64,000 nucleotides of DNA from the NCBI RefSeq assembly GCF_017872555.1, contig NZ_JAEDOX010000002.1, forward strand, positions 1 through 64,000, given 5' to 3'. The translations under genes and the position numbers were made by a program. This stretch comes from Ruegeria sp. HKCCSA071 (GTDB lineage: Bacteria; Pseudomonadota; Alphaproteobacteria; Rhodobacterales; Rhodobacteraceae). Shown here piece after piece: positions 1-64,000 of this stretch (the first letter of the stretch is position 1; the number at the start of each line of letters is the position of its first letter). The notes below the pieces were generated by a model, which saw only the letters and a list, made by a program, of their open reading frames with translations, searched no databases and was not told where the DNA came from.

Positions 1-967
1 GGCCACCCGTCCCATAATCGCCCTCAGCGAAGGCAACGACCCCCGCATCACAAAAGGGGCAATCAACGCGCAGAGGGCCAATCTGGCCGATATCATTCTG
101 GTTGGCCCGTACGCCGAGGTCGAAGCAGCCCTGAAAGATCAAGGGGCTGCTGCCTCTCGGGGCGTTGAGATCCATGACCCCGAGACTTCGGACCTGACCG
201 AAGAATTTGCCCAGACCTTTTTCGAACTTCGCCAGCATAAAGGCGTCGATCGGGCCAAGGCCCGTGCTGCCGTTGAAACACCCCCCGTCTATGCCGCCAT
301 GCTGGTGCGCAGCGGACGCGCCACCGGCACTGTAGGAGGGGCCGTTCACACGACCGGCGATATTGTCCGCGCAGCCATCCAGGTGATTGGCATGGCCCCC
401 GATGCAGGAATGGTGTCGTCCTTTTTCCTGATGTACCCGCCGGAAAACACTCAGCCCGGGGCGCGGGCGATGCTGTATTCCGATTGCGGGCTGGTCATCA
501 ATCCGACCGCGGGCGAGCTGAGCAAGATCGCCATCGCGTCCGCCACATCGGCCCGGACGCTGCTGCAGGTCGATCCAAAGATTGCGATGCTCAGCTTTTC
601 CACCAAGGGCAGCGCCAAGCATCCCCACGTGGACAAAGTGATCGAGGCCACTGAGGCGCTGCGTCAGGCCGCGCCAGATCTGAACGTCGACGGTGAACTG
701 CAATTTGACGCCGCCTTTGTACCTTCGGTTGGCGAGCGTAAATCACCGGGTTCGTCTGTCGCCGGGCAGGCCAACGTGATGATCTTTCCCAACCTTGATG
801 CTGGCAATATCGGCTACAAAATCACCCAAAGACTGGGCGGCTACACCGCCATTGGTCCGGTCTTGCAGGGGCTGGCCAAACCCGCCAACGACCTGTCCCG
901 CGGATGCAGCGCCGAGGATGTGACCCAGATGATCGCCGTGACCGCGCTACAGGCAAATGGACTGTGA
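1..967 (+). CDS. pta: Phosphate acetyltransferase, 5' end cut by window edge
   Basis: Converts acetyl phosphate and CoA to acetyl-CoA and phosphate in the cytoplasm. The open frame already runs at base 2 and gives about 321 residues, close to a full-length short Pta (about 330 residues), so only a few N-terminal residues lie outside the window. Typical phosphotransacetylase segments are visible: IALSEGNDPR near the start, RSGRATGTVGG, MLYSDCGLVINPT, and a C-terminal stretch with SPGSSVAGQANVMIFPNLDAGNIGYK. It stands 90 bp upstream of a sulfite dehydrogenase operon on the same strand. In roseobacters this short Pta follows xsc (sulfoacetaldehyde acetyltransferase) and handles the acetyl phosphate released from taurine or other sulfonates. 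That xsc lies just upstream is inference, because it is outside the window. The malic-enzyme C-terminal homologue was considered, but the size fits a stand-alone Pta. Confidence 0.9.
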   Translation, partial: ATRPIIALSEGNDPRITKGAINAQRANLADIILVGPYAEVEAALKDQGAAASRGVEIHDPETSDLTEEFAQTFFELRQHKGVDRAKARAAVETPPVYAAMLVRSGRATGTVGGAVHTTGDIVRAAIQVIGMAPDAGMVSSFFLMYPPENTQPGARAMLYSDCGLVINPTAGELSKIAIASATSARTLLQVDPKIAMLSFSTKGSAKHPHVDKVIEATEALRQAAPDLNVDGELQFDAAFVPSVGERKSPGSSVAGQANVMIFPNLDAGNIGYKITQRLGGYTAIGPVLQGLAKPANDLSRGCSAEDVTQMIAVTALQANGL

Positions 968-1057
968 CTCTTAATTTTCGCACCGCTCCCGGAACGATGT
1001 TCTAAAATACCGAGGAAACTGACAAAATCCTCCTGACATAACCAACTGGACCCGCAA

Positions 1058-3877
1058 ATGACCCATCAGCAGCCGATCCTTGATACGTCACCGAAAGTCT
1101 CGGACGAAATCCGCAGGACCACCTGCTACATGTGCGCCTGCCGATGCGGCATCAACGTCCACATGAAAGACGGCAAGGTTGCTTATATCGAAGGCAATCG
1201 CGACCACCCGGTGAACAAGGGTGTCCTGTGTGCCAAGGGGTCCGCCGGGATCATGCAGGTCAACGCCCCCTCGCGCCTGCGCAAGCCACTGAAACGGGTC
1301 GGCCCGCGTGGCTCGGGTGAATTTGAAGAGATCAGCTGGGACGAAGCGCTGGAACTGGCTGTCAGCTGGCTGGAGCCGATCCGTAAAGACAACCCGGAAA
1401 AGCTGGCCTTTTTCACCGGACGGGACCAAAGCCAGAGCTTCACCAGCTTCTGGGCTCAAAATTTCGGAACCTGCAACTATGCGGCGCATGGCGGCTTTTG
1501 TTCGGTCAATATGGCTGCGGGCGGCATTTATACGATGGGCGGCGCATTCTGGGAATTCGGCCAGCCTGATTGGGACCACACCAAGCTGTTCATGTTGTTT
1601 GGCGTGGCCGAAGACCACGACTCCAACCCGATCAAAATGGGTATTGGCAAGATCAAAGCGCGCGGTGCACGTGTTATCGGCGTCAACCCTATCCGCAGCG
1701 GATACAACGCCGTCGCTGATGATTGGGTCGGCATCACACCGGGAACTGACGGGCTGTTCATCCTGTCGTTGATCCATGTGCTGATGAAAGCCGGAAAGAT
1801 CGATCTCGACTATCTCAGCCGCTATACCAATGCCCCGGTTTTGGTGAACGCGTCCGAAGGCGCCGGAAACGGCCTGTTCCTGCGCGACGATGACGGAAAG
1901 CCTCTGGTCATCGACCGGAATACAGGCAAGCTGACGGCCTTCGATACGCCTGGCGTTCGCCCGAATTTGTCAGCGGTCTACGAAAACGACGGTGTCGTTC
2001 ATCGCCCTGTATTTCACTTGATGGCGGAAAAATACCTGTCCGAGGAGCACGCGCCCGAAGCGGTTGCCGAAAAATGCGGCATTCCCGCCAAGCGCATTCG
2101 CGCGATTGCCGCGGAACTGGCGCGCGTCGCCTTTGACGAGGCATTCGAGCTGGATCAAGAATGGATCGATTTCCGGGGCGAGAAACACACAAAGATGATC
2201 GGTCGCCCTGTTGCGATGCACTCGATGCGCGGCGTTTCGGCTCATGCCAATGGTTTCCAGACCTGCCGCGCGCTGCACGTGCTGCAAATCATCCTGGGCA
2301 CGGTCGAGGTTCCCGGCGGCTTCCGCTTCAAGCCCCCCTACCCCAAACCGGTCGAGGCGCACCCGACACCGCATTGCAAGGTGACGCCCAACTCGCCCTT
2401 GGATGGCCCGCATCTGGGGTTCGTCCGCGGTCCGGAACACCTAGCGCTGAAGGAAGATGGCAGCCCCGCACGGATCGACAAGGCGTTCACCTGGGAAAAC
2501 CCGATGTCCAGCCACGGGTTGATGCATATGGTGATCTCGAACGCACATGCGGGCGACCCGTACAAGATCGATACGCTGTTCATGTACATGGCCAATATGT
2601 CGTGGAACTCGACCATGAACACCAAGGGTGTCATCGAGATGCTGACGGACAAGGATGAAAACGGCGATTACATTATCCCGCGCATCATCTATTCAGACGC
2701 CTATTCTTCCGAGATGGTGGCTTACGCGGACCTCATCCTGCCGGATACTACTTACCTCGAACGCCACGACTGTATCTCGCTGCTGGATCGCCCGATTTGC
2801 GAGGCGGATGCGGCCGCTGACGCAATTCGCTGGCCTGTGATCGAACCGGACCGCGACGTGCGCGGGTTTCAGTCAGTATTGATCGATCTCGCTAACCGCA
2901 TGAAGCTTCCGGGTTTCACCCATGAAGACGGCAGCGCAAAATGGGTCGATTACGCCGACTATATCGTCAATCACGAACGCAAGCCGGGTATTGGCCCGCT
3001 GGCCGGATTCCGCGGTGAAAATGCCAACAAGGAAGGACGCGGAGAGGTCAACCCGGATCAATTGAATCGATATATCGAAAACGGTGGCTTCTACGTGGCG
3101 CATATCCCGCAAGGCGCGGATTACTACAAACCATGGAATGCTGCCTATCAGGACTGGGCCGTGGGCATTGGGCTCTATGACAGCCCGCAGCCATACCTAT
3201 TCCAACTCTACTCCGAACCGATGCGCAAGTTTCAGCTGGCAGCCGAAGGCCATGGCGACCGACAGCCGCCTGATCATCTGCGCCAGCGGATCAAAGACAC
3301 GATGGACCCGCTTCCGATCTGGTACGAAACCGACCAGCAGGGCAACGACGGCTTCACTGTCAACGCGCTGACTCAGCGCCCGATGGCGATGTATCACAGC
3401 TGGGGCACGCAAAACGCCTGGCTGCGGCAGTTGCACGGGCGAAACCCGCTCTATGTTCCGACCAGGCTGATGCGCAAGCATGGGCTGAGCGACGGAGATT
3501 GGGCCAAAATCACATCCCCTCATGGTAAGATCACCGTCCCTGTGATGGAAATGGCCGCGCTGAACGACAACACCGTCTGGACATGGAACGCCATCGGCAA
3601 ACGCAAAGGTGCCTGGGCGCTGCAAGAAGACGCGCCGGAGGCCACAAAGGGTTTCCTACTGAACCACCTGATCCACGAACTGCTGCCGCCAAAAGGCGAC
3701 GGGCTACGCTGGGCCAATTCTGACCCCATAACTGGTCAGGCCGCATGGTTTGACCTGAAGGTGAAAATCGAAAAGGCCGACGCGCCCGCCGATGCCCAAA
3801 GCCAACCTCATTTTGACCCGATCAAATCACCGGTCGGAACTGGCCCCGACAATCTGGCTTGGAAGGTGGGCAATTGA
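1058..3877 (+). CDS. soeA: Sulfite dehydrogenase molybdopterin subunit SoeA
   Basis: Large catalytic subunit (939 aa) of a membrane-bound, cytoplasm-facing sulfite-oxidising enzyme of the DMSO-reductase molybdoenzyme family. It holds bis-MGD and one [4Fe-4S] cluster; Cys23, Cys26, Cys30 and Cys58 form the N-terminal cluster motif (CYMCACRC and GVLCAKG). There is no twin-arginine signal, as expected for SoeA and unlike periplasmic family members. The C-terminal third carries the molydopterin dinucleotide-binding domain. The ATG at 1058 is preceded by a weak GGA and no better start is seen. It is followed by soeB and soeC, and pta lies upstream, so the block fits removal of sulfite produced by sulfonate cleavage. 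Substrate assignment rests on this context plus the SoeABC architecture; a polysulfide- or thiosulfate-type relative cannot be excluded from sequence alone. Confidence 0.88.
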   Translation: MTHQQPILDTSPKVSDEIRRTTCYMCACRCGINVHMKDGKVAYIEGNRDHPVNKGVLCAKGSAGIMQVNAPSRLRKPLKRVGPRGSGEFEEISWDEALELAVSWLEPIRKDNPEKLAFFTGRDQSQSFTSFWAQNFGTCNYAAHGGFCSVNMAAGGIYTMGGAFWEFGQPDWDHTKLFMLFGVAEDHDSNPIKMGIGKIKARGARVIGVNPIRSGYNAVADDWVGITPGTDGLFILSLIHVLMKAGKIDLDYLSRYTNAPVLVNASEGAGNGLFLRDDDGKPLVIDRNTGKLTAFDTPGVRPNLSAVYENDGVVHRPVFHLMAEKYLSEEHAPEAVAEKCGIPAKRIRAIAAELARVAFDEAFELDQEWIDFRGEKHTKMIGRPVAMHSMRGVSAHANGFQTCRALHVLQIILGTVEVPGGFRFKPPYPKPVEAHPTPHCKVTPNSPLDGPHLGFVRGPEHLALKEDGSPARIDKAFTWENPMSSHGLMHMVISNAHAGDPYKIDTLFMYMANMSWNSTMNTKGVIEMLTDKDENGDYIIPRIIYSDAYSSEMVAYADLILPDTTYLERHDCISLLDRPICEADAAADAIRWPVIEPDRDVRGFQSVLIDLANRMKLPGFTHEDGSAKWVDYADYIVNHERKPGIGPLAGFRGENANKEGRGEVNPDQLNRYIENGGFYVAHIPQGADYYKPWNAAYQDWAVGIGLYDSPQPYLFQLYSEPMRKFQLAAEGHGDRQPPDHLRQRIKDTMDPLPIWYETDQQGNDGFTVNALTQRPMAMYHSWGTQNAWLRQLHGRNPLYVPTRLMRKHGLSDGDWAKITSPHGKITVPVMEMAALNDNTVWTWNAIGKRKGAWALQEDAPEATKGFLLNHLIHELLPPKGDGLRWANSDPITGQAAWFDLKVKIEKADAPADAQSQPHFDPIKSPVGTGPDNLAWKVGN

Positions 3878-3889
3878 CCCGGATCCGCG

Positions 3890-3956
3890 CTTCATCTGGC
3901 CACAAATATCCCGGGGGTGAATTGAGCCGCAGGCTCAAGAGGGGGCTGGCCCCCTC
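3890..3956. repeat. Extragenic hairpin repeat, copy A (between soeA and soeB)
   Basis: Begins with CTTCATCTGGCC, an A/T-rich core (AAATATCC) and CGGGGG, followed by two hairpins: TTGAGCC/GGCTCAA (3922-3938) and GAGGGGGC/GCCCCCTC (3939-3956). The same layout recurs at 5609-5670, 17460-17504, 17518-17579 and 28345-28391. It lies in the only sizeable gap inside the soe operon. Confidence 0.8.
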
Positions 3957-3986
3957 ACCCGTCCTCAACAGCACAGGTATCCTGAC

Positions 3987-4736
3987 ATGACCCAGCTACC
4001 GAACTCAACCGAGCGCAAGATGGGTCTGGTGATCGACCTGGACACCTGCGTTGGATGCCATGCCTGCGTGATTTCCTGCAAGGGCTGGAACACGGAAAAT
4101 TATGGCGCGCCACTGTCCGATCAGGACGCCTATGGTGCCAACCCGTCGGGCACTTTCCTGAACCGCGTGCATTCCTACGAGGTGCAACCGGCGGAAGGGC
4201 ACGCGCAACTGATCCATTTCCCGAAATCCTGCCTGCATTGCGAAGACGCGCCCTGCGTCACCGTCTGCCCGACCGGGGCCAGCTACAAGCGAACCGAGGA
4301 TGGCATCGTGCTGGTCAATGAAAGCGACTGCATCGGGTGCGGCCTGTGTGCCTGGTCCTGCCCCTATGGCGCGCGTGAACTGGATAAGGCCGAGGGGGTG
4401 ATGAAGAAATGCACCCTCTGCGTCGACCGGATCTATAACGAGAACCTGCCCGAGGTGGACCGGATCCCCTCCTGTGTCAGAACCTGCCCGGCGGGCGCGC
4501 GGCACTTTGGCGATCTGGGTGATCCGGACAGCGACGTCAGCAAGCTTGTTGCGGAACGCGGCGGAATGGACCTGATGCCCGAAATGGGCACCAAACCCGT
4601 CAATAAATATCTGCCGCCGCGCCCGAAAGACACGGTGGAAGACCAGATCGACATCCTGGCCCCCCTGTTGGCACCTGTCGCTGAAGAACCCAAAGGGTTC
4701 CTTGGCTGGCTCGACAAGACGTTGGAGAAACTCTGA
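3987..4736 (+). CDS. soeB: Sulfite dehydrogenase iron-sulfur subunit SoeB
   Basis: Electron-transfer subunit (249 aa) that passes electrons from SoeA to the membrane anchor SoeC. Four ferredoxin-type cysteine groups are visible: CVGCHACVISC near residue 20, CLHCEDAPCVTVC around 80-92, CIGCGLCAWSC around 112-122, and a last group spread over CTLC and SCVRTC. This is the four-cubane DmsB/NrfC/PsrB pattern. No export signal is present, consistent with a cytoplasmic complex. A 109 bp gap holding hairpin repeat copy A separates it from soeA. Its stop overlaps the soeC start by one base (TGATG), so soeB and soeC are translationally coupled. Confidence 0.9.
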   Translation: MTQLPNSTERKMGLVIDLDTCVGCHACVISCKGWNTENYGAPLSDQDAYGANPSGTFLNRVHSYEVQPAEGHAQLIHFPKSCLHCEDAPCVTVCPTGASYKRTEDGIVLVNESDCIGCGLCAWSCPYGARELDKAEGVMKKCTLCVDRIYNENLPEVDRIPSCVRTCPAGARHFGDLGDPDSDVSKLVAERGGMDLMPEMGTKPVNKYLPPRPKDTVEDQIDILAPLLAPVAEEPKGFLGWLDKTLEKL

Positions 4737-5608
4737 TGCATCCCGCACCCTCCGTCATTCTGTTCACCACCCTGTCCGGTCTGGGATTTGGACTGCTGTT
4801 CTTTCTTGGCCTGGGGTTTCCGGCTGTCTCGGGTTGGGTGGCCTTTGTGTTCTTCGCCATTGCTTACGGTCTGGCCGTCGGAGGGTTGATGGCCTCGACC
4901 TTCCACCTCGGCCACCCGGAACGGGCTTGGAAGGCTTTTACCCAATGGAAAACCAGCTGGCTTAGCCGTGAGGGCTGGTGTGCCGTGCTCGCCCTGGTCG
5001 TCATGGGACTTTATGCGATTGGCGTAGTGTTTCTGGATCGGCATTGGAGTCTACTGGGTTGGATCGGAGCGTTGATGTCACTGGCGACCGTGTTCACGAC
5101 TTCGATGATCTACACGCAACTCAAGACCATCCCGCGCTGGAATATGAACCTGACCCCTGCCATGTTTCTGAGCTTCAGCCTGGCGGGTGGTGCGTTGCTG
5201 GCTGGCCAGACACGTGTTGCTATTCCGCTTCTGCTGATCGCCGCTTTTGTTCAAATCCTGTATTGGAAGAAAGGCGACAAAGCGCTGGAGGCATCCGGAA
5301 CGGATCTGGGCACGGCGACAGGTTTGGGTAACCGGGGCACAGTCAGAGCGTTCGAGCCACCGCATACCGGTACCAACTATCTGCTGCGTGAGTTTGTTCA
5401 TGTGGTCGGGCGCAAACATGCCGAAAAGCTACGGGTGATCTCGTTTGTATTGGCCTTTGTCCTGCCGGTTCTGTTGCTGGTCCTGCCATTCAATCATTTC
5501 CTGGCCCTGCTGGCAGTGGCATCGCATCTGGCAGGTGTCGCGACCTCGCGCTGGCTGTTCTTTGCGCAGGCTGAACATGTCGTTGGGCTTTATTACGGTA
5601 AGCGTTGA
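4736..5608 (+). CDS. soeC: Sulfite dehydrogenase membrane anchor SoeC
   Basis: Integral membrane protein (290 aa) of the DmsC family, rich in hydrophobic helices (roughly eight) with few charged residues between them. It anchors SoeAB to the cytoplasmic membrane and passes electrons to quinone. The start codon shares a base with the soeB stop. The stop codon directly abuts hairpin repeat copy B, followed by the terminator shared with convergent dapA, so this is the last gene of the operon. Family membership is clear from composition, length and position; the quinone-reducing role is family knowledge. Confidence 0.88.
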   Translation: MHPAPSVILFTTLSGLGFGLLFFLGLGFPAVSGWVAFVFFAIAYGLAVGGLMASTFHLGHPERAWKAFTQWKTSWLSREGWCAVLALVVMGLYAIGVVFLDRHWSLLGWIGALMSLATVFTTSMIYTQLKTIPRWNMNLTPAMFLSFSLAGGALLAGQTRVAIPLLLIAAFVQILYWKKGDKALEASGTDLGTATGLGNRGTVRAFEPPHTGTNYLLREFVHVVGRKHAEKLRVISFVLAFVLPVLLLVLPFNHFLALLAVASHLAGVATSRWLFFAQAEHVVGLYYGKR

Positions 5609-5670
5609 GGGGGCGCTGCCCCCGCCGCGGCAAGCCGCGGCTCCCCCGGGATATTTTTGGCCAGATGAAG
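5609..5670. repeat. Extragenic hairpin repeat, copy B (after soeC)
   Basis: Two adjacent perfect hairpins, GGGGGC-GCT-GCCCCC (5609-5623) and GCCGCGGC-AA-GCCGCGGC (5624-5641), then a conserved tail running CCCCCGGGATATTT to GGCCAGATGAAG. It has the opposite orientation to copy A and starts at the base after the soeC stop codon. Confidence 0.8.
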
Positions 5671-5688
5671 CCTGGATCCTGAAAATGA

Positions 5689-5722
5689 AAAAGGCGGCGC
5701 TCAGTATTCGAGGCCGCCTTTT
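5689..5722. terminator. Bidirectional intrinsic terminator between soeC and dapA
   Basis: Perfect 10-bp inverted repeat AAAAGGCGGC/GCCGCCTTTT with a 14-nt loop. T runs follow on both strands, so it can end both the soe operon (+) and dapA (-). Confidence 0.85.
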
Positions 5723-5741
5723 CCTGTTTCTGAAGACCGGG

Positions 5742-6614
5742 TCAGATGAGGCCCGCGTGTGCCATTGCTGCATCAATCGCGGCCTTTGTGCTGTCTTCCA
5801 ACTCTGTCAGAGGCGAGCGCACTTCGGTGCTGCAAAGGCCCAGTTTGCTGAGTGCATATTTGGCACCCACAAGGCCCGGCTCGATGAAGATCGCCTCATG
5901 CAGCGGCATCAGTTTGTCCTGATACTCCAACGCTTTTGCATAATTTCCGGCCAGCATGGCCTGCTGGAATTCAGCACAGAGCCTGGGAGCCACGTTTGCG
6001 GTGACTGAAATGCATCCGACACCGCCATGGGCGTTGAAACCCAGTGCAGTGGCATCTTCACCGGACAGTTGGCAGAAGTCCTTGCCACAGATCGCACGCT
6101 GCTGGCTGACACGCGCCAGATCGCCCGTCGCATCCTTGACCCCGACAATACGCGGCAACCGGGCCAGTTCGCCCATAGTGGCAGGGGTCATGTCGATGAC
6201 CGATCGCCCGGGAATGTTGTAGATGATGATCGGAATATCCGCAGCCTCGTGCAGGGCTTGGAAATGCGCGATCAAGCCGCGTTGAGTCGGCTTGTTGTAG
6301 TAAGGTGTGACAACCAGCGCCGCATCGGCACCAACTTTTTCGGCGAACTGAACGAACCGGACGGCTTCGACCGTGTTGTTCGACCCGGCACCGGCAATAA
6401 CCGGCACACGGCCAGCAGCCGTTTTGACCACTTCTTCGATGACCGTTTCGTGTTCGTCATGGCTGAGCGTCGGGCTTTCGCCGGTGGTTCCAACAGGCAC
6501 CAACCCGGTCGAGCCTTCGGAGATCTGCCATTCGACCAGATGTTTAAGCGTCTTCAGGTCCAACTCGCCGTTGTTGAACGGAGTGACGAGGGCTGGCATC
6601 GAGCCTTTGAACAT
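5742..6614 (-). CDS. dapA: 4-hydroxy-tetrahydrodipicolinate synthase
   Basis: First committed enzyme of the lysine/diaminopimelate branch: condenses pyruvate with aspartate semialdehyde in the cytoplasm. The protein has 290 residues, the usual length. It carries the substrate motif GTTGES (42-47), the catalytic Tyr in IIYNIPGR (about 132) and the Schiff-base lysine at 160 in GVKDATGD. An upstream in-frame start would add seven residues, but AAGGAG lies seven bases before the ATG at 6614, so that start is preferred. The gene is convergent with soeC and shares a bidirectional terminator; it does not look like part of the sulfonate pathway. Confidence 0.93.
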
Positions 6615-6738
6615 GACACGCTCCTTAAGGTGCATTTTGCAGTTTTTACGCCGCGGCCTCTCACGTTTCCAGCTTTGTGAGTTGATCCCGGCGGCGCAGG
6701 GTTTATCCTCACAGGCTCTATCCTCGGTTGGTTGGGAA

Positions 6739-8721
6739 ATGCAAGGGATGACACGCTTTCTGGCACTGTTGACTGGTGTGATTCTATACGCAGCGGCGAC
6801 ACCGCAAGCCGCACGCGCGGACGCGGCCGGTGATTTGCGCGCTGGACTTTATGAAATGCGCAAGGGCGACTGGAACGCGGCGCTGCGCGTATCGGGCCAG
6901 CGCGGCTCGGTCTCGCGCGATGTCATCGTCTGGCACTGGTTGCGTGAGGGGTTTGGCAGCTCGGGCGATGTGCTGGTGTTTCTCGAACGCCGCGCGGACT
7001 GGCCCGGTCTGGATTGGCTGCGCCGCAAGAGTGAGCCGGTCTTTACCGGGGCCGATCCGGACAGGGTTCTGAAGTTTTACGCTGGCTTACCCCCTCAGAC
7101 TGCTGAAGGCGCGCTGAACTATGCGGTGGCCCTAAAGGCCAAAGGGCGCATTGGCGAGGCGGAAGCCGATATCGTGACAGCCTGGCGTACCATGCCGATG
7201 GGGTCGGGGTTGCAAAAGGACTATCTGGAGAATTTTGCCAAACTGCTGAAGCCGCACCATGCCGCGCGGCTGGACCGGATGCTGTGGGATGGCCATTTGG
7301 TCAGTGCTGAACAGATGCTGCCCCTGGTCACCACCGATGAGCGCAAGCTGGCCGAAGCGCGAATTGCGTTGCAGAAACGCCAGCCGGGCGTAGACGGCAA
7401 GGTGGCGGCGGTGCCGAAGTCACTGGCAGATGCGCCGGGGCTGGCATTCGACCGTTTTGTCTGGCGCGACAAGAAAGAACTGGATGACAGCGCCGTCGAC
7501 CTGATGCTGGCACGTTCAACCGGACCGGAGGCCCTGGGCGAGCCTGACAAATGGGCCGAAGGACGTCGCCGTCTGGCCCGGCTCGAGATGCGATCGGGGC
7601 GGGCAGCGCGTGCTTATGACGTGGCCGCCAAGCACCATATGACCCCGGAAATGGGATATTCCTATGCGGATCTGGAGTGGCTGGCCGGGTTTCTGGCCCT
7701 GCGCAAGCTGAATGACCCTGCCACAGCCGTGCGACACTTCCAGAATTTTTCGAATGCCGTGCAATCGCCGATCTCGAAAGGGCGCGGCGGCTATTGGCTG
7801 GGGCGGGCTTACGCTGAGCTTGGGGATGCAGACAAAGCCTATGAGGCCTTTGCGATGGGCGCGGATCATCAGACCTCTTTTTATGGTCTTCTGGCGGCGG
7901 AACGGATCGGACGGCCATTTGACAAGGAACTGGCCAATCCGCGTCGCGCCCCGCATTGGCGTCAGGCAGATTTCGCCGATTCCAGCGTTCTGGAAGCCGG
8001 GCTGTTGTTGCTGAAGGCCGGAGAAGACAACTTGTCCGAGAGGTTCCTGACGCATCTTGTCGAAGGTCTTGACCCTGTGCAGGCCAATCAGTTGGGCGAC
8101 CTTGCGATCGAGCTGAAACAGCCGCATCTTGCCGTCATGATCGCCAAGCGGGCAGCGACCACGGGCACCGTTTTGCCTGCGGCCTATTACCCGGTTCATC
8201 CGGTGGCCGACATGCGTCTGCCAATGGCCAAGGAAATGACGCTGGCTATAGCACGGCGCGAAAGCGAATTTGATCCGGTTGTCGTCAGCGGCGCGGGTGC
8301 GCGCGGCCTGATGCAAGTGATGCCTGCAACAGCCAAGCTGGTGGCCGGAGAACTGGGGATACTCAGCGGCCATCAGACCGGTCGGTTGACGTCGGACTGG
8401 CAATACAATGCCAAGCTGGGCGCCAACTATCTTTCGGGCCTTGCGACCGAGTTCAACGGGAATGTCGTCATGATGGCAGCCGGATACAATGCCGGTCCAA
8501 AGCGCCCGATCTCGTGGATGGAGCGCTATGGTGATCCGCGCACCGGCGAGGTGGATATCGTAGACTGGATCGAGACCATTCCGTTCAATGAGACGCGCAA
8601 TTATGTGATGCGCGTGACCGAAAGCCTGCCGGTCTACCGCGCTCGTCTGGGGCAGCCCGCCCTGCCGGTTCCGTTTTCGCAGGAACTGATCGGATCATCG
8701 CTGGCGGCGTTCGCGCCATAA
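6739..8721 (+). CDS. Soluble lytic murein transglycosylase (Slt type)
   Basis: Periplasmic muramidase that cleaves peptidoglycan glycan strands with formation of 1,6-anhydro-MurNAc. The 660-aa protein begins with a Sec-type signal ending near [10 protein letters not shown] long alpha-helical superhelical region follows (the doughnut domain of Slt70). A C-terminal SLT domain carries ARRESEFD with the probable catalytic Glu508, [13 protein letters not shown] and AAGYNAGP. The frame stays open far upstream inside dapA, but the signal peptide fixes the start at 6739 or at the ATG nine bases later. The 3' end overlaps the convergent DMT transporter gene by 27 bp. Confidence 0.9.
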
Positions 8722-9564
8722 GGTAAACAGCCCTGCGGCCACAACAATCGCTGCGCCCGCGACAACTTCGGGGCGCAGTTTTTCACCAAAGATCGAAATC
8801 CCCAGAATCGCGCTCCAGACCAGGTGGAAATAGGCGAAAGGTTGGACGGCGCTGGCTTCGGCCATCTCATAACACTTGATCAGCAGCCAATGCCCGGTTG
8901 CCCCGCTGACGCACAGCAACGCCATCCAAAGCCAGTCGCTGCGGGCCATTGGCTCCCAGAACCACATCCCAAACAGGGTCATGGCGACGGCGCCAACGAC
9001 CCCGGTCCAGAAAAAGCTGGTGGCCGTGCTGTCCTGACGCGCGACATAGCGCGTCAGCAGGCCGTAGATCGCAAACAGAAATGCCGAGATCAGCGGTATG
9101 ACGGCCCAAGGATCAAAAACACCAACGCCCGGCTGCAGAATGATCAGAACACCAATGCAACCGACACCGATCGCAACCCAGCGCCGCCATCCGACCTGTT
9201 CGCCCAGAACCGGACCGCTCAGCGCGGCGACAAGCAGGGGATAGCATATGAAAACGGCCATACTGTCGATCAAACCGAGCACTGTGAAACCGAACACGGC
9301 GACGCAGATCTCGGTGGCCAGCAGCAGGCCCCGCAATATTTGCAACCCCATCTGGTTCGTCTGCATGGCTGCCCTTAACCCGCCTGAGGATCGCGCCGCC
9401 AGTGCAATGACAAAGGCCGCGAAGAACCAATAGCGGATCATCACCACCATGTAGGTGTTATAGGTTCCGGCCAAATGGCGTGAGATGCCGTCCTGCAAGG
9501 CAAAGACAATCGTCGCGCCCACCATCAGCGCGATACCCGCACCTGCATTGTTTTTCTGCGTCAT
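8695..9564 (-). CDS. EamA/DMT-family transporter
   Basis: Inner-membrane protein of 289 aa with about ten hydrophobic helices in two EamA repeats, of the drug/metabolite transporter superfamily; the substrate is not predictable. Start at 9564 (MTQKNNAG) overlaps the mnmD stop as ATGA, so it is probably translated from the mnmD mRNA. The longer upstream frame only covers mnmD in another phase. The 3' end overlaps the slt gene. Confidence 0.85.
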   Translation of the reverse strand: MTQKNNAGAGIALMVGATIVFALQDGISRHLAGTYNTYMVVMIRYWFFAAFVIALAARSSGGLRAAMQTNQMGLQILRGLLLATEICVAVFGFTVLGLIDSMAVFICYPLLVAALSGPVLGEQVGWRRWVAIGVGCIGVLIILQPGVGVFDPWAVIPLISAFLFAIYGLLTRYVARQDSTATSFFWTGVVGAVAMTLFGMWFWEPMARSDWLWMALLCVSGATGHWLLIKCYEMAEASAVQPFAYFHLVWSAILGISIFGEKLRPEVVAGAAIVVAAGLFTLWRERRQR

Positions 9565-10226
9565 GCCTTGAGCGCCCGCGTCATGTGCCGCTTGCGGCCA
9601 TAGCCGGATGTACGGGTGACGGTGAAACCGGCATCCTGAAGCCCGCGTCGAACAAACCCGGCGGCCGTATATGTGGCTGCCGTGCCATCGGTGGCGGTGT
9701 GCGCCGCCACTTGCTGCATCAACTCTGTCCCCCACAATTCAGGGTTCTTGGCCGGAGAGAACCCGTCGAGGAACCAGGCGTTGGCCATGCCTGCCCATTG
9801 CGGCAGGCTGTTGCGCGCATCGCCGATGATCACTTCGCATTGAAGGGTTTCAAGATTGCAGGCGCGACCTGTCCAATGGGCCAAAAACCGGCTGCTCCAC
9901 GGGTGCAACTCGGGGAAGGCCCCAAGCGCGCGACGCATATCATCCGTGGCCATGGGAAAGGCTTCGAAACTGGTGAACCGAAGCGGCCCTGTTTGGCCGG
10001 ATCTCTCCCATTCGGACCAAACCGTCAGCAGGTTCAGACCGGTGCCAAAGCCCAACTCGGCAATATGAAACCCCGGCGCAAAGCGTTCTGGCAGACCATT
10101 GCCTGCCAGAAACACATGGCGCGTCTCTTCCTGCCCGTTCTGCAACGAGTAATAGGGATCGTCGAAACGGTCCGAGACCGGTATCTGATCCTCAGTCCAC
10201 GTCAATTCGGCATGCTGGTCTGCCAT
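9561..10226 (-). CDS. mnmD: tRNA (mnm5s2U34) methyltransferase MnmD, the methyltransferase half of MnmC
   Basis: SAM-dependent methyltransferase (221 aa) that methylates 5-aminomethyl-2-thiouridine at the wobble position of certain tRNAs. It shows the SAM-binding ELGFGTGLN motif near residue 57 and the family signature WFLDGFSPAKNPELW near 150. Length and motifs correspond to the N-terminal domain of bifunctional E. coli MnmC, without the fused FAD domain. A good AGGA lies before the ATG. A divergent FAD oxidoreductase starts 55 bp away and resembles the missing second domain. Confidence 0.87.
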   Translation of the reverse strand: MADQHAELTWTEDQIPVSDRFDDPYYSLQNGQEETRHVFLAGNGLPERFAPGFHIAELGFGTGLNLLTVWSEWERSGQTGPLRFTSFEAFPMATDDMRRALGAFPELHPWSSRFLAHWTGRACNLETLQCEVIIGDARNSLPQWAGMANAWFLDGFSPAKNPELWGTELMQQVAAHTATDGTAATYTAAGFVRRGLQDAGFTVTRTSGYGRKRHMTRALKA

Positions 10227-10281
10227 CGGGGAATCCTGTAGCTAAGCGGCGCGACACTGAACAAGGAAAAGGGAATTGGCA

Positions 10282-11316
10282 ATGGTCGATGTGACGGTTC
10301 GCGGGGCGGGAATTTTCGGCCTGTCCATCGCCTGGGCCTGCGCCCGGCGGGGCGCGAAGGTACAGGTCGTCGATCCTTTTGGACCTGGTTCCGGGTCCAG
10401 TGGCGGTCTGGTGGGGGCCTTGGCCCCGCATGTGCCCGAAAACTGGAATGCCAAGAAAGCTTTTCAATTCGACAGCCTGATCATGGCCGAACCCTTTTGG
10501 CAGCAGGTCGAGGGTACCGGCGGCGTTTCTCCCGGCTACGGGCGGCTGGGCCGTCTTCAACCCATTCCTGATACCCGAAGCCTAGATCTGGCCCGGCAAC
10601 GCGAAGGTTCCGCCGATCAGCTTTGGCAGGGGCAGGCAGAATGGCGGGTGATCAGCACATCGCAGGCCGGATCGTGGTGCCCGCCCAGCCCCACCGGTTT
10701 TGTCATCCGCGATACGCTGACGGCGCGCATGCATCCCCGACGGGCCTGCGCCGCGCTGGTTGCAGCCCTTGAGGTCATGGGTGTTCACGTTGTCGCAAAC
10801 GCAGACGACAGGGGGCAAGTTGTCCACGCCACGGGCCTTGCAGGATTACTGGAACTGAACGACGCCTACGGAAAGACCGTCGGAAACGGTGTCAAAGGTC
10901 AGGCCGCCCTGTTGCGCTTTGATGCAGGAGAGATGCCACAGCTATTCGCGGATGCGGTCCATATCGTGCCGCATGCGGACGGGACGCTTGCAATCGGATC
11001 AACGTCCGAACGGGACTACGACGACCCGACCAGCACAGACAGTGCTTTGAACGATGTCATTGACCGCGCCACGCGCGCGCTGCCGCTTTTGCACGGGGCC
11101 GAGATGATCGAACGTTGGGCCGGGGTGCGCCCCCGCAGCAAAAGCCGCGCCCCGATGTTGGGCCTGCATCCATTGCACCAGGGCCAGTTCATCGCCAATG
11201 GCGGCTTCAAGATCGGCTTTGGCATGGCTCCGAAAGTTGCCGAGGTTATGGCCGATCTGATGCTGGAGGACCGGGATTCGATCCCCGATGACTTCCGCCC
11301 CGAAGTCTCACTGTAA
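10282..11316 (+). CDS. FAD-dependent oxidoreductase (DAO family), possible detached MnmC oxidase half
   Basis: DAO-fold flavoprotein of 344 aa. The dinucleotide-binding GAGIFGLSIAWACARRG is at the N-terminus, SSGGLVGALAPHV follows, and IANGGFKIGFGMAPK is near the C-terminus. Several segments recall the FAD domain of MnmC, which removes the carboxymethyl group from cmnm5s2U34: GALAPHV, AIGSTSERD and WAGVRPRSKSRAPMLG. The divergent mnmD neighbour supports that reading. Glycine oxidase/ThiO and D-amino acid dehydrogenase are alternatives. The ATG at 10282, behind GGGA, is preferred to an in-frame TTG six bases upstream. The last nine bases overlap the convergent hydratase gene. Confidence 0.75.
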   Translation: MVDVTVRGAGIFGLSIAWACARRGAKVQVVDPFGPGSGSSGGLVGALAPHVPENWNAKKAFQFDSLIMAEPFWQQVEGTGGVSPGYGRLGRLQPIPDTRSLDLARQREGSADQLWQGQAEWRVISTSQAGSWCPPSPTGFVIRDTLTARMHPRRACAALVAALEVMGVHVVANADDRGQVVHATGLAGLLELNDAYGKTVGNGVKGQAALLRFDAGEMPQLFADAVHIVPHADGTLAIGSTSERDYDDPTSTDSALNDVIDRATRALPLLHGAEMIERWAGVRPRSKSRAPMLGLHPLHQGQFIANGGFKIGFGMAPKVAEVMADLMLEDRDSIPDDFRPEVSL

Positions 11317-12099
11317 TAGGGCCATAGCCTTCATGCATTGCCGCCCGTCCGGGCCGCGCACCCACATGTCCTGACCGTTCCGGCACAGCTGTGCAGTCTC
11401 GAAATGCATCAACGGTGAGGTCGAACGGAAAGAAAACGACTTGAGTGGTCCGCCAAGATCAACTGCAAACAGCATCAGAAGCTGCGCCAGAAGTGGCCCG
11501 TGCACAACCAGCCCTGCATATCCTTCCACATCACGCGCATAGTCCAGATCGTAGTGAATGCGATGGCCGTTGAAGGTCAGCGCCGAATAGCGAAACAGCA
11601 GGGTGGAATTAAACTCGACCGCGCGGATATCCGTTTCATCCGTGCGCGATTGGGGCGGCGCCGGAGTCATCACACCCGGTGCGGGGTCTTCACGATAAAC
11701 AAGATCCTGCCACTCGGTCAGACAAAGTTGGCCGCCTTGCCGTATCTCGTGCCGCAACGTGACAAAACCCAACGGGCCGGACCGCCCCGCTTTTGCGCTT
11801 TGGTTTTCAAGAACCGATGTCCTGTCAGCAGGGACACCCGCGATCAGCGGTGCATGAAATTCCAATTGCCCACCGGCCCACATTCTGCGGGGCAATCCCA
11901 TATCCGGGATCAGGCCACCCACCTTGGGATGCCCATCCCGCCCAAGCGCGGCAGGTGGTTGCGGCGCCCAGAAATAGAGCTGATGGAAGAATGGCGGCAG
12001 AGTTGAGCCTTTGGCAATAGTTGGCTCAGAGCCCAACGCAACCTGAAACGACGCGGCACGGGCCGGGTCAAGGATATCGCTTTGACGCTGTTCCAACAT
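11308..12099 (-). CDS. MaoC/HTD2-like HotDog-fold acyl-CoA hydratase
   Basis: Protein of 263 aa related to mesaconyl-C4-CoA/3-methylfumaryl-CoA hydratases and the mitochondrial HTD2 dehydratase. Visible features are LPPFFHQLYFW and PRRMWAGGQLEF in the first half, then FRYSALTFNGHRIHYD with the catalytic-type Asp/His region and VVHGPLLAQLL of the HotDog hydratase domain. Expected chemistry is reversible hydration of a branched enoyl-CoA; the true substrate is unknown. It lies 15 bp downstream of the FMN reductase gene in the same direction, so the two may be co-transcribed. Confidence 0.78.
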   Translation of the reverse strand: MLEQRQSDILDPARAASFQVALGSEPTIAKGSTLPPFFHQLYFWAPQPPAALGRDGHPKVGGLIPDMGLPRRMWAGGQLEFHAPLIAGVPADRTSVLENQSAKAGRSGPLGFVTLRHEIRQGGQLCLTEWQDLVYREDPAPGVMTPAPPQSRTDETDIRAVEFNSTLLFRYSALTFNGHRIHYDLDYARDVEGYAGLVVHGPLLAQLLMLFAVDLGGPLKSFSFRSTSPLMHFETAQLCRNGQDMWVRGPDGRQCMKAMALLQ

Positions 12100-12114
12100 A
12101 TGGGCAGTCCAAGC

Positions 12115-12657
12115 TTAGAAACCGGCCTCGGCCCTGAGTTTCTGCATCAGCATGTGCAGCGAGTTTTCGTATCGCTCGGACAACAACCTACCCTGATCGT
12201 CGAACTCATTCGAGCTGTCAGCAAGGTGAATTTCCGGACCCTGCAAGATACGGGGCTGAAAGGGCACCATGCAGGCGCGCAGGATCATCTGTGCCCTTTC
12301 CCCACCCGCGCGGCCACCCGCGGCCGACATTACAGCAACCGGCTTGCTCGCCCATGGATTGCCTTTCGTCCGGCTGACCCAGTCCAGTGCGTTTTTCAGA
12401 ACACCCGAAGGACCTTTGTTGTACTCGGGCGTCGAGATGATCACGGCATCCGCCTGCCCGATCTGGTCGGCCAGCATCTGAACAGATGCCGGTATCCCTT
12501 CGGCATCCTCCAGATCGCCATCATAAAGCGGCAGGTTCAGGTCTGCTTCGGCATAGCTGACAGGGTCGAACAACCGGGCCGCTTCGCGCAGCAGCTTGCG
12601 GTTCGTCGCGTCCTTGCGCAGGGAGCCGGACAGGCCAAGCAGGGTCGGTTGAGACAT
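12115..12657 (-). CDS. NADPH-dependent FMN reductase family protein
   Basis: Small cytoplasmic flavodoxin-fold reductase, 180 aa, of the SsuE/ChrR/ArsH-like group. The FMN phosphate-binding loop LSGSLRKDATNRKLL is near the N-terminus, STPEYNKGPSGVLKNALDW is the family hallmark, and AAGGRAGG follows. The ATG at 12657 is preceded by GGAG; an in-frame TTG thirty bases upstream lacks this. It probably reduces quinones, chromate or free FMN; the physiological substrate cannot be read from sequence. Confidence 0.85.
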   Translation of the reverse strand: MSQPTLLGLSGSLRKDATNRKLLREAARLFDPVSYAEADLNLPLYDGDLEDAEGIPASVQMLADQIGQADAVIISTPEYNKGPSGVLKNALDWVSRTKGNPWASKPVAVMSAAGGRAGGERAQMILRACMVPFQPRILQGPEIHLADSSNEFDDQGRLLSERYENSLHMLMQKLRAEAGF

Positions 12658-12779
12658 CAGGGACAACTCCGTTTCAGTGTTTCCCAATAGTTAGACCGAG
12701 ATTGACCCCGACCAAACCCCCATTGACGCACAGTCATTGCGCAACAGGGACCGTACCAGACCGGTCCTGCGTTTCAGGA

Positions 12780-13451
12780 TCACGCGTTTCCGCTGGGGAC
12801 TACGACAATCTCAACCCGACGGTTTTGCGCTTTCCCTTGTGGCGTCAGGTTGGACGCGACCGGGTTGTTTTCACCCTGACCGTAGGTTCTGATACGGCTG
12901 TAGCTGACACCATTGGCCTGCAGGATATCCGCGACCGCGTTTGCGCGACGCTCGGACAATCCCTGATTATAAGACGCGTCACCATCGCTGTCGGTATGAC
13001 CGATGATCTGAACGTTCGAGTTGGGATAGTTGACAAGGTTCTGGCCCACTTTCACCAGATCCGCCCGCAGCGCCGGGCGTACGGTCGAGCTGTCTGTGTC
13101 AAACGTAATGTCATTCGGGACAGTCACGATCAGCCGGTCACCCGCATTGACGATGGTAATCCCGTCATTTGCCAGTTGCTGACGCAATTCCGCAGCCTGC
13201 TTGTCCAACTGGTTGCCGATCAGACCGCCACCTGTGGCACCAATGGCGGCACCAGCCAGCGCCCCAAGACCCGGGTTCGAATTATTGGCGATCGCGCCGA
13301 CACCCGCACCGATAAGCCCCCCCAGAACTGCACCCTGCTTGGTATTTTTATTGGGGTCGTTCTGCACGGTCAGGGTGCCCGGATCGGTACAGGCCGTCAC
13401 GGCCATGATTGAACACAAGCCTGTCGCCAGGAAAAACTTTGAAATCGTCAT
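12780..13451 (-). CDS. OmpA-family lipoprotein with glycine-zipper segment
   Basis: Outer-membrane, peptidoglycan-associating lipoprotein of 223 aa. The signal peptide ends in lipobox VTAC (Cys about 21). A glycine-rich zipper (GGLIGAGVGAIA, GAAIGATGGGLIG) follows at about 43-80, and the OmpA_C domain occupies roughly 110-215 with NVQIIGHTDSDGD, NQGLSERRANAV and NRRVEIVV. An AGAAGGTG ribosome site precedes the ATG at 13451; the open frame extends further upstream without support. Likely role is envelope anchoring. Confidence 0.9.
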   Translation of the reverse strand: MTISKFFLATGLCSIMAVTACTDPGTLTVQNDPNKNTKQGAVLGGLIGAGVGAIANNSNPGLGALAGAAIGATGGGLIGNQLDKQAAELRQQLANDGITIVNAGDRLIVTVPNDITFDTDSSTVRPALRADLVKVGQNLVNYPNSNVQIIGHTDSDGDASYNQGLSERRANAVADILQANGVSYSRIRTYGQGENNPVASNLTPQGKAQNRRVEIVVVPSGNA

Positions 13452-13576
13452 GATATCACCTTCTGCTCCGGTACCCGTTCTTCGGGCTTGATCCATTTCA
13501 CCCAGTATATCACTGCGCTTGCTCACAGGCTCAAGCAACAATGCGGTGAAATAGGCGAATACCCGCCAAAGGCCAC

Positions 13577-14269
13577 TCATACCGGTTCCGCAAAGGTGCC
13601 CGCGTGCTGTTGCTCCTGCCAGAGATCGCGCAAAGATTTACCCTGCCCCAGAAATCCTTCGTCAGTGTATTCACTGGACCAGATGCGATCAGTTCTGAAA
13701 TGGCGAAAGCCGTTTCGCATCTCGCACCACCCTGCCAGCAACGTGCATTCGACATGATAGATCAGCGCCAGCGGGCGCACCACGCGGATGGTTTGTTCGC
13801 CTTCGCCGTCTATATAGGTGATACGGATTTTCCGTTCTGCCCGAATAGCTTCGCGATAATGCGAAACAGAAACACACCCCTTGTCGAGATCATCCGCCGG
13901 AGCCCCCCAGGGTGAAACCTGCAACCAATCGGTCGGGCTATGCAGAGCATCGATCTTCTGACAGATCCGACTGGCGGCGCGCTGCAGGTGGCTGTCGCCG
14001 GTGCGCGCCAGAAGAGAAAGGCCAACCCACAGGGCCTCAACCTCTTCCGCGTCGAAATTCAGCGGCGGCAAATCGTAACCGCGCCGCATCATGTAACCGA
14101 CACCGGCCTCACCTTCGATGGGTGTTCGCTGGGCCTGCAATTCGGCAATGTCACGATAGACAGTGCGGATGGACACTTCCAGCCGGGTGGCCAGTGCTTC
14201 TGCCGTGACCGGCGCACTTGCGGCCCGCAGAATCTGGATGATTTCAAACAAACGGGTCGAACGGCGCAT
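13577..14269 (-). CDS. WYL-domain transcriptional regulator (YafY/DeoR-type HTH)
   Basis: DNA-binding regulator of 230 aa. The N-terminal winged HTH contains VTAEALATRLEVSIRTVYRDIAEL cut by no gap (residues about 21-44). A WYL ligand-sensing domain follows, with IRITYIDGEGE and RVVRPLALIYHVE. AGGAG lies seven bases before the ATG at 14269; the longer frame has no ribosome site. Directly upstream is a cluster of CTGACAC direct repeats and an inverted repeat (14279-14331), followed by a small divergent gene, the usual layout of a local autoregulated switch. The effector is unknown. Confidence 0.87.
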   Translation of the reverse strand: MRRSTRLFEIIQILRAASAPVTAEALATRLEVSIRTVYRDIAELQAQRTPIEGEAGVGYMMRRGYDLPPLNFDAEEVEALWVGLSLLARTGDSHLQRAASRICQKIDALHSPTDWLQVSPWGAPADDLDKGCVSVSHYREAIRAERKIRITYIDGEGEQTIRVVRPLALIYHVECTLLAGWCEMRNGFRHFRTDRIWSSEYTDEGFLGQGKSLRDLWQEQQHAGTFAEPV

Positions 14270-14278
14270 CGCATTCTC

Positions 14279-14331
14279 CTGACACTCTGCTGACACCCTA
14301 GCACACCCCACTGACACCATGCTGTCAGCAG
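14279..14331. promoter_or_regulatory. Probable operator of the WYL regulator
   Basis: Three CTGACAC direct repeats start at 14279, 14290 and 14311 (spacings 11 and 21, i.e. about one and two helical turns). A perfect 9-bp inverted repeat CTGCTGACA (14287-14295)/TGTCAGCAG (14323-14331) overlaps them. The cluster lies between the divergent regulator gene and a small ORF. Confidence 0.6.
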
Positions 14332-14373
14332 TGAAAGGCGACAATGGGTGGATATCACACAAGGAGCCAAGAA

Positions 14374-14565
14374 ATGCCGCACCTCGACAACCACATAATG
14401 ATGACATTGAAACTTGGCCAATGGTCACAGGATCACACACTGCGTGCCTTCGAGATTGAACGTGAGTTCGCGCAGGAGCGCCATTGCCGCCAGCCGGTTT
14501 CGACGAAACGAACAAGACGTATTTCGCTGGGCAACCTGAAGATGTTGTGGGCCGGAATTGTCTGA
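14374..14565 (+). CDS. Small hypothetical protein divergent from WYL regulator
   Basis: Predicted 63-residue protein starting MPHLDNHIMMTLKLG, with a strong AAGGAG seven bases before its ATG and a position right behind the WYL operator. The C-terminal half is basic (STKRTRRISL). No known domain is recognised. It could be a genuine small regulated protein or the remnant of a longer gene, since WYL regulators often sit beside glyoxalase- or DUF-type targets and none is found here. It ends two bases before the convergent pseudouridine synthase gene. Confidence 0.5.
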   Translation: MPHLDNHIMMTLKLGQWSQDHTLRAFEIEREFAQERHCRQPVSTKRTRRISLGNLKMLWAGIV

Positions 14566-14567
14566 GG

Positions 14568-15215
14568 TCAGAAATCGGGCTGGGCGCGAAACTTCATCGA
14601 GTGCCCGCCCTCGGGATGCTTCAGGCGCAGTTCTTCGGAATGCAGCATCAATCTGGGAAATTCCCTTGCCGCACCTGTTGCATAGAACGGATCGCCCAGA
14701 ATCGGGTGACCCAATGCCTGCATATGAACGCGCAACTGATGAGACCGCCCGGTTTTGGGAAACAAACGTAGGCGAGAGGTTTCACCCTCATGTTTCACAA
14801 CGCGCCAATCGGTGACCGCAGGTTTACCCGTATCATGACACACCATTTGTCTGGGTCGGTTGGGCCAGTCCACGATCAACGGCAGGTCAACGGTGCCGGT
14901 CTTTGGCTCCATCCGCCCCCAGACACGGGCAATATAGGTTTTCCGGGTCTGCCGCTTCTCGAACTGCATACTTAGATGCCGTTGTGCATGGGGCGTTTGG
15001 GCAAATACCATGACACCTGATGTGTCCCGGTCCAGTCGATGCACAAGCAGCACCTGAGGGAAAGCCGCCTGCACGCGTGTCAGAAGGCAATCAGCCAGAT
15101 GATCGCCCCGCCCCGGCACGGAAAGCAGACCCGGCGGTTTGTTCACCACAATCAGCTGCGCATCTTCGTGCAGCACGTCCAGCGCGGTTTGCGGGGGGGC
15201 ATAGGTTTCGCTCAT
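14568..15215 (-). CDS. RluA-family pseudouridine synthase
   Basis: RNA-modifying enzyme of 215 aa that isomerises uridine to pseudouridine. The signature HRLDRDTSGVMVFA contains the catalytic Asp62, preceded by LIVVNKPPGLLSVPG and followed by KTYIARVWG and GRSHQLRVHMQALGHPILGD. There is no S4 domain, as in E. coli RluA (219 aa), which modifies 23S rRNA U746 and tRNA U32; that target is an inference by size. Confidence 0.9.
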   Translation of the reverse strand: MSETYAPPQTALDVLHEDAQLIVVNKPPGLLSVPGRGDHLADCLLTRVQAAFPQVLLVHRLDRDTSGVMVFAQTPHAQRHLSMQFEKRQTRKTYIARVWGRMEPKTGTVDLPLIVDWPNRPRQMVCHDTGKPAVTDWRVVKHEGETSRLRLFPKTGRSHQLRVHMQALGHPILGDPFYATGAAREFPRLMLHSEELRLKHPEGGHSMKFRAQPDF

Positions 15216-15307
15216 GCTGGCCTGCCTATCTCAGCGCGCACCTTCCCGCAACGTCGTCCTTGCGCGCCCGGTCATGTTCGGTGAACTTCTGCGCAGGAGG
15301 ACAGGAC

Positions 15308-15718
15308 ATGCACCCGACAATTGAACGACTGCAAGAGGTTGTCGCCAAGGGCGATGAGGCGCTGATCCACGATCTGTTGGCCGAAGATGTGCAGTTCCTG
15401 CCACCAACCTATTACAGCACCTGGACCGGGCGCGCACCTGTGGCTGCCGTTCTTGGCCATGTCGGGCAGGTCTTTTCCGACTTCCGGTATCGCCGGGTCA
15501 TGGGCGCCGGCAACGATTGGGCGCTGGAGTTTCAATGCAAGATTGGAGATCTGGACGGCATTGGCGTTGACCTCATTACACTGAACGAGGCCGGTTTGAT
15601 CCAAATCTTCGAAGTGGCCATGCGCCCCTATAAAACAGTCGGCGCTTTGCGCGAGGCGATGATGGCGCGCGTGATGACTGACGCTCGTTTTCTGGAATTC
15701 AAAAACGCCCTGACGTGA
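15308..15718 (+). CDS. NTF2-like/SnoaL-fold protein
   Basis: Cytoplasmic 136-residue protein with the alternating helix-strand pattern of the NTF2/SnoaL fold: HPTIERLQEVVAKGDEALIHDLLAEDVQFLPP cut here into MHPTIERLQEVVAKG and LLAEDVQFLPPTY, then WTGRAPVAAVL and a C-terminal beta-rich part. Such proteins range from isomerases to binding proteins; no catalytic set could be assigned. CAGGAGGACAGGAC precedes the ATG. Only four bases separate it from the following SGNH hydrolase, so the pair is likely co-transcribed. Confidence 0.75.
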   Translation: MHPTIERLQEVVAKGDEALIHDLLAEDVQFLPPTYYSTWTGRAPVAAVLGHVGQVFSDFRYRRVMGAGNDWALEFQCKIGDLDGIGVDLITLNEAGLIQIFEVAMRPYKTVGALREAMMARVMTDARFLEFKNALT

Positions 15719-15722
15719 CTTG

Positions 15723-16436
15723 ATGATGCGCGCCCTGATAGCACCCGACCAGGTATTACGTGTGCCCTTGTTTCCCGTTCTGGCCACGCAAGCGCTTTTG
15801 GTGCGCCGCAACGCCCGGCTTTTGCCGGAGCCCACTGGCCCGCGAGAGGGCCGAACAGGGCGTGGGCCCCGCCTGCGCCTGCTGATCACCGGCGACAGCT
15901 CGGCGGCCGGAGTGGGCGCGGGAACTCAGGCACAGGCCTTGTCGGGACAGCTTGTGGACCGGTTGGCCAGACACCACTCGGTTGAATGGCAACTTGAGGC
16001 CACTACAGGGCACACGACGCTGGACACAATTGACCGTCTGAGGGGCATAAAGGGAGAATTCGATGCGGTGGTCACGGCTTTGGGGGTGAATGACGTCACC
16101 CGCGCCGTCTCCTGCCGCACATTTTCGGAACGTCAGGCTCAGCTTATTAACATCCTGTCAAACGAGCTGGAGGCGCGGCGCATAATCATCACCGGCGTTC
16201 CGCAAATGCACAGGTTTCCGGCCCTGCCACACCCATTGGCCTGGGTGCTTGGCCGTCAGGCTGCACGGTTGGATAACGCGTTGCAACAGGTTGTTTCCGT
16301 CCATTCCCATGTGCAGCACCTGAGGCTTGATCTGCCCGACGACCCGGCCCTCGCGGCACCGGACGGCTATCACCCAAGCCCCCGGGCCTATGCGCTGTGG
16401 GCAGATGCTGCAGCACGCCTGTTGCTTCAGGCCTGA
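15723..16436 (+). CDS. SGNH/GDSL-family hydrolase
   Basis: Esterase/lipase-like enzyme of 237 aa. Block I is ITGDSSAAGVG with the nucleophilic Ser of GDS, block III is LGVNDVTRA, and block V is DGYHPSPRAY with the Asp-x-x-His pair. No clear signal peptide is visible, though the first 30 residues are moderately hydrophobic. Start may be either ATG of TTGATGATG. The 3' end overlaps the convergent rarD gene by ten bases. Confidence 0.85.
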   Translation: MMRALIAPDQVLRVPLFPVLATQALLVRRNARLLPEPTGPREGRTGRGPRLRLLITGDSSAAGVGAGTQAQALSGQLVDRLARHHSVEWQLEATTGHTTLDTIDRLRGIKGEFDAVVTALGVNDVTRAVSCRTFSERQAQLINILSNELEARRIIITGVPQMHRFPALPHPLAWVLGRQAARLDNALQQVVSVHSHVQHLRLDLPDDPALAAPDGYHPSPRAYALWADAAARLLLQA

Positions 16437-17332
16437 GCCCGCGCCTGCCGGATCAATGGGATCGAGTAAATGACCAAAGCCACCCAGATCAAGGGGAATG
16501 CGATCATGCGTCCGGTGTCGATCTTCTCACCGAACATGGTGATGGCTGTAATGAAAATCATAGTCGGCGCAATGTATTGCAGGATACCCATTGTCGACAG
16601 GCGCACCAGCTTGGCCCCGTTCGCATAGACCAACAATGGCACCGCCGTGACGATACCGGCGCAGGACAACAATACAGTATCAGACATCGCTACGCCAAAA
16701 TGACCTGTGCCTTGCACGCCCAGCCAGGTGACATAAGCCAAGGCCGGGATCAAAAGGATCAGAACCTCAAGCAGGAAACCTTGGTTTGGTCCTATCGGCA
16801 GTGAACGTTTGAAAAACGCGTAGAACCCCCAGCTTACCATCAAACCAAGCGCCGCCCAGGGCAACCGCCCAGCCTCGAGAACAAGTACAAGAACGCCCAA
16901 CGCGGCAAGCCCCACCGCGAACAGTTGGGTCCGTGTCAGGGGCTCACGCAGCAGAATTGCGCCCAACGCAATACTGAACAGCGGGTTGATGTAATACCCC
17001 AACGCCGCGTCCAGCGCGTGCCCCGTCGAGATCGCCCAAACATAGATCGCCCAGTTCACGGAAATCAGCGCCGCCGTCAAAGCCGCCATGGCCAGCATCC
17101 GGGGATTGCCGAGTGCCGCCTTCAAGTCCCGGGTGCGCCCCAGCGCGACCAGCAGCAAACCTGCAACCGGAACAGACCAGATAACCCGATGCGCCACCAC
17201 CTCGACCGGTCCTATGTGATCCATCGCCTTCATGTAAAGAGGCAGAAATCCCCACAGGATATACGCCGTGACAGCCAAAGCCAAACCTTTGGGCGTGTCT
17301 GCATTCTGAGGTGATAAAGGCGAGGCTGTCAC
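16427..17332 (-). CDS. rarD: EamA-family transporter RarD
   Basis: Inner-membrane carrier of 301 aa with about ten helices. The RarD subfamily is recognisable by GFLPLYMKAM, VVAHRVIWSVP and LGYYINPLFSI. The GTG start is preceded by GGAG seven bases upstream. E. coli RarD was named for chloramphenicol sensitivity; its natural substrate is not established. The upstream gap to 17592 carries two inverted copies of the extragenic hairpin repeat. Confidence 0.9.
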   Translation of the reverse strand: MTASPLSPQNADTPKGLALAVTAYILWGFLPLYMKAMDHIGPVEVVAHRVIWSVPVAGLLLVALGRTRDLKAALGNPRMLAMAALTAALISVNWAIYVWAISTGHALDAALGYYINPLFSIALGAILLREPLTRTQLFAVGLAALGVLVLVLEAGRLPWAALGLMVSWGFYAFFKRSLPIGPNQGFLLEVLILLIPALAYVTWLGVQGTGHFGVAMSDTVLLSCAGIVTAVPLLVYANGAKLVRLSTMGILQYIAPTMIFITAITMFGEKIDTGRMIAFPLIWVALVIYSIPLIRQARAQA

Positions 17333-17459
17333 GAAGGCTCTCCGGTTGATACCGGTTTCGTTTACGGCAGAACTGAACGGATTGAAAACTCTGAAAACAG
17401 TGAAGTGTCACATAACGATTTGTGAAAAGTTAGCTGACCGCAGCTATTGCCCCAAAAAT

Positions 17460-17504
17460 GCGAGGCTCTGCCTCGCGCTCCGGGATATTTAGAGCCAGGT
17501 GAAG
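17460..17504. repeat. Extragenic hairpin repeat, copy C1
   Basis: Hairpin GCGAGGC-TCT-GCCTCGC (17460-17476) followed by the conserved tail CTCCGGGATATTTAGAGCC and AGGTGAAG. Shortest and most diverged copy, with only one hairpin. It faces copy C2 tail to tail, 13 bp apart. Confidence 0.7.
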
Positions 17505-17517
17505 CAAGAGATCCGCA

Positions 17518-17579
17518 CTTCATCTGGCCCAAAATATCCCGGGGGAGTCGCCCGGCACGGGCGGCGGGGGCAGAGCCCC
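17518..17579. repeat. Extragenic hairpin repeat, copy C2
   Basis: Starts CTTCATCTGGCCC, then AAAATATCCCGGGGG, then hairpins GCCCG-GCA-CGGGC (17550-17562) and GGGGC-AGA-GCCCC (17567-17579). It ends 12 bp from the stop codon of the following minus-strand demethylase gene. Confidence 0.8.
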
Positions 17580-17591
17580 AAACCCTGTCTG

Positions 17592-20045
17592 TCAGACCTT
17601 CACCCGTTGGGATTTCGGGTCATACATCGGTTTAAGCGATGCTTCGGCTTTGACCTTCACGCCGCAAACATCGATCTCATAGGTTGAACCCAAAACGTCC
17701 GCGGCCTTTTCACCTTCGCACGGTACATAGCCCATTCCGATGGCACCGCCGAGGCTATGACCGTAATTGCCGGAACTCAGGTAGCCGACATATTCGCCAT
17801 CACGCACGATCGGCTCGTTGTGGAACAACAGCGGTTCAGGGTCGGTCAGACGGAACTGCACCAGGCGCGATTTCGGGCCGCTTTCCTTGCGCGCGATCAC
17901 CGCCTCGCGGCCGATGAAGTCGCAGCCCTTGTCCACCTTGACGGCAAAGCCAAGACCAGCATCAACCACGTGATCCTCACAGGTGATATCATGGCCGAAG
18001 TGGCGGAAACCTTTTTCGATCCGGCAGCTGTCCATCATGTGCATACCACACAGCTTCAGCCCCATATCCTGACCGGCCTCATGCAGCGTCTCAAACACGT
18101 GGCCCGCCATGTCCGAGGAAACATAGATTTCCCACCCAAGCTCACCCACATAGGTCACGCGATGTGCACGGGCCAGGCCCATTCCGATCTCGATCTGCTG
18201 TGCCGTGCCGAAGGGGTTGGTCGCGTTTGTGAAATCGTTGGGCGAGACCTTTTCCAGCAGCGCCCGAGCGTTTGGACCCATGACAGCGAGAACGCCTTCA
18301 CCCGCTGTGACATCTGTAATGACCACGTCGAAATCCCCGACATGGCGCATCATCCATGTCTGATCCGCCAAGCGTGTGGCTGCGGGGGTCACGACCAGAT
18401 AGGCGGTTTCGGTCAGGCGGGTCACGGTGACGTCTGCTTCGATCCCGCCTGTGCGGTTCAAAAACTGCGTATAGACGATCTTGCCGATAGGGACTGAGTA
18501 GTCACCCCCGCCGATGTAGTTCATGAACTTTTCGGCATCAGGGCCTTCCACGCGAATCTTGCCGAAAGAAGACATGTCATACATGCCCACATTCTCGCGC
18601 ACGGCTCTGTGCTCGGCTGCGGAATTCTCGAACCAGTTCTGGCGCTTCCAGCTGTACTGGTATTCGCGCTCCTGCCCTTCATTCGCGTACCAATTGGCCC
18701 GTTCCCAACCAGCGATTTCACCAAAAACGGCGCCCTGTTCTTTCAGGTGATGGTGGAACGGGGTTCGGCGCACACCGCGTGCCGTAGCTTTTTGGCGATA
18801 GGGGTAGTGGTCGGCGTAGAGCAGCCCCAACGTTTCTTTTGAGCGTTCATAAAGGTATTTCTTATTGCCCTGAAACGGCTGCATCCGTCCGATATCAACA
18901 TCGCCCAGATCAAAGGGCTTTTCACCGGTATCCATCCACTCGGCCAGCGACATGCCCGCGCCACCGGCGGACTGGATACCGATCGAGTTGAACCCGGCCG
19001 CGACCCAGACATTGTCCATCTCAGGCGCCAGACCCAGGTGATAGGCGTCGTCGGGAGTAAAGGATTCAGGGCCGTTGAAGAAGGTGTGAATACCCGCCTC
19101 GGACAGCATAGGCATCCGGCTGCAGGCCGCTTCGAGGATCGGCTCGAAGTGGTCGAAATCTTCGGGCAATTGGTCGAACTCGAAGCTGTCGGGAATACCG
19201 TTCATCGCCCAAGGTTTGGCATTGGGCTCGAATGCGCCCAGCATCATTTTGCCTGCATCTTCCTTGTAGTAGGCGCATTCATCTGGCACCCGCAGAACCG
19301 GCATCTGGCTCAACCCTTCAATGGGTTCAGAGACGATGTAGAAATGTTCGCAGGCATGCAGCGGCACATTCACGCCAGCCATCTTGCCTACCTCGTGTCC
19401 CCACATTCCCGCGCAGTTAACAACCATATCGCAGGCGATATGCCCTTGGGTTTGCCCATCATCACTGACCCAGTCGACACCGGTTGCACGCCGTCCGCGC
19501 CGGGAAATCCCGGTCACCTTCACCCGTTCCTTGATCACCCCACCGCGTTGACGCGCACCCTTGGCCAACGCCAAGGCAATATTAGCAGGATCCGCCTGGC
19601 CATCGGTTGGCAACCAGACGCCACCTGCCACGCCGTCGAGGTTGATGTGCTCATATCGCTCTTTGACTTCGGTCGGAGAAAGCTCTTCGACCGGAACGCC
19701 AAAGGCGCGGGCCATTGCCGCATTTCGGTGAAGCTCTTCCAACCGCTCACTTGTCAGGGCAACCGAAACGGACCCGACCTGACGGAGGCCGGTGGCGACG
19801 CCGGTCTCTTCCTCAAGGCCCAGATAAAGTTCGGCGGAATAGCGCGCCAGTTTGGTCATGTTGGAAGACGCGCGCAGTTGCCCGATCAGACCCGCCGCAT
19901 GCCAGGTGGTGCCGCTGGTCAGTTGCTTGCGCTCAAGCAGAACAACATCGGTCCAGCCCTTCTTGGTCAGATGATACGCGACCGAACATCCGATGACGCC
20001 GCCACCGATGATGACCACTCGGGCCTTGCTGGGAAGATCAACCAT
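17592..20045 (-). CDS. FAD-GcvT N-methyl dehydrogenase, sarcosine/dimethylglycine dehydrogenase-like (paralogue 1)
   Basis: Two-part enzyme of 817 aa. Residues 1 to about 370 form a DAO flavin domain (VVIIGGGVIGCSVAYHL). An FAO_M linker follows to about 430, then GCV_T (about 435-715) and a GCV_T C-terminal domain. The WHAAG at about 49-53 is the place where relatives bind FAD covalently through His. Family members oxidise an N-methyl group and pass the one-carbon unit to tetrahydrofolate in the second domain, or release formaldehyde. GPESFTPD and AAGFNSIGIQSAGGAG resemble sarcosine dehydrogenases. GGAG precedes the ATG. It is the last gene of the cluster that starts near 27120; an 89-bp gap upstream may contain its own promoter. 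The exact substrate is unresolved. Confidence 0.85.
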   Translation of the reverse strand: MVDLPSKARVVIIGGGVIGCSVAYHLTKKGWTDVVLLERKQLTSGTTWHAAGLIGQLRASSNMTKLARYSAELYLGLEEETGVATGLRQVGSVSVALTSERLEELHRNAAMARAFGVPVEELSPTEVKERYEHINLDGVAGGVWLPTDGQADPANIALALAKGARQRGGVIKERVKVTGISRRGRRATGVDWVSDDGQTQGHIACDMVVNCAGMWGHEVGKMAGVNVPLHACEHFYIVSEPIEGLSQMPVLRVPDECAYYKEDAGKMMLGAFEPNAKPWAMNGIPDSFEFDQLPEDFDHFEPILEAACSRMPMLSEAGIHTFFNGPESFTPDDAYHLGLAPEMDNVWVAAGFNSIGIQSAGGAGMSLAEWMDTGEKPFDLGDVDIGRMQPFQGNKKYLYERSKETLGLLYADHYPYRQKATARGVRRTPFHHHLKEQGAVFGEIAGWERANWYANEGQEREYQYSWKRQNWFENSAAEHRAVRENVGMYDMSSFGKIRVEGPDAEKFMNYIGGGDYSVPIGKIVYTQFLNRTGGIEADVTVTRLTETAYLVVTPAATRLADQTWMMRHVGDFDVVITDVTAGEGVLAVMGPNARALLEKVSPNDFTNATNPFGTAQQIEIGMGLARAHRVTYVGELGWEIYVSSDMAGHVFETLHEAGQDMGLKLCGMHMMDSCRIEKGFRHFGHDITCEDHVVDAGLGFAVKVDKGCDFIGREAVIARKESGPKSRLVQFRLTDPEPLLFHNEPIVRDGEYVGYLSSGNYGHSLGGAIGMGYVPCEGEKAADVLGSTYEIDVCGVKVKAEASLKPMYDPKSQRVKV

Positions 20046-20134
20046 CCTGAAATCTCCGCTGTGTCAGGTTTGGCGTAAACTGCCACGGAAGATCGACAAT
20101 AAATGCACCAAAAACGTCACAAGATCCGCATTTT

Positions 20135-21109
20135 TCACCGATGTGTCGCGGCCCGCTTTTCCCGCCGAACGACAAAGGGAGTGACGCCGAAGAAGCTTTT
20201 GTAAACAGAAGAAAACCCGTTCGGAAAACCGCAGGCCAACCCGATTTCGCGAACGCTCATAGTGGTGTTCAAAAGCAGGTTATTGGCCTTGGCCAGCCGC
20301 ATTTCGCGATAGAATCCGTTGGGCGTGGTGCCAAAGAAGGTTTTGAACTTACGCTCGAGTGAGCGGTTCGACAGTTGCAGCGAATCGACGATCTGATTGA
20401 TCGGCAGAGGGTCTTCAATATTGGCCTGCATGAGCTTGATGCACTGATCCAGCTTCACATCTCCGGTCGCCGTCAACTTTACCCCCGAGAAAGGCTGCAT
20501 CGAGGCGAAATCCCGGATGTTTTCATGTAACATGATGTCCGCCACGGTCATCTTTGCAGGCCCTGAGATATGGCGACCGATTACTGCCAGCGCGACGTCT
20601 GTTGTCGCCTCCATTCCGGCACAGGTCACAACTGCGCCCTGTTCGGTTGCAATCGACAGTTTAGCTTCAAACCGGGCCCCGCGTTCCCGCAGGAACGAGG
20701 CGTTTTCCCAGTGAGTTGCCAAGTCATCTGAACCCTGTTCGTCGATATACCGGCTGGCCGCTTCCGCCAGCAGAAACACCTTGGCATCGCGGAAAGTATA
20801 GTCCGACACCACCCGCCCCAAAGACAAGTCCGGGTGATCCGGGTCAGAATTGCCGATCACAAAAAGATAATTCGCCTTGGGTTGCGCCTGCACGCGTTCC
20901 GTTTGCACCACCGCGTCGCTGCTGCTGGAGATCGGGCCACCTCTGAGCGACCGATAGGCAAAAGTGAACGGCGGCTTCGGACACACACGATTTGCCAGCC
21001 TGAGAACCTCGACCAATGAGGCCAGTTCAAGCAGCACAAATCCGGGTGCGACCAGAATATCGAAATGTTGCTGTATTGCCTGCGGTGAATCAGAAGCAAC
21101 TTTCCTCAT
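20135..21109 (-). CDS. GlxA-family AraC-type transcriptional regulator
   Basis: Regulator of 324 aa with an N-terminal DJ-1/PfpI (class I amidotransferase-like) domain over about residues 15-190 and a C-terminal double-HTH AraC domain over about 225-320 (LQLSNRSLERKFKTFFGTTP, then VREIGLACGFPNGFSSVYKSF in consecutive helices). The characterised activators GbdR (glycine betaine), CdhR (carnitine) and SouR (sarcosine) have this architecture. Its place between a homocysteine methyltransferase and a demethylase therefore supports control of methylamine-type catabolism. Start at 21109 has AGGTGA before it; the longer upstream frame runs into the next gene. It is ten bases downstream of the methyltransferase gene. 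Confidence 0.88.
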   Translation of the reverse strand: MRKVASDSPQAIQQHFDILVAPGFVLLELASLVEVLRLANRVCPKPPFTFAYRSLRGGPISSSSDAVVQTERVQAQPKANYLFVIGNSDPDHPDLSLGRVVSDYTFRDAKVFLLAEAASRYIDEQGSDDLATHWENASFLRERGARFEAKLSIATEQGAVVTCAGMEATTDVALAVIGRHISGPAKMTVADIMLHENIRDFASMQPFSGVKLTATGDVKLDQCIKLMQANIEDPLPINQIVDSLQLSNRSLERKFKTFFGTTPNGFYREMRLAKANNLLLNTTMSVREIGLACGFPNGFSSVYKSFFGVTPFVVRREKRAATHR

Positions 21110-21119
21110 CGCTGTCACC

Positions 21120-22013
21120 TTAGACGATCTCGTGCCCGGCAGCACGCAACCGCTTGGCCAGCGCTTCGATGTGGTCCGGGCCAATTTCGCAGCACCCGCC
21201 GACAATCGTGGCCCCCTGATCGACCCAACGCATGACGTGATCCGCATAGGCATCGGGATCAAGATCATGGCGCTGATCCAACGCATCCACTGTCGGCGCG
21301 TCCTTTAGAAACTCATCTGAAATATGTGTAAAGCCGTTGGCGTAAGCACCATAGGGCTTGTTCATAGTGGACAGGATTTCCAGAGCAGCCGGGATCGCTT
21401 CGGGGCGCGAACAATTGATCAGCAGCGCGTCAGGCGAAAACTCTTCTACCAAAGGCGCGACATCCCTGAGTGGTTCGCCGGACCTGAGGCGACGGCCATC
21501 GTCGTCATTGACCGTGAATGACAGCCAGACTGGTTTGCCACATCCGGTCGTTCCACGCAGCGCGCCCTCGGCCTCCTGCACAGAAGATACTGTCTCGATC
21601 AGAAACAGATCGACGCGTGCAGCCATCAAGGCCACAAGTTCAGCGAATTTTTCCGCCGCATCTGCCGGGTCGGGATTCAGGTCGGGTCGGTAAGAAGCCA
21701 GAAGCGGCCCCAGAGACCCGGCGATCCGCCCCCCGGTCTCAGTACGGGCACGTTCGGCCTGCGTCAGGGCAGTGTCGATAAGAACGGGCATATGGTCCTC
21801 CATCCCCACCCGCACCAGGCGTGAGCTGTGGACGGCGTAGGTATTGGTGGTGGCAACCGTGGCACCACTGCGGAAGTAGTCGCCATGCACCGCGCCGACC
21901 AGATCAGGGTGGTCGATCATCACACGTGTGGACCATAGCGGCGTCGCCCGGTCTCCGCTGCGTTTGACCAGTTCCTGTCCGATTGAACCGTCCAACAGGG
22001 TGATCTTTGTCAT
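21120..22013 (-). CDS. Homocysteine S-methyltransferase family protein (betaine-type donor likely)
   Basis: Zinc enzyme of 297 aa that transfers a methyl group to homocysteine or a similar thiol to give methionine. LLDGSIGQEL opens the barrel, and the zinc-binding cysteines are in LINCS and GGCCEIGP. The length matches the short BHMT/MmuM/YitJ-N group without cobalamin domains. Neighbouring N-methyl dehydrogenases suggest a betaine donor, giving dimethylglycine for the next enzyme; S-methylmethionine or another onium donor is possible. AAGGAG lies before the ATG; gaps to the flanking genes are ten and eleven bases. Confidence 0.85.
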   Translation of the reverse strand: MTKITLLDGSIGQELVKRSGDRATPLWSTRVMIDHPDLVGAVHGDYFRSGATVATTNTYAVHSSRLVRVGMEDHMPVLIDTALTQAERARTETGGRIAGSLGPLLASYRPDLNPDPADAAEKFAELVALMAARVDLFLIETVSSVQEAEGALRGTTGCGKPVWLSFTVNDDDGRRLRSGEPLRDVAPLVEEFSPDALLINCSRPEAIPAALEILSTMNKPYGAYANGFTHISDEFLKDAPTVDALDQRHDLDPDAYADHVMRWVDQGATIVGGCCEIGPDHIEALAKRLRAAGHEIV

Positions 22014-22024
22014 GTCCTTGCTCC

Positions 22025-23059
22025 TTAAGGCAGCAGCACGAGTTTACCCGGAAGGGTCTTTGCCTGAAAATCAGCCTGTGCGCGGGCGATATCCTTCAAC
22101 GGGTAGGTTCGGGAAACCAGTGGTTTGATCCGTCCGGTATTCATCAACTCCACAAGGCGGCCAAAGACTTCGGGCGCCTGATGCGTGCAGCCGTGGATGG
22201 TGATATCGCGCAAATAGATGTCTCGCAGATCAGCCTCGACAATCGGGCCGGCAATTGCCCCCGAAACGGCGTAGTGCCCGCCGGGTTTCAGGGCAAGGAT
22301 CAGCGATGCCCATGCGGGCCCGCCCACCACATCTATAACCGCGTCGAACATATCCTGCGGCAGCAGCTCATCCCGGCCAAATGTGCCCAACGCGCCTTGG
22401 GATTTGACGACCTCTGCCTTCGCTGCCGCCGTCACACCCCAAACCGACGCTCCGCGCAGCGCAGCAAGCTGCACCGCCGCCAGACCAACGCCGCCTGACG
22501 CGCCGGTGATCAGAACCTTTTGCCCTGCCGTCACGCCCGCGCGCGTCAGCAGGTTTTCGGCAGTACCAAAGGCACATGGAATGGCCGCAATTTCCACGTC
22601 TGACAGGGGCGATGCACTTACGTCATAAAGGTCATTTGCTTCAACCAGACAGTATTGGGCAAAAGCGCCATCAATCTCAGACCCGAGCGCAATAAAGCCC
22701 TGAGGGCTGCCGGGGCGCGGACGCGGCATGTTGATCGGGCAAGTCACGCGCTGGCCCTTTTTGAACCCCGAGTTTGGCCCAACCTTTTCAACGATCCCGC
22801 ACAGATCGCCCCCCTGAATGCGGGGAAAGTTCAGTGCGCCACCCCATCCGCCGGCTTCAATATCCTGATCGACGGCATCCGTCGCACCGGTGACATCCGA
22901 TGAATACCAGCCGACCCGCGTGTTGATGTCCGTGTTATTCACGCCTGCTGCAGCGACCCGAACAAGCACCTGCCCCGGCCCAGGGGCCGGGACAGGGATA
23001 TCGTCGCGCCATTCCAGCGCCTCTGGCCCGCCATGGCCGGTCAGATAGACGCCAGACAT
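22025..23059 (-). CDS. Medium-chain dehydrogenase/quinone oxidoreductase-like protein
   Basis: NAD(P)H-dependent MDR-superfamily enzyme of 344 aa: a GroES-like N-domain with GVNNTDINTRVGWYSS, and a Rossmann domain with ITGASGGVGLAAVQLA around 170-185. The structural-zinc cysteine cluster of classical alcohol dehydrogenases is absent. Start at 23059 (MSGVYLTG), 14 bp after the stop of the upstream demethylase gene. Its place in the demethylation cluster suggests action on an aldehyde or enoyl intermediate, but no substrate can be assigned. Confidence 0.8.
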   Translation of the reverse strand: MSGVYLTGHGGPEALEWRDDIPVPAPGPGQVLVRVAAAGVNNTDINTRVGWYSSDVTGATDAVDQDIEAGGWGGALNFPRIQGGDLCGIVEKVGPNSGFKKGQRVTCPINMPRPRPGSPQGFIALGSEIDGAFAQYCLVEANDLYDVSASPLSDVEIAAIPCAFGTAENLLTRAGVTAGQKVLITGASGGVGLAAVQLAALRGASVWGVTAAAKAEVVKSQGALGTFGRDELLPQDMFDAVIDVVGGPAWASLILALKPGGHYAVSGAIAGPIVEADLRDIYLRDITIHGCTHQAPEVFGRLVELMNTGRIKPLVSRTYPLKDIARAQADFQAKTLPGKLVLLP

Positions 23060-23073
23060 GGTCGCCGGAAGCG

Positions 23074-25527
23074 TCACGCGCGCAACCGCTCGTTCTCGGG
23101 GTCCCAGAGCGGCTGGTCCAGCTCTACCACGGCGCGGCATTTCTGGCCGTAGATTTCGACCTCAAGCTCAGTTCCCGGATTGGCAAGCTCGGCTCGGATC
23201 ATGCCCAGCGCGATGGATTTACCAACACGGTAGCCCCATGCGCCGGATGTGGTTTCGCCCACGATCTCATCGCCATGCCAGATGCAGGACATATACGGCG
23301 CGTCGCAATCGCCCGCATCAACAGTCAGGGTGACGAAGGACTTTTTCACGCCTTGCTGCTTTTCGTTCAGGATTGCAGCCTTGCCCAGGAAGTCCTGCGG
23401 TTTGTCCAGCTTGACGAACCGCTCCAACCCGCCTTCAAGCAGGGAATAGTCGGTCGACAGATCGCCCTTCCAGGCGCGGTACCCCTTTTCGATCCGCAGC
23501 GAGTTCAGCGCATACATCCCGAACGGCTTGGCACCGGCATCGATGATCGCGTCGTAGATCGCAGGCATATCCGCATTTTCAGCGTGAACTTCCCAGCCCA
23601 GCTCACCAGCGAATGAGACACGCAGCAGAGCGACCCATCCGCCTTTGATTTCGCTTTCCTGAAAGCTGAGCCACGGCAAGGTCAGATCGGCCTCGGTAAC
23701 TTTGCTGAGAATGTCCCGAGATCGAGGCCCAGTAACGATCAGCGTGCTCATCCGCGTTGTCCAGTCTTCCAGCGTGAACTCGGCATCGGCAGGTATGTGA
23801 CGCTCAAGCCATTCACGGTCATGCCATTGCGCGGTCGCTGCAGTGACCAGAACGAACAGGTCTTCGGCCTCGCGCGTGACCGACATTTCGGTCAGGATAC
23901 GCCCGCGTTCATCTGCGAAGTAAACCAGCCCAACCCGACCAATCTTGGGCAATGCCCCTGCAACCAGACCGCGCAGCCATTCATCAGCACCCGGCCCCTG
24001 TATTTTGAACCGCGAGAAGCCCGGCAGGTCCAACACGCCACAATGATCGCGCACGGCCTCGCATTCTTCCTTGATCCGCTGTTCCCACGGTCCGGACCGT
24101 CCCCAAGTGTGGGTCGCCTCAAGCGAGGTGTCATCGTCGGGCTGGGCAAACCAGTTGGCGCGTTCCCAGCCGTTATAGGCACCCATTACGCCACCCAGCG
24201 CTTTGACCTTGTCATGCACGGGCGACAGCTTCTTGTCACGCGCAGCAGGCCATTCATGGTGCGGGAAATGCATGGCATATTCGTTGCCATAAACCTCCAT
24301 GCCTTTCTGGTTGCAATAATCCTGATCGGTGTAATCGGTATAGCGGCGCGGATCGACGGCCCACATATCCCATTCGGTCGCGCCATCAACGACCCACTCG
24401 GCCAGAACCTTGCCTGCGCCACCGCCCTGCGCGATGCCAAACGTGAAAGTATGTGCTTCGAACGCGTTCTTGACGCCGGGCATCGGGCCGATCAAAGGCA
24501 GCCCGTCAGGCGCGTAAGGGATCGGCCCGTTGATGACGCGTCCAACGCCCGAGGTTGCCATCAGCGGCACTCGCTCCATCGCATCGGTGACGATATCTTC
24601 GATGCGGTCCAGATCGTCATTCCACAGCTGAAAGCTGAAATCATCCGGCATCGGATCGTCTTCGGTCATCCAGTGGCCCTTGCAGTTCGGCTCGTAAGGA
24701 CCAAGGTTGAAGCCGTTCTTTTCCTGACGCAGGTAGTACGAGACATCCACATCACGCAGCAACGGCAGTTTGGCACCGCTTTGCTTGGTCCATGCTTCGA
24801 TCTCGGGGATTTCATCGGTCAGCAGATACTGGTGGCTCATGACCATTGCCGGAACGGTGCGGCCACCGAAGGGCTTGAACCATTCGCCCACGCGCTGCGC
24901 ATAGTACCCGGCTGCGTTCACAACATAGTCACAGGCTATGTCGCCTTTGTCCGTGTGCACGGTCCAGGTGCCGTCATCATGCTGCGTCACGCCAGTCGCC
25001 GGGCAGAAACGGATGATCTTCTGCCCCATATCGCGCGCGCCTTTGGCCAGCGCCTGGGTTAGCTGCGCCGGATCGATGTCGCCATCCGTCGGATCGTAGA
25101 GAACACCTTCAAGGTCATGCGTTTCCAGGAAGGGATAACGCTCTTTCGCTTCTTCCGGGGTCCACATTTCCATCGGAATCCCCTGATAGCGGCCCATCGC
25201 CATGGCGCGCTCGAATTCCTGCACACGTTCTTTCGAATGCGCCAGTCGGATCGAACCGGTCTGGTGGTAGTTCATCGGATAATCGACTTCCTCACCTAGA
25301 CGCGCATACAGCTCGGTCGAGTAGCGCTGCATGTTCATGATCGCCCATGAGGTCGAAAAGGTCGGAACGTTCCCTGCAGCATGCCAGGTCGACCCGGCAG
25401 TCAGTTCGTTCTTTTCCAGCAGAACACAATCGGTCCAACCTTTCTTGGCAAGGTGATAAAGCGAGGAAGCCCCCACCACACCGCCTCCGATAATGACCAC
25501 GCGGGCTTTTGTTGGAAAATCACTCAT
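23074..25527 (-). CDS. FAD-GcvT N-methyl dehydrogenase, dimethylglycine dehydrogenase-like (paralogue 2)
   Basis: Paralogue of the enzyme at 17592-20045 with identical length (817 aa) and the same order of DAO, FAO_M, GCV_T and GCV_T C-terminal domains. It has VVIIGGGVVGASSLYHL at the N-terminus and WHAAG at about 49-53 as the possible covalent FAD site. The residues after that motif (NVPTFSTSW) and the PYAPDGLPLIGPMPG/AQGGGAG region differ clearly from paralogue 1, so the pair probably act on different N-methyl substrates, such as dimethylglycine then sarcosine. The Gfa-like gene ends 15 bp upstream on the same strand. Assignment to dimethylglycine is inference from the adjacent homocysteine methyltransferase. 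Confidence 0.85.
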   Translation of the reverse strand: MSDFPTKARVVIIGGGVVGASSLYHLAKKGWTDCVLLEKNELTAGSTWHAAGNVPTFSTSWAIMNMQRYSTELYARLGEEVDYPMNYHQTGSIRLAHSKERVQEFERAMAMGRYQGIPMEMWTPEEAKERYPFLETHDLEGVLYDPTDGDIDPAQLTQALAKGARDMGQKIIRFCPATGVTQHDDGTWTVHTDKGDIACDYVVNAAGYYAQRVGEWFKPFGGRTVPAMVMSHQYLLTDEIPEIEAWTKQSGAKLPLLRDVDVSYYLRQEKNGFNLGPYEPNCKGHWMTEDDPMPDDFSFQLWNDDLDRIEDIVTDAMERVPLMATSGVGRVINGPIPYAPDGLPLIGPMPGVKNAFEAHTFTFGIAQGGGAGKVLAEWVVDGATEWDMWAVDPRRYTDYTDQDYCNQKGMEVYGNEYAMHFPHHEWPAARDKKLSPVHDKVKALGGVMGAYNGWERANWFAQPDDDTSLEATHTWGRSGPWEQRIKEECEAVRDHCGVLDLPGFSRFKIQGPGADEWLRGLVAGALPKIGRVGLVYFADERGRILTEMSVTREAEDLFVLVTAATAQWHDREWLERHIPADAEFTLEDWTTRMSTLIVTGPRSRDILSKVTEADLTLPWLSFQESEIKGGWVALLRVSFAGELGWEVHAENADMPAIYDAIIDAGAKPFGMYALNSLRIEKGYRAWKGDLSTDYSLLEGGLERFVKLDKPQDFLGKAAILNEKQQGVKKSFVTLTVDAGDCDAPYMSCIWHGDEIVGETTSGAWGYRVGKSIALGMIRAELANPGTELEVEIYGQKCRAVVELDQPLWDPENERLRA

Positions 25528-25542
25528 GCGTTTTGATCCTTG

Positions 25543-25923
25543 TTACTGCGCCTCTTGAGGCAGATCGTCCGTAATGTCGTAGTAGTCGCCCTTGTCAGCC
25601 ACAAAGATGTGCTTTGAGAGCTTTAAACCCGTAGGAGCGTCCAGCGCGCCCATGGAAATCGAAATCGTGTCCTCCTGGTTGTGTTGCCAGAAGAGGAACG
25701 AGCCACAGTTGCTGCAAAATCCGCGCCTGGCGATGTCAGACGCGCGATACCAGTTCAGCGTGTCGCTGGCCGAGAAACTCAGGTTGTCCTGACGGGTCGA
25801 AGCCGAAGCCCAGACATGGCCCGACTGTTTGCGGCATTGTCCGCAATGGCAGACCGAAGGCGGCGACATGTCTCCGTTGATCGTGAACGCGACCGAGCCG
25901 CAAAGGCAGGATCCCTTATGCAT
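25543..25923 (-). CDS. Gfa/CENP-V family zinc protein
   Basis: Protein of 126 aa with the Gfa zinc-cysteine pattern: GSCLCGSVAF near the start, CHCGQCRKQ around 26-34 and GFCSNCGSF around 67. The founding member Gfa of Paracoccus denitrificans was reported to bind S-hydroxymethylglutathione formation, though its enzymatic role is debated. A position directly before a demethylase that can generate formaldehyde is suggestive. It begins four bases after the LysE gene stop, so it is part of the same transcript. A second, distant family member is at 44460-44852. Confidence 0.82.
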   Translation of the reverse strand: MHKGSCLCGSVAFTINGDMSPPSVCHCGQCRKQSGHVWASASTRQDNLSFSASDTLNWYRASDIARRGFCSNCGSFLFWQHNQEDTISISMGALDAPTGLKLSKHIFVADKGDYYDITDDLPQEAQ

Positions 25924-25927
25924 CTGA

Positions 25928-26551
25928 CTACCCCTTTGTTGCGGGTGTGGTGCTGGTTCCCAACAACACACCGTAGATGACAAAACAGGCCGCCATGATC
26001 CGGCGCACCCAGATATTGAACACGGCGCCCAGCGCTGCCTTGCCCATCAAGGCACCCAGCGCCGTAAAGCCAGTGTAGCTGAGTGTGGTGATGACCAGCG
26101 CGGTAGGCATGATAACCCCCATCTGCCGCCAGATCGGAACCTCGGGCTGAACGAACTGCGAAAACGCGGCCAGGTATCCGGCGACGCTTTTGGGATTGAT
26201 CGTGGCCACTGCCAGCGCGTGCAGATAGACATGTCGTGCCGGACGCTCGGAGGCTGGTGCGGGTTTTGTCGCATTCATCCAGCCGCGAATGCCCAACCAG
26301 ATCAAAAACCCCGCACCAATCAGCTTGGCGACAAAGAACCCGGTCGGCGATGCGGCGATCAGCGCCGTCACGCCCAGCGCAGACAGGATCAGAAAGGCGC
26401 TGGCCTGCGTGAGAATAGCCAATACGCCCAGCATTGCCTTTGGAAACGGCAAACTCATCCCGTTCGAGATGCAATTAACCGCGTTCGGGCCCGGGGTGGT
26501 CACGAATACCACCCAGAACAACGCGAATATGGTCCAGGCCTCGAACGACAT
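25928..26551 (-). CDS. LysE/RhtB-family amino acid exporter
   Basis: Inner-membrane exporter of 207 aa with about six helices. FVTTPGPNAVNCISNG near residue 17 is the family signature; GFLIWLGIRGW and INPKSVAGYLAAF are further landmarks. Relatives export basic or neutral amino acids and derivatives. The start codon overlaps the stop of the XRE-cupin regulator by one base (TGATG), so the regulator probably controls this exporter and the genes behind it. The substrate is unknown. Confidence 0.87.
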   Translation of the reverse strand: MSFEAWTIFALFWVVFVTTPGPNAVNCISNGMSLPFPKAMLGVLAILTQASAFLILSALGVTALIAASPTGFFVAKLIGAGFLIWLGIRGWMNATKPAPASERPARHVYLHALAVATINPKSVAGYLAAFSQFVQPEVPIWRQMGVIMPTALVITTLSYTGFTALGALMGKAALGAVFNIWVRRIMAACFVIYGVLLGTSTTPATKG

Positions 26552-27120
26552 CAGTAAACCGGCGGGGCGATGACCCAGATGGCCACAGCGGGCTCATCAT
26601 AAGGGTTGGCCCATTGATAGGGTTCATGTCGGATCCGAAAGCTGTCACCCGGCCCAACCGTGAACGCGCGCGACCCGATTGTCAGGTCCAGCCTGCCCGA
26701 GATCATGTATCCGACCTCCTGTGTCGGGCGATTGGCCGGTGTCTGCATCTGCGAGTTGGGTTTGAAGGTGGAATGTACCATTTCGAAATCATCGGTCAGA
26801 TCCGGCGAGAGCAGCTCTTCGATCAACCCTTCCTCGCCCGACCCCATAGGTCTGCGCGAGCCGGCACGCACGACATATCCCTGCTCGTCCGCCGGTGCCG
26901 CCGAATGCGCAAACAACATCGACATGGGTACGCCAAGGCATTCGGCGATCTGCCTGAGGTCCGAAATCGACGGCTCGGACATGTCACGTTCAACCTGGCT
27001 GAGCCAGCCCACAGACCTGTCCAACCGGAGCGCGATATCACTCAGCGTCAATCCACGCGCCTTGCGCAGCGCGCGGATATCTGCGCCGAGTGTCGCACTT
27101 TGCGGGGCGTGGCTGTTCAA
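26551..27120 (-). CDS. XRE-family regulator with C-terminal cupin domain
   Basis: HipB/PuuR-like regulator: an N-terminal HTH (LGADIRALRKARGLTLSDIA, then RSVGWLSQVERDMSEPSISD) and a cupin sensor domain (VGYMISGRLDLTIG, VGPGDSFRI) in the last 80 residues. The open frame continues to a GTG at 27201. The chosen TTG at 27120 has GGAG seven bases before it and gives 189 aa starting just ahead of the HTH, and the skipped segment is filled with GTGAAA half-sites that look like an operator. A start at an internal GTG is also possible. It is the first gene of the demethylation cluster. Confidence 0.8.
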   Translation of the reverse strand: MNSHAPQSATLGADIRALRKARGLTLSDIALRLDRSVGWLSQVERDMSEPSISDLRQIAECLGVPMSMLFAHSAAPADEQGYVVRAGSRRPMGSGEEGLIEELLSPDLTDDFEMVHSTFKPNSQMQTPANRPTQEVGYMISGRLDLTIGSRAFTVGPGDSFRIRHEPYQWANPYDEPAVAIWVIAPPVY

Positions 27121-27136
27121 GGATGGCTCCAACGAT

Positions 27137-27202
27137 CGTGAAAATTTCACCTCATTTTTCACGATGACTCGATTCCGTGAAATTTCCAAGCATTTTTTCA
27201 CG
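27137..27202. promoter_or_regulatory. GTGAAA half-site array upstream of the XRE-cupin regulator
   Basis: Five GTGAAA/TTTCAC half-sites within 65 bp: a perfect palindrome GTGAAA-A-TTTCAC at 27138-27150, TTTCAC at 27157, GTGAAATTTCC at 27177-27187 and TTTCAC at 27196. Probable autoregulatory operator. The binding protein is inferred from position. Confidence 0.6.
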
Positions 27203-27245
27203 CAAGCCCGTATTCCGGGTGGCTATGCCCTGACGGTTCGGTCAC

Positions 27246-27764
27246 TCAGCTGATATGGCAAACATAAATATCGGCGGTTTCTGAGGCGCGCTCCGGCCAA
27301 AGCGTAAAGCCTGTTTTTTGCAGAACGCGGGCTGAGGCCGGATTGTCGCGCCCAACCCCGGCGATGAGGCGTATGTCAGGCCCAGGCGCCAATGCGTCCC
27401 GCAGGCCTTGCAGCATCTCGGAGGCGTAACCATTCCCCCAGGCGGATTCTGCAATCAGATAGCCGATGTGAAGGCTTGGAATTGAATCGGCCTCTGAACT
27501 CATGGCCAACACGAATAGGCCAATAAGGTGGTTACCGTGGTTTTGGCGCGCAAGCAGAATATCGCTTTCAGCACGTCTGTCATCAATCCAGTTCGAAACA
27601 CTCCGGCCCTGCAACTGCATCGACGGCGGCAGGTGTTTCAGGACCTCAGGGGTCAGAAGCGCTGCAAGATCATCTTCAAGCCGACCTCGCAATCGCGGAT
27701 CGGCGAGTTCAACCTTCCAGTCGCTGACCGAAAGGCGCGGAGTTCGGAATTGGCCTGGGACCAT
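27246..27764 (-). CDS. GNAT acetyltransferase (RimJ/RimL-like)
   Basis: Predicted 172-residue N-acetyltransferase using acetyl-CoA. Visible elements are FRTPRLSVSDW at the start, the strand-4 region IGYLIAESAWGNGYASEML which includes the pyrophosphate-binding loop, and GRDNPASARVLQKTGF typical of RimJ/RimL relatives. Start at ATG 27764 lacks a strong ribosome site. The substrate is unknown. It lies between the fRMsr gene and the regulator of the demethylation cluster, same strand, but gaps of about 100 bp on each side suggest independent transcription. Confidence 0.82.
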   Translation of the reverse strand: MVPGQFRTPRLSVSDWKVELADPRLRGRLEDDLAALLTPEVLKHLPPSMQLQGRSVSNWIDDRRAESDILLARQNHGNHLIGLFVLAMSSEADSIPSLHIGYLIAESAWGNGYASEMLQGLRDALAPGPDIRLIAGVGRDNPASARVLQKTGFTLWPERASETADIYVCHIS

Positions 27765-27864
27765 GGTTAATCCAATACGGTTCGGACTTTCCGGTTTTAT
27801 CAGGCTCCGAGTGAGATCGAAATGAAGAAATCGGCAGACGCGCCCTGTACCACCGGAACTTCAA

Positions 27865-28320
27865 TCAGACTTGCGCGAAGGTCTTTGACAGGATCGCGGA
27901 CAGGTTATCCGCGTCTTCGGTTGAGAACGCGTCGGGTTGATTGCTGTCGATGTCGAAAACTGCAATCAATTCGCCCGCTGCGTTCCGGACCGGCAGAACC
28001 AGTTCGGATCGAGTGGAGGAGGCGCAGGCGATGTGACCCGGAAACGCATCCACATCCGGCACAAGCTGCACCTGCCCGGTGCGCGCTGCCGCCCCGCAGA
28101 CGCCGCGCGCGAACGGGATGACCAGACAGCCGTGGCCACCCTGGTAGGGGCCGATTTTCAGCAAGCCCGGTTCTGTCACACGGTAAAACCCGGTCCAGTC
28201 GAAGCGGTCGTCAGAATAGTGGACCTCGCAAGCAACCGTGGCCATCAGGGCAATCTGATCGGTTTCGCCTTCGGTCAATGCTGCAATTGTACTGGCCAGC
28301 GAACTGTAATCGACGGTCAT
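27865..28320 (-). CDS. Free methionine-(R)-sulfoxide reductase (GAF-domain)
   Basis: GAF-fold enzyme of 151 aa that reduces free Met-R-O, an antioxidant function. The three redox cysteines of E. coli fRMsr/YebR (84, 94, 118) have exact counterparts here with the same spacing: Cys65, Cys75 (GVCG) and Cys99 (GHIAC). DWTGFYRV and LIAVFDIDS complete the family pattern. Start is at 28320; the longer frame would translate through hairpin repeat copy D. Confidence 0.9.
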   Translation of the reverse strand: MTVDYSSLASTIAALTEGETDQIALMATVACEVHYSDDRFDWTGFYRVTEPGLLKIGPYQGGHGCLVIPFARGVCGAAARTGQVQLVPDVDAFPGHIACASSTRSELVLPVRNAAGELIAVFDIDSNQPDAFSTEDADNLSAILSKTFAQV

Positions 28321-28344
28321 AGGTCCCGAACCCCTTGGAAAACT

Positions 28345-28391
28345 CGGGGGCGCTGCCCCCGAACCCCCGGAGTATTTCGAAAAAGATGAAG
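28345..28391. repeat. Extragenic hairpin repeat, copy D
   Basis: Hairpin GGGGGC-GCT-GCCCCC (28346-28360), identical to the first hairpin of copy B, followed by CCCCCGGAGTATTTCG and AAAAAGATGAAG. It ends two bases before the thiolase stop codon. Confidence 0.8.
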
Positions 28392-28393
28392 GG

Positions 28394-29566
28394 TCAAATG
28401 CGTTCGATCGCGATAGCTGTTCCTTCACCGCCGCCGATGCAGATTGAAGCAACCCCCCGCTTGAGATTTCGTTTCTCGAGCGCGTTCAACAAAGTGACCA
28501 TGATACGGGCGCCAGATGCGCCGATAGGATGGCCCAAAGCACAGGCCCCGCCATTTACGTTTACCTTGTCGCGCGGCAATCCCAACTCGTGCATGAAAGC
28601 CATCGGCACAACTGCGAAGGCTTCGTTGACCTCCCACAGGTCGACATCATCCTTGTTCCAACCGATGCGGGACAGAAGCTTTTGCGCCGCCGGAACCGGC
28701 GCAGTCGTAAAAAGTCCGGGCGCTTGAGCATGGCTGGCATATCCCAGAATCCGCGCCCGAACTGTCAGCCCTCGCGCTTCTGCCGTTTCAGACGATGCCA
28801 GAACAAGCGCCGCCGCGCCGTCGGAAATTGACGAGGAATTGGCGGCCGTCACTGTCCCGTCCTTGCGGAAAGCCGGTTTCAACGTCGGAATTTTCTCGGG
28901 GCGGGCGGATTTGGGTTGCTCGTCGACAGTCTGTACAACCTCACCCTTTCGCGTGCGCACTGTGACGGGGACGATCTCGCCGTCGAAAGCACCGCTTTCT
29001 TGCGCGGACAGTGCGTTAGACAAGGATTTCAAGGCATATTCATCCTGCGCTTCGCGGGTGAACTGATACGCCTCGGCGCAGTCTTCGGCAAAGGTTCCCA
29101 TCAGGCGGCCCTTGTCATAGGCGTCTTCCAGCCCGTCAAGGAACATGTGGTCGATCACCTGACCATGACCGATGCGCGCACCGCCCCGCATTTTCGGCAG
29201 CAGGTAGGGCGCGTTGGTCATGCTCTCCATCCCTCCGGCGACCATTGTGTCCGCATGACCCAATGCGATCTGGTCGAAGGCCATCATCGCCGCTTTCATC
29301 CCGGAACCACACATCTTGTTCAGCGTGGTGGCAGGAACCTCCTCGCCTAAACCCGCCGCGAAACCCGCCTGGCGCGCCGGTGCCTGCCCCTGACCTGCGG
29401 GCAGGACACATCCCATCAACACCTCGTCAACCGTCTGCGCCCCTGCCTGCTTTAACGCGGCACGAATCGCTGCGCCGCCAAGCTCGGATGCTGCGACACC
29501 GTCGAACATGCCCTGAAAACCACCCATTGGCGTTCTGGCGGCACCTGCAATAACAACATCTCTCAT
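28394..29566 (-). CDS. Acetyl-CoA C-acetyltransferase (thiolase)
   Basis: Thiolase of 390 aa that condenses or cleaves acyl-CoA units in the cytoplasm. The acyl-accepting nucleophile is Cys86 (NKMCGSGMKA). The C-terminal catalytic motifs are GGACALGHPIGASGAR with the active His and CIGGGEGTA with the second Cys. The sequence is of the biosynthetic/degradative acetoacetyl-CoA type (PhaA/AtoB), although no pha or ato genes adjoin it. AGGAGG lies before the ATG. Transcribed divergently from the STAS gene. Confidence 0.9.
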   Translation of the reverse strand: MRDVVIAGAARTPMGGFQGMFDGVAASELGGAAIRAALKQAGAQTVDEVLMGCVLPAGQGQAPARQAGFAAGLGEEVPATTLNKMCGSGMKAAMMAFDQIALGHADTMVAGGMESMTNAPYLLPKMRGGARIGHGQVIDHMFLDGLEDAYDKGRLMGTFAEDCAEAYQFTREAQDEYALKSLSNALSAQESGAFDGEIVPVTVRTRKGEVVQTVDEQPKSARPEKIPTLKPAFRKDGTVTAANSSSISDGAAALVLASSETAEARGLTVRARILGYASHAQAPGLFTTAPVPAAQKLLSRIGWNKDDVDLWEVNEAFAVVPMAFMHELGLPRDKVNVNGGACALGHPIGASGARIMVTLLNALEKRNLKRGVASICIGGGEGTAIAIERI

Positions 29567-29668
29567 CCGGATAATCCTCCTGTCGTCCGGCCCTTGAATA
29601 CCGAATGGTAAGAATTCGCGTCTAGCGTATTTCTACGACTCATTTTCAGATTGGAGGGCGGCCGGACC

Positions 29669-30007
29669 ATGGGGCTGACCAGCACATCAGACGGTACGAC
29701 ACAGATTATCACGGTTCACTCTGACCGGATCGACGCTGCGATGGCAATTCAGTTCAAAGAAGACATGCGCGCAGAAACCGAGGCCTGCGCCGATCGAGTT
29801 GTTCTTGACCTGTCAGGCGTCGAGTTCATCGATTCAAGCGGACTGGGTGCAATCGTGGCCTCCATGAAACAACTGGGTCTGAACCGAAAACTCGATCTGG
29901 CAGGCCCGCAGCCCGTGGTGGAAAAGGTTTTTCGCCTGACGCGCATGGATACCGTCTTCAACTTGTTTGCAACACTGGATGACGCCCTGTCGGAACCAGA
30001 CAGGTGA
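29669..30007 (+). CDS. STAS-domain anti-sigma factor antagonist
   Basis: RsbV/SpoIIAA-like protein of 112 aa that binds and releases an anti-sigma kinase. The phosphorylatable serine pair is in VEFIDSSGLGAIV (Ser56/Ser57). VVLDLSG and a C-terminal MDTVFNLFATLDDAL helix fit the fold. GGAGGG precedes the ATG. The anti-sigma kinase gene starts 21 bp downstream, so the two are an operon; no sigma factor or phosphatase gene is adjacent. Confidence 0.9.
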   Translation: MGLTSTSDGTTQIITVHSDRIDAAMAIQFKEDMRAETEACADRVVLDLSGVEFIDSSGLGAIVASMKQLGLNRKLDLAGPQPVVEKVFRLTRMDTVFNLFATLDDALSEPDR

Positions 30008-30028
30008 CAACAGCAGGAGTGCGACAAC

Positions 30029-30478
30029 GTGGAGCCCATTTGTAACGCTACCTGCCTGGAACTGAGCTTTCCCGCAACGGAAACAGAAGCCAGCACGGGG
30101 ATTGCGAAACTCAGCGCCGGACTGGCGAAACGAGGGTTGCCGCCGCACAAGGCGGACGACGTCAAGATCGCACTAGCAGAAGCAATCAACAACGTTGTGG
30201 AACATGCCTACATGGACGTGGCCCCGGCCGGGGTTCAGGTGACATGCCGGTTGGACAGAAACCGGCTGGACATTCTGATTTCGGACACGGGCCATCCATT
30301 GCCTGGCTACGAACCACCAGACGGAACACCAGCGCCACTGGGAACCCGCATTCGGGATTTGCCCGAAGGCGGGTTCGGCTGGTTCCTGATTCATCAACTC
30401 ACCAGCGACATTTGCTATGAACGCCGCGACGGGTGCAATCGGCTTTCCTTGCGATTTAACTTTGAAGAAGACGGGTAA
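30029..30478 (+). CDS. RsbW/SpoIIAB-like anti-sigma factor serine kinase
   Basis: GHKL-ATPase of 149 aa. It has the N-box EAINNVVEHAY around 51-61, the G1 box DTGHPLPGY around 86-94 and the G2 box LPEGGFGWFLI around 111-121. It should phosphorylate the STAS protein encoded just upstream and bind a target such as a sigma factor or response protein. GTG start with AGGAG nine bases ahead. The partner-switching target is not in this window. Confidence 0.9.
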   Translation: MEPICNATCLELSFPATETEASTGIAKLSAGLAKRGLPPHKADDVKIALAEAINNVVEHAYMDVAPAGVQVTCRLDRNRLDILISDTGHPLPGYEPPDGTPAPLGTRIRDLPEGGFGWFLIHQLTSDICYERRDGCNRLSLRFNFEEDG

Positions 30479-30570
30479 CCCGCCGAAATTGGCCACAATA
30501 ACGCCTTTTTCGAAACATTGTCGCGCCGCAAATCGCCGCCATACAGTGACTCGTAGCTCAGATAGCTTCC

Positions 30571-30615
30571 CTCGGCGCCAATTATCACAGCCCCCACCCA
30601 GTGAACGGCGCCGAG
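30571..30615 (+). promoter_or_regulatory. Inverted repeat in the leader of the gamma-glutamyltransferase gene
   Basis: Perfect 9-bp arms CTCGGCGCC (30571-30579) and GGCGCCGAG (30607-30615) separated by 27 bases, 80 bp before the ggt start. It could be an RNA stem in the leader or a dyad operator. No T tract follows. Confidence 0.4.
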
Positions 30616-30695
30616 GATCTCCCCCCCCTTGAAATGACTGGACAACCGGCAATCAGAGAATAGCTTTCCCTTGTTTGAAGGAGAAAGTACCCACC

Positions 30696-32273
30696 ATGCG
30701 TGATCTGCACAAACCTGGCCGGTCGGAAGTTTTTGCGACGCGGGGGATGTGCGCAACGTCGCACCCGCTGGCCGCAAAGGTGGCAATCGATACTCTTGAG
30801 CGCGGCGGCAACGCCATGGACGCCGCGATAGCAGGTGCAGTTCTGCTTGGGATCTGCGAACCGCAGATGACAGGGTTAGGGGGTGATTGTTTCGTTTTGT
30901 TCAGCCGTGCGGGCGAAAACCGAATACACGCATTGAACGGTTCGGGTCGCGCACCGGCCGCCGCACGGGCGGAGCCCTTGCGGGACAAGGGCCTGTCATC
31001 TGTACCGTTGAACGGCCCGGACGCGGTGACTGTTCCCGGTGCCGTGGACGCCTTCTGTCACCTTGCAGAAACCGAAGGGCGTTTGGGGCTGGGTGCGATT
31101 CTGGAACCCGCAATTCACTATGCCGATGCTGGCGTTCCGGTGGCCCCTCGGGTTGCATTTGACTGGAAAACGGGGGCGGCCACATTACAGGGCGCTGCGC
31201 GTGATCATTATCTGATCAACGGACAGATACCCACAATCGGGCAGATTTTTTGCGCCCCCGGTCAGGCTGAGGTCCTGCGCAGGATCGCCAGCCAGGGACG
31301 CGACGCTTTTTATTCAGGAGACATTGCCGAGGATATGATCCAGGCCCTGTCCGCACTCGGAGGTGTCCATACCGCCGAGGACTTCCACCGCACCAGGTGC
31401 ACTGAAACGCAGCCCATGCGCGGGGCCTACAAGGGTGTTGATCTGGTCGAACACCCCCCAAACGGCCAAGGCGCAACCGCGATCCTGTTACTGAACATTC
31501 TAAAACAGTTCGACTTGGCCAGTATGGATCCATTTGGAGCAGAACGAGTTCATATCGAGGCTGAAGCCACCAAGCTGGCTTATGACGCGCGGAACCGGTT
31601 CATTGCGGATCCCGATCATGTCGCACGGGCCGAGCGGTTTCTTGATATGGATGTTGCGGTCAGGCTGGCGGCACTGATTGACCCAAAATGCGCAATGCCC
31701 GCAGCAGCACCTTTGACGGAAGCCGTTCACAAGGACACGGTCTATATTACAGTGGTCGACCGCGATCTTATGGCTGTGTCGCTAATCTATTCGATCTTTC
31801 ATGGCTTTGGATCAGGGATCGCGTCCGAGAAATACGGCATTCTGCTTCAGAACAGGGGGGCGGGGTTCACGCTTCAACCGGGTCACCCCAATGAACTGGC
31901 TGGCTGCAAGCGCCCGATGCACACGATCATACCGGGGATGTTGACCGAAAATGACCGTGTCACGATGCCATTCGGCGTCATGGGCGGTGCTTATCAACCG
32001 ACCGGGCACGCGCGGTTCGTTTCGAACCTTAGGGACTTTGGGCTGGAGCTACAGGAAAGCATCAACGCGCCGCGAGCCTTTTTCGATGGAAATATCCTGA
32101 AACTGGAGCGGGGCTATTCTGAAGAAGTGGTGAAACAATTGTCTGAAATTGGCCACAATATTGAAATTCCAGAAACACCGCTCGGTGGAGCGCAAGCGAT
32201 CCGAATCCGAAAAGACGGTGTTTTGGAAGGCGCCAGCGACCCGCGCAAGGATGGGTGCGCCCTTGGATACTGA
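30696..32273 (+). CDS. ggt: Gamma-glutamyltransferase
   Basis: Ntn-hydrolase of 525 aa that cleaves gamma-glutamyl bonds (glutathione, gamma-glutamyl amines). Autoprocessing should occur at Thr348: its DTVYITVVDRD aligns with the TTHYSVVD of E. coli GGT, where that Thr becomes the new N-terminal nucleophile of the small subunit. MDAAIAGAVLLGICEPQMTG and GLGGDCFVL are typical of the large subunit. No convincing signal peptide is seen, so it may act in the cytoplasm like several bacterial GGT-like amidohydrolases. GAAGGAG precedes the ATG. The leader contains a strong inverted repeat. Confidence 0.88.
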   Translation: MRDLHKPGRSEVFATRGMCATSHPLAAKVAIDTLERGGNAMDAAIAGAVLLGICEPQMTGLGGDCFVLFSRAGENRIHALNGSGRAPAAARAEPLRDKGLSSVPLNGPDAVTVPGAVDAFCHLAETEGRLGLGAILEPAIHYADAGVPVAPRVAFDWKTGAATLQGAARDHYLINGQIPTIGQIFCAPGQAEVLRRIASQGRDAFYSGDIAEDMIQALSALGGVHTAEDFHRTRCTETQPMRGAYKGVDLVEHPPNGQGATAILLLNILKQFDLASMDPFGAERVHIEAEATKLAYDARNRFIADPDHVARAERFLDMDVAVRLAALIDPKCAMPAAAPLTEAVHKDTVYITVVDRDLMAVSLIYSIFHGFGSGIASEKYGILLQNRGAGFTLQPGHPNELAGCKRPMHTIIPGMLTENDRVTMPFGVMGGAYQPTGHARFVSNLRDFGLELQESINAPRAFFDGNILKLERGYSEEVVKQLSEIGHNIEIPETPLGGAQAIRIRKDGVLEGASDPRKDGCALGY

Positions 32274-32308
32274 TCAGCGGCAGTACAATGCCGACCGGTT
32301 CGCCAAAC

Positions 32309-32635
32309 CTAGTTCAGTTGGAAATGCAGAGGGTAAGCACCGTCTTCGAACGGGCCGAACATGTTGGAGATATCCGGGTGCTCGACCGGCTCTCCGGAAT
32401 AGTCTGCAACCAGATTTTGTTCTGAAACATAAGCAACATAGAAGGATTGGTCGTTCTCTGCCAACAGGTGGTAGAACGGCTGTTCTTTCCGTGGACGGCT
32501 GTCTTCCGGAATGGCCTGATACCATTCTTCTGTGTTCGAAAACTCTGGGTCCACGTCAAAAATCACCCCTCGAAAAGGGTGTTTCTTGTGACGGACCACC
32601 TGGCCCAATCCGTATTTCGCGCGTGTCTTTAACAT
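32309..32635 (-). CDS. hspQ: Heat-shock protein HspQ (YccV family)
   Basis: Small basic protein of 108 aa. KYGLGQVVRHKKHPFRGVIFDVDPEF and the C-terminal PDISNMFGPF segment define the HspQ/YccV family. In enterobacteria HspQ enhances Lon-dependent proteolysis. The first ATG of the longer frame lies 54 bases upstream in a region with no ribosome site, so 32635 is used. Convergent with ggt and divergent from the AEC carrier gene. Confidence 0.88.
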   Translation of the reverse strand: MLKTRAKYGLGQVVRHKKHPFRGVIFDVDPEFSNTEEWYQAIPEDSRPRKEQPFYHLLAENDQSFYVAYVSEQNLVADYSGEPVEHPDISNMFGPFEDGAYPLHFQLN

Positions 32636-32715
32636 TGTTTCGGCCCCCACCGCATTTACTAACGGTTTTTGGCCCGAAATGCCAATCATTGATGTGAAAT
32701 TCAGGGAAACAGTCT

Positions 32716-33597
32716 GTGAACCTAATATTGACAGTGTTCGAAATCGTGGCCCCGGTTTTTCTCTTGGCGGCCATTGGCTTTACGTGGGTCAAACTGGGGT
32801 TCGAATACCGGCTGCAATTCGTGACACGCTTTGCAACAACGCTGGCAATGCCCAGTCTAATCTTTGTTGCACTCATGCAAACCGACATTCCGGGCGGAGA
32901 CTTGTCGCGTTTCACATCGGCGACCCTGGTCGCAAATCTTCTGCTGGCAGGGGTGTTCTGGTTGCTGGTTCGCGGATTGAAACTGGATCAGCGCACGTAC
33001 CTGTCACCGCTGATATTCGGCAATACCGGCAACCTTGGCCTGCCGCTATGTATCTTTGCGTTCGGGCAGATTGGCTTGGGTTACGCAGTCATCTTTCTGT
33101 CTGTAACTGCGCTGTTTTCTTTCACCTATGGGATCTATCTGGTCGCCGGAAAAGGCGCATGGGGACAGGTCTTACGCCAGCCGATGGCCTGGGCGTCCAT
33201 TCTGGGTGCGATGTTTTTGTGGCAAGGGTGGCAAACTCCGACATTTCTGACCAACACGTTAGAGCTTTTGGGGCAAATGGCTGTTCCGCTGATGTTGGTC
33301 ACGGTCGGTGTGGCAATCGCCCGCCTGACCTCGCGCAGTCTGGGGCAAGCGCTCTGGTTGTCAGTCCTGAAACTTATCGTCTGCTTTGCGTTGGGCTGGG
33401 GGATTGGGGTGTTATTTGATCTCGACACAGTCGCCTTTGGCGTTCTGGTATTGCAGATTTGTACACCAGTCGCTGTGACCTCATATTTGTTGGCAGAGCG
33501 ATTTGAAGCCGATTCCGATGCCGTTGCCGGCATGGTCATGGTGTCCACTGTGCTGTCCGTGGCGGCGTTACCCGTAATTCTTGCCATTGTTTTATAG
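32716..33597 (+). CDS. AEC-family (auxin efflux carrier) transporter
   Basis: Inner-membrane protein of 293 aa with about ten helices. APVFLLAAIGF at the N-terminus and FGNTGNLGLPL near residue 100 are hallmark segments of the AEC family, whose bacterial members carry small carboxylates such as malate. GTG start with AGGGA upstream. No substrate can be inferred from neighbours. Confidence 0.87.
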   Translation: MNLILTVFEIVAPVFLLAAIGFTWVKLGFEYRLQFVTRFATTLAMPSLIFVALMQTDIPGGDLSRFTSATLVANLLLAGVFWLLVRGLKLDQRTYLSPLIFGNTGNLGLPLCIFAFGQIGLGYAVIFLSVTALFSFTYGIYLVAGKGAWGQVLRQPMAWASILGAMFLWQGWQTPTFLTNTLELLGQMAVPLMLVTVGVAIARLTSRSLGQALWLSVLKLIVCFALGWGIGVLFDLDTVAFGVLVLQICTPVAVTSYLLAERFEADSDAVAGMVMVSTVLSVAALPVILAIVL

Positions 33598-33648
33598 CGA
33601 TTGTGATTTCCTCAGAGCTCAATCTGCGCTAGAATAAACAAAAAAGGC

Positions 33649-34239
33649 ATGAGGCACATGAGCAGAATTCTTATCGTACTCTTCGGGGTGCTGCTTTTGG
33701 CATCCTGTGGCGGCGGGTCAAAACAACCGCCCAGCAAACTGAACGACGCGTGCAGCATTGCACGCGAACGACCCGATTTTATCAAGGCTTTCAAAAGCAC
33801 CGAGCAGAAATGGGGTGTTCCGGTTCACGTTCAGATGGCCACGATTTATCAGGAAAGCCGGTATCGCCACGATGCGCGCACCCCGCACCGTTATGTGCTG
33901 GGCGTGATCCCGATGGGGCGGCAAAGCAGCGCCTATGGGTTCAGCCAGGCACTGGACGGCACCTGGGATCAATATCAGCGCGAAACCGGCAAGCGCCGGG
34001 CCAAGCGGGATCGCATCCGCGACGCGTCGGACTTCATCGGCTGGTATATGAACAAAAGCTATGAGCGCAACGGAATCCACCCCGGCGACACACGCAATCA
34101 ATACCTGGCCTATCATGAAGGCCACACGGGGTACGCGCGCGGTACTTACAACAGCAAGTCGTGGTTGTTGAGCGTAGCCAATGACGTGGACGCGCGCGCG
34201 CAACTGTATCAGGCGCAGTTGGAGAATTGCCGGTATTGA
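33649..34239 (+). CDS. Lysozyme-like SLT-domain lipoprotein
   Basis: Predicted outer-membrane lipoprotein of 196 aa. The signal peptide ends in LLASC, and an SLT-like domain follows with TIYQESRYRHDARTP (probable catalytic Glu), SSAYGFSQALDGTWDQY and YLAYHEGHTGYARGTY. It probably cleaves peptidoglycan at a local site. A second ATG nine bases downstream is equally possible. It ends just before a shared terminator with convergent lolA. Confidence 0.85.
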   Translation: MRHMSRILIVLFGVLLLASCGGGSKQPPSKLNDACSIARERPDFIKAFKSTEQKWGVPVHVQMATIYQESRYRHDARTPHRYVLGVIPMGRQSSAYGFSQALDGTWDQYQRETGKRRAKRDRIRDASDFIGWYMNKSYERNGIHPGDTRNQYLAYHEGHTGYARGTYNSKSWLLSVANDVDARAQLYQAQLENCRY

Positions 34240-34248
34240 CCAGCAAAA

Positions 34249-34273
34249 GCGGGTCAGCGATTGACTGACCCGC
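34249..34273. terminator. Terminator shared by the SLT lipoprotein gene and lolA
   Basis: Perfect 9-bp inverted repeat GCGGGTCAG/CTGACCCGC with a 7-nt loop. On the minus strand it is followed by TTTT, so it best serves lolA, whose stop codon lies inside the stem. On the plus strand a weaker TCTTTCC follows. Confidence 0.8.
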
Positions 34274-34850
34274 GTCTTTCCTTGTTCGAGAAAAGACCCT
34301 GATCAAGACCATTGCTTTCGGTCAGCGCACCCAAAAGAACGGTGGTCTGGCTGCCGGCGTTGTCATGAATCACCCATTTGCGCAGCTCGACCGGATTATC
34401 GGTGAACATCAATTCAATCCGACCTGCCTCAGGGTTCTTGGGGTCTTGCGCAGTAACCACTGTGGCCGTGCCGTCAAAGCTGTGGCCGACAACCATATTG
34501 GCCTGATCAAGATTCACGTTGCGTGCCAGCACAATGGAAAGCGGCGTGCGCTTCAGCGGATATTGCTCGGGCGGCTGGTTCGATTTCGGATCGAAGATCT
34601 GAACACTGCCCGAGCGCGCCAGCACCACAGCGCTGTTGGGTGGATCATATTCGAACCGCATCTTGCCCGGGCGCTGCATCCACAGCTGCCCGGTGCTCAA
34701 CGAGCCATCATCATTCACCTGCGTGAACGTTGTCTGAACCGTTTTCAATCCGTTCAGGTAATTGGAAATCTGCGAAAGCGGCAGTTTTTCCGCCGCCCAT
34801 GCGGCGGGTGCGGCCAGTGTCAAAGCAAGGGCAAAAGCAATCTGTTTCAT
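34254..34850 (-). CDS. lolA: Outer-membrane lipoprotein carrier protein LolA
   Basis: Periplasmic chaperone of 198 aa that carries lipoproteins from the LolCDE complex to the outer membrane. It has a Sec signal (cleavage after AAWA), TTFTQVNDDGSLSTGQLWMQRPGKMRFEYD cut here as TTFTQVNDDGSL and RPGKMRFEYDPP, and the LolA fold pattern up to the end. It starts 39 bp after the ftsK stop, so ftsK and lolA are probably co-transcribed, a common alphaproteobacterial arrangement. Confidence 0.9.
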   Translation of the reverse strand: MKQIAFALALTLAAPAAWAAEKLPLSQISNYLNGLKTVQTTFTQVNDDGSLSTGQLWMQRPGKMRFEYDPPNSAVVLARSGSVQIFDPKSNQPPEQYPLKRTPLSIVLARNVNLDQANMVVGHSFDGTATVVTAQDPKNPEAGRIELMFTDNPVELRKWVIHDNAGSQTTVLLGALTESNGLDQGLFSNKERRGSVNR

Positions 34851-34889
34851 GCTGTACAGATAGGCTGTCTGCCCTTGTTATTAAATATC

Positions 34890-37814
34890 CTATTGCTCGG
34901 GGACGAGGATTTCGCGTTTCCCGACATGATTTGCTGACGAAACAACACCTTCGTCTTCCATTTGTTCAACAAGACGCGCCGCCTTGTTGTACCCAATGGC
35001 GAGTTTCCGCTGAATGTAAGAGGTCGAGCATTTGCGATCCTTGATCACAATTGCCACCGCCTGATCGTACAGCGCATCCTCTCCGTTCGTGTTGCCGCCA
35101 GTGTTCAGCCCCAGAACGGCGTCAATGTTGTCGACCTTGTCCTCGGCCGGCCCGTCCAGAACACTGCCCACGTAATCGGGCGGACCGAATTGTTTCAGAT
35201 GGTTGACGATTTCCTCGACCTCTTCATCCGACACAAACGGTCCGTGGCAGCGGGTAATCTTGGCGCCACCGGCCATGTAAAGCATGTCGCCCTGCCCCAG
35301 CAGCTGTTCGGCGCCCATCTCGCCCAGAATGGTACGGCTGTCGACTTTCGAGGTCACCTGGAACGAAATCCGCGTAGGGAAGTTGGCCTTGATCGTGCCG
35401 GTGATCACGTCAACGGACGGGCGCTGTGTGGCCATGATCAGGTGAATGCCCGAGGCCCGCGCCATTTGCGCCAGACGCTGGATGCAGGCTTCGATCTCCT
35501 TGCCCGCGACCATCATCAGATCGGCCATCTCATCGACGATGACGACGATATAGGGCATCGCTTCGGGCGCGAATTCTTCCGTCTCGAACGTTGGTTCGCC
35601 GGTTTCATCGTCAAACCCGGTTTGCACCGTGCGGCTGAACATCTCGCCTTTGGCCAGCGCATCCTTCACACGGCCATTGTAGCCCGCGATGTTGCGGACG
35701 CCCATCTTGGACATCTTGCGATAGCGGTCTTCCATTTCGCCCACGACCCATTTCAGGGCGACAACCGCCTTCTTTGGATCGGTCACAACGGGTGACAGCA
35801 GATGCGGGATGCCATCGTAAACGGACAGTTCCAACATCTTCGGGTCGATCATGATCAGACGGCATTCATCCGGCGTCAGCTTGTAAAGCAGCGACAGGAT
35901 CATCGTGTTGATCGCCACCGACTTACCCGAACCCGTAGTCCCAGCGATAAGCAGGTGAGGCATCTTGGCCAAGTTCGCCACAACGGATTCACCGCCGATA
36001 TCCTTGCCCAGCGCCAGCGGCAGCGCCTGATTGCCATCGCCGAAATCGCGGCTGGCCAGGATTTCCCGCAGCACGACCATCTCGCGGTTTTCGTTGGGCA
36101 ATTCGATACCGATCACCGAACGCCCCGGCAGGGTCGAAACCCGCGCCGACAGCGCCGACATCGAGCGGGCAATATCGTCTGCCAAACCGATCACACGGCT
36201 CGCCTTGAGGCCCGGAGCGGGCTCCAGCTCGTACATGGTCACGACCGGGCCGGGGCGTACGCTGACGATTTCACCCTTGACGCCGTAATCGTCCAGAACG
36301 TTTTCCAGCATCCGTGCATTTTCTTCCAAGGCCTCATCGCTCAGGTGATGGCGTTGGATACTGGCGGGGTTGGACAACAAGCCCAGAGGCGGCAGTTCGA
36401 AGTCAGAGTGCCGTTCCTCGAAGGACAATGCCGGTTGCGCTTCGGCCTGCGCACGACGAGACGGCAACGGTGTCCGACGCACGGGCTGCGCCACCACAGG
36501 CTTGCGCGGTTCAGCTACCGGGATTTTCATCGCGGGGCGCTGCTGCGGCGCGGCGTCAGTGACATCCTCGAAAACCGACTCATCATCGATATCCAATTCG
36601 GATGCGTATTCGTATTGTTCTGTCCCGGCCTCATAACCGAACACAGCGGGTTCTTGCGCCTCTGGTGTGTCACCAGCGGACACCTGCGGCTCGGGGCGCA
36701 GACCATACGCCGTCATCGGCGGTTCGGGTGGCAGTTCGGACGAGGTATGCTGGTTCAGGATCAGCGGATCGGGACCGCGTCCACGACCCTTGGTCAACGG
36801 TAGGTTGGGATCCGGCTCGGGTGTCATTTCGCCTACGGCTACCTTGCGATTTCGCACGGCGGCCGAGATTTTGGAGCGGATGCGATCTTCGCCGGGCATG
36901 TCGTCAAAGCCCGCGATCGGTTCAGGATCCACCAACTCAGGCTCGGGCATTGGATCGGGGCGCCGGATAAGTGACGGCATTCGCGCCAACAGGCCTGATT
37001 TGACCGGAGGTTCAGGACGTCCCAATTCAGGTTCTTCAAAAACAGGATCGGCATAGACCAGTTCGTCGTCAAACATCGCCTCAGCCGCTTCAGCGCGGGC
37101 AAGCTTGCGTTCTTCCCACTGCGCCCGGCGATCCCGCGCGGCTTGCGCGGCCGAGGCCGCACCACGCCCCATCAGCGTCATCAGCATGTCATAAGACATA
37201 ACAAGACCCAGTAGGAAGGCGCGGAAGCCGCGTTTCACGTCGGCCTTGGTGAAGCCCAGCACAAAAACACCCAGCGTGGTCATCCCGACGGCCATGGCCA
37301 GCGACATCAGCTTGACCAGAAAATGCGAGGAGATCGGCAACAGCGTCAGCAACGCGCCCATGACCGTGTCGCCGAACAAACCGCCCAAACCGTAGCTATG
37401 CGTTGCACGCCACTCGGCACCGGGAACAAGGGTAGCGGCATAGACCGAGGCTACAGCGATCCAGATCGGGGCAAAGATCAGGCGGGCAATGGCCCGGTCT
37501 TCACCGAAATGGCCAGCAAAACGCAGACCCCATCCAACCAGAACAAGCGCGATGCCCCAGCTTCCCCAGCCCACGATCATGAACAAGGGGGCTGCAATAG
37601 ACGCGCCGACCCGTCCCATCCAGTTCTGCACCGGCGCGTCGGTCGAAACCATCCAATTAGGATCATCGGGCGTATAGGACCATATCATCGCAGCCGCGGC
37701 CAAGCCCAACAGGATCAGCGCAATACCGATCAGTTCCTTACTGCGTCGCTCCAGGGCTGCCTGTGTTGTGCTGTCCAGCAATGGGTCGCGGTTTCGCGCG
37801 TTATATGATGCCAT
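34890..37814 (-). CDS. ftsK: DNA translocase FtsK
   Basis: Septum-localised motor of 974 aa that pumps chromosomal DNA during division. The N-terminus has four or five membrane helices (about 25-195). A Pro/Glu-rich linker follows to about 470. The RecA-like motor has Walker A GTTGSGKS around residue 625 and Walker [12 protein letters not shown]. The C-terminal gamma winged helix begins near [22 protein letters not shown] (KOPS reader). Start at the ATG 37814 behind GAGGG; a GTG 18 bases upstream would overlap the neighbouring aminotransferase stop. Confidence 0.93.
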
Positions 37815-37828
37815 TTTGCCCTCGTACC

Positions 37829-39010
37829 TCACGTATAGATGCAGTCGCGGAGTGTGATCAAACCACGCTGCAACTCTGTTTTTGGGGCTACCAATGCAAC
37901 CCGGATAAAGCCTTCGCCCGGGTTATTTCCCGGATCACCTTGTGAAAGATATGCGCCCGGAAGAACCCGAACCCCGGTTTCCTTCCAAACCTTCAATGCC
38001 GCGTCCTCGCCATTCTCGACCGGCAACCACAGAAAGAACCCGGCCTCGGGCGACATGTAGCCCTGCACGCCCGCAAACACCTTATCCGCTATGGCGTATT
38101 TCTCCTGATAGAGCGCGCGGTTTTGCTCGACATGTGTCTCATCCGCCCAGACACGGGCCGCAGCAGCCTGCAAGGGCAAAGGCAGTGGGGATCCGGCATA
38201 GGTGCGCAGCTTTTTCACCTGGCTGATGGACTTTGGTCCACCGGCAATCAGGCCCGAGCGCAAACCAGCCAGGTTCGAGCGTTTTGACAGGGAGTTAAAC
38301 AGCGTGATCCGTTCGGGATCAGCCCCTAGTTCCTGCGCGACAGTCAGAACCCCCGTCGGGGCTTGGTCACGGTAAATCTCGGAATAGCATTCGTCGGCGA
38401 AGATGCGGAAATCATAAGCCTCGGCCAGACGGATCAGGTCAGCCCAATAGTCGCGCGATGCAACCGCGCCCTGCGGGTTGGCCGGGGAACAGATATAAGC
38501 CACCGCTGTTTGGTTCAGCACATCTTTAGACAGGCCGGAATAATCCGGCAGATGACCAGTCGCGGCAGTTGCAGGGACAAAATAAGGTTGCGCACCCACC
38601 GAAATCGACGCGACCATGTAGACCTGATAAAACGGGTTCGGGCACAGGATGATCGGTTGTTTGCCATTCTTCTGTTCCGGGCACAGCGCCATGGCCGCAT
38701 TATAAAGCCCCTCTCGTGTGCCGTTCAGCGCCATGACGTTGACGTCAGGGTCCATTTCGACCCCGTAGCGCCGCTTGATCCAGCCCGTGATTGCGCCGCG
38801 CAGGTCTTCCGAGCCTTCGTTCGGCGGATAGCCCTGAAACCCGGCAGCATTTTCCATGATGACATCCGTCACCCAAGCCGGAAAATCATGCGTCGGCGCG
38901 CCAATCGTCATATGAACGACGTCACCGCCCGGTTGATGGTGATCCAACAGGGCGCGCAAACGCGGGAATGCATATTCCGGTAGGTTCGAAAACCGCTCGG
39001 GAAAATCCAT
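37829..39010 (-). CDS. Class I/II aminotransferase, probably succinyldiaminopimelate transaminase (DapC-like)
   Basis: PLP enzyme of 393 aa. [20 protein letters not shown] and IGAPTHDFP match the DapC subgroup, where the parallel opening is L-R-x-L followed by [17 protein letters not shown] binds cofactor, DECYSE carries the PLP Asp, and the Schiff-base lysine is in [14 protein letters not shown]. If the assignment holds, it acts in the same diaminopimelate pathway as dapA at 5742. Alternatives are aspartate- or alanine-type aminotransferases. It starts 108 bp upstream of the amidase end and is separated from ftsK by 14 bp. Confidence 0.82.
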
Positions 39011-39118
39011 GTTACTGCCTCAATATCGGGGTCGTTTGCGCCCCGTTTTTTTGGCAGATTACAGTCCGCATACCTCTTCGTCCAGACAAAGAGGTTCCGA
39101 ATCAGTGGATTGTGGCAT

Positions 39119-40447
39119 TCAGGCCAATGCCGATTCTGCCGCTGACCCCAACCGCAACAGGGCCTCTTCCGAGTTCGGATACCCCATCATCATCAGCCCG
39201 CAACTGGGCGTTCCGGTGGGCAGGGTCAGCGCTGCAAGCCCCATCAGGTTGCCGATCCGCGTATTGCGAAGGGCCAGCAGGTTTTCTGTCACGTAATAGT
39301 CGTGATCGGTCATCAACCGGTCCAGATTGGGCGGCAAAATCGGTGCTGTAGGTGCCAGAACCGCATCGAACCCGGCAGTTGCCGCATCCCAGGCACTGCG
39401 GCACGCCTTGAGCTTGGCCCAGGCCGCGACATAATCGGGGCCGGAATAGCCCTTGCCAATGCGAAACCGTTCCAGGATTTCGGGATACATTGCCCCTGGG
39501 TTGGCCTCGATCACATCGCGCCACAACCCATAGGCCTCGGTCGTGTAGACGACGCTGGACAGTGGCATCGCCTCGTTCAGCTCGGGCACGTCCAAGGGAA
39601 CAATCTCAGCGCCTGCATCTGCAAGTTTCTCGATGGCCTCGTCATAAGCTTTTCGCGGTGCATCGCGCAGGTCGTCCTTGGCAATGTTCTGCAAATCGGC
39701 AAAGCGACGGCCTTTCAGCGAAGCACCCCTCAGGTCCGCAGGTGCCCCGCCCTCCAACAGGGCCAGCATATGTGCTGCATCTTCAACGGATCGCGCCAAT
39801 GGCCCAACAGTGTCAAACCGCAGGCAGAGCGGTACCACGCCTTCAAGGCTCAGCCGCCCGGCCGTGGTTTTCAACCCTACCAGATCATTCCATGCCGCTG
39901 GAATACGCACCGAACCGCCGGTATCGGAACCGATCCCGCAAGCCGCCAACCCCCAGGCAACCGACGCGCCCGCACCAGAGGAAGACCCGCCCGGCACCGC
40001 CGTTTCATCATGGATACAAGGGGGCGTTTCGGTGATCGGGTTCAATCCAAGGCCGGAAAAGGCCAGTTCGCTCATATGCGTCTTACCCAGACAGACCGTC
40101 CCCATCTGCGTTGCGTTGCGCACCACAAGTGCATCCGCATCCGGCACCCGGTCTTTCAGAAGCGCCGACCCGGCCTCGGTCGCGGTGCCGGCAGTGTCGA
40201 ACAGGTCTTTCCAGCTGATCGGAACCCCATCCAGCAACGATCGCCGCAATCCCATTTTCGCACGTTGCTGCGCGGCTTCGGCCTCGGCGCGGGCGCGGTC
40301 ATGGGTGACGCGAGCATAGATGCGGTCACGGTGCGGATGGGCGTCTATTGCGGACAGGTAAGTTTCCGTCAATTCAACCGGATCGATCTGGCCCATCCCA
40401 ATGCCACGGCCCAAATCACACGCTGTCATGGTCAACCAATCCTGCAT
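39119..40447 (-). CDS. Amidase signature family enzyme
   Basis: Hydrolase of 442 aa with the Ser-cisSer-Lys triad visible: Lys80 in SWKDLFDTAG, Ser155 in PGGSSSGAGASVAWG and Ser179 in GSDTGGSVRIPAA, with the 24-residue spacing between the two serines usual for the family. It is not part of a gatCAB set, so a broad amide hydrolase role is likely. Start at 40447 behind AGGAGGGG; the much longer frame upstream overlaps the divergent gene. Confidence 0.88.
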   Translation of the reverse strand: MQDWLTMTACDLGRGIGMGQIDPVELTETYLSAIDAHPHRDRIYARVTHDRARAEAEAAQQRAKMGLRRSLLDGVPISWKDLFDTAGTATEAGSALLKDRVPDADALVVRNATQMGTVCLGKTHMSELAFSGLGLNPITETPPCIHDETAVPGGSSSGAGASVAWGLAACGIGSDTGGSVRIPAAWNDLVGLKTTAGRLSLEGVVPLCLRFDTVGPLARSVEDAAHMLALLEGGAPADLRGASLKGRRFADLQNIAKDDLRDAPRKAYDEAIEKLADAGAEIVPLDVPELNEAMPLSSVVYTTEAYGLWRDVIEANPGAMYPEILERFRIGKGYSGPDYVAAWAKLKACRSAWDAATAGFDAVLAPTAPILPPNLDRLMTDHDYYVTENLLALRNTRIGNLMGLAALTLPTGTPSCGLMMMGYPNSEEALLRLGSAAESALA

Positions 40448-40498
40448 CCCGCCCCTCCTGCTTTTTGGCTTGAAAGAACGGTAGCGACAGGACTGCAC

Positions 40499-41761
40499 AT
40501 GGACAATCCCGAAAGGGCGCGCATATTGCAGGGCATGACACAGGCATCTGACATTCTGATCGTGGGCGGCGGGTTGAACGGCCCGGCTTTGGCATTGGCT
40601 CTGGCACAAACCGGACATTCGGTCACAGTGATTGATGCGCTTGATGTGAAGGTCCGCAAGAATGCGGCGTTCGACGGGAGAGCCTATGCCCTGGCCTTGG
40701 CATCACAGCGCTTGCTGGCTGCCATCGGCGCCTGGGACCGTGTTGCGGAACACGCGCAACCGATGCTGGAAATCAAGGTCACGGACGGCCACGCAGGTAC
40801 AGGCCCGTCACCGTTTTTCATGCATTTCGACCATGCCGAAATAGAAGAAGGTCCGATGGGGTTTATGGTCGAAGACCGTCACCTGCGCCGCGCCTTTCTG
40901 GACGCTATGGCCGAAGAGCCCCGCATCACTCAGCTGAGTGGCAAGACTGTTGTGTCGCAACAAGCCGACACCACTGGAGTGACCGTGACGCTGGACGATG
41001 GTTCGACGGTGAACAGCAGACTGCTGATCGGGTGCGACGGTCGCCGCAGCGGCACTGCGGACCGCGCAGGTATCAAGCGCACCGGTTGGGATTATGACCA
41101 GACCGCACTTGTCTGCGCCATTGAACACGAGTTGCCGCATCACGGCATTGCCCATCAGTTCTTTATGCCACCGGGCCCCTTGGCGATTCTGCCGCTGACC
41201 GGCAATCGCAGTTCCATTGTATGGAGCGAACGCACCGAGGCCGCGCAGCAGATCAACGCCCTGCCCGAGGATGAGTATCTGCAAGTGCTACGCCCGCGGT
41301 TTGGCGATTTCCTCGGTGACATCCACCTGGCTGGTGATCGTTTCACCTATCCTTTGAACCTGACCATCGCCAATTCCTTTGTCGCTGATCGTCTGGCACT
41401 GGTCGGGGATGCCGCCCACGGGATGCACCCGATTGCCGGTCAGGGCCTTAACGCCGGTCTGCGTGATGTCGGCGCGCTGGCAGAGGTTCTGACCTTGGCA
41501 GGGCGGCGCGGCGAAGACATCGGGTCGCTTATGGTGCTGGAACGCTATCAGGAATGGCGCAGGTTCGACACCGCTGCTCTTGCGATGGCAACGGATGTTT
41601 TCAACAAATTGTTCTCGAACGACAACCCGTTGCTGCGCATTGGGCGAGACGTTGGTATGGGAATTGTCGGCGCACTGCCGGGGTTGCGGCGCGGTTTCGT
41701 CCGCGAAGCCGCCGGTTTGACCGGAGATTTGCCCAAGCTGCTGCAAGGGCAGCCAATTTAG
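40499..41761 (+). CDS. UbiH/UbiF/COQ6-family FAD monooxygenase
   Basis: Flavin hydroxylase of 420 aa, probably acting in ubiquinone ring hydroxylation. The dinucleotide-binding motif is [19 protein letters not shown], the DG motif is [10 protein letters not shown], and the second FAD motif is [20 protein letters not shown], all classic for the family. The position specificity (C5, C6 or C1) cannot be read from sequence; alphaproteobacteria also use the broad-specificity UbiL. The frame is open for 1.2 kb upstream, but AGGA seven bases before the ATG at 40499 sets the start. Its stop overlaps the convergent Trm112 gene by four bases. Confidence 0.87.
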
Positions 41762-41943
41762 TCCAGCTGCCGTGCCTCGTCGACCAGCATGACCGGAATG
41801 CCGTTGCGGATGGGAAAAGCCAGACCTGCGGCCTGTGACACAAGTTCCTGCCTTTCGGCGTCATAGCGCAGGGTCGTTTGCGTCTGCGGGCAGACCAGAG
41901 CTTCGAGCATGCGGCGATCAAAGGCGTGTTCAGGGTCAGTCAT
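41758..41943 (-). CDS. Trm112-family small protein
   Basis: 61-residue protein with [15 protein letters not shown] at the N-terminus and a [13 protein letters not shown] end, the Trm112p/YcaR pattern. The zinc-binding cysteine pairs of many homologues are reduced to a single Cys here. Eukaryotic Trm112 activates methyltransferases; the bacterial function is less clear. Start overlaps the stop of the LON-domain gene as ATGA. Confidence 0.85.
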
Positions 41944-42581
41944 TGCAGTTTTTCCTCATTCGATCCGCCTCGCATTGCGAATTCTATCAATGTCATCAGC
42001 GTCTCGCGCCGTGTGCGCAGGCAAGGGGCCTCTAACAAGGCCTGTTTATCTTCCGGGTCAAAGTCCAGCAACATGGACAGAGAGTTCACCAGCAACTCAT
42101 CCTCGGCATCTTTCAGCGAAGCCCAATCGGTGGACAATTGCCGGGACGAAAAGAAGCGTTCCAGCAAAGCCAGGAACTTGGTGCGATTGAACCTGTCGTC
42201 GTTTTCGGCCTTGCCCAGATCCCTGTCAAAACCGTCCCACGAAACTTCGCACCGCCGGTATGGCGTGAAAGCGTCCAACTCTGAAACCACGCGGAACCGG
42301 GACACACCGGTCAGCGTGATCAGATAACGGCCATCTTCCGTTTCGGAAAACTGGGTCACACGCCCGACGCATCCGATGCGGTGCAGTTTGTTCTCATCAT
42401 GGGCCGAAGGATTTGGCTGGACCATCGCAATCAGCCGTTCCTTGGTCTTGAGCGCATCGTCCAGCATTTGCAAATAGCGCGGCTCGAAGATGTGAAGCGG
42501 CAAGCGCGAGCGGGGCAACAACAGCGCCCCGGGCAAGGGGAACACGGATACGGTGTCCGGCAGATCGGCGGGATGCATCAT
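41940..42581 (-). CDS. LON substrate-binding domain protein
   Basis: 213-residue protein consisting essentially of the Lon N-terminal (substrate-binding) domain: [28 protein letters not shown] near the start (shown here as [19 protein letters not shown]) and [20 protein letters not shown]. No AAA+ or protease domain follows. The cluster CnoX, LON-domain protein, Trm112 is a recurrent alphaproteobacterial neighbourhood and suggests a protein-quality-control link. The start is the first of two adjacent ATGs. Confidence 0.87.
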
Positions 42582-42607
42582 GTCCCAATTCTAGCTCTGA
42601 TCAGAAA

Positions 42608-43522
42608 TTAGGCAAATATCATCGAGCTGAGTTTGCGGCGACCGTTCAGAACGATCGGGTCATTGGGCTTGAGCGCATCAAAGATCGTGAAAAGCTGGGT
42701 CTTGGCGGCCCCGTCATCCCACTCACGATCCCGGCGGAACAATTCCAGCAATTGCGCCACGGCTTCTTCCACTTCGCCGTTCGCATGCAATGCCTGTGCC
42801 AGGTCAAACCGGGCCTGAAGATTTTCGGGGTCTGCATCAACGGCCGCTGTCAGATCCGCCACCGGACCCGCATCAGCCGCTTGCTTGGCCAGCTGCAATT
42901 GCGCATGCGCAGCCTCGACCTCGGCCGAGTTGGATATTTCGGCGGGTGCACCGTTCAGGATGGCCTCGGCATGTTCCAGATCGCCAGTGGCGATATGTGC
43001 CCGCACCAGCCCGCCATATGCTGCCGCGTGGTTCGGGTCTTCGCCAAGAATAGCGGCAAAAGTCTGCGCAGCATCTGCCGCTGCGCCGTCGCTCAGCATT
43101 TCTTCGGCGGCTACTACGGCGTCATCCAACTGGCCGCCCGGGCTTTCCCCACCTGACGCCTCGATCACGCGGTCCACGAAAGCCTTGATCTCGGACCCCG
43201 GCAGCGCGCCCTGAAAACCGTCCACAGGTTGCCCTTTAAAAAACGCATAGACCGTTGGAATCGACTGGATGCGCATTTGCGAGGCGATCATCTGTGCCTC
43301 GTCCACGTTGATCTTGACCATCTTCACCGCGCCTTTGGCGGCGGTAACAACGTCTTCCAGCATCGGGCCCAGCGTCTTGCACGGGCCGCACCAGGGTGCC
43401 CAGAAGTCAACAATAACAGGCGTTTCCTGTGAGGCTTCGATCACATCGACCATGAAAGTGGCCTCGGTCCCGTCCTTGATCAGATCGGTGGCTGGGGCGG
43501 TTGCGCCGTTCAGGATGTCCAT
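42608..43522 (-). CDS. Thioredoxin-TPR co-chaperone (CnoX/YbbN-like)
   Basis: Protein of 304 aa: an N-terminal thioredoxin domain with redox-active Cys45-Gly-Pro-Cys48 in WAPWCGPCK, then a TPR-rich C-terminal half (about 125-300). E. coli CnoX lacks a working CXXC, whereas the alphaproteobacterial homologues keep it and can act both as holdase and as reductase; that role is family knowledge. The ATG at 43522 is preferred to a GTG nine bases upstream. It is followed by the LON-domain gene 26 bp downstream. Confidence 0.88.
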   Translation of the reverse strand: MDILNGATAPATDLIKDGTEATFMVDVIEASQETPVIVDFWAPWCGPCKTLGPMLEDVVTAAKGAVKMVKINVDEAQMIASQMRIQSIPTVYAFFKGQPVDGFQGALPGSEIKAFVDRVIEASGGESPGGQLDDAVVAAEEMLSDGAAADAAQTFAAILGEDPNHAAAYGGLVRAHIATGDLEHAEAILNGAPAEISNSAEVEAAHAQLQLAKQAADAGPVADLTAAVDADPENLQARFDLAQALHANGEVEEAVAQLLELFRRDREWDDGAAKTQLFTIFDALKPNDPIVLNGRRKLSSMIFA

Positions 43523-43597
43523 GGCAATCACTCTTTCGTTCGAACTTGCGCCCTATATGCAATCGCTTGTCGCAGAAACCAAGGGCAGAGTTTCAGT

Positions 43598-44386
43598 TCA
43601 AATGTCGAAAGTCGCAAAGACCGGCGCATGATCGCTGGGCTTTTCCCACCCACGCGCATCCCGCAGAATGCGACTGGAATGGCCTGCATTCGAAATATCG
43701 GGCGTGGCCCAGACATGATCCAGCCGCCGACCCTTGTCTGCCGCATCCCAGTCGCGGGCCCGGTAGGACCACCAGCTAAAAAGCTGCCCTTCGGGAATAT
43801 CCTGCCGGGTGATATCGACCCAACCACCTGCGTCCTGGGTCTCGGCCAGATGTTCCACTTCGATCGGAGTGTGCGAGACGATCTTGAGCAATTGTTTGTG
43901 CGACCAGACGTCATCTTCGCGCGGGGCAATGTTCAGATCGCCGACGAGGATGGATTTTTCCGGCTTTTCTACGTGGAACCAATCGCGCATGTCCGTCAGA
44001 TAGTCGAGCTTTTGGCCAAATTTCTCATTCACTTCACGATCCGGCACATCACCGCCAGCGGGGACATAGAAGTTGTGGATCGTGACACCATTCTCCAACC
44101 GTCCGGCTATGTGGCGCGCGTGGCCGAGATCTGCGAAATCCTTGTCGCCCACCTCCTCAATCGGCAAGCGGGACAGGATCGCGACGCCATTATATCCTTT
44201 CTGGCCACGGGCAATCATGTGGGTATAGCCCAGTGCCGAGAACCCTTCGGTCGGGATCTTTTCAACCGGAGACTTGCATTCCTGCAAACACAGAATATCC
44301 GGCGCCTCTTCTTCCAACAGTTTCAGCACGATAGGTTCGCGCAGTCGGACCGAGTTGATGTTCCAGGTGGCAAGTGTGAAGGGCAT
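43598..44386 (-). CDS. xthA: Exodeoxyribonuclease III
   Basis: AP endonuclease/3'-5' exonuclease of DNA base-excision repair, 262 aa, close to E. coli Xth. The catalytic EEP-fold motifs are all present: ATWNINSVR at the start, LCLQECK with the metal-binding Glu, GDLNIAPREDDVW, and the C-terminal RRLDHVWAT and SDHAPVFA with the catalytic His. Confidence 0.92.
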   Translation of the reverse strand: MPFTLATWNINSVRLREPIVLKLLEEEAPDILCLQECKSPVEKIPTEGFSALGYTHMIARGQKGYNGVAILSRLPIEEVGDKDFADLGHARHIAGRLENGVTIHNFYVPAGGDVPDREVNEKFGQKLDYLTDMRDWFHVEKPEKSILVGDLNIAPREDDVWSHKQLLKIVSHTPIEVEHLAETQDAGGWVDITRQDIPEGQLFSWWSYRARDWDAADKGRRLDHVWATPDISNAGHSSRILRDARGWEKPSDHAPVFATFDI

Positions 44387-44459
44387 GGCGAGGATTCCTC
44401 TGTCGCGATTTGGCGAAGGTTAACGCGGTGGGGGATGGGGTACCATCAGAAAAGAAAAT

Positions 44460-44852
44460 CTAGGACGGGTGGCTTTCATTTTGGGGGGCATCATCGCAAA
44501 TCTCGTACCAGTCCGGTTTCTCCGAAACAAATTCGTGAAACTGAACTTTCTGCTCTAACCCGGTATCCAGTGCATTTGCTGCGATTGGAAAACTGTCTGC
44601 TTCTGAAATGATTTCGCCCAAAGATGTCCCACAATTCTCGCAGAAACACCTGCCGTATTTGTAGGGCGGATCAGGCCGGTGCAGCGTTACATTTTCCCTT
44701 CCCCGAACCCACACCAAGTCTTCTTTGTTGACAAATACGACTGTGCTGGCCCCGGCTTTTCTGCATCTTGAGCAATGGCAGGTTCCCATCACGGATGGTT
44801 GAGACTTCAGGTTAAACTTCACCGCCCCGCACAAACAGCTTCCTTCGATCAT
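44460..44852 (-). CDS. Gfa/CENP-V family zinc protein (second copy)
   Basis: 130-residue protein with all three cysteine groups of the family: GSCLCGAVKF, CHCSRCRKAG and CFCENCGTSLG. It is clearly diverged from the copy at 25543-25923 and stands alone, with no demethylase nearby. GGAGGAG precedes the ATG at 44852. Function unassigned beyond zinc binding and a possible glutathione adduct role. Confidence 0.83.
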   Translation of the reverse strand: MIEGSCLCGAVKFNLKSQPSVMGTCHCSRCRKAGASTVVFVNKEDLVWVRGRENVTLHRPDPPYKYGRCFCENCGTSLGEIISEADSFPIAANALDTGLEQKVQFHEFVSEKPDWYEICDDAPQNESHPS

Positions 44853-44960
44853 CACGCGCTCCTCCAACCCTTCGCAAGAAATAGAACATTACAGGAACAA
44901 AATGGGTTTCGCAACGCCTGTGACGGTATAGGCGGCGCATGATCTCGCCCTTCAGAAAAG

Positions 44961-44986
44961 AAAAAAGCCGGGCCATTCGGCCCGGC
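44961..44986 (-). terminator. Strong intrinsic terminator (minus strand)
   Basis: Perfect 8-bp stem GCCGGGCC/GGCCCGGC with GAAT loop, followed on the minus strand by TTTTTTCTTTT. It ends transcripts of the response-regulator gene and/or the candidate small RNA. Confidence 0.88.
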
Positions 44987-45037
44987 AGTCCAACAGGGAG
45001 GTGCATGTCATAACCCGGACATGCGCGGGTTGGGAGT
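44961..45037 (-). ncRNA. Candidate small RNA with anti-Shine-Dalgarno loop
   Basis: On the minus strand a roughly 75-nt transcript would begin near 45037 and end in a U-rich tract at 44961. Elements in order are a CCAAC segment near the 5' end, a GCATGTC/GACATGC stem, the pyrimidine-rich ACCTCCCT (complementary to Shine-Dalgarno sequences) preceding GTTGG, which can pair with the 5' CCAAC and leave the C-rich stretch exposed, and the intrinsic terminator at 44961-44986. An FNR-type box and a CATAAT -10-like element precede it. It could instead be a processed 3' end of the response-regulator mRNA. Position of the transcript start is estimated. Confidence 0.5.
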
Positions 45038-45043
45038 AACCTA

Positions 45044-45079
45044 ATTATGAGTACAGGGTATCACTTTGATCCAAGTCAA
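45044..45079 (-). promoter_or_regulatory. FNR/FnrL-type box and -10 element upstream of candidate sRNA
   Basis: TTGATCCAAGTCAA (45066-45079) fits the FNR-family consensus TTGAT-N4-RTCAA. On the minus strand, CATAAT at 45044-45049 could be the -10 element, placing the box around -36 to -41 from the start, as for a class II activated promoter. The box lies 11 bp beyond the response-regulator stop codon. Confidence 0.5.
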
Positions 45080-45090
45080 TCCACACCCAG

Positions 45091-45777
45091 TTAAGACACC
45101 AGCCTATATCCACCGGATTCTGTGACCAAAAGGCGCGCATTTGACGGATCGGGCTCAATCTTCTGTCGCAGGCGGTAGATGTGGGTTTCCAGCGTATGCG
45201 TTGTAACACCTGCATTATATCCCCAAACTTCGTGAAGCAGCACGTCCCGCGCCACCACGCCGTCGGTCGAGCGGTACAGGAATTTGAGGATGTTGGTTTC
45301 CTTCTCGGTCAGGCGGATTTTTCTGTCCTCTTCCGTGATCAGCATCTTCATCGCCGGTTTGAACGTATAGGGACCAAGTACAAATACTGCGTCCTCGGAT
45401 TGTTCGTGCTGGCGAAGCTGCGCACGGATACGTGCCAGAAGTACCGGGAATTTGAATGGTTTCGAAACATAGTCATTCGCGCCAGCATCAAGGCCCAGGA
45501 TCGTATCGGCATCGCTGTCATGACCGGTCAGCATCAGGATCGGGCTTTTGACACCCTGTTTGCGCATGAGGCGGCACAGTTCGCGCCCGTCGGTATCCGG
45601 CAGACCCACATCAAGAATGACCAGGTCATAGATCGCTTCGCGCGCGCGCTCCATGGCAGAGTGACCATCTGACGCCTCGAACACGTCAAAGTCTTCGGTC
45701 ATGACAAGTTGCTCGCTGAGCGCCTCGCGTAGATCCTCGTCATCGTCCACCAGCAGGATTTTCTTGAGTTGAGCCAT
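45091..45777 (-). CDS. OmpR/PhoB-family response regulator
   Basis: Two-domain response regulator of 228 aa. The receiver domain has the acidic pocket DDDED at 11-15, phospho-acceptor Asp56 (VILDVGLPDTDG) and the conserved KP in YVSKPF. A winged-helix DNA-binding domain follows from about residue 130, with RLTEKETNILKFLYR and VTTHTLETHIYRLRQKI. GGAGG precedes the ATG at 45777. No histidine kinase gene is nearby, so it is an orphan in this window. Similar conserved alphaproteobacterial regulators exist, but I do not assign a name. Confidence 0.9.
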   Translation of the reverse strand: MAQLKKILLVDDDEDLREALSEQLVMTEDFDVFEASDGHSAMERAREAIYDLVILDVGLPDTDGRELCRLMRKQGVKSPILMLTGHDSDADTILGLDAGANDYVSKPFKFPVLLARIRAQLRQHEQSEDAVFVLGPYTFKPAMKMLITEEDRKIRLTEKETNILKFLYRSTDGVVARDVLLHEVWGYNAGVTTHTLETHIYRLRQKIEPDPSNARLLVTESGGYRLVS

Positions 45778-45939
45778 TTCCCGGTCCTCCAAACGCTTTT
45801 CCATCACTTGCGTGTGGAATATGCAATCAACAAGATTTGCTGCAACCGTTTCACGCCTTCGTGTCAGAGTTCGCGGAATTGTTTCACATTTCCTTTCGAA
45901 AGAGCTAGGAGAAAGATTGAGCGTTATAGGGTAACATTG

Positions 45940-47031
45940 ATGAGTCTCATCCCCGATATCACGGAACTTCTGGCCCGGGCCCGGGCCGATCTGCGCATGG
46001 GCGTTCCCGTTGCGCTGACTGATGACAGCGGCTTCAGCGTGCTTGCGGTTTCTGCCGAAACCCTCAGCCCGCAGCGTTTGGCCGACCTGAAAAAACTAGG
46101 AAATCCGGTGGTGGCCATAACAGGGCGGCGTGCTGAAACCCTGAAAGCGCGGGTATACGACGGGGATCTGGCACGGGTATCGATCCCGGCGGATGCAGAT
46201 ATCGCATGGGTACAGGCGGTTGCCGATCCTTCCGACGATCTGAACGCGCCCATGAAGGGCCCGTTGATGACCGAGCGTCACGGCAATGCCAATCTGCACC
46301 GTATCGCAATTGCATTGGCCAAATCCGCGCGCATCCTTCCCGCTGTGGTCGTGGTACCTGTCGAGGACGGCAGGGAATTTGCGGCGTCCCACGGTCTGAC
46401 ATGCATTGATCACACGCGCGCCACGCCTCATCTGGCGGATCGCAGCACTTTGCACGAAGTCGTCGCGGCCCGCCTTCCGATGGAGGTGTCCGAAGCCGGT
46501 CGGTTACACGTGTTCCGCCCGGAAGACGGCGGTGAAGAACACTACGCCGTCGAGATCGGACGTCCGGACCGCGATAAGCCTGTGCTGGCCCGATTGCATT
46601 CTGCCTGTTTCACCGGCGATCTGATGGGAAGCCTGAAATGTGACTGCGGCCCGCAACTGCGCGGCGCCCTGGAGCAGATGGGGGCAGAAGGTGCAGGCGT
46701 TCTTTTGTATCTGAATCAGGAAGGGCGCGGTATAGGTCTGGCCAACAAGATGCGCGCCTATTTCCTTCAGGATCAAGGTTTTGACACCGTTGAGGCGAAC
46801 CACAGGCTGGGTTTTGAGGACGATGAGCGCGATTTTCGGCTTGGGTCGGACATATTGAAGTCGCTGGGTTTCAACTCAGTCCGCTTGCTGACCAACAACC
46901 CGGCCAAGATCGCCATGATGGAGCGAACAGGTATCGCAGTAACCGAGCGTGTCCCTCTGAAAGTTGGCGAAACCTCTCACAACCGGGGATACCTGGCAAC
47001 CAAGGCCAAGAAGTCAGGCCATCTGCTTTGA
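45940..47031 (+). CDS. ribA: GTP cyclohydrolase II with degenerate RibB-like N-domain
   Basis: Riboflavin-pathway enzyme of 363 aa. The C-terminal GTP cyclohydrolase II domain (from about 165) has the zinc-binding cysteines in HSACFTGDLMGSLKCDCG and the catalytic NQEGRGIGLANKMRAY. The N-terminal 160 residues recall DHBP synthase (LTDDSGFSVLAVSAE, VAITGRRAETL) but lack its acidic EDRE-type motif, so RibB activity is unlikely. AGGG lies before the ATG. The downstream gene starts inside its stop codon (TTGA). Confidence 0.9.
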   Translation: MSLIPDITELLARARADLRMGVPVALTDDSGFSVLAVSAETLSPQRLADLKKLGNPVVAITGRRAETLKARVYDGDLARVSIPADADIAWVQAVADPSDDLNAPMKGPLMTERHGNANLHRIAIALAKSARILPAVVVVPVEDGREFAASHGLTCIDHTRATPHLADRSTLHEVVAARLPMEVSEAGRLHVFRPEDGGEEHYAVEIGRPDRDKPVLARLHSACFTGDLMGSLKCDCGPQLRGALEQMGAEGAGVLLYLNQEGRGIGLANKMRAYFLQDQGFDTVEANHRLGFEDDERDFRLGSDILKSLGFNSVRLLTNNPAKIAMMERTGIAVTERVPLKVGETSHNRGYLATKAKKSGHLL

Positions 47032-47528
47032 CCCCAGGCGATCTTGTTCTGACCCCGCGCGGCATCCGGTTTCTTGGCAGGGTGTTCCCCTGTTCCGTGG
47101 GCAAAGGCGGGTTGAGCAACGCAAAACGCGAAGGTGATGGGGCGACCCCCACCGGATATCATCGAATCGTTGGGATGCTATACCGGGCAGACCGATTGGC
47201 CGCCCCCAGCAAATGGGCCTGTGCCATTGGCCCACGGGACTTGTGGTCTGACGACGTGTCTGAAAGCAGATACAACCACATGGTCAGCGCACCCTATGCA
47301 TTCAGCCACGAAAGGCTGCACCGCGCCGACCCATTATATGATCTGATTTTGTTGACCGACTGGAACTGGCCAGACGCCGTTCCGGGCAGAGGGTCAGCGA
47401 TATTTCTGCACCAATGGCGCAGACCCGGCTATCCAACAGAAGGCTGCGTTGCATTTCGTCGGGACCATCTACACTGGATATCACAGCGCATTGCCCCCGG
47501 AACACGGTTGATTATTCCCGAGGTTTAA
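47028..47528 (+). CDS. L,D-transpeptidase-like (YkuD) protein
   Basis: 166-residue protein of the L,D-transpeptidase family. The catalytic block HQWRRPGYPTEGCVAFRRD contains the His and the nucleophilic Cys of the family pattern, with Thr-Glu where Ser/Thr-His is usual. There is no signal peptide, so if the start is correct it acts in the cytoplasm or is exported by an unknown route. The TTG start overlaps the ribA stop as TTGA. Its last 17 bases overlap the convergent yggS gene. Confidence 0.75.
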   Translation: MTPGDLVLTPRGIRFLGRVFPCSVGKGGLSNAKREGDGATPTGYHRIVGMLYRADRLAAPSKWACAIGPRDLWSDDVSESRYNHMVSAPYAFSHERLHRADPLYDLILLTDWNWPDAVPGRGSAIFLHQWRRPGYPTEGCVAFRRDHLHWISQRIAPGTRLIIPEV

Positions 47529-48171
47529 TTCGTTCGCCAAAGATAGCTGAGCCAACGCGCACATGTGTCGCGCCAAGGGCGATGGCCTGTTCGAAATCGT
47601 CACTCATCCCCATAGACAATCCGTCAAGCCCGTTGCGCGCTGCGATTTTTGCCAACAGCGCAAAGTGCAGAGCAGGCTCTTCATCGACCGGAGGAATGCA
47701 CATCAATCCACGCACGGGCAGATCCAATGACCTGCACTCGGCTATGAAACCATCCGCGCCCACAGGAAGGATACCGGCCTTTTGGTCTTCCTCACCGGTG
47801 TTGACCTGAATGAACAGATCCGGACAGGTTCCCATTTCCTGTGCCAAACGTGCCAGTGTCTTGGCCAGTTTGGGTCGATCTACCGAATGGATCGCATCGC
47901 ACAGTTCCATTGCGTGACGGGCCTTGTTGGTCTGCAACGGGCCAATGAGGTGCAGATCAATACCCTCGAACTGTTCTTTGAACGCGGGCCACTTGCTTGC
48001 TGCTTCCTGCACGCGATTCTCGCCAAAACATCTGTGCCCCTGCTCAAGAACCTCCTGCACCCTTTCATTCGGCTGCACTTTGGACACGGCAATCAGTTTG
48101 ACCGAACCTGCAGGTCGGTCCGACCTGGCTTCGGCTTTGGCAATACGTGCGGTGATGTCTTGCAACGACAT
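47512..48171 (-). CDS. YggS-family PLP homeostasis protein
   Basis: 219-residue PLP-binding protein (PLPBP/PROSC family). The Schiff-base lysine is Lys31 in LIAVSKVQP. GENRVQEA, HLIGPLQTNK and the C-terminal LSMGMSDDFEQAIALGAT and VRVGSAIFGER are the family signatures. It keeps free pyridoxal phosphate and vitamer pools balanced; no catalysis is known. Confidence 0.92.
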   Translation of the reverse strand: MSLQDITARIAKAEARSDRPAGSVKLIAVSKVQPNERVQEVLEQGHRCFGENRVQEAASKWPAFKEQFEGIDLHLIGPLQTNKARHAMELCDAIHSVDRPKLAKTLARLAQEMGTCPDLFIQVNTGEEDQKAGILPVGADGFIAECRSLDLPVRGLMCIPPVDEEPALHFALLAKIAARNGLDGLSMGMSDDFEQAIALGATHVRVGSAIFGERIKPRE

Positions 48172-48223
48172 GGGACCCTCATCCTGTTTTGGAGCAGGAA
48201 AACACCAAGTCGGCGCAAAAGAA

Positions 48224-48249
48224 AAGGGCGAGTCCGAAGACCCGCCCTT
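48224..48249 (-). terminator. Intrinsic terminator of the porin gene
   Basis: Stem of 11 bp (one G-U pair on the minus strand) around a TTCG tetraloop, AAGGGCGGGTC-TTCG-GACTCGCCCTT, followed by TTCTTTT on the minus strand. Confidence 0.87.
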
Positions 48250-48271
48250 AAACCTTGCGGTTCAGATCAGC

Positions 48272-49291
48272 TTAGAAGTTGAACTGAGCACCGAAGTCAG
48301 CAACGATGGTCGAGTCTGCGCAGATGTCGCAGTCGTTCACACCGATACCACCGCGCAGCGATGCACCGCCACCCAGGTCGTAGATCGCACCGATTGCGAC
48401 CTGCTGCGTGTCGAGGTCGGCGTTGCCGTCACCGTAGGTGAACAGCAGGGTGGTTGCGGCACCCAGGTTGTAGGCAGCCGAAAGACCCCATGCGGTACCG
48501 TCTGTCAAAGCAACTTGAGTTGCGTCGTCTGCAACAAACAGAGTACCCGAGAAGTCACCCCATTCGCCACCCAGGGTCAGAACGGTCAGGCTCGGATCGC
48601 TACCAACATTACCCGGAAGGTCGGTTTGGCCGTAGGCCAGAGCGGCTGTGATGTTGTTGAAGGTGTAGGTTGCGCTGATGTCCCAACGGTCAGCGTCAAC
48701 AGGTGCACCGTTCAGAGCTACAGTCGCTTGGTCGTACGATGCGCCAAACGAGAAGTCACCAACCGAGTACTGGAAGAACACGGCGTTCGAACCCGAACCG
48801 GTCGACGAGTAACCCAGGAAGCTGTAGTTAACGCCCGAGTACTGACCTGCGAACAGTTCCAGACCTACTTCGTTGCCGTAGTAGTTTGCCAGGTTGTCGA
48901 AGGCACCTGCAACGTTACCGGCGTCAACACGCAGGCCACCGTAGATGACCGAGAAACGTGCGCCGTTCAGACCGGCAGAGTTTGCTTCACCGTTGCCGCT
49001 GTTTTCGTCAGCTTGCAGACGAACACGGCCTTCGAAACGAACGCCACCGTCGGTTTCTGCAATGCCGTCGATGTTCAGACGGAAGCGCGAAACCAGGATC
49101 GCGTCGTCAGTTTGAACAACAGCAGTACCAGTTGTCGTTGTGGTACCTGTGGTTACGAAGTTTGTAACGGTACCGCTACGATCTTCAACGTAGCCAATAC
49201 CAAAGCGGCCATAACCGCTGAAGTTAACTTCAGCTGCTGCAACGCCTGCGGTCGCAATCAGCGCCGTCGATGCGAAGAGAACTTTTTTCAT
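48272..49291 (-). CDS. Outer-membrane porin (Rhodobacter type)
   Basis: 339-residue beta-barrel porin forming a diffusion pore. The signal peptide ends in VAAAE (MKKVLFASTALIATAGVAAA). Strand-rich sequence begins with VNFSGYGRFGIGY and the protein ends in the terminal Phe required for BAM recognition (VADFGAQFNF). Two cysteines lie near the end (CDIC), possibly in a loop disulphide. A clear promoter (49398-49426), an RNA hairpin (49327-49348) and a strong terminator frame the gene, consistent with a highly expressed, tightly controlled protein. Confidence 0.92.
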   Translation of the reverse strand: MKKVLFASTALIATAGVAAAEVNFSGYGRFGIGYVEDRSGTVTNFVTTGTTTTTGTAVVQTDDAILVSRFRLNIDGIAETDGGVRFEGRVRLQADENSGNGEANSAGLNGARFSVIYGGLRVDAGNVAGAFDNLANYYGNEVGLELFAGQYSGVNYSFLGYSSTGSGSNAVFFQYSVGDFSFGASYDQATVALNGAPVDADRWDISATYTFNNITAALAYGQTDLPGNVGSDPSLTVLTLGGEWGDFSGTLFVADDATQVALTDGTAWGLSAAYNLGAATTLLFTYGDGNADLDTQQVAIGAIYDLGGGASLRGGIGVNDCDICADSTIVADFGAQFNF

Positions 49292-49326
49292 CTTGTTTCC
49301 CTCGGTTTCAAAAGAGTTATCTACTC

Positions 49327-49348
49327 GACACATGCCTCGGCATATGTC
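49327..49348 (-). promoter_or_regulatory. Hairpin in porin 5' untranslated region
   Basis: GACATATGCC-GA-GGCATGTGTC on the minus strand, a 10-bp stem with one G-U pair, about 36 bp before the start codon. Possible mRNA-stability or small-RNA target element. Confidence 0.45.
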
Positions 49349-49397
49349 TCAGCACGGACACCGTTTCGCTCTTTTTGCCCCCTTTGCGCAAGCTTGG

Positions 49398-49426
49398 CAT
49401 AAAGGCGGGAGCGTCATTGAGGTCAA
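49398..49426 (-). promoter_or_regulatory. Probable sigma-70 promoter of the porin gene
   Basis: TTGACC (49421-49426 in minus orientation), 17-bp spacer, TTTATG as -10 (49398-49403). The leader to the start codon is about 100 nt and contains the hairpin described separately. Confidence 0.5.
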
Positions 49427-49572
49427 ATTGGTGCAAGGATGCCACAGTCAGTTTTCGCCCTGATGCAGCTGATACACTTACATTTCAGAAGAATGGACTT
49501 GTTGCAGCGGGGGTCCTTGGCTAGGAGTATCCCCTGAATACTGTAGAACAAGTGAAACAGGACCTGTTTACA

Positions 49573-50058
49573 ATGCGCCTGCCGACGATTTTGGGAATGA
49601 TCCTGCTGACCGCCGCTCTTTCGGCATGTGGGCAGAATCGAAACACTTCGACAACGTACTCCCCCAACCTCGCTGGCGGCAATTCGGACGAACAGGAGCT
49701 GAATGATCCCGAGCGGACAACAATCTGGGACATTTTCGACCGCAGTACCGCCGAACAGACCACAAACGTAAACCGGTATCTGTGGGCGGCTTCTCTGGAT
49801 GTGCTGAGTTTCCTGCCTGTGCAAGAGGTTGATCCGTTTACCGGTGTAATCGTAACGGGTTACGGCACACCTCCGGGCGGCGGCCGATCCTACCGGGCAA
49901 CTGTTCACATCAGCGATCCGGCGCTTGCCGCGCGCTCTTTGTCGGTTGCGCTGCAATCGAGTGGGGGAGCTCCGGTAAGTGCAGCAACTTCCCGCGCAGT
50001 CGAGGATGCGATTCTGTCGCGTGCCCGGCAGCTACGCATAGCGGACAACAAGTTCTAG
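49573..50058 (+). CDS. DUF3576 lipoprotein
   Basis: 161-residue predicted lipoprotein; the signal peptide ends in LSAC (Cys about 20). The body has TTIWDIFDRSTAEQTTNVNRYLW (cut here as TTIWDIF and NVNRYLW), characteristic of the DUF3576 family of alphaproteobacteria. Function unknown. It sits directly before leuS-lptE-holA, as in relatives, which suggests an envelope-assembly role by association. A GTG 21 bases upstream is an alternative start. Confidence 0.87.
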   Translation: MRLPTILGMILLTAALSACGQNRNTSTTYSPNLAGGNSDEQELNDPERTTIWDIFDRSTAEQTTNVNRYLWAASLDVLSFLPVQEVDPFTGVIVTGYGTPPGGGRSYRATVHISDPALAARSLSVALQSSGGAPVSAATSRAVEDAILSRARQLRIADNKF

Positions 50059-50085
50059 CAACCCGCCGAAAATCACAATATTACC

Positions 50086-50110
50086 ACGCCGGGTTCCTAC
50101 CCGGCGTTTT
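50086..50110 (+). terminator. Intrinsic terminator between DUF3576 gene and leuS
   Basis: Perfect 9-bp stem ACGCCGGGT/ACCCGGCGT with TCCT loop, then TTT. It separates DUF3576 from leuS transcription; the leuS start is 21 bp further on. Confidence 0.82.
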
Positions 50111-50130
50111 CATTCACGAAGGACCGCACA

Positions 50131-52752
50131 ATGTCGCGCTACTCGGCCACCGAAATCGAAGCAAAATGGCAGGAGGCCTGGGACAAGGCCGGGATCTTCA
50201 CCGCCAACCACAAGGCGGACAAGCCAAAATACTATGTGCTTGAGATGTTTCCGTACCCGTCTGGCCGAATCCATATGGGGCATGTGCGCAACTATACGAT
50301 GGGTGACGTCATCGCGCGGCACAAGCTGGCGACGGGCCACAACGTGCTGCACCCGATGGGCTGGGACGCATTCGGGATGCCTGCGGAAAATGCCGCGATG
50401 GCCATCGGGGGTCATCCGAAGGACTGGACCTACAGCAACATCGCCGACATGCGCGATCAGATGAAGCCACTTGGCCTGTCCATCGACTGGTCACGTGAGT
50501 TCGCGACCTGCGACCCCGAGTATTACGGCCAACAACAGGCGCTGTTCCTCGATATGTTGGATGCCGGGCTGGTTTATCGCAAAAACGCTGTGGTGAACTG
50601 GGACCCGGTCGACATGACCGTTCTGGCCAACGAGCAGGTTGAAAATGGTCGTGGCTGGCGTTCGGGCGCACTGGTAGAGCGGCGCGAACTGACCCAGTGG
50701 TTCTTCAAGATTTCGGATTATTCCGAAGAGTTGCTCGACGCGCTGGACACTCTGGACAACTGGCCCGCCAAAGTGCGCCTGATGCAGGAGAACTGGATCG
50801 GCAAATCCCGTGGTCTGCAATTCGGCTTTGAACGCACTGACGGCGGCGATCCGATCACCGTCTATACAACCCGCCCTGACACGCTGCTGGGCGCATCTTT
50901 CGTTGGCATCTCGCCCGATCACCCGATCGCAAAACGGCTTGAGGCCGAAAACCCCGAAGTGGCTGAATTCGTGGCCGAATGCCGCAAAGGCGGCACCACG
51001 GAAGAAGCCATAGAAACCGCAGAAAAGCTGGGTTTTGACACAGGCATCAAGGTCAAGCATCCGCTGGACCCGAGCTGGGAACTGCCGGTCTGGATCGCCA
51101 ATTTCATCCTGATGGATTACGGCACTGGCGCAATCTTTGCCTGCCCTGCGCATGACCAGCGCGACCTCGACTTTTGCCGCAAATACGGCCTGCCTGTAGT
51201 CGATACCTTCTTTGCGCTGGATGACGACACACCGGTCGACAAAATTGCATTCGTCCCGCCGAAAACCGAGAAAGTTCGCTGGGTGAACCACTTTGCCGGT
51301 TTGACCGAAGCGACAGGCGAAGAAGCCATCAACGCCACCGTCGATTTTGCTGAACAAGCCGGTTGGGGCGAGGGTGTCACCAAATACCGTCTGCGGGACT
51401 GGGGCCTCAGCCGTCAGCGCTATTGGGGGTGTCCGATTCCCGTCGTGCATTGCGAAAGCTGCGGCGTGGTGCCCGAGAAAAAGGAAAACCTGCCGGTCCG
51501 CCTGCCTGACGATGTCACATTCGACAAACCCGGCAACCCGCTGGACCGCCACCCGACCTGGCGCGATTGTTCCTGCCCCTCCTGCGGTGCTCCGGCCAAG
51601 CGCGAGACCGACACGATGGATACCTTCGTCGATTCGTCGTGGTATTTCGCGCGCTTTACCGCTCCGCGTGCGGAAACACCCACTGATCTGGCCGAGGCCG
51701 AATACTGGATGAATGTCGACCAATATATCGGCGGCATTGAACACGCGATTCTGCACCTGCTGTATTCCCGGTTCTTTGCGCGGGCGATGAACCTTACCGG
51801 CCACTTGCCCAAAAAGGCTATCGAGCCGTTCGACGCGTTGTTCACTCAAGGCATGGTGACGCATGAGATTTACCAGACACGCGACGCTAACGGCCGGCCG
51901 GTCTATCACCTGCCCGAGGATGTTATCGAATTGAACGTGGACGGTAAACGGTGGGCGGTACTACGCCACGAAGCCTTGGAAGGGCAAGACGTAGACGACG
52001 GGGCGTTGCTCGCAATGGCTAATCTCGCCAATTTGGTAGTCGAAATTATCCCTTCGGCCAAGATGTCGAAATCCAAGAAAAACGTGGTCGATCCAGTTAG
52101 CATCATTTCAGCCTTTGGCGCCGATACGGCCCGTTGGTTCGTGTTGTCCGATTCGCCACCCGAGAGAGACGTGGAATGGACTGCGGCAGGGGCCGAGGCC
52201 GCCTATAAGCATCTGAATCGCGTTTGGAATCTGTGTGACAGGATCGGTGCCATGGAGGCCAATGCAGCGGGCGAAGGCGATGAGGACCTGTTGCGCGAGA
52301 TGCACAAAACCATCCGTGACGTGACATTGGGTGTTGAAAGCTTTGGCTTCAACGCCGCCATCGCCAAGCTTTATGCTTTCACTAATACGCTGGCAAAATC
52401 CAAGGCCGGTGCGGCGGCTCAGAAACAGGCAATCAAAACACTGGCCCAGTTGATGTCGCCTATGACGCCACATCTGGCGGAAGATATCTGGGCGCATCAG
52501 GGCGGTGAGGGCCTTGTGGCTGTCGCCCCGTGGCCCGTCGCACATGAAGCGATGCTGGTTGATGACACCGTCACCCTGCCGATCCAGATCAACGGCAAGC
52601 GTCGCGCGGAAATCAGCGTTCCGAAAGATATGGACAAAGCCGAGGTTGAAAATATCGCGCTTAGCACCGAAGCTGTCCAAAAGGCGCTGGATGGCAACGC
52701 GCCGAAGAAAGTTATCGTTGTTCCGGGCCGGATTGTGAATGTCGTTGTTTGA
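50131..52752 (+). CDS. leuS: Leucyl-tRNA synthetase
   Basis: Class I synthetase of 873 aa charging tRNA-Leu. The HIGH motif is HMGH at 48-51 ([15 protein letters not shown]) and the KMSKS loop is at 644-648 ([13 protein letters not shown]). The editing (CP1) domain lies between them, and a zinc-binding CPSCGAP region is present. Last 14 bases overlap lptE, and lptE overlaps holA, so the three form an operon. Confidence 0.95.
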
Positions 52753-53230
52753 TCGCAGAACATTGCTTGTGATGCCGCTGGCGCTGGCTGCCTGCGGCTT
52801 TCAACCGGTTTATGCTCCGGGCGGGTCGGGTTCTGCCTTGTTCGGCCGGGTGGCGGTGTCTGCGCCAAATACCGTCGAAAGCTATCTTCTGGTTCAGAAC
52901 CTTGAACAGCAACTGGGCCGCAGCGCGGGCTCTGTCAGCGATTACACTCTGGATGTTCAGGTCTCGACCGAAATCCGCGGCGCGGCCATAACCACGACGA
53001 ACGAGACAACGCGGTACACGATTGATGGACGGGCGCAATACGCTTTGAAATCCAACGAAACCGGGCAAGTCGCGGCGTCCGGCACCGTAACCGATTTTGT
53101 GGGCTATTCTGCTTCGGGTTCCACCGTGTCGACGCTGGCTGACGAACGCGATGCGAAAGAACGCCTGATGGTGATCCTGTCCGGGCATATCGTGAACCGC
53201 CTGTATTCAACACCGGGCTTGTCCAAATGA
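52739..53230 (+). CDS. lptE: LPS-assembly lipoprotein LptE
   Basis: 163-residue outer-membrane lipoprotein that plugs LptD and helps place lipopolysaccharide. The signal peptide ends in [15 protein letters not shown], the typical LptE N-terminus after the lipidated Cys. Alternating strands and helices fill the rest. Starts inside the leuS end and shares ATGA with holA, a conserved leuS-lptE-holA order. Confidence 0.88.
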
Positions 53231-54255
53231 AGTTGAGCCCGCGCGAGGCTGACGGGTATTTCGCCAAGCCGGATGCGGACAAGATCGGGCTGCTGATCTA
53301 TGGTGCGGATGCCATGCGGGTGGCGCTTAAGCGGCAACAGGTTCTGGCCGCACTGCTTGGTCCCGGCGCGGAAGAGGAAATGCGCCTGACCCGCCTGCCG
53401 GGTGGTGACTTGCGCGGCGATCCGGCGTCTCTGCTGGACGCGGTCAAGGCGGTTGGGTTTTTCCCCGGCCCGCGCGCGGTGTTTGTGGAAGACGCCACCG
53501 AAACCGCCTCGCCTTCGATTCTGGCCGCGCTTGAAGATTGGACCCCCGGCGACGCTCAGATCATCGTGACGGCTGGTCAGCTGAAACCAAATTCGAAAAT
53601 CCGCAAAGCATTCGAGGGGCATCCCGCCGCCTATGCGATAGGCATTTATGACGACCCGCCATCGCGCGCAGAGGTCGAGCGGGTTCTGGCCGAAGCACAT
53701 CTGAAAAACATCCCCCGCGATGTCATGTCTGCCATCAGCGAACTGGCCAACAGTCTCAGCCCCGGTGACTTCACCCAAACCGTTGAAAAACTGTCGCTTT
53801 ACAAGCGCGGTGACAACTCTGAGCTGACAATGGAAGACATCGAAGCCTGCGCCCCGCGTTCGACCGAGGCGGCGCTTGACGACGTGCTGAACGTGGTTGC
53901 CGAAGGCCGCGCCGGTGAGATCGGGCCGCTGATCCGGCGGTTGCAGGCACAAGGCACCAACGGGGTAACCCTGTGTATTGGGGCGACCCGGCATTTCCGC
54001 ACACTTTATGCCTGCGCCTCGGATCCGGGTGGTGCTGCGCAGGGTATCGGTAAGTTGCGCCCGCCGGTTTACGGCAAACGCCGTGACCGTATTCTGCGTC
54101 AGGCACAGGGCTGGGGGGCGCCCAAGTTGCAAACAGCGCTGACCGTTCTGACGGATACCGACCTCTCCCTGCGATCCGCCGGACAAACAGCCCCCTCAAT
54201 GGCTCTGGTTGAGCGTGCTATGATTCGTCTGGCGATGCTTGCGCGGTCGCGCTGA
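53227..54255 (+). CDS. holA: DNA polymerase III delta subunit
   Basis: Clamp-loader subunit of 342 aa that opens the beta sliding clamp. N-terminal KIGLLIYGADAMRVALKRQQVL has the wrench position of HolA (LIYG-D), VFVEDATE and DAQIIVTAG follow, and the C-terminal helical collar domain begins near 215. Starts as ATGA with lptE. The gene ends one base before the convergent flavoprotein gene. Confidence 0.9.
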   Translation: MKLSPREADGYFAKPDADKIGLLIYGADAMRVALKRQQVLAALLGPGAEEEMRLTRLPGGDLRGDPASLLDAVKAVGFFPGPRAVFVEDATETASPSILAALEDWTPGDAQIIVTAGQLKPNSKIRKAFEGHPAAYAIGIYDDPPSRAEVERVLAEAHLKNIPRDVMSAISELANSLSPGDFTQTVEKLSLYKRGDNSELTMEDIEACAPRSTEAALDDVLNVVAEGRAGEIGPLIRRLQAQGTNGVTLCIGATRHFRTLYACASDPGGAAQGIGKLRPPVYGKRRDRILRQAQGWGAPKLQTALTVLTDTDLSLRSAGQTAPSMALVERAMIRLAMLARSR

Positions 54256-54256
54256 G

Positions 54257-55441
54257 TTATCTGCGCTGATCCAGCCAATCGGCAGCAGCCCGACCGGCCC
54301 AGCGACCCGTGGCGAGACAGGCCGTCAAAAGATACCCCCCGGTTGGCGCTTCCCAGTCCATCATCTCACCCGCGCAGAACACGCCCGGCATGGACCTCAG
54401 CATCAGCCCGTCGTCCAACGCGGATCGTTTCACGCCGCCTGCCGTCGATATAGCCTCATCCATCGGTCGCAGCCCCGCGTGCAGGATTGGCAGTTTCTTG
54501 AGGACCGCCACGTTGCCCGGCAGCGGCAGGTGACTGCGTTTTGCCATCTCGTGAAACACGGCAATCTTCTGCGGTGACAGATTCAACGACTTTCTCAACC
54601 ATTGCGAAAACGTGGTTTTCGACTTTTTGGAAGACCATCGCGCCCGCAAGGACTGCTGGTCCAGATCAGGCACCAGATCGACATAAAGTGGATGCCCTTT
54701 GCGCAAGGCAGGGGTGAGAGTGTAAAGCCCCCCTCCCTCCAGCCCGGTTGCCGAGATCGCAGCCTCGCCGCGGCTTTCCAGGTCACCGGCCATCCACCGA
54801 ACCGATTTTAGCGCCGACCCGAAATGTGGCTGCATATGAGGGCCCCAGTCCACAGACAGGGCTGAGTTCGCAGGTTCAAACGGTGCCAGATCCACGCTCC
54901 TGTCGGACAGGATTTGCGCCCAATGACCATCCGACCCAAGGCGGGCCCAGCTTGCCCCGCCCAGTGCCAGCACGGTTACAGCAGCGGTTAGGTTTTGCGG
55001 CCCGTCCGGGGTGTCAAATACCAGCGCATCAGCTTCCCAACCTTTCCATCGCCAACGGGTTCTGATCTCAACCCCTGCTGCGTCCAGTCGCGCAAGCCAT
55101 GCGCGCAACAAGGGCGACGCCTTCATGGCCTCGGGAAAAACCCGCCCGGTAGAGCCCGTGAATAATGTCTGGCCCAATCCACGCGCCCAGTGCTGAACAG
55201 CTTGCGCATCAAAGGCGGTAATCATCGGGCACAACCAGTCCACCGCATTGTTATACGACCGCATCAGTGTCTCAGGCGGTTCGTCCTTTGTCAGGTTCAG
55301 CCCCGATTTACCTGCCATCAGAAATTTGCGCGCAACCGAAGGTTTGGCTTCGGCAACCAGTAAGGAATGCCCAGCCTCGGCCAGTTGCTCGGCCGCCATC
55401 AACCCTGCGGGGCCTGCTCCGATCACCACTGCCTGCACCAT
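54257..55441 (-). CDS. HI0933/BaiN-family flavoprotein
   Basis: NAD(P)/FAD-dependent oxidoreductase of 394 aa. The N-terminal VIGAGPAGLMAAEQLAEAG binds FAD and is followed by KFLMAGKSGLNLT, which marks the HI0933 subgroup. GVFCAGEMMDWEAPTGGYLL near the end completes the family pattern. Some relatives are annotated as bile-acid or reductase enzymes, others as YhiN; no substrate can be assigned here. Start at 55441 behind GAGGGTG. Confidence 0.85.
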   Translation of the reverse strand: MVQAVVIGAGPAGLMAAEQLAEAGHSLLVAEAKPSVARKFLMAGKSGLNLTKDEPPETLMRSYNNAVDWLCPMITAFDAQAVQHWARGLGQTLFTGSTGRVFPEAMKASPLLRAWLARLDAAGVEIRTRWRWKGWEADALVFDTPDGPQNLTAAVTVLALGGASWARLGSDGHWAQILSDRSVDLAPFEPANSALSVDWGPHMQPHFGSALKSVRWMAGDLESRGEAAISATGLEGGGLYTLTPALRKGHPLYVDLVPDLDQQSLRARWSSKKSKTTFSQWLRKSLNLSPQKIAVFHEMAKRSHLPLPGNVAVLKKLPILHAGLRPMDEAISTAGGVKRSALDDGLMLRSMPGVFCAGEMMDWEAPTGGYLLTACLATGRWAGRAAADWLDQRR

Positions 55442-55488
55442 TCGCACCCTCTTGCCTTCGCCGTCCATCGACGCAAGTTCAAACCATC

Positions 55489-55785
55489 ATGGCGAACAAC
55501 GATCCGATCTGCCCGCTCTGTGACCGCCCGATCCCCAGTGGGGGTGGCAGCCTGCATCATCTGATCCCAAAACTCAAAGGAGGCAAGGGCGGACCCACCG
55601 TTCTTCTGCACCAGATTTGCCACAAAGAGGTCCATGCCACCCTGACCGAGGCCGAACTGGCGCGCAGTTACAACACGGTCGCAGCCTTGCGCGCGCATCC
55701 CAGGCTTGAGAAATTCCTGATCTGGGTGCGTAAACGCCCACCCGGATTTCGGTCGAAAGTTCCGGGCAAGCGACGCAACAGGTGA
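55489..55785 (+). CDS. Small HNH-nuclease-like zinc protein
   Basis: 98-residue basic protein with CPLC near the start, GGGSLHHLIPKLKGGKGG, and HQICHKEVHATL: the Cys/His arrangement of HNH nucleases (two Cys pairs and the HH catalytic position). The C-terminal 30 residues are strongly basic. It could be a solitary HNH nuclease, a toxin-like element or a nucleic-acid-binding protein. Divergent from the flavoprotein gene and ending at the base adjacent to the convergent VOC gene. Confidence 0.72.
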   Translation: MANNDPICPLCDRPIPSGGGSLHHLIPKLKGGKGGPTVLLHQICHKEVHATLTEAELARSYNTVAALRAHPRLEKFLIWVRKRPPGFRSKVPGKRRNR

Positions 55786-56523
55786 TCAGCCAGGCAGGAC
55801 CGGATCGCCAAAGGCGTCTTTCAAAGGTGCGGCCAACCCCTCGACTTCTATTCCCTGGTAATCCGGTACGGGCGCAAACTGCGCACCCGCAAGATGCTGG
55901 AACTCCAATGTCGTATACGGTCGCTTCCACAACCATTCGCGATTCTCGACGGCCCACAAATCGGGGTTTGGAGGGGTTTCGTCGGTAAAGGCGTAGAAAT
56001 GCAGATCAAAGCCATGGGGGGCCACCTCCTGCATCGACAGCAAGGACATACCTTGCGCGCGCCAAAACGCGTCCTCGCCCGCAATATCACCGGTTCGAAG
56101 GGTTATCTGACCGATCCGGGCCTGCGCAAACGGAGCATCCGGATCTGCAACCTGCACCGGTTTGTTACCTTCGAAATCATGTTGCAGCAATTCGACGACA
56201 AACCCTTCGGGATCAGCCAGATGGCACATATACCCGATATCCAAAAACTGGCTCGGCGTGCTTACCGCAGTACCCAGCGCGCGCAGATGCGCTGCCGCAA
56301 GATCGACATCAGGTACGGTAATTCCGATCTTCCAATATCTTTGGCCCCGGTCATGGGTGTATCCGCCACCACCCGGCAACAGCAGAAGGTCCGCATCTTC
56401 CGAGTTGTAGCCGACGCGGCAACCTGACCCCTGCCGGTCAACCCGCATACCCAGAACGTCGCGATATAATAGGGCCAGTCCTTCCGGGTCAGCGACCCGC
56501 AACCGAACGGCCGAAATCCTCAT
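55786..56523 (-). CDS. VOC-superfamily (glyoxalase-like) protein
   Basis: 245-residue protein with two beta-alpha-beta-beta-beta modules: residues about 1-115 with LLYRDVLGMRVD and DPEGFVVELLQ, and about 125-240 with RIGQITLRTGD. Metal-binding His/Glu residues of glyoxalase/dioxygenase relatives are partly present, so the reaction cannot be deduced. Start is the ATG overlapping the upstream crotonase-like stop (ATGA), making it the third gene of an SDR-crotonase-VOC operon. Confidence 0.8.
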   Translation of the reverse strand: MRISAVRLRVADPEGLALLYRDVLGMRVDRQGSGCRVGYNSEDADLLLLPGGGGYTHDRGQRYWKIGITVPDVDLAAAHLRALGTAVSTPSQFLDIGYMCHLADPEGFVVELLQHDFEGNKPVQVADPDAPFAQARIGQITLRTGDIAGEDAFWRAQGMSLLSMQEVAPHGFDLHFYAFTDETPPNPDLWAVENREWLWKRPYTTLEFQHLAGAQFAPVPDYQGIEVEGLAAPLKDAFGDPVLPG

Positions 56524-57128
56524 GAACACATCCTTGCGATATCCCTGGCGACAACGGGGTCAGCGTTCACGCTGTCTGCCACAAACTCACGCGCGGTTTG
56601 CATCAGGTGATCGGGCTCGACGATCCGGTCAACCAGACCGAAGTCATACGCCTCTTGCGCGGTGATCTTCTGACCTGCCATCAGGATCAACTTGGTTCTG
56701 GCCGGGCCCACCAATGCCGCCAACCGTTTCGGATCGGATGGCTGCGGCAGGAACCCCAGCTTCATCACCGGATAGAAGAACTTGGCTGTTGGCACCGCAA
56801 TGCGAAGGTCACAGGCCAAAGCCATGCCATTGGCCCCACCAGCCAAAGTTCCGTTCAACGCGGCAATGGTCAGACAGGGCAATGCGGCGATGGCACCGGA
56901 CAGTCTTTCCCAGACGTCAGAGGTGGCCAGACCGGCGCGCGCCTCGTCCAGATCGGCCCCCGCGCTGAACACTTTGCCCGCGCCCGTCAGGATCAGCGCC
57001 CGCGCGCTGGTTGCGGCCTCGGCAATCCCGACCAGTTCATCCAGCATCGCTCCGGTCAGGGCGTTTGCCTTTTCGGGATTGTTGATCGTAACAACCCACA
57101 GGCCATCCTCTTTCGTCAGGTCAATCAT
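56520..57128 (-). CDS. Short crotonase-fold (enoyl-CoA hydratase/isomerase-like) protein
   Basis: 202-residue crotonase-family protein, shorter than the usual 255-265. It keeps the CoA-binding and oxyanion region (GAGKVFSAGADLDEAR, GTLAGGANGMALACDLRIA). The positions of both catalytic glutamates of enoyl-CoA hydratase are changed: Gly101 where Glu144 would be, Val121 where Glu164 would be. It is therefore unlikely to hydrate enoyl-CoA; isomerase, decarboxylase or another crotonase reaction is possible. It overlaps both neighbours as ATGA, so expression is coupled to the SDR and VOC genes. Confidence 0.82.
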   Translation of the reverse strand: MIDLTKEDGLWVVTINNPEKANALTGAMLDELVGIAEAATSARALILTGAGKVFSAGADLDEARAGLATSDVWERLSGAIAALPCLTIAALNGTLAGGANGMALACDLRIAVPTAKFFYPVMKLGFLPQPSDPKRLAALVGPARTKLILMAGQKITAQEAYDFGLVDRIVEPDHLMQTAREFVADSVNADPVVARDIARMCS

Positions 57129-57868
57129 ATCAACCCGACCCTTTTTCTGATGTCTTCCAGGCGCAGCGATATCTCCGTTCCCAAATATTCATCCGCGTCC
57201 TTGGAACACATCCACAACAGGGCACGTGCTGGCCAGTCTGCGGGAATATGCGCGTCCCAGTCCAGTTGACTGACCGGATTGATGCCGCTTGCCTTGATGG
57301 ACCGCTGCATATCCGTGGCAACCGTCCCCGGCGACAGCCCCATGGTGCGAATACCGTGTTGGGCTTCTTCCAGATGCAGGCATTCCGTCAACATTTTTGC
57401 CCCGGCCTTTGACGCGCAATAATGGCTCCACGCCTCAACCGGGTTGGACGCCGCGCCGGACGAGACGGTCAGAATGCTTCCACCCCCGGCGGCCCGCATT
57501 ACTGGCAAAGCAGCACGCATCCCGTAGAAAACACCTTTGAGGTTGATGTCGATGGCTTTGCTCCAGGCCTCAGGGTCGGCGTTGGAAAGATGAAAGATCG
57601 GATCGATCACACCGGCATTGCCAACCAGAACATCCAACCTTCCGAACCGATCCACACATGTGGCCACAGCCTGCTCGACCTGCACGAAATCGCTGACATC
57701 GCAGGCCAGCGCGATGGCCTGATCACCCAGTTCAGCGGCCAAGGCATCAATCTGATCGCGGTTGCGGGCCACCAATGCGACATTGGCGCCGGCTGCGGCA
57801 AAAACGCGCCCCGCTTCGGCCCCGATGCCACGGCTGGCCCCAGTTATCAGAACTGTTTTCCCCTGCAT
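57125..57868 (-). CDS. Short-chain dehydrogenase/reductase
   Basis: Classical SDR of 247 aa. Cofactor motif GASRGIGAEAG at about 10-20, structural NAG at 84-86, and the catalytic triad Ser137, Tyr150 and Lys154 (SHYCASKAG). GAGG precedes the ATG at 57868. First gene of a three-gene operon with a crotonase-like and a VOC protein, reminiscent of a small acyl-CoA or carbonyl pathway, but no substrate can be inferred. Confidence 0.85.
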   Translation of the reverse strand: MQGKTVLITGASRGIGAEAGRVFAAAGANVALVARNRDQIDALAAELGDQAIALACDVSDFVQVEQAVATCVDRFGRLDVLVGNAGVIDPIFHLSNADPEAWSKAIDINLKGVFYGMRAALPVMRAAGGGSILTVSSGAASNPVEAWSHYCASKAGAKMLTECLHLEEAQHGIRTMGLSPGTVATDMQRSIKASGINPVSQLDWDAHIPADWPARALLWMCSKDADEYLGTEISLRLEDIRKRVGLI

Positions 57869-58008
57869 TTGCCTCTCCTCACGTATTGTTGTTGATCCCG
57901 GCCACAGCCGTAACGCGGAAACGGGGAAATGGTCCAGCCCTTGCCCCCTTGACGATAGGTGCCACAACCCCGACCATGTGCCGCAAATTGATCAAGAAGG
58001 GTTACCTT

Positions 58009-59523
58009 ATGTCCGTTTTCCTCCGCCGCAGCTGCGGTGCTGTTCTGGCTTATGCTGTTGCGACCCAGGGCGCGTTCGCCGACCTTACTGCAAATGATGT
58101 TTGGTCCGACTGGCAGAGCTATTTCACGTCAATGGGCTACACCGTTACAGGCGACGAAAGCATAGCCGGTGACGTCACCACAATTTCGAACATGACACTT
58201 TCTTTGACCTTTCCGGAAGAAGACGGGCAGTTCCAGATGGTCATGCCGGAAATGACGCTGACCGAAAATGGTGACGGAACCGTTACCATCGGATTGCCCG
58301 AAAGCTTTCCCATGGATGTCACGGGAACAGCCGATGATGAAGAGTTTGCAGCCAAAGTGATTTATTCGCACAGCCAGCTGAACATGGTCGTTTCGGGTAC
58401 ACCCGAAGACATGGCCTATGACTACACTGCTGACAAACTGGGCATTGCGCTGGATTCGATCGAAGTTGATGGCGAACCGCTGCCGAACGAGGTTTTCAGC
58501 ATAGCGGTCGAAGCGGGAGATCTGGCCGGTCGGTCGCGGATGCAAATAGGCGAACACCGAAACATCACCCAGACATTCAACAGCGAAACACTGACCTATG
58601 ACCTGAACTTTCAGGATCCGGAAAGTGGTGAAAGCGGGCTGATCAATGGTCAGCTGGACCAGCTGGCCTTTGAAGGCGAAAACGTGATCCCGCTGGATTT
58701 TGACATGTCTGATCCGCAGGCGTTTTATCAAGCGGGTTTTGCCTTTGACGGCACCTTTACCTATGCATCCGGCAGCACCGATCTGAGCGGGACCAGCGAA
58801 GGCCAGGCGTTCTCGATGAACAGCACCTCGGAAGGTGGGCGCTTTGCCGCCAGCATCGACGCCGAGCGCATCGCCTATGATATCGTGCAGAACAGCACCA
58901 AACTGGCGGTGACAACGGCAGACCTGCCATTCCCGATCGAGTTGTCCATGGCCAGTGCAGGTTTGAATTTCGAATTCCCGATCCAGCAATCGGACGAAAT
59001 TCAGCCCTTCGCCTTTGGCCTCAACATGACTGATTTCACCATGTCTGATGTCCTGTGGGGCATTTTTGACCCGGCAGGCGCGCTGCCCCGCGATCCGGCG
59101 ACAATTGCGCTGGACACGACCGGCACGGCAAAAGTTCTGATGAATATCTTCGATCCGGAAATCGACGTCGAGTCGGACGAAGCTCCGGGTGAGCTGCACT
59201 CGCTGAAAATCAGCCAGCTTCTGGTTTCGTTGGTTGGCGCCAAACTGACCGGCGATGGCGATTTTGCCTTCGACAATTCGAACACTGAAGAGTTTGGCGG
59301 AATGCCCAGCCCAAGCGGCGTGGCGAACCTGAAACTTGTTGGCGCCAATCAGCTGATCGATACGCTGATCGGCATGGGCCTCATTTCGGACGACGATGCG
59401 CTGGGCGCGCGGATGATGATGGGTCTGATGGCTGTCCCCGGCGATGAGCCTGACACCCTGAACTCGACCATCGAATTCACCGAAGACGGCCAGATTTTGG
59501 CGAATGGCCAGCGTATCAAGTAA
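58009..59523 (+). CDS. DUF2125 exported protein
   Basis: 504-residue protein with a Sec signal (cleavage after GAFA) and a long beta-rich body in which sequences such as MVMPEMTLTENGDG and LTFPEEDG recur in style, typical of the alphaproteobacterial DUF2125 family. A second in-frame ATG at 57976 is less likely because AAGG falls at the right distance before 58009. Periplasmic localisation is inferred from the signal; function unknown. A strong terminator follows at 59533. Confidence 0.85.
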   Translation: MSVFLRRSCGAVLAYAVATQGAFADLTANDVWSDWQSYFTSMGYTVTGDESIAGDVTTISNMTLSLTFPEEDGQFQMVMPEMTLTENGDGTVTIGLPESFPMDVTGTADDEEFAAKVIYSHSQLNMVVSGTPEDMAYDYTADKLGIALDSIEVDGEPLPNEVFSIAVEAGDLAGRSRMQIGEHRNITQTFNSETLTYDLNFQDPESGESGLINGQLDQLAFEGENVIPLDFDMSDPQAFYQAGFAFDGTFTYASGSTDLSGTSEGQAFSMNSTSEGGRFAASIDAERIAYDIVQNSTKLAVTTADLPFPIELSMASAGLNFEFPIQQSDEIQPFAFGLNMTDFTMSDVLWGIFDPAGALPRDPATIALDTTGTAKVLMNIFDPEIDVESDEAPGELHSLKISQLLVSLVGAKLTGDGDFAFDNSNTEEFGGMPSPSGVANLKLVGANQLIDTLIGMGLISDDDALGARMMMGLMAVPGDEPDTLNSTIEFTEDGQILANGQRIK

Positions 59524-59532
59524 TACCCATCT

Positions 59533-59559
59533 GAAAGGGCCGCGCAGCGCGGCCCTTTC
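59533..59559 (+). terminator. Intrinsic terminator of the DUF2125 gene
   Basis: Stem of at least 11 bp, GAAAGGGCCGC/GCGGCCCTTTC, with GCAGC loop. It ends the DUF2125 transcript before the pmbA operon. Confidence 0.82.
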
Positions 59560-59691
59560 CATTCCTGTGCACCTTGTGCCAGATCCGGTAACGGCATGGA
59601 TTTATCACGATCCACACAGCACAATCCGGTCACAGGTCTTGCGGGGCGGGCGGTGCAAGGCTAGGTCCTTGGCAATCAACCCGGAGACCTC

Positions 59692-61038
59692 ATGACCCGC
59701 TCACCAGAAGAAATCAGCCAACAATTGCTCGATGTTGCTCGCCGGGCAGGCGCAGAAGCGGCAGATGCCATCGTTCTCGAAGGGTCCTCGGTCTCGGTCG
59801 ATGTGCGAGGTGGCGCGCTGGAACACGCGGAACGCTCGGAAGGCGCTGATCTGGGTTTGCGTGTGTTTCTGGGTAAACGCTCAGCCATTGTGTCCAGCTC
59901 TGACAGCCGCCCGGAAACCCTTGCGGCGATGGCCGAACGCGCTGTGGCCATGGCAAAAGAGGCGCCCGAGGACCCCTATTCCGGGCTGGCCGACAAAGGC
60001 CAACTGGCCAGTGACTGGGATATTCGGTCACTGAAATTGCTGGACACCGCCCCGCCCCCGTCGGCAGAAAGCCTGATGCAGGATGCGCTGGCCGCCGAGG
60101 CCGCAGCACTGACGGTAAAAGGCGTCACGCAGGTGTCGGATGCGGCTGCAAGCTACGGAACGCACCGGGTGCATCTGGCGGCTACAAACGGGTTTTCCGG
60201 TGGGTATGAGCGCAGCAGCCGATCCATTTCATGCGTTGCGATCTCGGGTGAAGGCACCGGGATGGAGCGCGACTATGACGGTGACAGCCGGACGTTTCAA
60301 TCCGACCTGCGCGACGCGGCTGAGATTGGGCGCACCGCAGGGGAACGCGCTGTGCAACAGGTTGGCGCATGCAAACCGGCGACCGGCAGTTTCCCGGTGT
60401 TGTTTGATGAACGTATCTCGTCTTCGCTGATCGGGCATCTGCTGGCCGCTAGCAATGGGGCCGCGATTGCGCGGGGCGCGTCCTGGCTGAAGGATTGCAT
60501 GGGGCAAGAGGTGCTGCCCGCGCATCTGTCACTGATCGAAGATCCGCACCGCCCGCGTATCTCTGGCTCGCGCCCATTTGATGCCGAAGGTCTGCCAACG
60601 CAGCGCCGGGTGATCGTGGAAAACGGTGTCCTGACGGGGTGGACGCTGGATCTGTCGAGTGGCCGCAAGCTGGGCATGGTCTCCACAGGCAACGCTGCGC
60701 GCGGCGTGTCCGGCCCACCCTCGCCCAGCAACTGGAACCTGAGTCTGACGCAAGGGACCCGCAGTCGCGAAGATCTGTTGCGCGATATGGGCACCGGTTT
60801 GCTGGTCACGTCCATGATCGGATCGACGATCAACCCCAATACGGGCGACTACTCCCGTGGTGCATCAGGTTTTTGGGTCGAAAACGGTGTGATCACGCAT
60901 CCTGTCAACGAATGCACCATCGCAGGAAATTTGCGTGATATGCTGCGGCGGATCATTCCCGCCAATGATGCGCGCCCATATTTGTCGCGCGTGGTTCCGT
61001 CGCTGTTGATCGAAGGAATGACACTTGCCGGCAACTGA
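59692..61038 (+). CDS. pmbA: PmbA/TldE-family metalloprotease-type protein
   Basis: 448-residue protein of the TldD/PmbA family. It shows EGSSVSVDVRGGALEHAERSEG near the start, ATNGFSGGYERSS, and the C-terminal GTGLLVTSMIGSTINPNTGD segment. In TldDE complexes TldD carries the HExxxH site, while PmbA/TldE is the partner, and none is seen here. GGAG precedes the ATG. Last 14 bases overlap the IMPase-like gene, the start of an operon running to lpxK. Confidence 0.88.
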   Translation: MTRSPEEISQQLLDVARRAGAEAADAIVLEGSSVSVDVRGGALEHAERSEGADLGLRVFLGKRSAIVSSSDSRPETLAAMAERAVAMAKEAPEDPYSGLADKGQLASDWDIRSLKLLDTAPPPSAESLMQDALAAEAAALTVKGVTQVSDAAASYGTHRVHLAATNGFSGGYERSSRSISCVAISGEGTGMERDYDGDSRTFQSDLRDAAEIGRTAGERAVQQVGACKPATGSFPVLFDERISSSLIGHLLAASNGAAIARGASWLKDCMGQEVLPAHLSLIEDPHRPRISGSRPFDAEGLPTQRRVIVENGVLTGWTLDLSSGRKLGMVSTGNAARGVSGPPSPSNWNLSLTQGTRSREDLLRDMGTGLLVTSMIGSTINPNTGDYSRGASGFWVENGVITHPVNECTIAGNLRDMLRRIIPANDARPYLSRVVPSLLIEGMTLAGN

Positions 61039-61825
61039 TCTGCCCCTTCTGATTGAGGCGGCACTGGAGGCCGGCAAGATCGCTACACGCTATTCCGGGA
61101 CGCAAGCACAGCGTTGGGACAAACCCGATGGCGCCGGTCCGGTGACCGAGGCCGATCTGGCCGTCAACGCGATGCTGGAAGAAAAACTGTGCGCTGCGCG
61201 GCCGGGCTATGGCTGGCTCAGCGAGGAATCCGAGGATTCGCCCGAGCGGCTGAACCGCAGCTACGCCTTTATCGTCGATCCGATTGACGGCACCCGCAGC
61301 TTTACAGAAGGCGCGCGCACCTGGGCGCATTCGCTGGCTGTTGCGGTGGATGGCATTGTGACTGCCGCTGTAATCTACCTGCCGATGCGCGACTTGCTTT
61401 ATGCTGCGGCGCAAGGTCAGGGCGCCACTCTCAATGGGGAAAAGATCACGACGTCGAAAACGCCTGAGCTACTGCAATCTCAGGTTCTGGCCGCCAAACC
61501 AAATCTGGATACACAGCACTGGCGCAATCAGAATGTTCCAGCCTTCCACCGCGCATATCGACCCTCGCTTGCCTATCGCATGGCGCTGGTCGCGCAGGGG
61601 CGGTTCGATGCCATGCTGACCCTTCGCCCCAGCTGGGAATGGGATATTGCCGCTGGCGATCTGATCATCCGAGAGGCGGGCGGCGTCTGTTCAGACCGTT
61701 TGGGTCAACCGCTGAAATTCAACAATGCCCACCCCAGGCTGAATGGCGTCGTCGCCGCCAGCACTGCGATCCACGCGCAACTGGCAGCTCAGCTGGACCC
61801 GATCGGGCCGGGAATCGGCGCATGA
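61025..61825 (+). CDS. Inositol-monophosphatase-family protein
   Basis: 266-residue phosphatase of the IMPase/FBPase/CysQ superfamily. Metal-binding motifs are WLSEESED, VDPIDGTRSF and EWDIAAGDLIIREAGG. Whether it acts on inositol phosphate, 3'-phosphoadenosine 5'-phosphate or another phosphoester cannot be decided. TTG start behind GAAGGA, eight bases apart and inside the pmbA end, suggests translational coupling. Confidence 0.82.
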   Translation: MPATDLPLLIEAALEAGKIATRYSGTQAQRWDKPDGAGPVTEADLAVNAMLEEKLCAARPGYGWLSEESEDSPERLNRSYAFIVDPIDGTRSFTEGARTWAHSLAVAVDGIVTAAVIYLPMRDLLYAAAQGQGATLNGEKITTSKTPELLQSQVLAAKPNLDTQHWRNQNVPAFHRAYRPSLAYRMALVAQGRFDAMLTLRPSWEWDIAAGDLIIREAGGVCSDRLGQPLKFNNAHPRLNGVVAASTAIHAQLAAQLDPIGPGIGA

Positions 61826-63060
61826 GCAAACCGCGCTCATTAAGCCTTGCCGCTTATCGGGTGCTGTCCTGGAGAATGCGGAACGGTGTTGGTGTAAAAA
61901 CCGACCTGCCACGCCCCGAAGGCGAAATCGTGTGGATGCACGTCGCCACGCCTGACCGCCTGCGGGCGGTAAGTGATTTTTGCCGCCGGTTGCTTCAGTC
62001 CCGATCCGAGCTGCACTTTCTACTGACCGCCCCGCCGGACGCGGATCTGTCTGCCTGGCCGGAATGCAATTTTCCCCTGATCAACCTGCCTCAGGAGCAA
62101 AGCGGGGCCGCGCGTGACTTTATCGAATACTGGCGCCCAAGTATCGGGATTTGGGTCGGCGGTGATCTGATGCCCAACATCATAACCCGAGCCGATGAAC
62201 AGGCCGTACCCTTGGTGTTATTTGACGCCCAGTTTACCGTTGCACTGTCCCGGAACGCGCGCTGGCTGCCAGACATAACCAGAGTGACCTTTAGTTGTTT
62301 TCGCAAGATACTGACTGCAAATTCTGAAACCGCCCGACACATCCGGAGACTTGGCGTCCCGTTTTCAACAGTCGAAGATTCGCCGCCTTTGCGCATCAGC
62401 CCAAACCCCAGACCTTGGCCAGAAGACGAACTGATCGAAACCAACCATACGCTTGCAGGGCGACCCGTTTGGCTGGCTGCCTGGGTGCAGGACAAAGAGT
62501 TTATTTCGGTTCTGACAGCACATCGTCAGGCATTGCGCCTTTTGCACCGGTTGGTTTTGGTACTTCACGTCGCCGACGTTCACGAGGCCGCCCCCCTAAG
62601 ACGGCGGCTGGAGACGATGGATTTACGCTGTGTCAACTGGGACGATGGTGACTTGATCGAAGACAGCACGCAGGTCGTTCTGACTGCAGACCCCGAAAAT
62701 CTGGGGTTGTGGCACCGCGTGTCGGCAGTGACGTTCATGGCCAGTTCAATGGAACGCGGCGCAGGCGGTCAGGACCCGTCCGACGCAATCGCGCTGGGGT
62801 CTGCCATAATTTCTGGACCATTCGTGCATCGCCATCACGAGCTTTACGTCCACCTTCAACAGGCAGGCGCAGCCAAGGAGGTCAAGTCAGCAACCGAGTT
62901 GGGCGATGCAGTCGTACAGCTTCTGGCACCAGACCGCGCCGCTGACATGGCTTTGGCTGGATGGCAGATAATCACCGAAGGTGCGCCGCAGGCAGACACC
63001 CTCATCGAAATGGTGCAGGATATTCTGGACCAGCGGAGCGCAGATCATGCGGGCACCTGA
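61822..63060 (+). CDS. Diverged WaaA (KdtA)-like GT30 protein
   Basis: 412-residue protein resembling 3-deoxy-D-manno-octulosonate transferase: an N-terminal domain ([14 protein letters not shown] at about 37-50), [11 protein letters not shown] around 111-121, and a C-terminal domain with [26 protein letters not shown]. The position of the catalytic Glu in GE-x-x-A of WaaA is occupied by ATPD here, and the conserved E-x-EIWPN becomes GGDLMPN. The enzyme may be inactive or altered. Start overlaps the IMPase stop (ATGA); the last 14 bases overlap lpxK. Likely in lipid A/LPS core assembly, by position. Confidence 0.72.
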
Positions 63061-64000
63061 TTTCTGGAACACTCCTCCGGACCAGCCGGATCTGAGGGCG
63101 CTGCTGCTGGCCCCGCTGGGCCGCCTATATGCCGCGGCGACAGCCCGCAGGATTGCCTCGAAATCAGGGGAAAATCCCGGTGTGCCCGTGATCTGCATCG
63201 GCAATCTCAATGCAGGTGGAACCGGGAAAACGCCCACCGTGATCTGGACTCTCGAACAGCTGGGTAATGCCTGGCACAAGCCGCATGTCGTGACACGAGG
63301 CCATGGCGGGTCACTGGAAGGCCCGGTGCAGGTCGATCCGGGCAGGCACACCGCCGCCGAGGTGGGGGACGAGCCGCTGTTGCTGGCGATGTTTGCTGAG
63401 GTCTGGGTCGCCAAGGATCGGGCGGCGGGCGCGCGTGCAGCGGCCGCAGCGGGGGCAACGGTGATCGTTTTGGATGATGGCTTTCAGAACCCTTCGGTCG
63501 CCAAGGATTTCTCGATTATCGTTGTGGACGCCCAGCGCGGATTTGGAAACGGCTTATGCCTGCCAGCCGGTCCGTTGCGAGAGCCCGTCGATATCGGCCT
63601 GAAACGGGCCGATCTTGTACTATCCCTGGGGGAAGAGGCGGCGCAAAAGGTATTTGCCGACACCTGGAAACGCCGGTTGACCGTTCCCCACGTCACCGGG
63701 GCGGTCGAACCTCTGCAAACCGGTATGGATTGGTCAGAAACACGTGCGTTGGCGTTTGCAGGCATCGGCTATCCCGAAAAGTTCTTCCAAACCCTGCGGC
63801 GGCTGGGTGTAGATCTGGTACGCGCCGAGGCGTTGGACGATCACCAGCCGTTGACACAGGCCCTGATGACCCGACTGGAAAATGATGCGCGTTCACTTGG
63901 CGCTCAGATGGTCACCACCGAAAAAGATGCCGTTCGCCTGCCGCCCGCTTTCCGAAGCAAAGTGATCACTTTGCCGGTTCGGCTTCAGATTTCAGACGCC
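63047..64000 (+). CDS. lpxK: Tetraacyldisaccharide 4'-kinase, cut by window end
   Basis: Inner-membrane-associated kinase that phosphorylates the 4' position of the lipid A precursor. The first 318 residues are present and the C-terminus lies beyond the window. [11 protein letters not shown] opens the protein, the P-loop is [12 protein letters not shown] (about 52-63), and [20 protein letters not shown] and TEKDAVRLP follow, all LpxK hallmarks. Its ATG lies 14 bases inside the end of the WaaA-like gene, the same operon order seen in other Rhodobacteraceae. Confidence 0.92.

Follow-up and report, generated by a model that had tools for sequence, protein, structure and literature searches.

The 64,000-nt stretch of Ruegeria sp. 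HKCCSA071 analyzed here (the window) carries a compact element on its minus strand, and the question it raises is which RNA is made there and what switches it on. A first-pass annotation had proposed an FNR-controlled small RNA that could match an unnamed conserved RNA. The RNA is indeed conserved, but it has a name: cmscan against Rfam assigns positions 45031-44961 to SorX (RF02784) with 75.9 bits (gathering score, 46.6; E value, 7.3e-19) over the whole model (1-73 of 73). Judged by sequence, the element is the SorX orthologue behind cenR, and the reading as an unnamed novel RNA was rejected on the strength of the Rfam assignment. A phage origin was also rejected, with 0 matches among 50,697 phage records. 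The features of the locus are listed in Table 1.

Table 1. Coordinates of the SorX locus in the window and of the related RNA elsewhere in the genome
Feature	Position	Strand	Description
cenR orthologue, OmpR-type response regulator	45091..45777	-	228 aa; Response_reg + Trans_reg_C
FNR-type box TTGACTTGGATCAA	45066..45079	-	centre -41.5 from 45031
-10 element TAGGTT	45038..45043	-	class II spacing, -12 to -7
SorX small RNA (RF02784)	44961..45031	-	hairpin GCATGTC/GACATGC, seed-bearing linker, terminator; 5' end 45031 predicted
Linker seed CACCTCCCTGTTGGACT	44987..45003	-	holds anti-Shine-Dalgarno CCUCC; unpaired in Rfam structure
Intrinsic terminator stem	44967..44986	-	8 pairs, all GC, then T tail TTTTTTCTTTT
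GFA-family protein gene	44460..44852	-	next downstream past terminator; PF04828
SorY-like RNA	C11:681264-681326 (= L002:1501-1563)		59.5 bits to SorY (RF02651), below gathering 111

The response-regulator stop codon does lie just upstream, as had been noted, and SorX begins 59 nt past it on the same strand. The encoded CenR is 86% identical to the protein of locus L048, which is taken to be R. sphaeroides, and its best named match is that of Ruegeria sp. 6PALISEP08 (100% identity); RSP_0847 and CenR are named together in PMC9275681. The internal dyad and ACCTCCCT pointed out earlier are both present on the minus strand, as is the GC-rich terminator with its T tail. The CCUCC had been placed in an exposed loop. 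Instead, CCUCCC sits in the linker that joins the hairpin to the terminator, outside any hairpin loop; it is the ACCUCCCUGUUGGAC linker of the RF02784 plan. The centroid fold likewise leaves the seed unpaired, while the MFE fold places a weak helix of 2 pairs there, and the fold z of SorX in the window is -3.36.

A covariance search of relatives, a check that the first-pass annotation had suggested, found SorX in all 37 genus genomes searched and, at an E value of 1e-12, in 134 of 198 family genomes; 143 matches were taken into further work. The CCUCCCUGUUGGA seed is kept in 174 of the 178 SorX sequences examined. For CCUCCC, the unpaired probability has a median of 0.72 and exceeds 0.7 in 95 of the 178, and the modeled accessibility of the seed would be fair and not uniform across sequences. 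Two weak SorX-like elements, which score 32.9 and 25.8 bits and thus fall short of the gathering score, were also seen ahead of terminators at L003:1501-1558 and L005:1501-1565 (minus strand). Relatives contain comparable weak matches, perhaps representing a larger family of CCUC-bearing RNAs.

The FNR-type box, which had been given in its plus-strand form, lies on the same strand as SorX. At the orthologous place, a box with at most one mismatch was found in 37 of the 37 genus genomes examined (33 of them exact), where shuffles expect approximately 1 to 2. Its centre lies at -41.5 from the SorX 5' end in 35 of these genomes and at -42.5 in the other 2. Across the 4.10-Mb genome, the pattern TTGAYNNNNRTCAA occurs at 37 sites, versus 4 for the backward pattern. 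TA is found at the place of the -10 in 35 of the 37 genus genomes. The CATAAT at 45049-45044 had been taken as the -10 element, a role for which TAGGTT is the better candidate: in the 35 genus loci of equal spacing, its hallmark bases are conserved at 0.97 (T-12), 0.97 (A-11), and 1.00 (T-7), versus 0.60, 0.71, 0.91, 0.66, 0.63, and 0.91 for the successive columns of CATAAT. Mean conservation in these loci reaches 0.92 in the box, 0.85 in the -10 hexamer, and 0.83 in the spacer; the bases preceding the box average 0.76 and the CATAAT stretch 0.74. Within the genus, the complete hexamer is hardly better conserved than the spacer, and its hallmark bases alone stand out. From the second half-site onward, TCAAAGTGATAC (-38 to -27) is invariant in the same 35 loci. 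Just 3' of the box, AGTGATAC (45058-45065, minus strand) is likewise invariant in them, a conservation that would seem to exceed what the spacer of an FNR promoter needs.

A plain sigma-70 scan of this region found no promoter. The SorX promoter is probably of the class II FnrL type, with transcription predicted to start at 45031 and not near 45037, as had been put forward. The predicted start coincides with the 5' end that processing yields in R. sphaeroides. An FNR-controlled small RNA at this locus is well supported as a prediction by the conserved box, -10 element, and spacing. FnrL binding near RSs2461, the former name of SorX, has already been reported from R. sphaeroides (PMC4263372).

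To follow the promoter beyond the genus, we used 127 genomes of other genera in which SorX lies at most 300 nt from cenR, and counted a box as in front of SorX when its centre fell before -38. An exact box stands in front of SorX in 29 of them, and 27 of the 29 have TA where a class II promoter would have its -10. With one mismatch allowed, the box is present in 42 of the 127 and is accompanied by TA in 34 of the 42. Box and TA are thus found together in 34/127 genomes, or in 27/127 when the box is exact. The expected conservation of the box, complete in the genus, did not extend to the whole family, as 81 of the 127 genomes are without any box of at most one mismatch. For controls, every box of the same regions was counted. 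The opposite strand held 0 boxes with TA, the inside of cenR held 0 boxes, and the region downstream of SorX held 2 exact boxes, 1 of them with TA. Shuffles gave 0.2 exact boxes, with a shuffled tail of 20 nt versus 60 nt in the real loci. In 21 of 30 exact-box loci, TTTA lies 34 or 35 nt from the start of the box; all other offsets between 14 and 49 are without it. The strongest argument that box and -10 act together is this constant spacing between box and TA, confined to a single strand. A rough scan of 80 named loci fetched by CenR found an exact box behind cenR in 20; at the head of that list, 8 of 9 Ruegeria-type loci have an exact box and the ninth has one mismatch.

Two further arrangements were seen in other genera. 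At three loci left out of the count of 29 and 27 (L075, L102, and L122), an exact box directly adjoins the 5' end of SorX, at the cenR stop codon, with centres at -12.5, -11.5, and -11.5. Boxes as close as these are too near to give SorX its usual 5' end, and the TA found in two of the three falls inside SorX by chance. In loci without a box, a TTATTGTTGCC-GAATC-like element often lies upstream of SorX (L079, L086, L091, L093, L112, L142, L145, L149, L151, and others). A loose pattern for it fits 20 such loci, and it is possibly another promoter or a regulator site.

It could be argued that SorX is made solely by processing of the cenR mRNA and that the box is a relic or leaves SorX unaffected. 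This is how biogenesis is described for R. sphaeroides, where SorX is reported to be cut from the cenR 3' untranslated region (3'UTR) of an RpoHI/II-driven transcript, with maturation by RNase E and Hfq binding. Reviews cite it as a 3'UTR-derived RNA tied to oxidative stress, and PMC8307010 places it under the RpoE/RpoH network. Moreover, in 27 of 91 loci without a box, SorX lies 2 to 23 nt past the cenR stop codon. In those 27 loci, SorX would be expected to arise by processing or from a start within cenR. Taken with the 81 of 127 genomes without a box, this indicates that SorX does not need the FNR promoter. Processing as the only source is nevertheless unlikely where the promoter occurs, since box and TA keep a constant distance in 35 of the 37 genus genomes, as they do in 27 of the 29 exact-box genomes of other genera, and never on the opposite strand.

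In R. sphaeroides, the RNase E site of SorX is reported at 2,598,224 and the 5' end of pre-SorX at 2,598,182 (PMC6238624). In genome G110, SorX lies at 2598225-2598299, one base off the published RNase E site; because the coordinates abut in this way, we take G110 to be R. sphaeroides 2.4.1. At L048, a degenerate box, TTGCGTGAGATCAA, is followed by TATAAA at the same spacing as elsewhere. FnrL ChIP-seq in R. sphaeroides, in a report that is without expression data, placed a site within the putative promoter of RSs2461 (PMC4263372), and the degenerate box could be the source of that peak. The start predicted for the L048 promoter, at approximately 2,598,196, falls 14 nt downstream of the 5' end reported for pre-SorX, so the promoter leaves that end unexplained.

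As for the regulator, FnrL is encoded in the genome (NF045989, 458 bits versus a cut-off of 300), and an FNR box at G000:C7:33819-33832 precedes the matched coding part of its own fnrL by 28 nt, which suggests autoregulation. FnrL was detected in 169 of 198 family genomes. The box occurs in 1 of 10 genomes without detected FnrL versus 40 of 117 with it, a difference that is not significant (p 0.17). The FnrL-less SorX genomes were 11 as picked, four of them by absence from the listed matches; one (G125) was dropped because its SorX match is not beside cenR, and the sole FnrL-less genome with a box (G157) is 84% complete. Related Crp/Fnr regulators read similar boxes. The promoter may accordingly be real and yet answer mainly to another protein of this family, such as a Dnr-type NO sensor, and the genome does encode several Crp/Fnr-type proteins (19 HTH_Crp_2 matches, 10 above the cut-off). 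We regard this as improbable, given that it was FnrL that ChIP-seq located near SorX in R. sphaeroides and that the same kind of box stands close before fnrL itself. That the box serves the downstream GFA-family gene, with SorX as its leader, is scarcely credible: the gene is on the same strand approximately 115 nt past the terminator stem, but a perfect terminator intervenes and the genus alignment diverges right after it. The gene is probably not part of the SorX system.

We therefore consider it likely that the window carries a SorX orthologue with its own FNR-type class II promoter, one that would be found throughout the genus and in approximately a quarter of the other SorX-cenR genera sampled, with FnrL as its most likely activator. 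With falling oxygen, FnrL would occupy the box at -41.5 and transcription would begin at 45031, giving a 71-nt RNA whose 5' end equals the RNase E-processed end in R. sphaeroides. Read-through from cenR could still feed SorX by processing. The linker ACCUCCCUGUUGGACU of SorX, presumably with Hfq, would pair with mRNAs whose ribosome sites resemble CAACAGGGAGG and block their translation; the outcome would probably be a lowered uptake of organic solutes.

On a cenR tree of 131 rows (126 from other genera, the genus being represented by 5 of its 37 genomes), in which many branches are weak, the promoter state, present in 39 rows, requires 22 changes, below all 500 shuffles (mean, 33.6). The promoter is therefore clustered, yet it was gained or lost repeatedly. 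In one genome (G249), a SorX copy lies 5 nt past the cenR stop codon without a box, and an exact box with TTTA accompanies a second copy, which lies approximately 650 nt further downstream. A similar pair occurs in G207, where the second copy is without TA at the -10 place. A tentative reading is that one RNA with the same 5' end can be made by two interchangeable routes, either cut from the cenR mRNA under stress or started from an FNR promoter at low oxygen, depending on lineage, with the two modes split between copies in G249. Together with the SorY-like sister RNA described below, oxygen lack and heat or oxidative stress might in this manner be routed to one set of mRNAs, mainly for solute uptake.

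What is new here is the anatomy of the FNR promoter, its distribution, and its proposed alternation with 3'UTR processing; the RNA itself is known. As far as our literature searches show, the promoter anatomy is unpublished. SorX and FnrL are both mentioned in PMC8307010, PMC6238624, and PMC9779115, and PMC2908626 raises the possibility that FnrL sites serve unannotated small RNAs. The main text of the CenR paper mentions neither SorX nor sRNA nor FnrL, and that of the R. pomeroyi small-RNA catalogue (PMC4809877) holds neither "SorX" nor "RSs." The available text of the P. denitrificans small-RNA catalogue (PMC5107571) has no mention of the terms searched, and that of the R. capsulatus FnrL paper (PMC4634722) names no small RNA.

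The first-pass annotation had also proposed that the RNA represses translation. This agrees with the published mode of SorX, a reportedly Hfq-dependent RNA that inhibits the translation of potA and thereby reduces the uptake of spermidine (PMC9438474). The masking of ribosome sites by SorX would also fit, because the seed contains the anti-Shine-Dalgarno CCUCC. Over 38 genus genomes, the pattern CAACAGGGAGG-N3-9-ATG gave 118 matches, of which, by eye, 39 lie at SorX and 36 at the SorY-like RNA. This leaves 43, versus 43 for the permuted pattern ACCAAGGGAGG, a comparison that shows no enrichment. Because the site count equals the permuted control, the targets are leads only.

These 43 sites include those of a receptor-like gene of 362 aa that 23 of the 38 genomes carry, 19 of them with an exact site. 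No Pfam family was assigned to it; we take it to be TctC-like. Further sites belong to a gene of this genome for an ABC solute-binding protein (PF01547), to a BCCT gene, to a Peripla_BP_6 gene, and also to non-transport genes. In this genome, well-pairing leaders are those of the ABC solute-binding protein (-24.0) and of secretion-adaptor-like and TAT-signal genes (both -26.6; the latter two labels by eye). In relatives, the leaders of the receptor-like gene pair at -21.5 to -23.6 (18 of 23 loci with the start found). Among the 12 best potA-like loci of this genome, pairing reaches -19.9 and -19.2, which does not set the potA-like genes apart from the strongest background leaders (-19.1), and a single pairing of -22.4 was found at a gene beside one potA-like gene (L358). 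The transport genes among the well-pairing leaders are reminiscent of the transporter targets already published for SorX and SorY.

The SorY-like RNA, which has ACCUCCCUGUUGGACU in common with SorX, would be missed by default Rfam annotation, since its score lies under the gathering score. The exact complement pattern is found at it, by eye, in 36 of 38 genus genomes. Upstream, a CTTG...CCCTAAAT element, which by consensus we take to be of the RpoH type, is present in 17 of 19 genus loci, the pattern having been written after one locus; TTGA-N6-TCAA occurs within 95 nt in 2 of the 19. If SorX and the SorY-like RNA both work, low oxygen and stress would feed one seed.

SorX of R. sphaeroides matches the element in RNA family, place behind cenR/RSP_0847, hairpin-linker-terminator plan, and seed, and an upstream FnrL site was reported there by ChIP-seq. 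It differs in being described as processed and RpoHI/II-driven, unlike the SorX of the window with its predicted own promoter. In the window, an exact FNR box and a -10 element point to a start at the 5' end, whereas the box of L048 is degenerate and 29 nt further up. The conserved FNR promoter could account for the peak seen by FnrL ChIP-seq in that organism. SorY (RSs1543, RF02651) has ACCUCCCUGUUGGACU and the presence of a terminator in common with SorX; the SorY-like RNA differs in its genomic place and in the RpoH-like element upstream. Control by FnrL has already been stated for PcrZ and PcrX of R. sphaeroides (PMC8307010), which differ from SorX in being photosynthesis-linked RNAs. FnrS of Escherichia coli is a small RNA activated by FNR, and in anaerobic cells it represses mRNAs; PMC4263372, which cites this, already compares RSs2461 with FnrS and states a lack of sequence similarity. 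If the proposed promoter operates, many relatives would switch SorX on at low oxygen by transcription, and marine Rhodobacteraceae would have a counterpart of FnrS.
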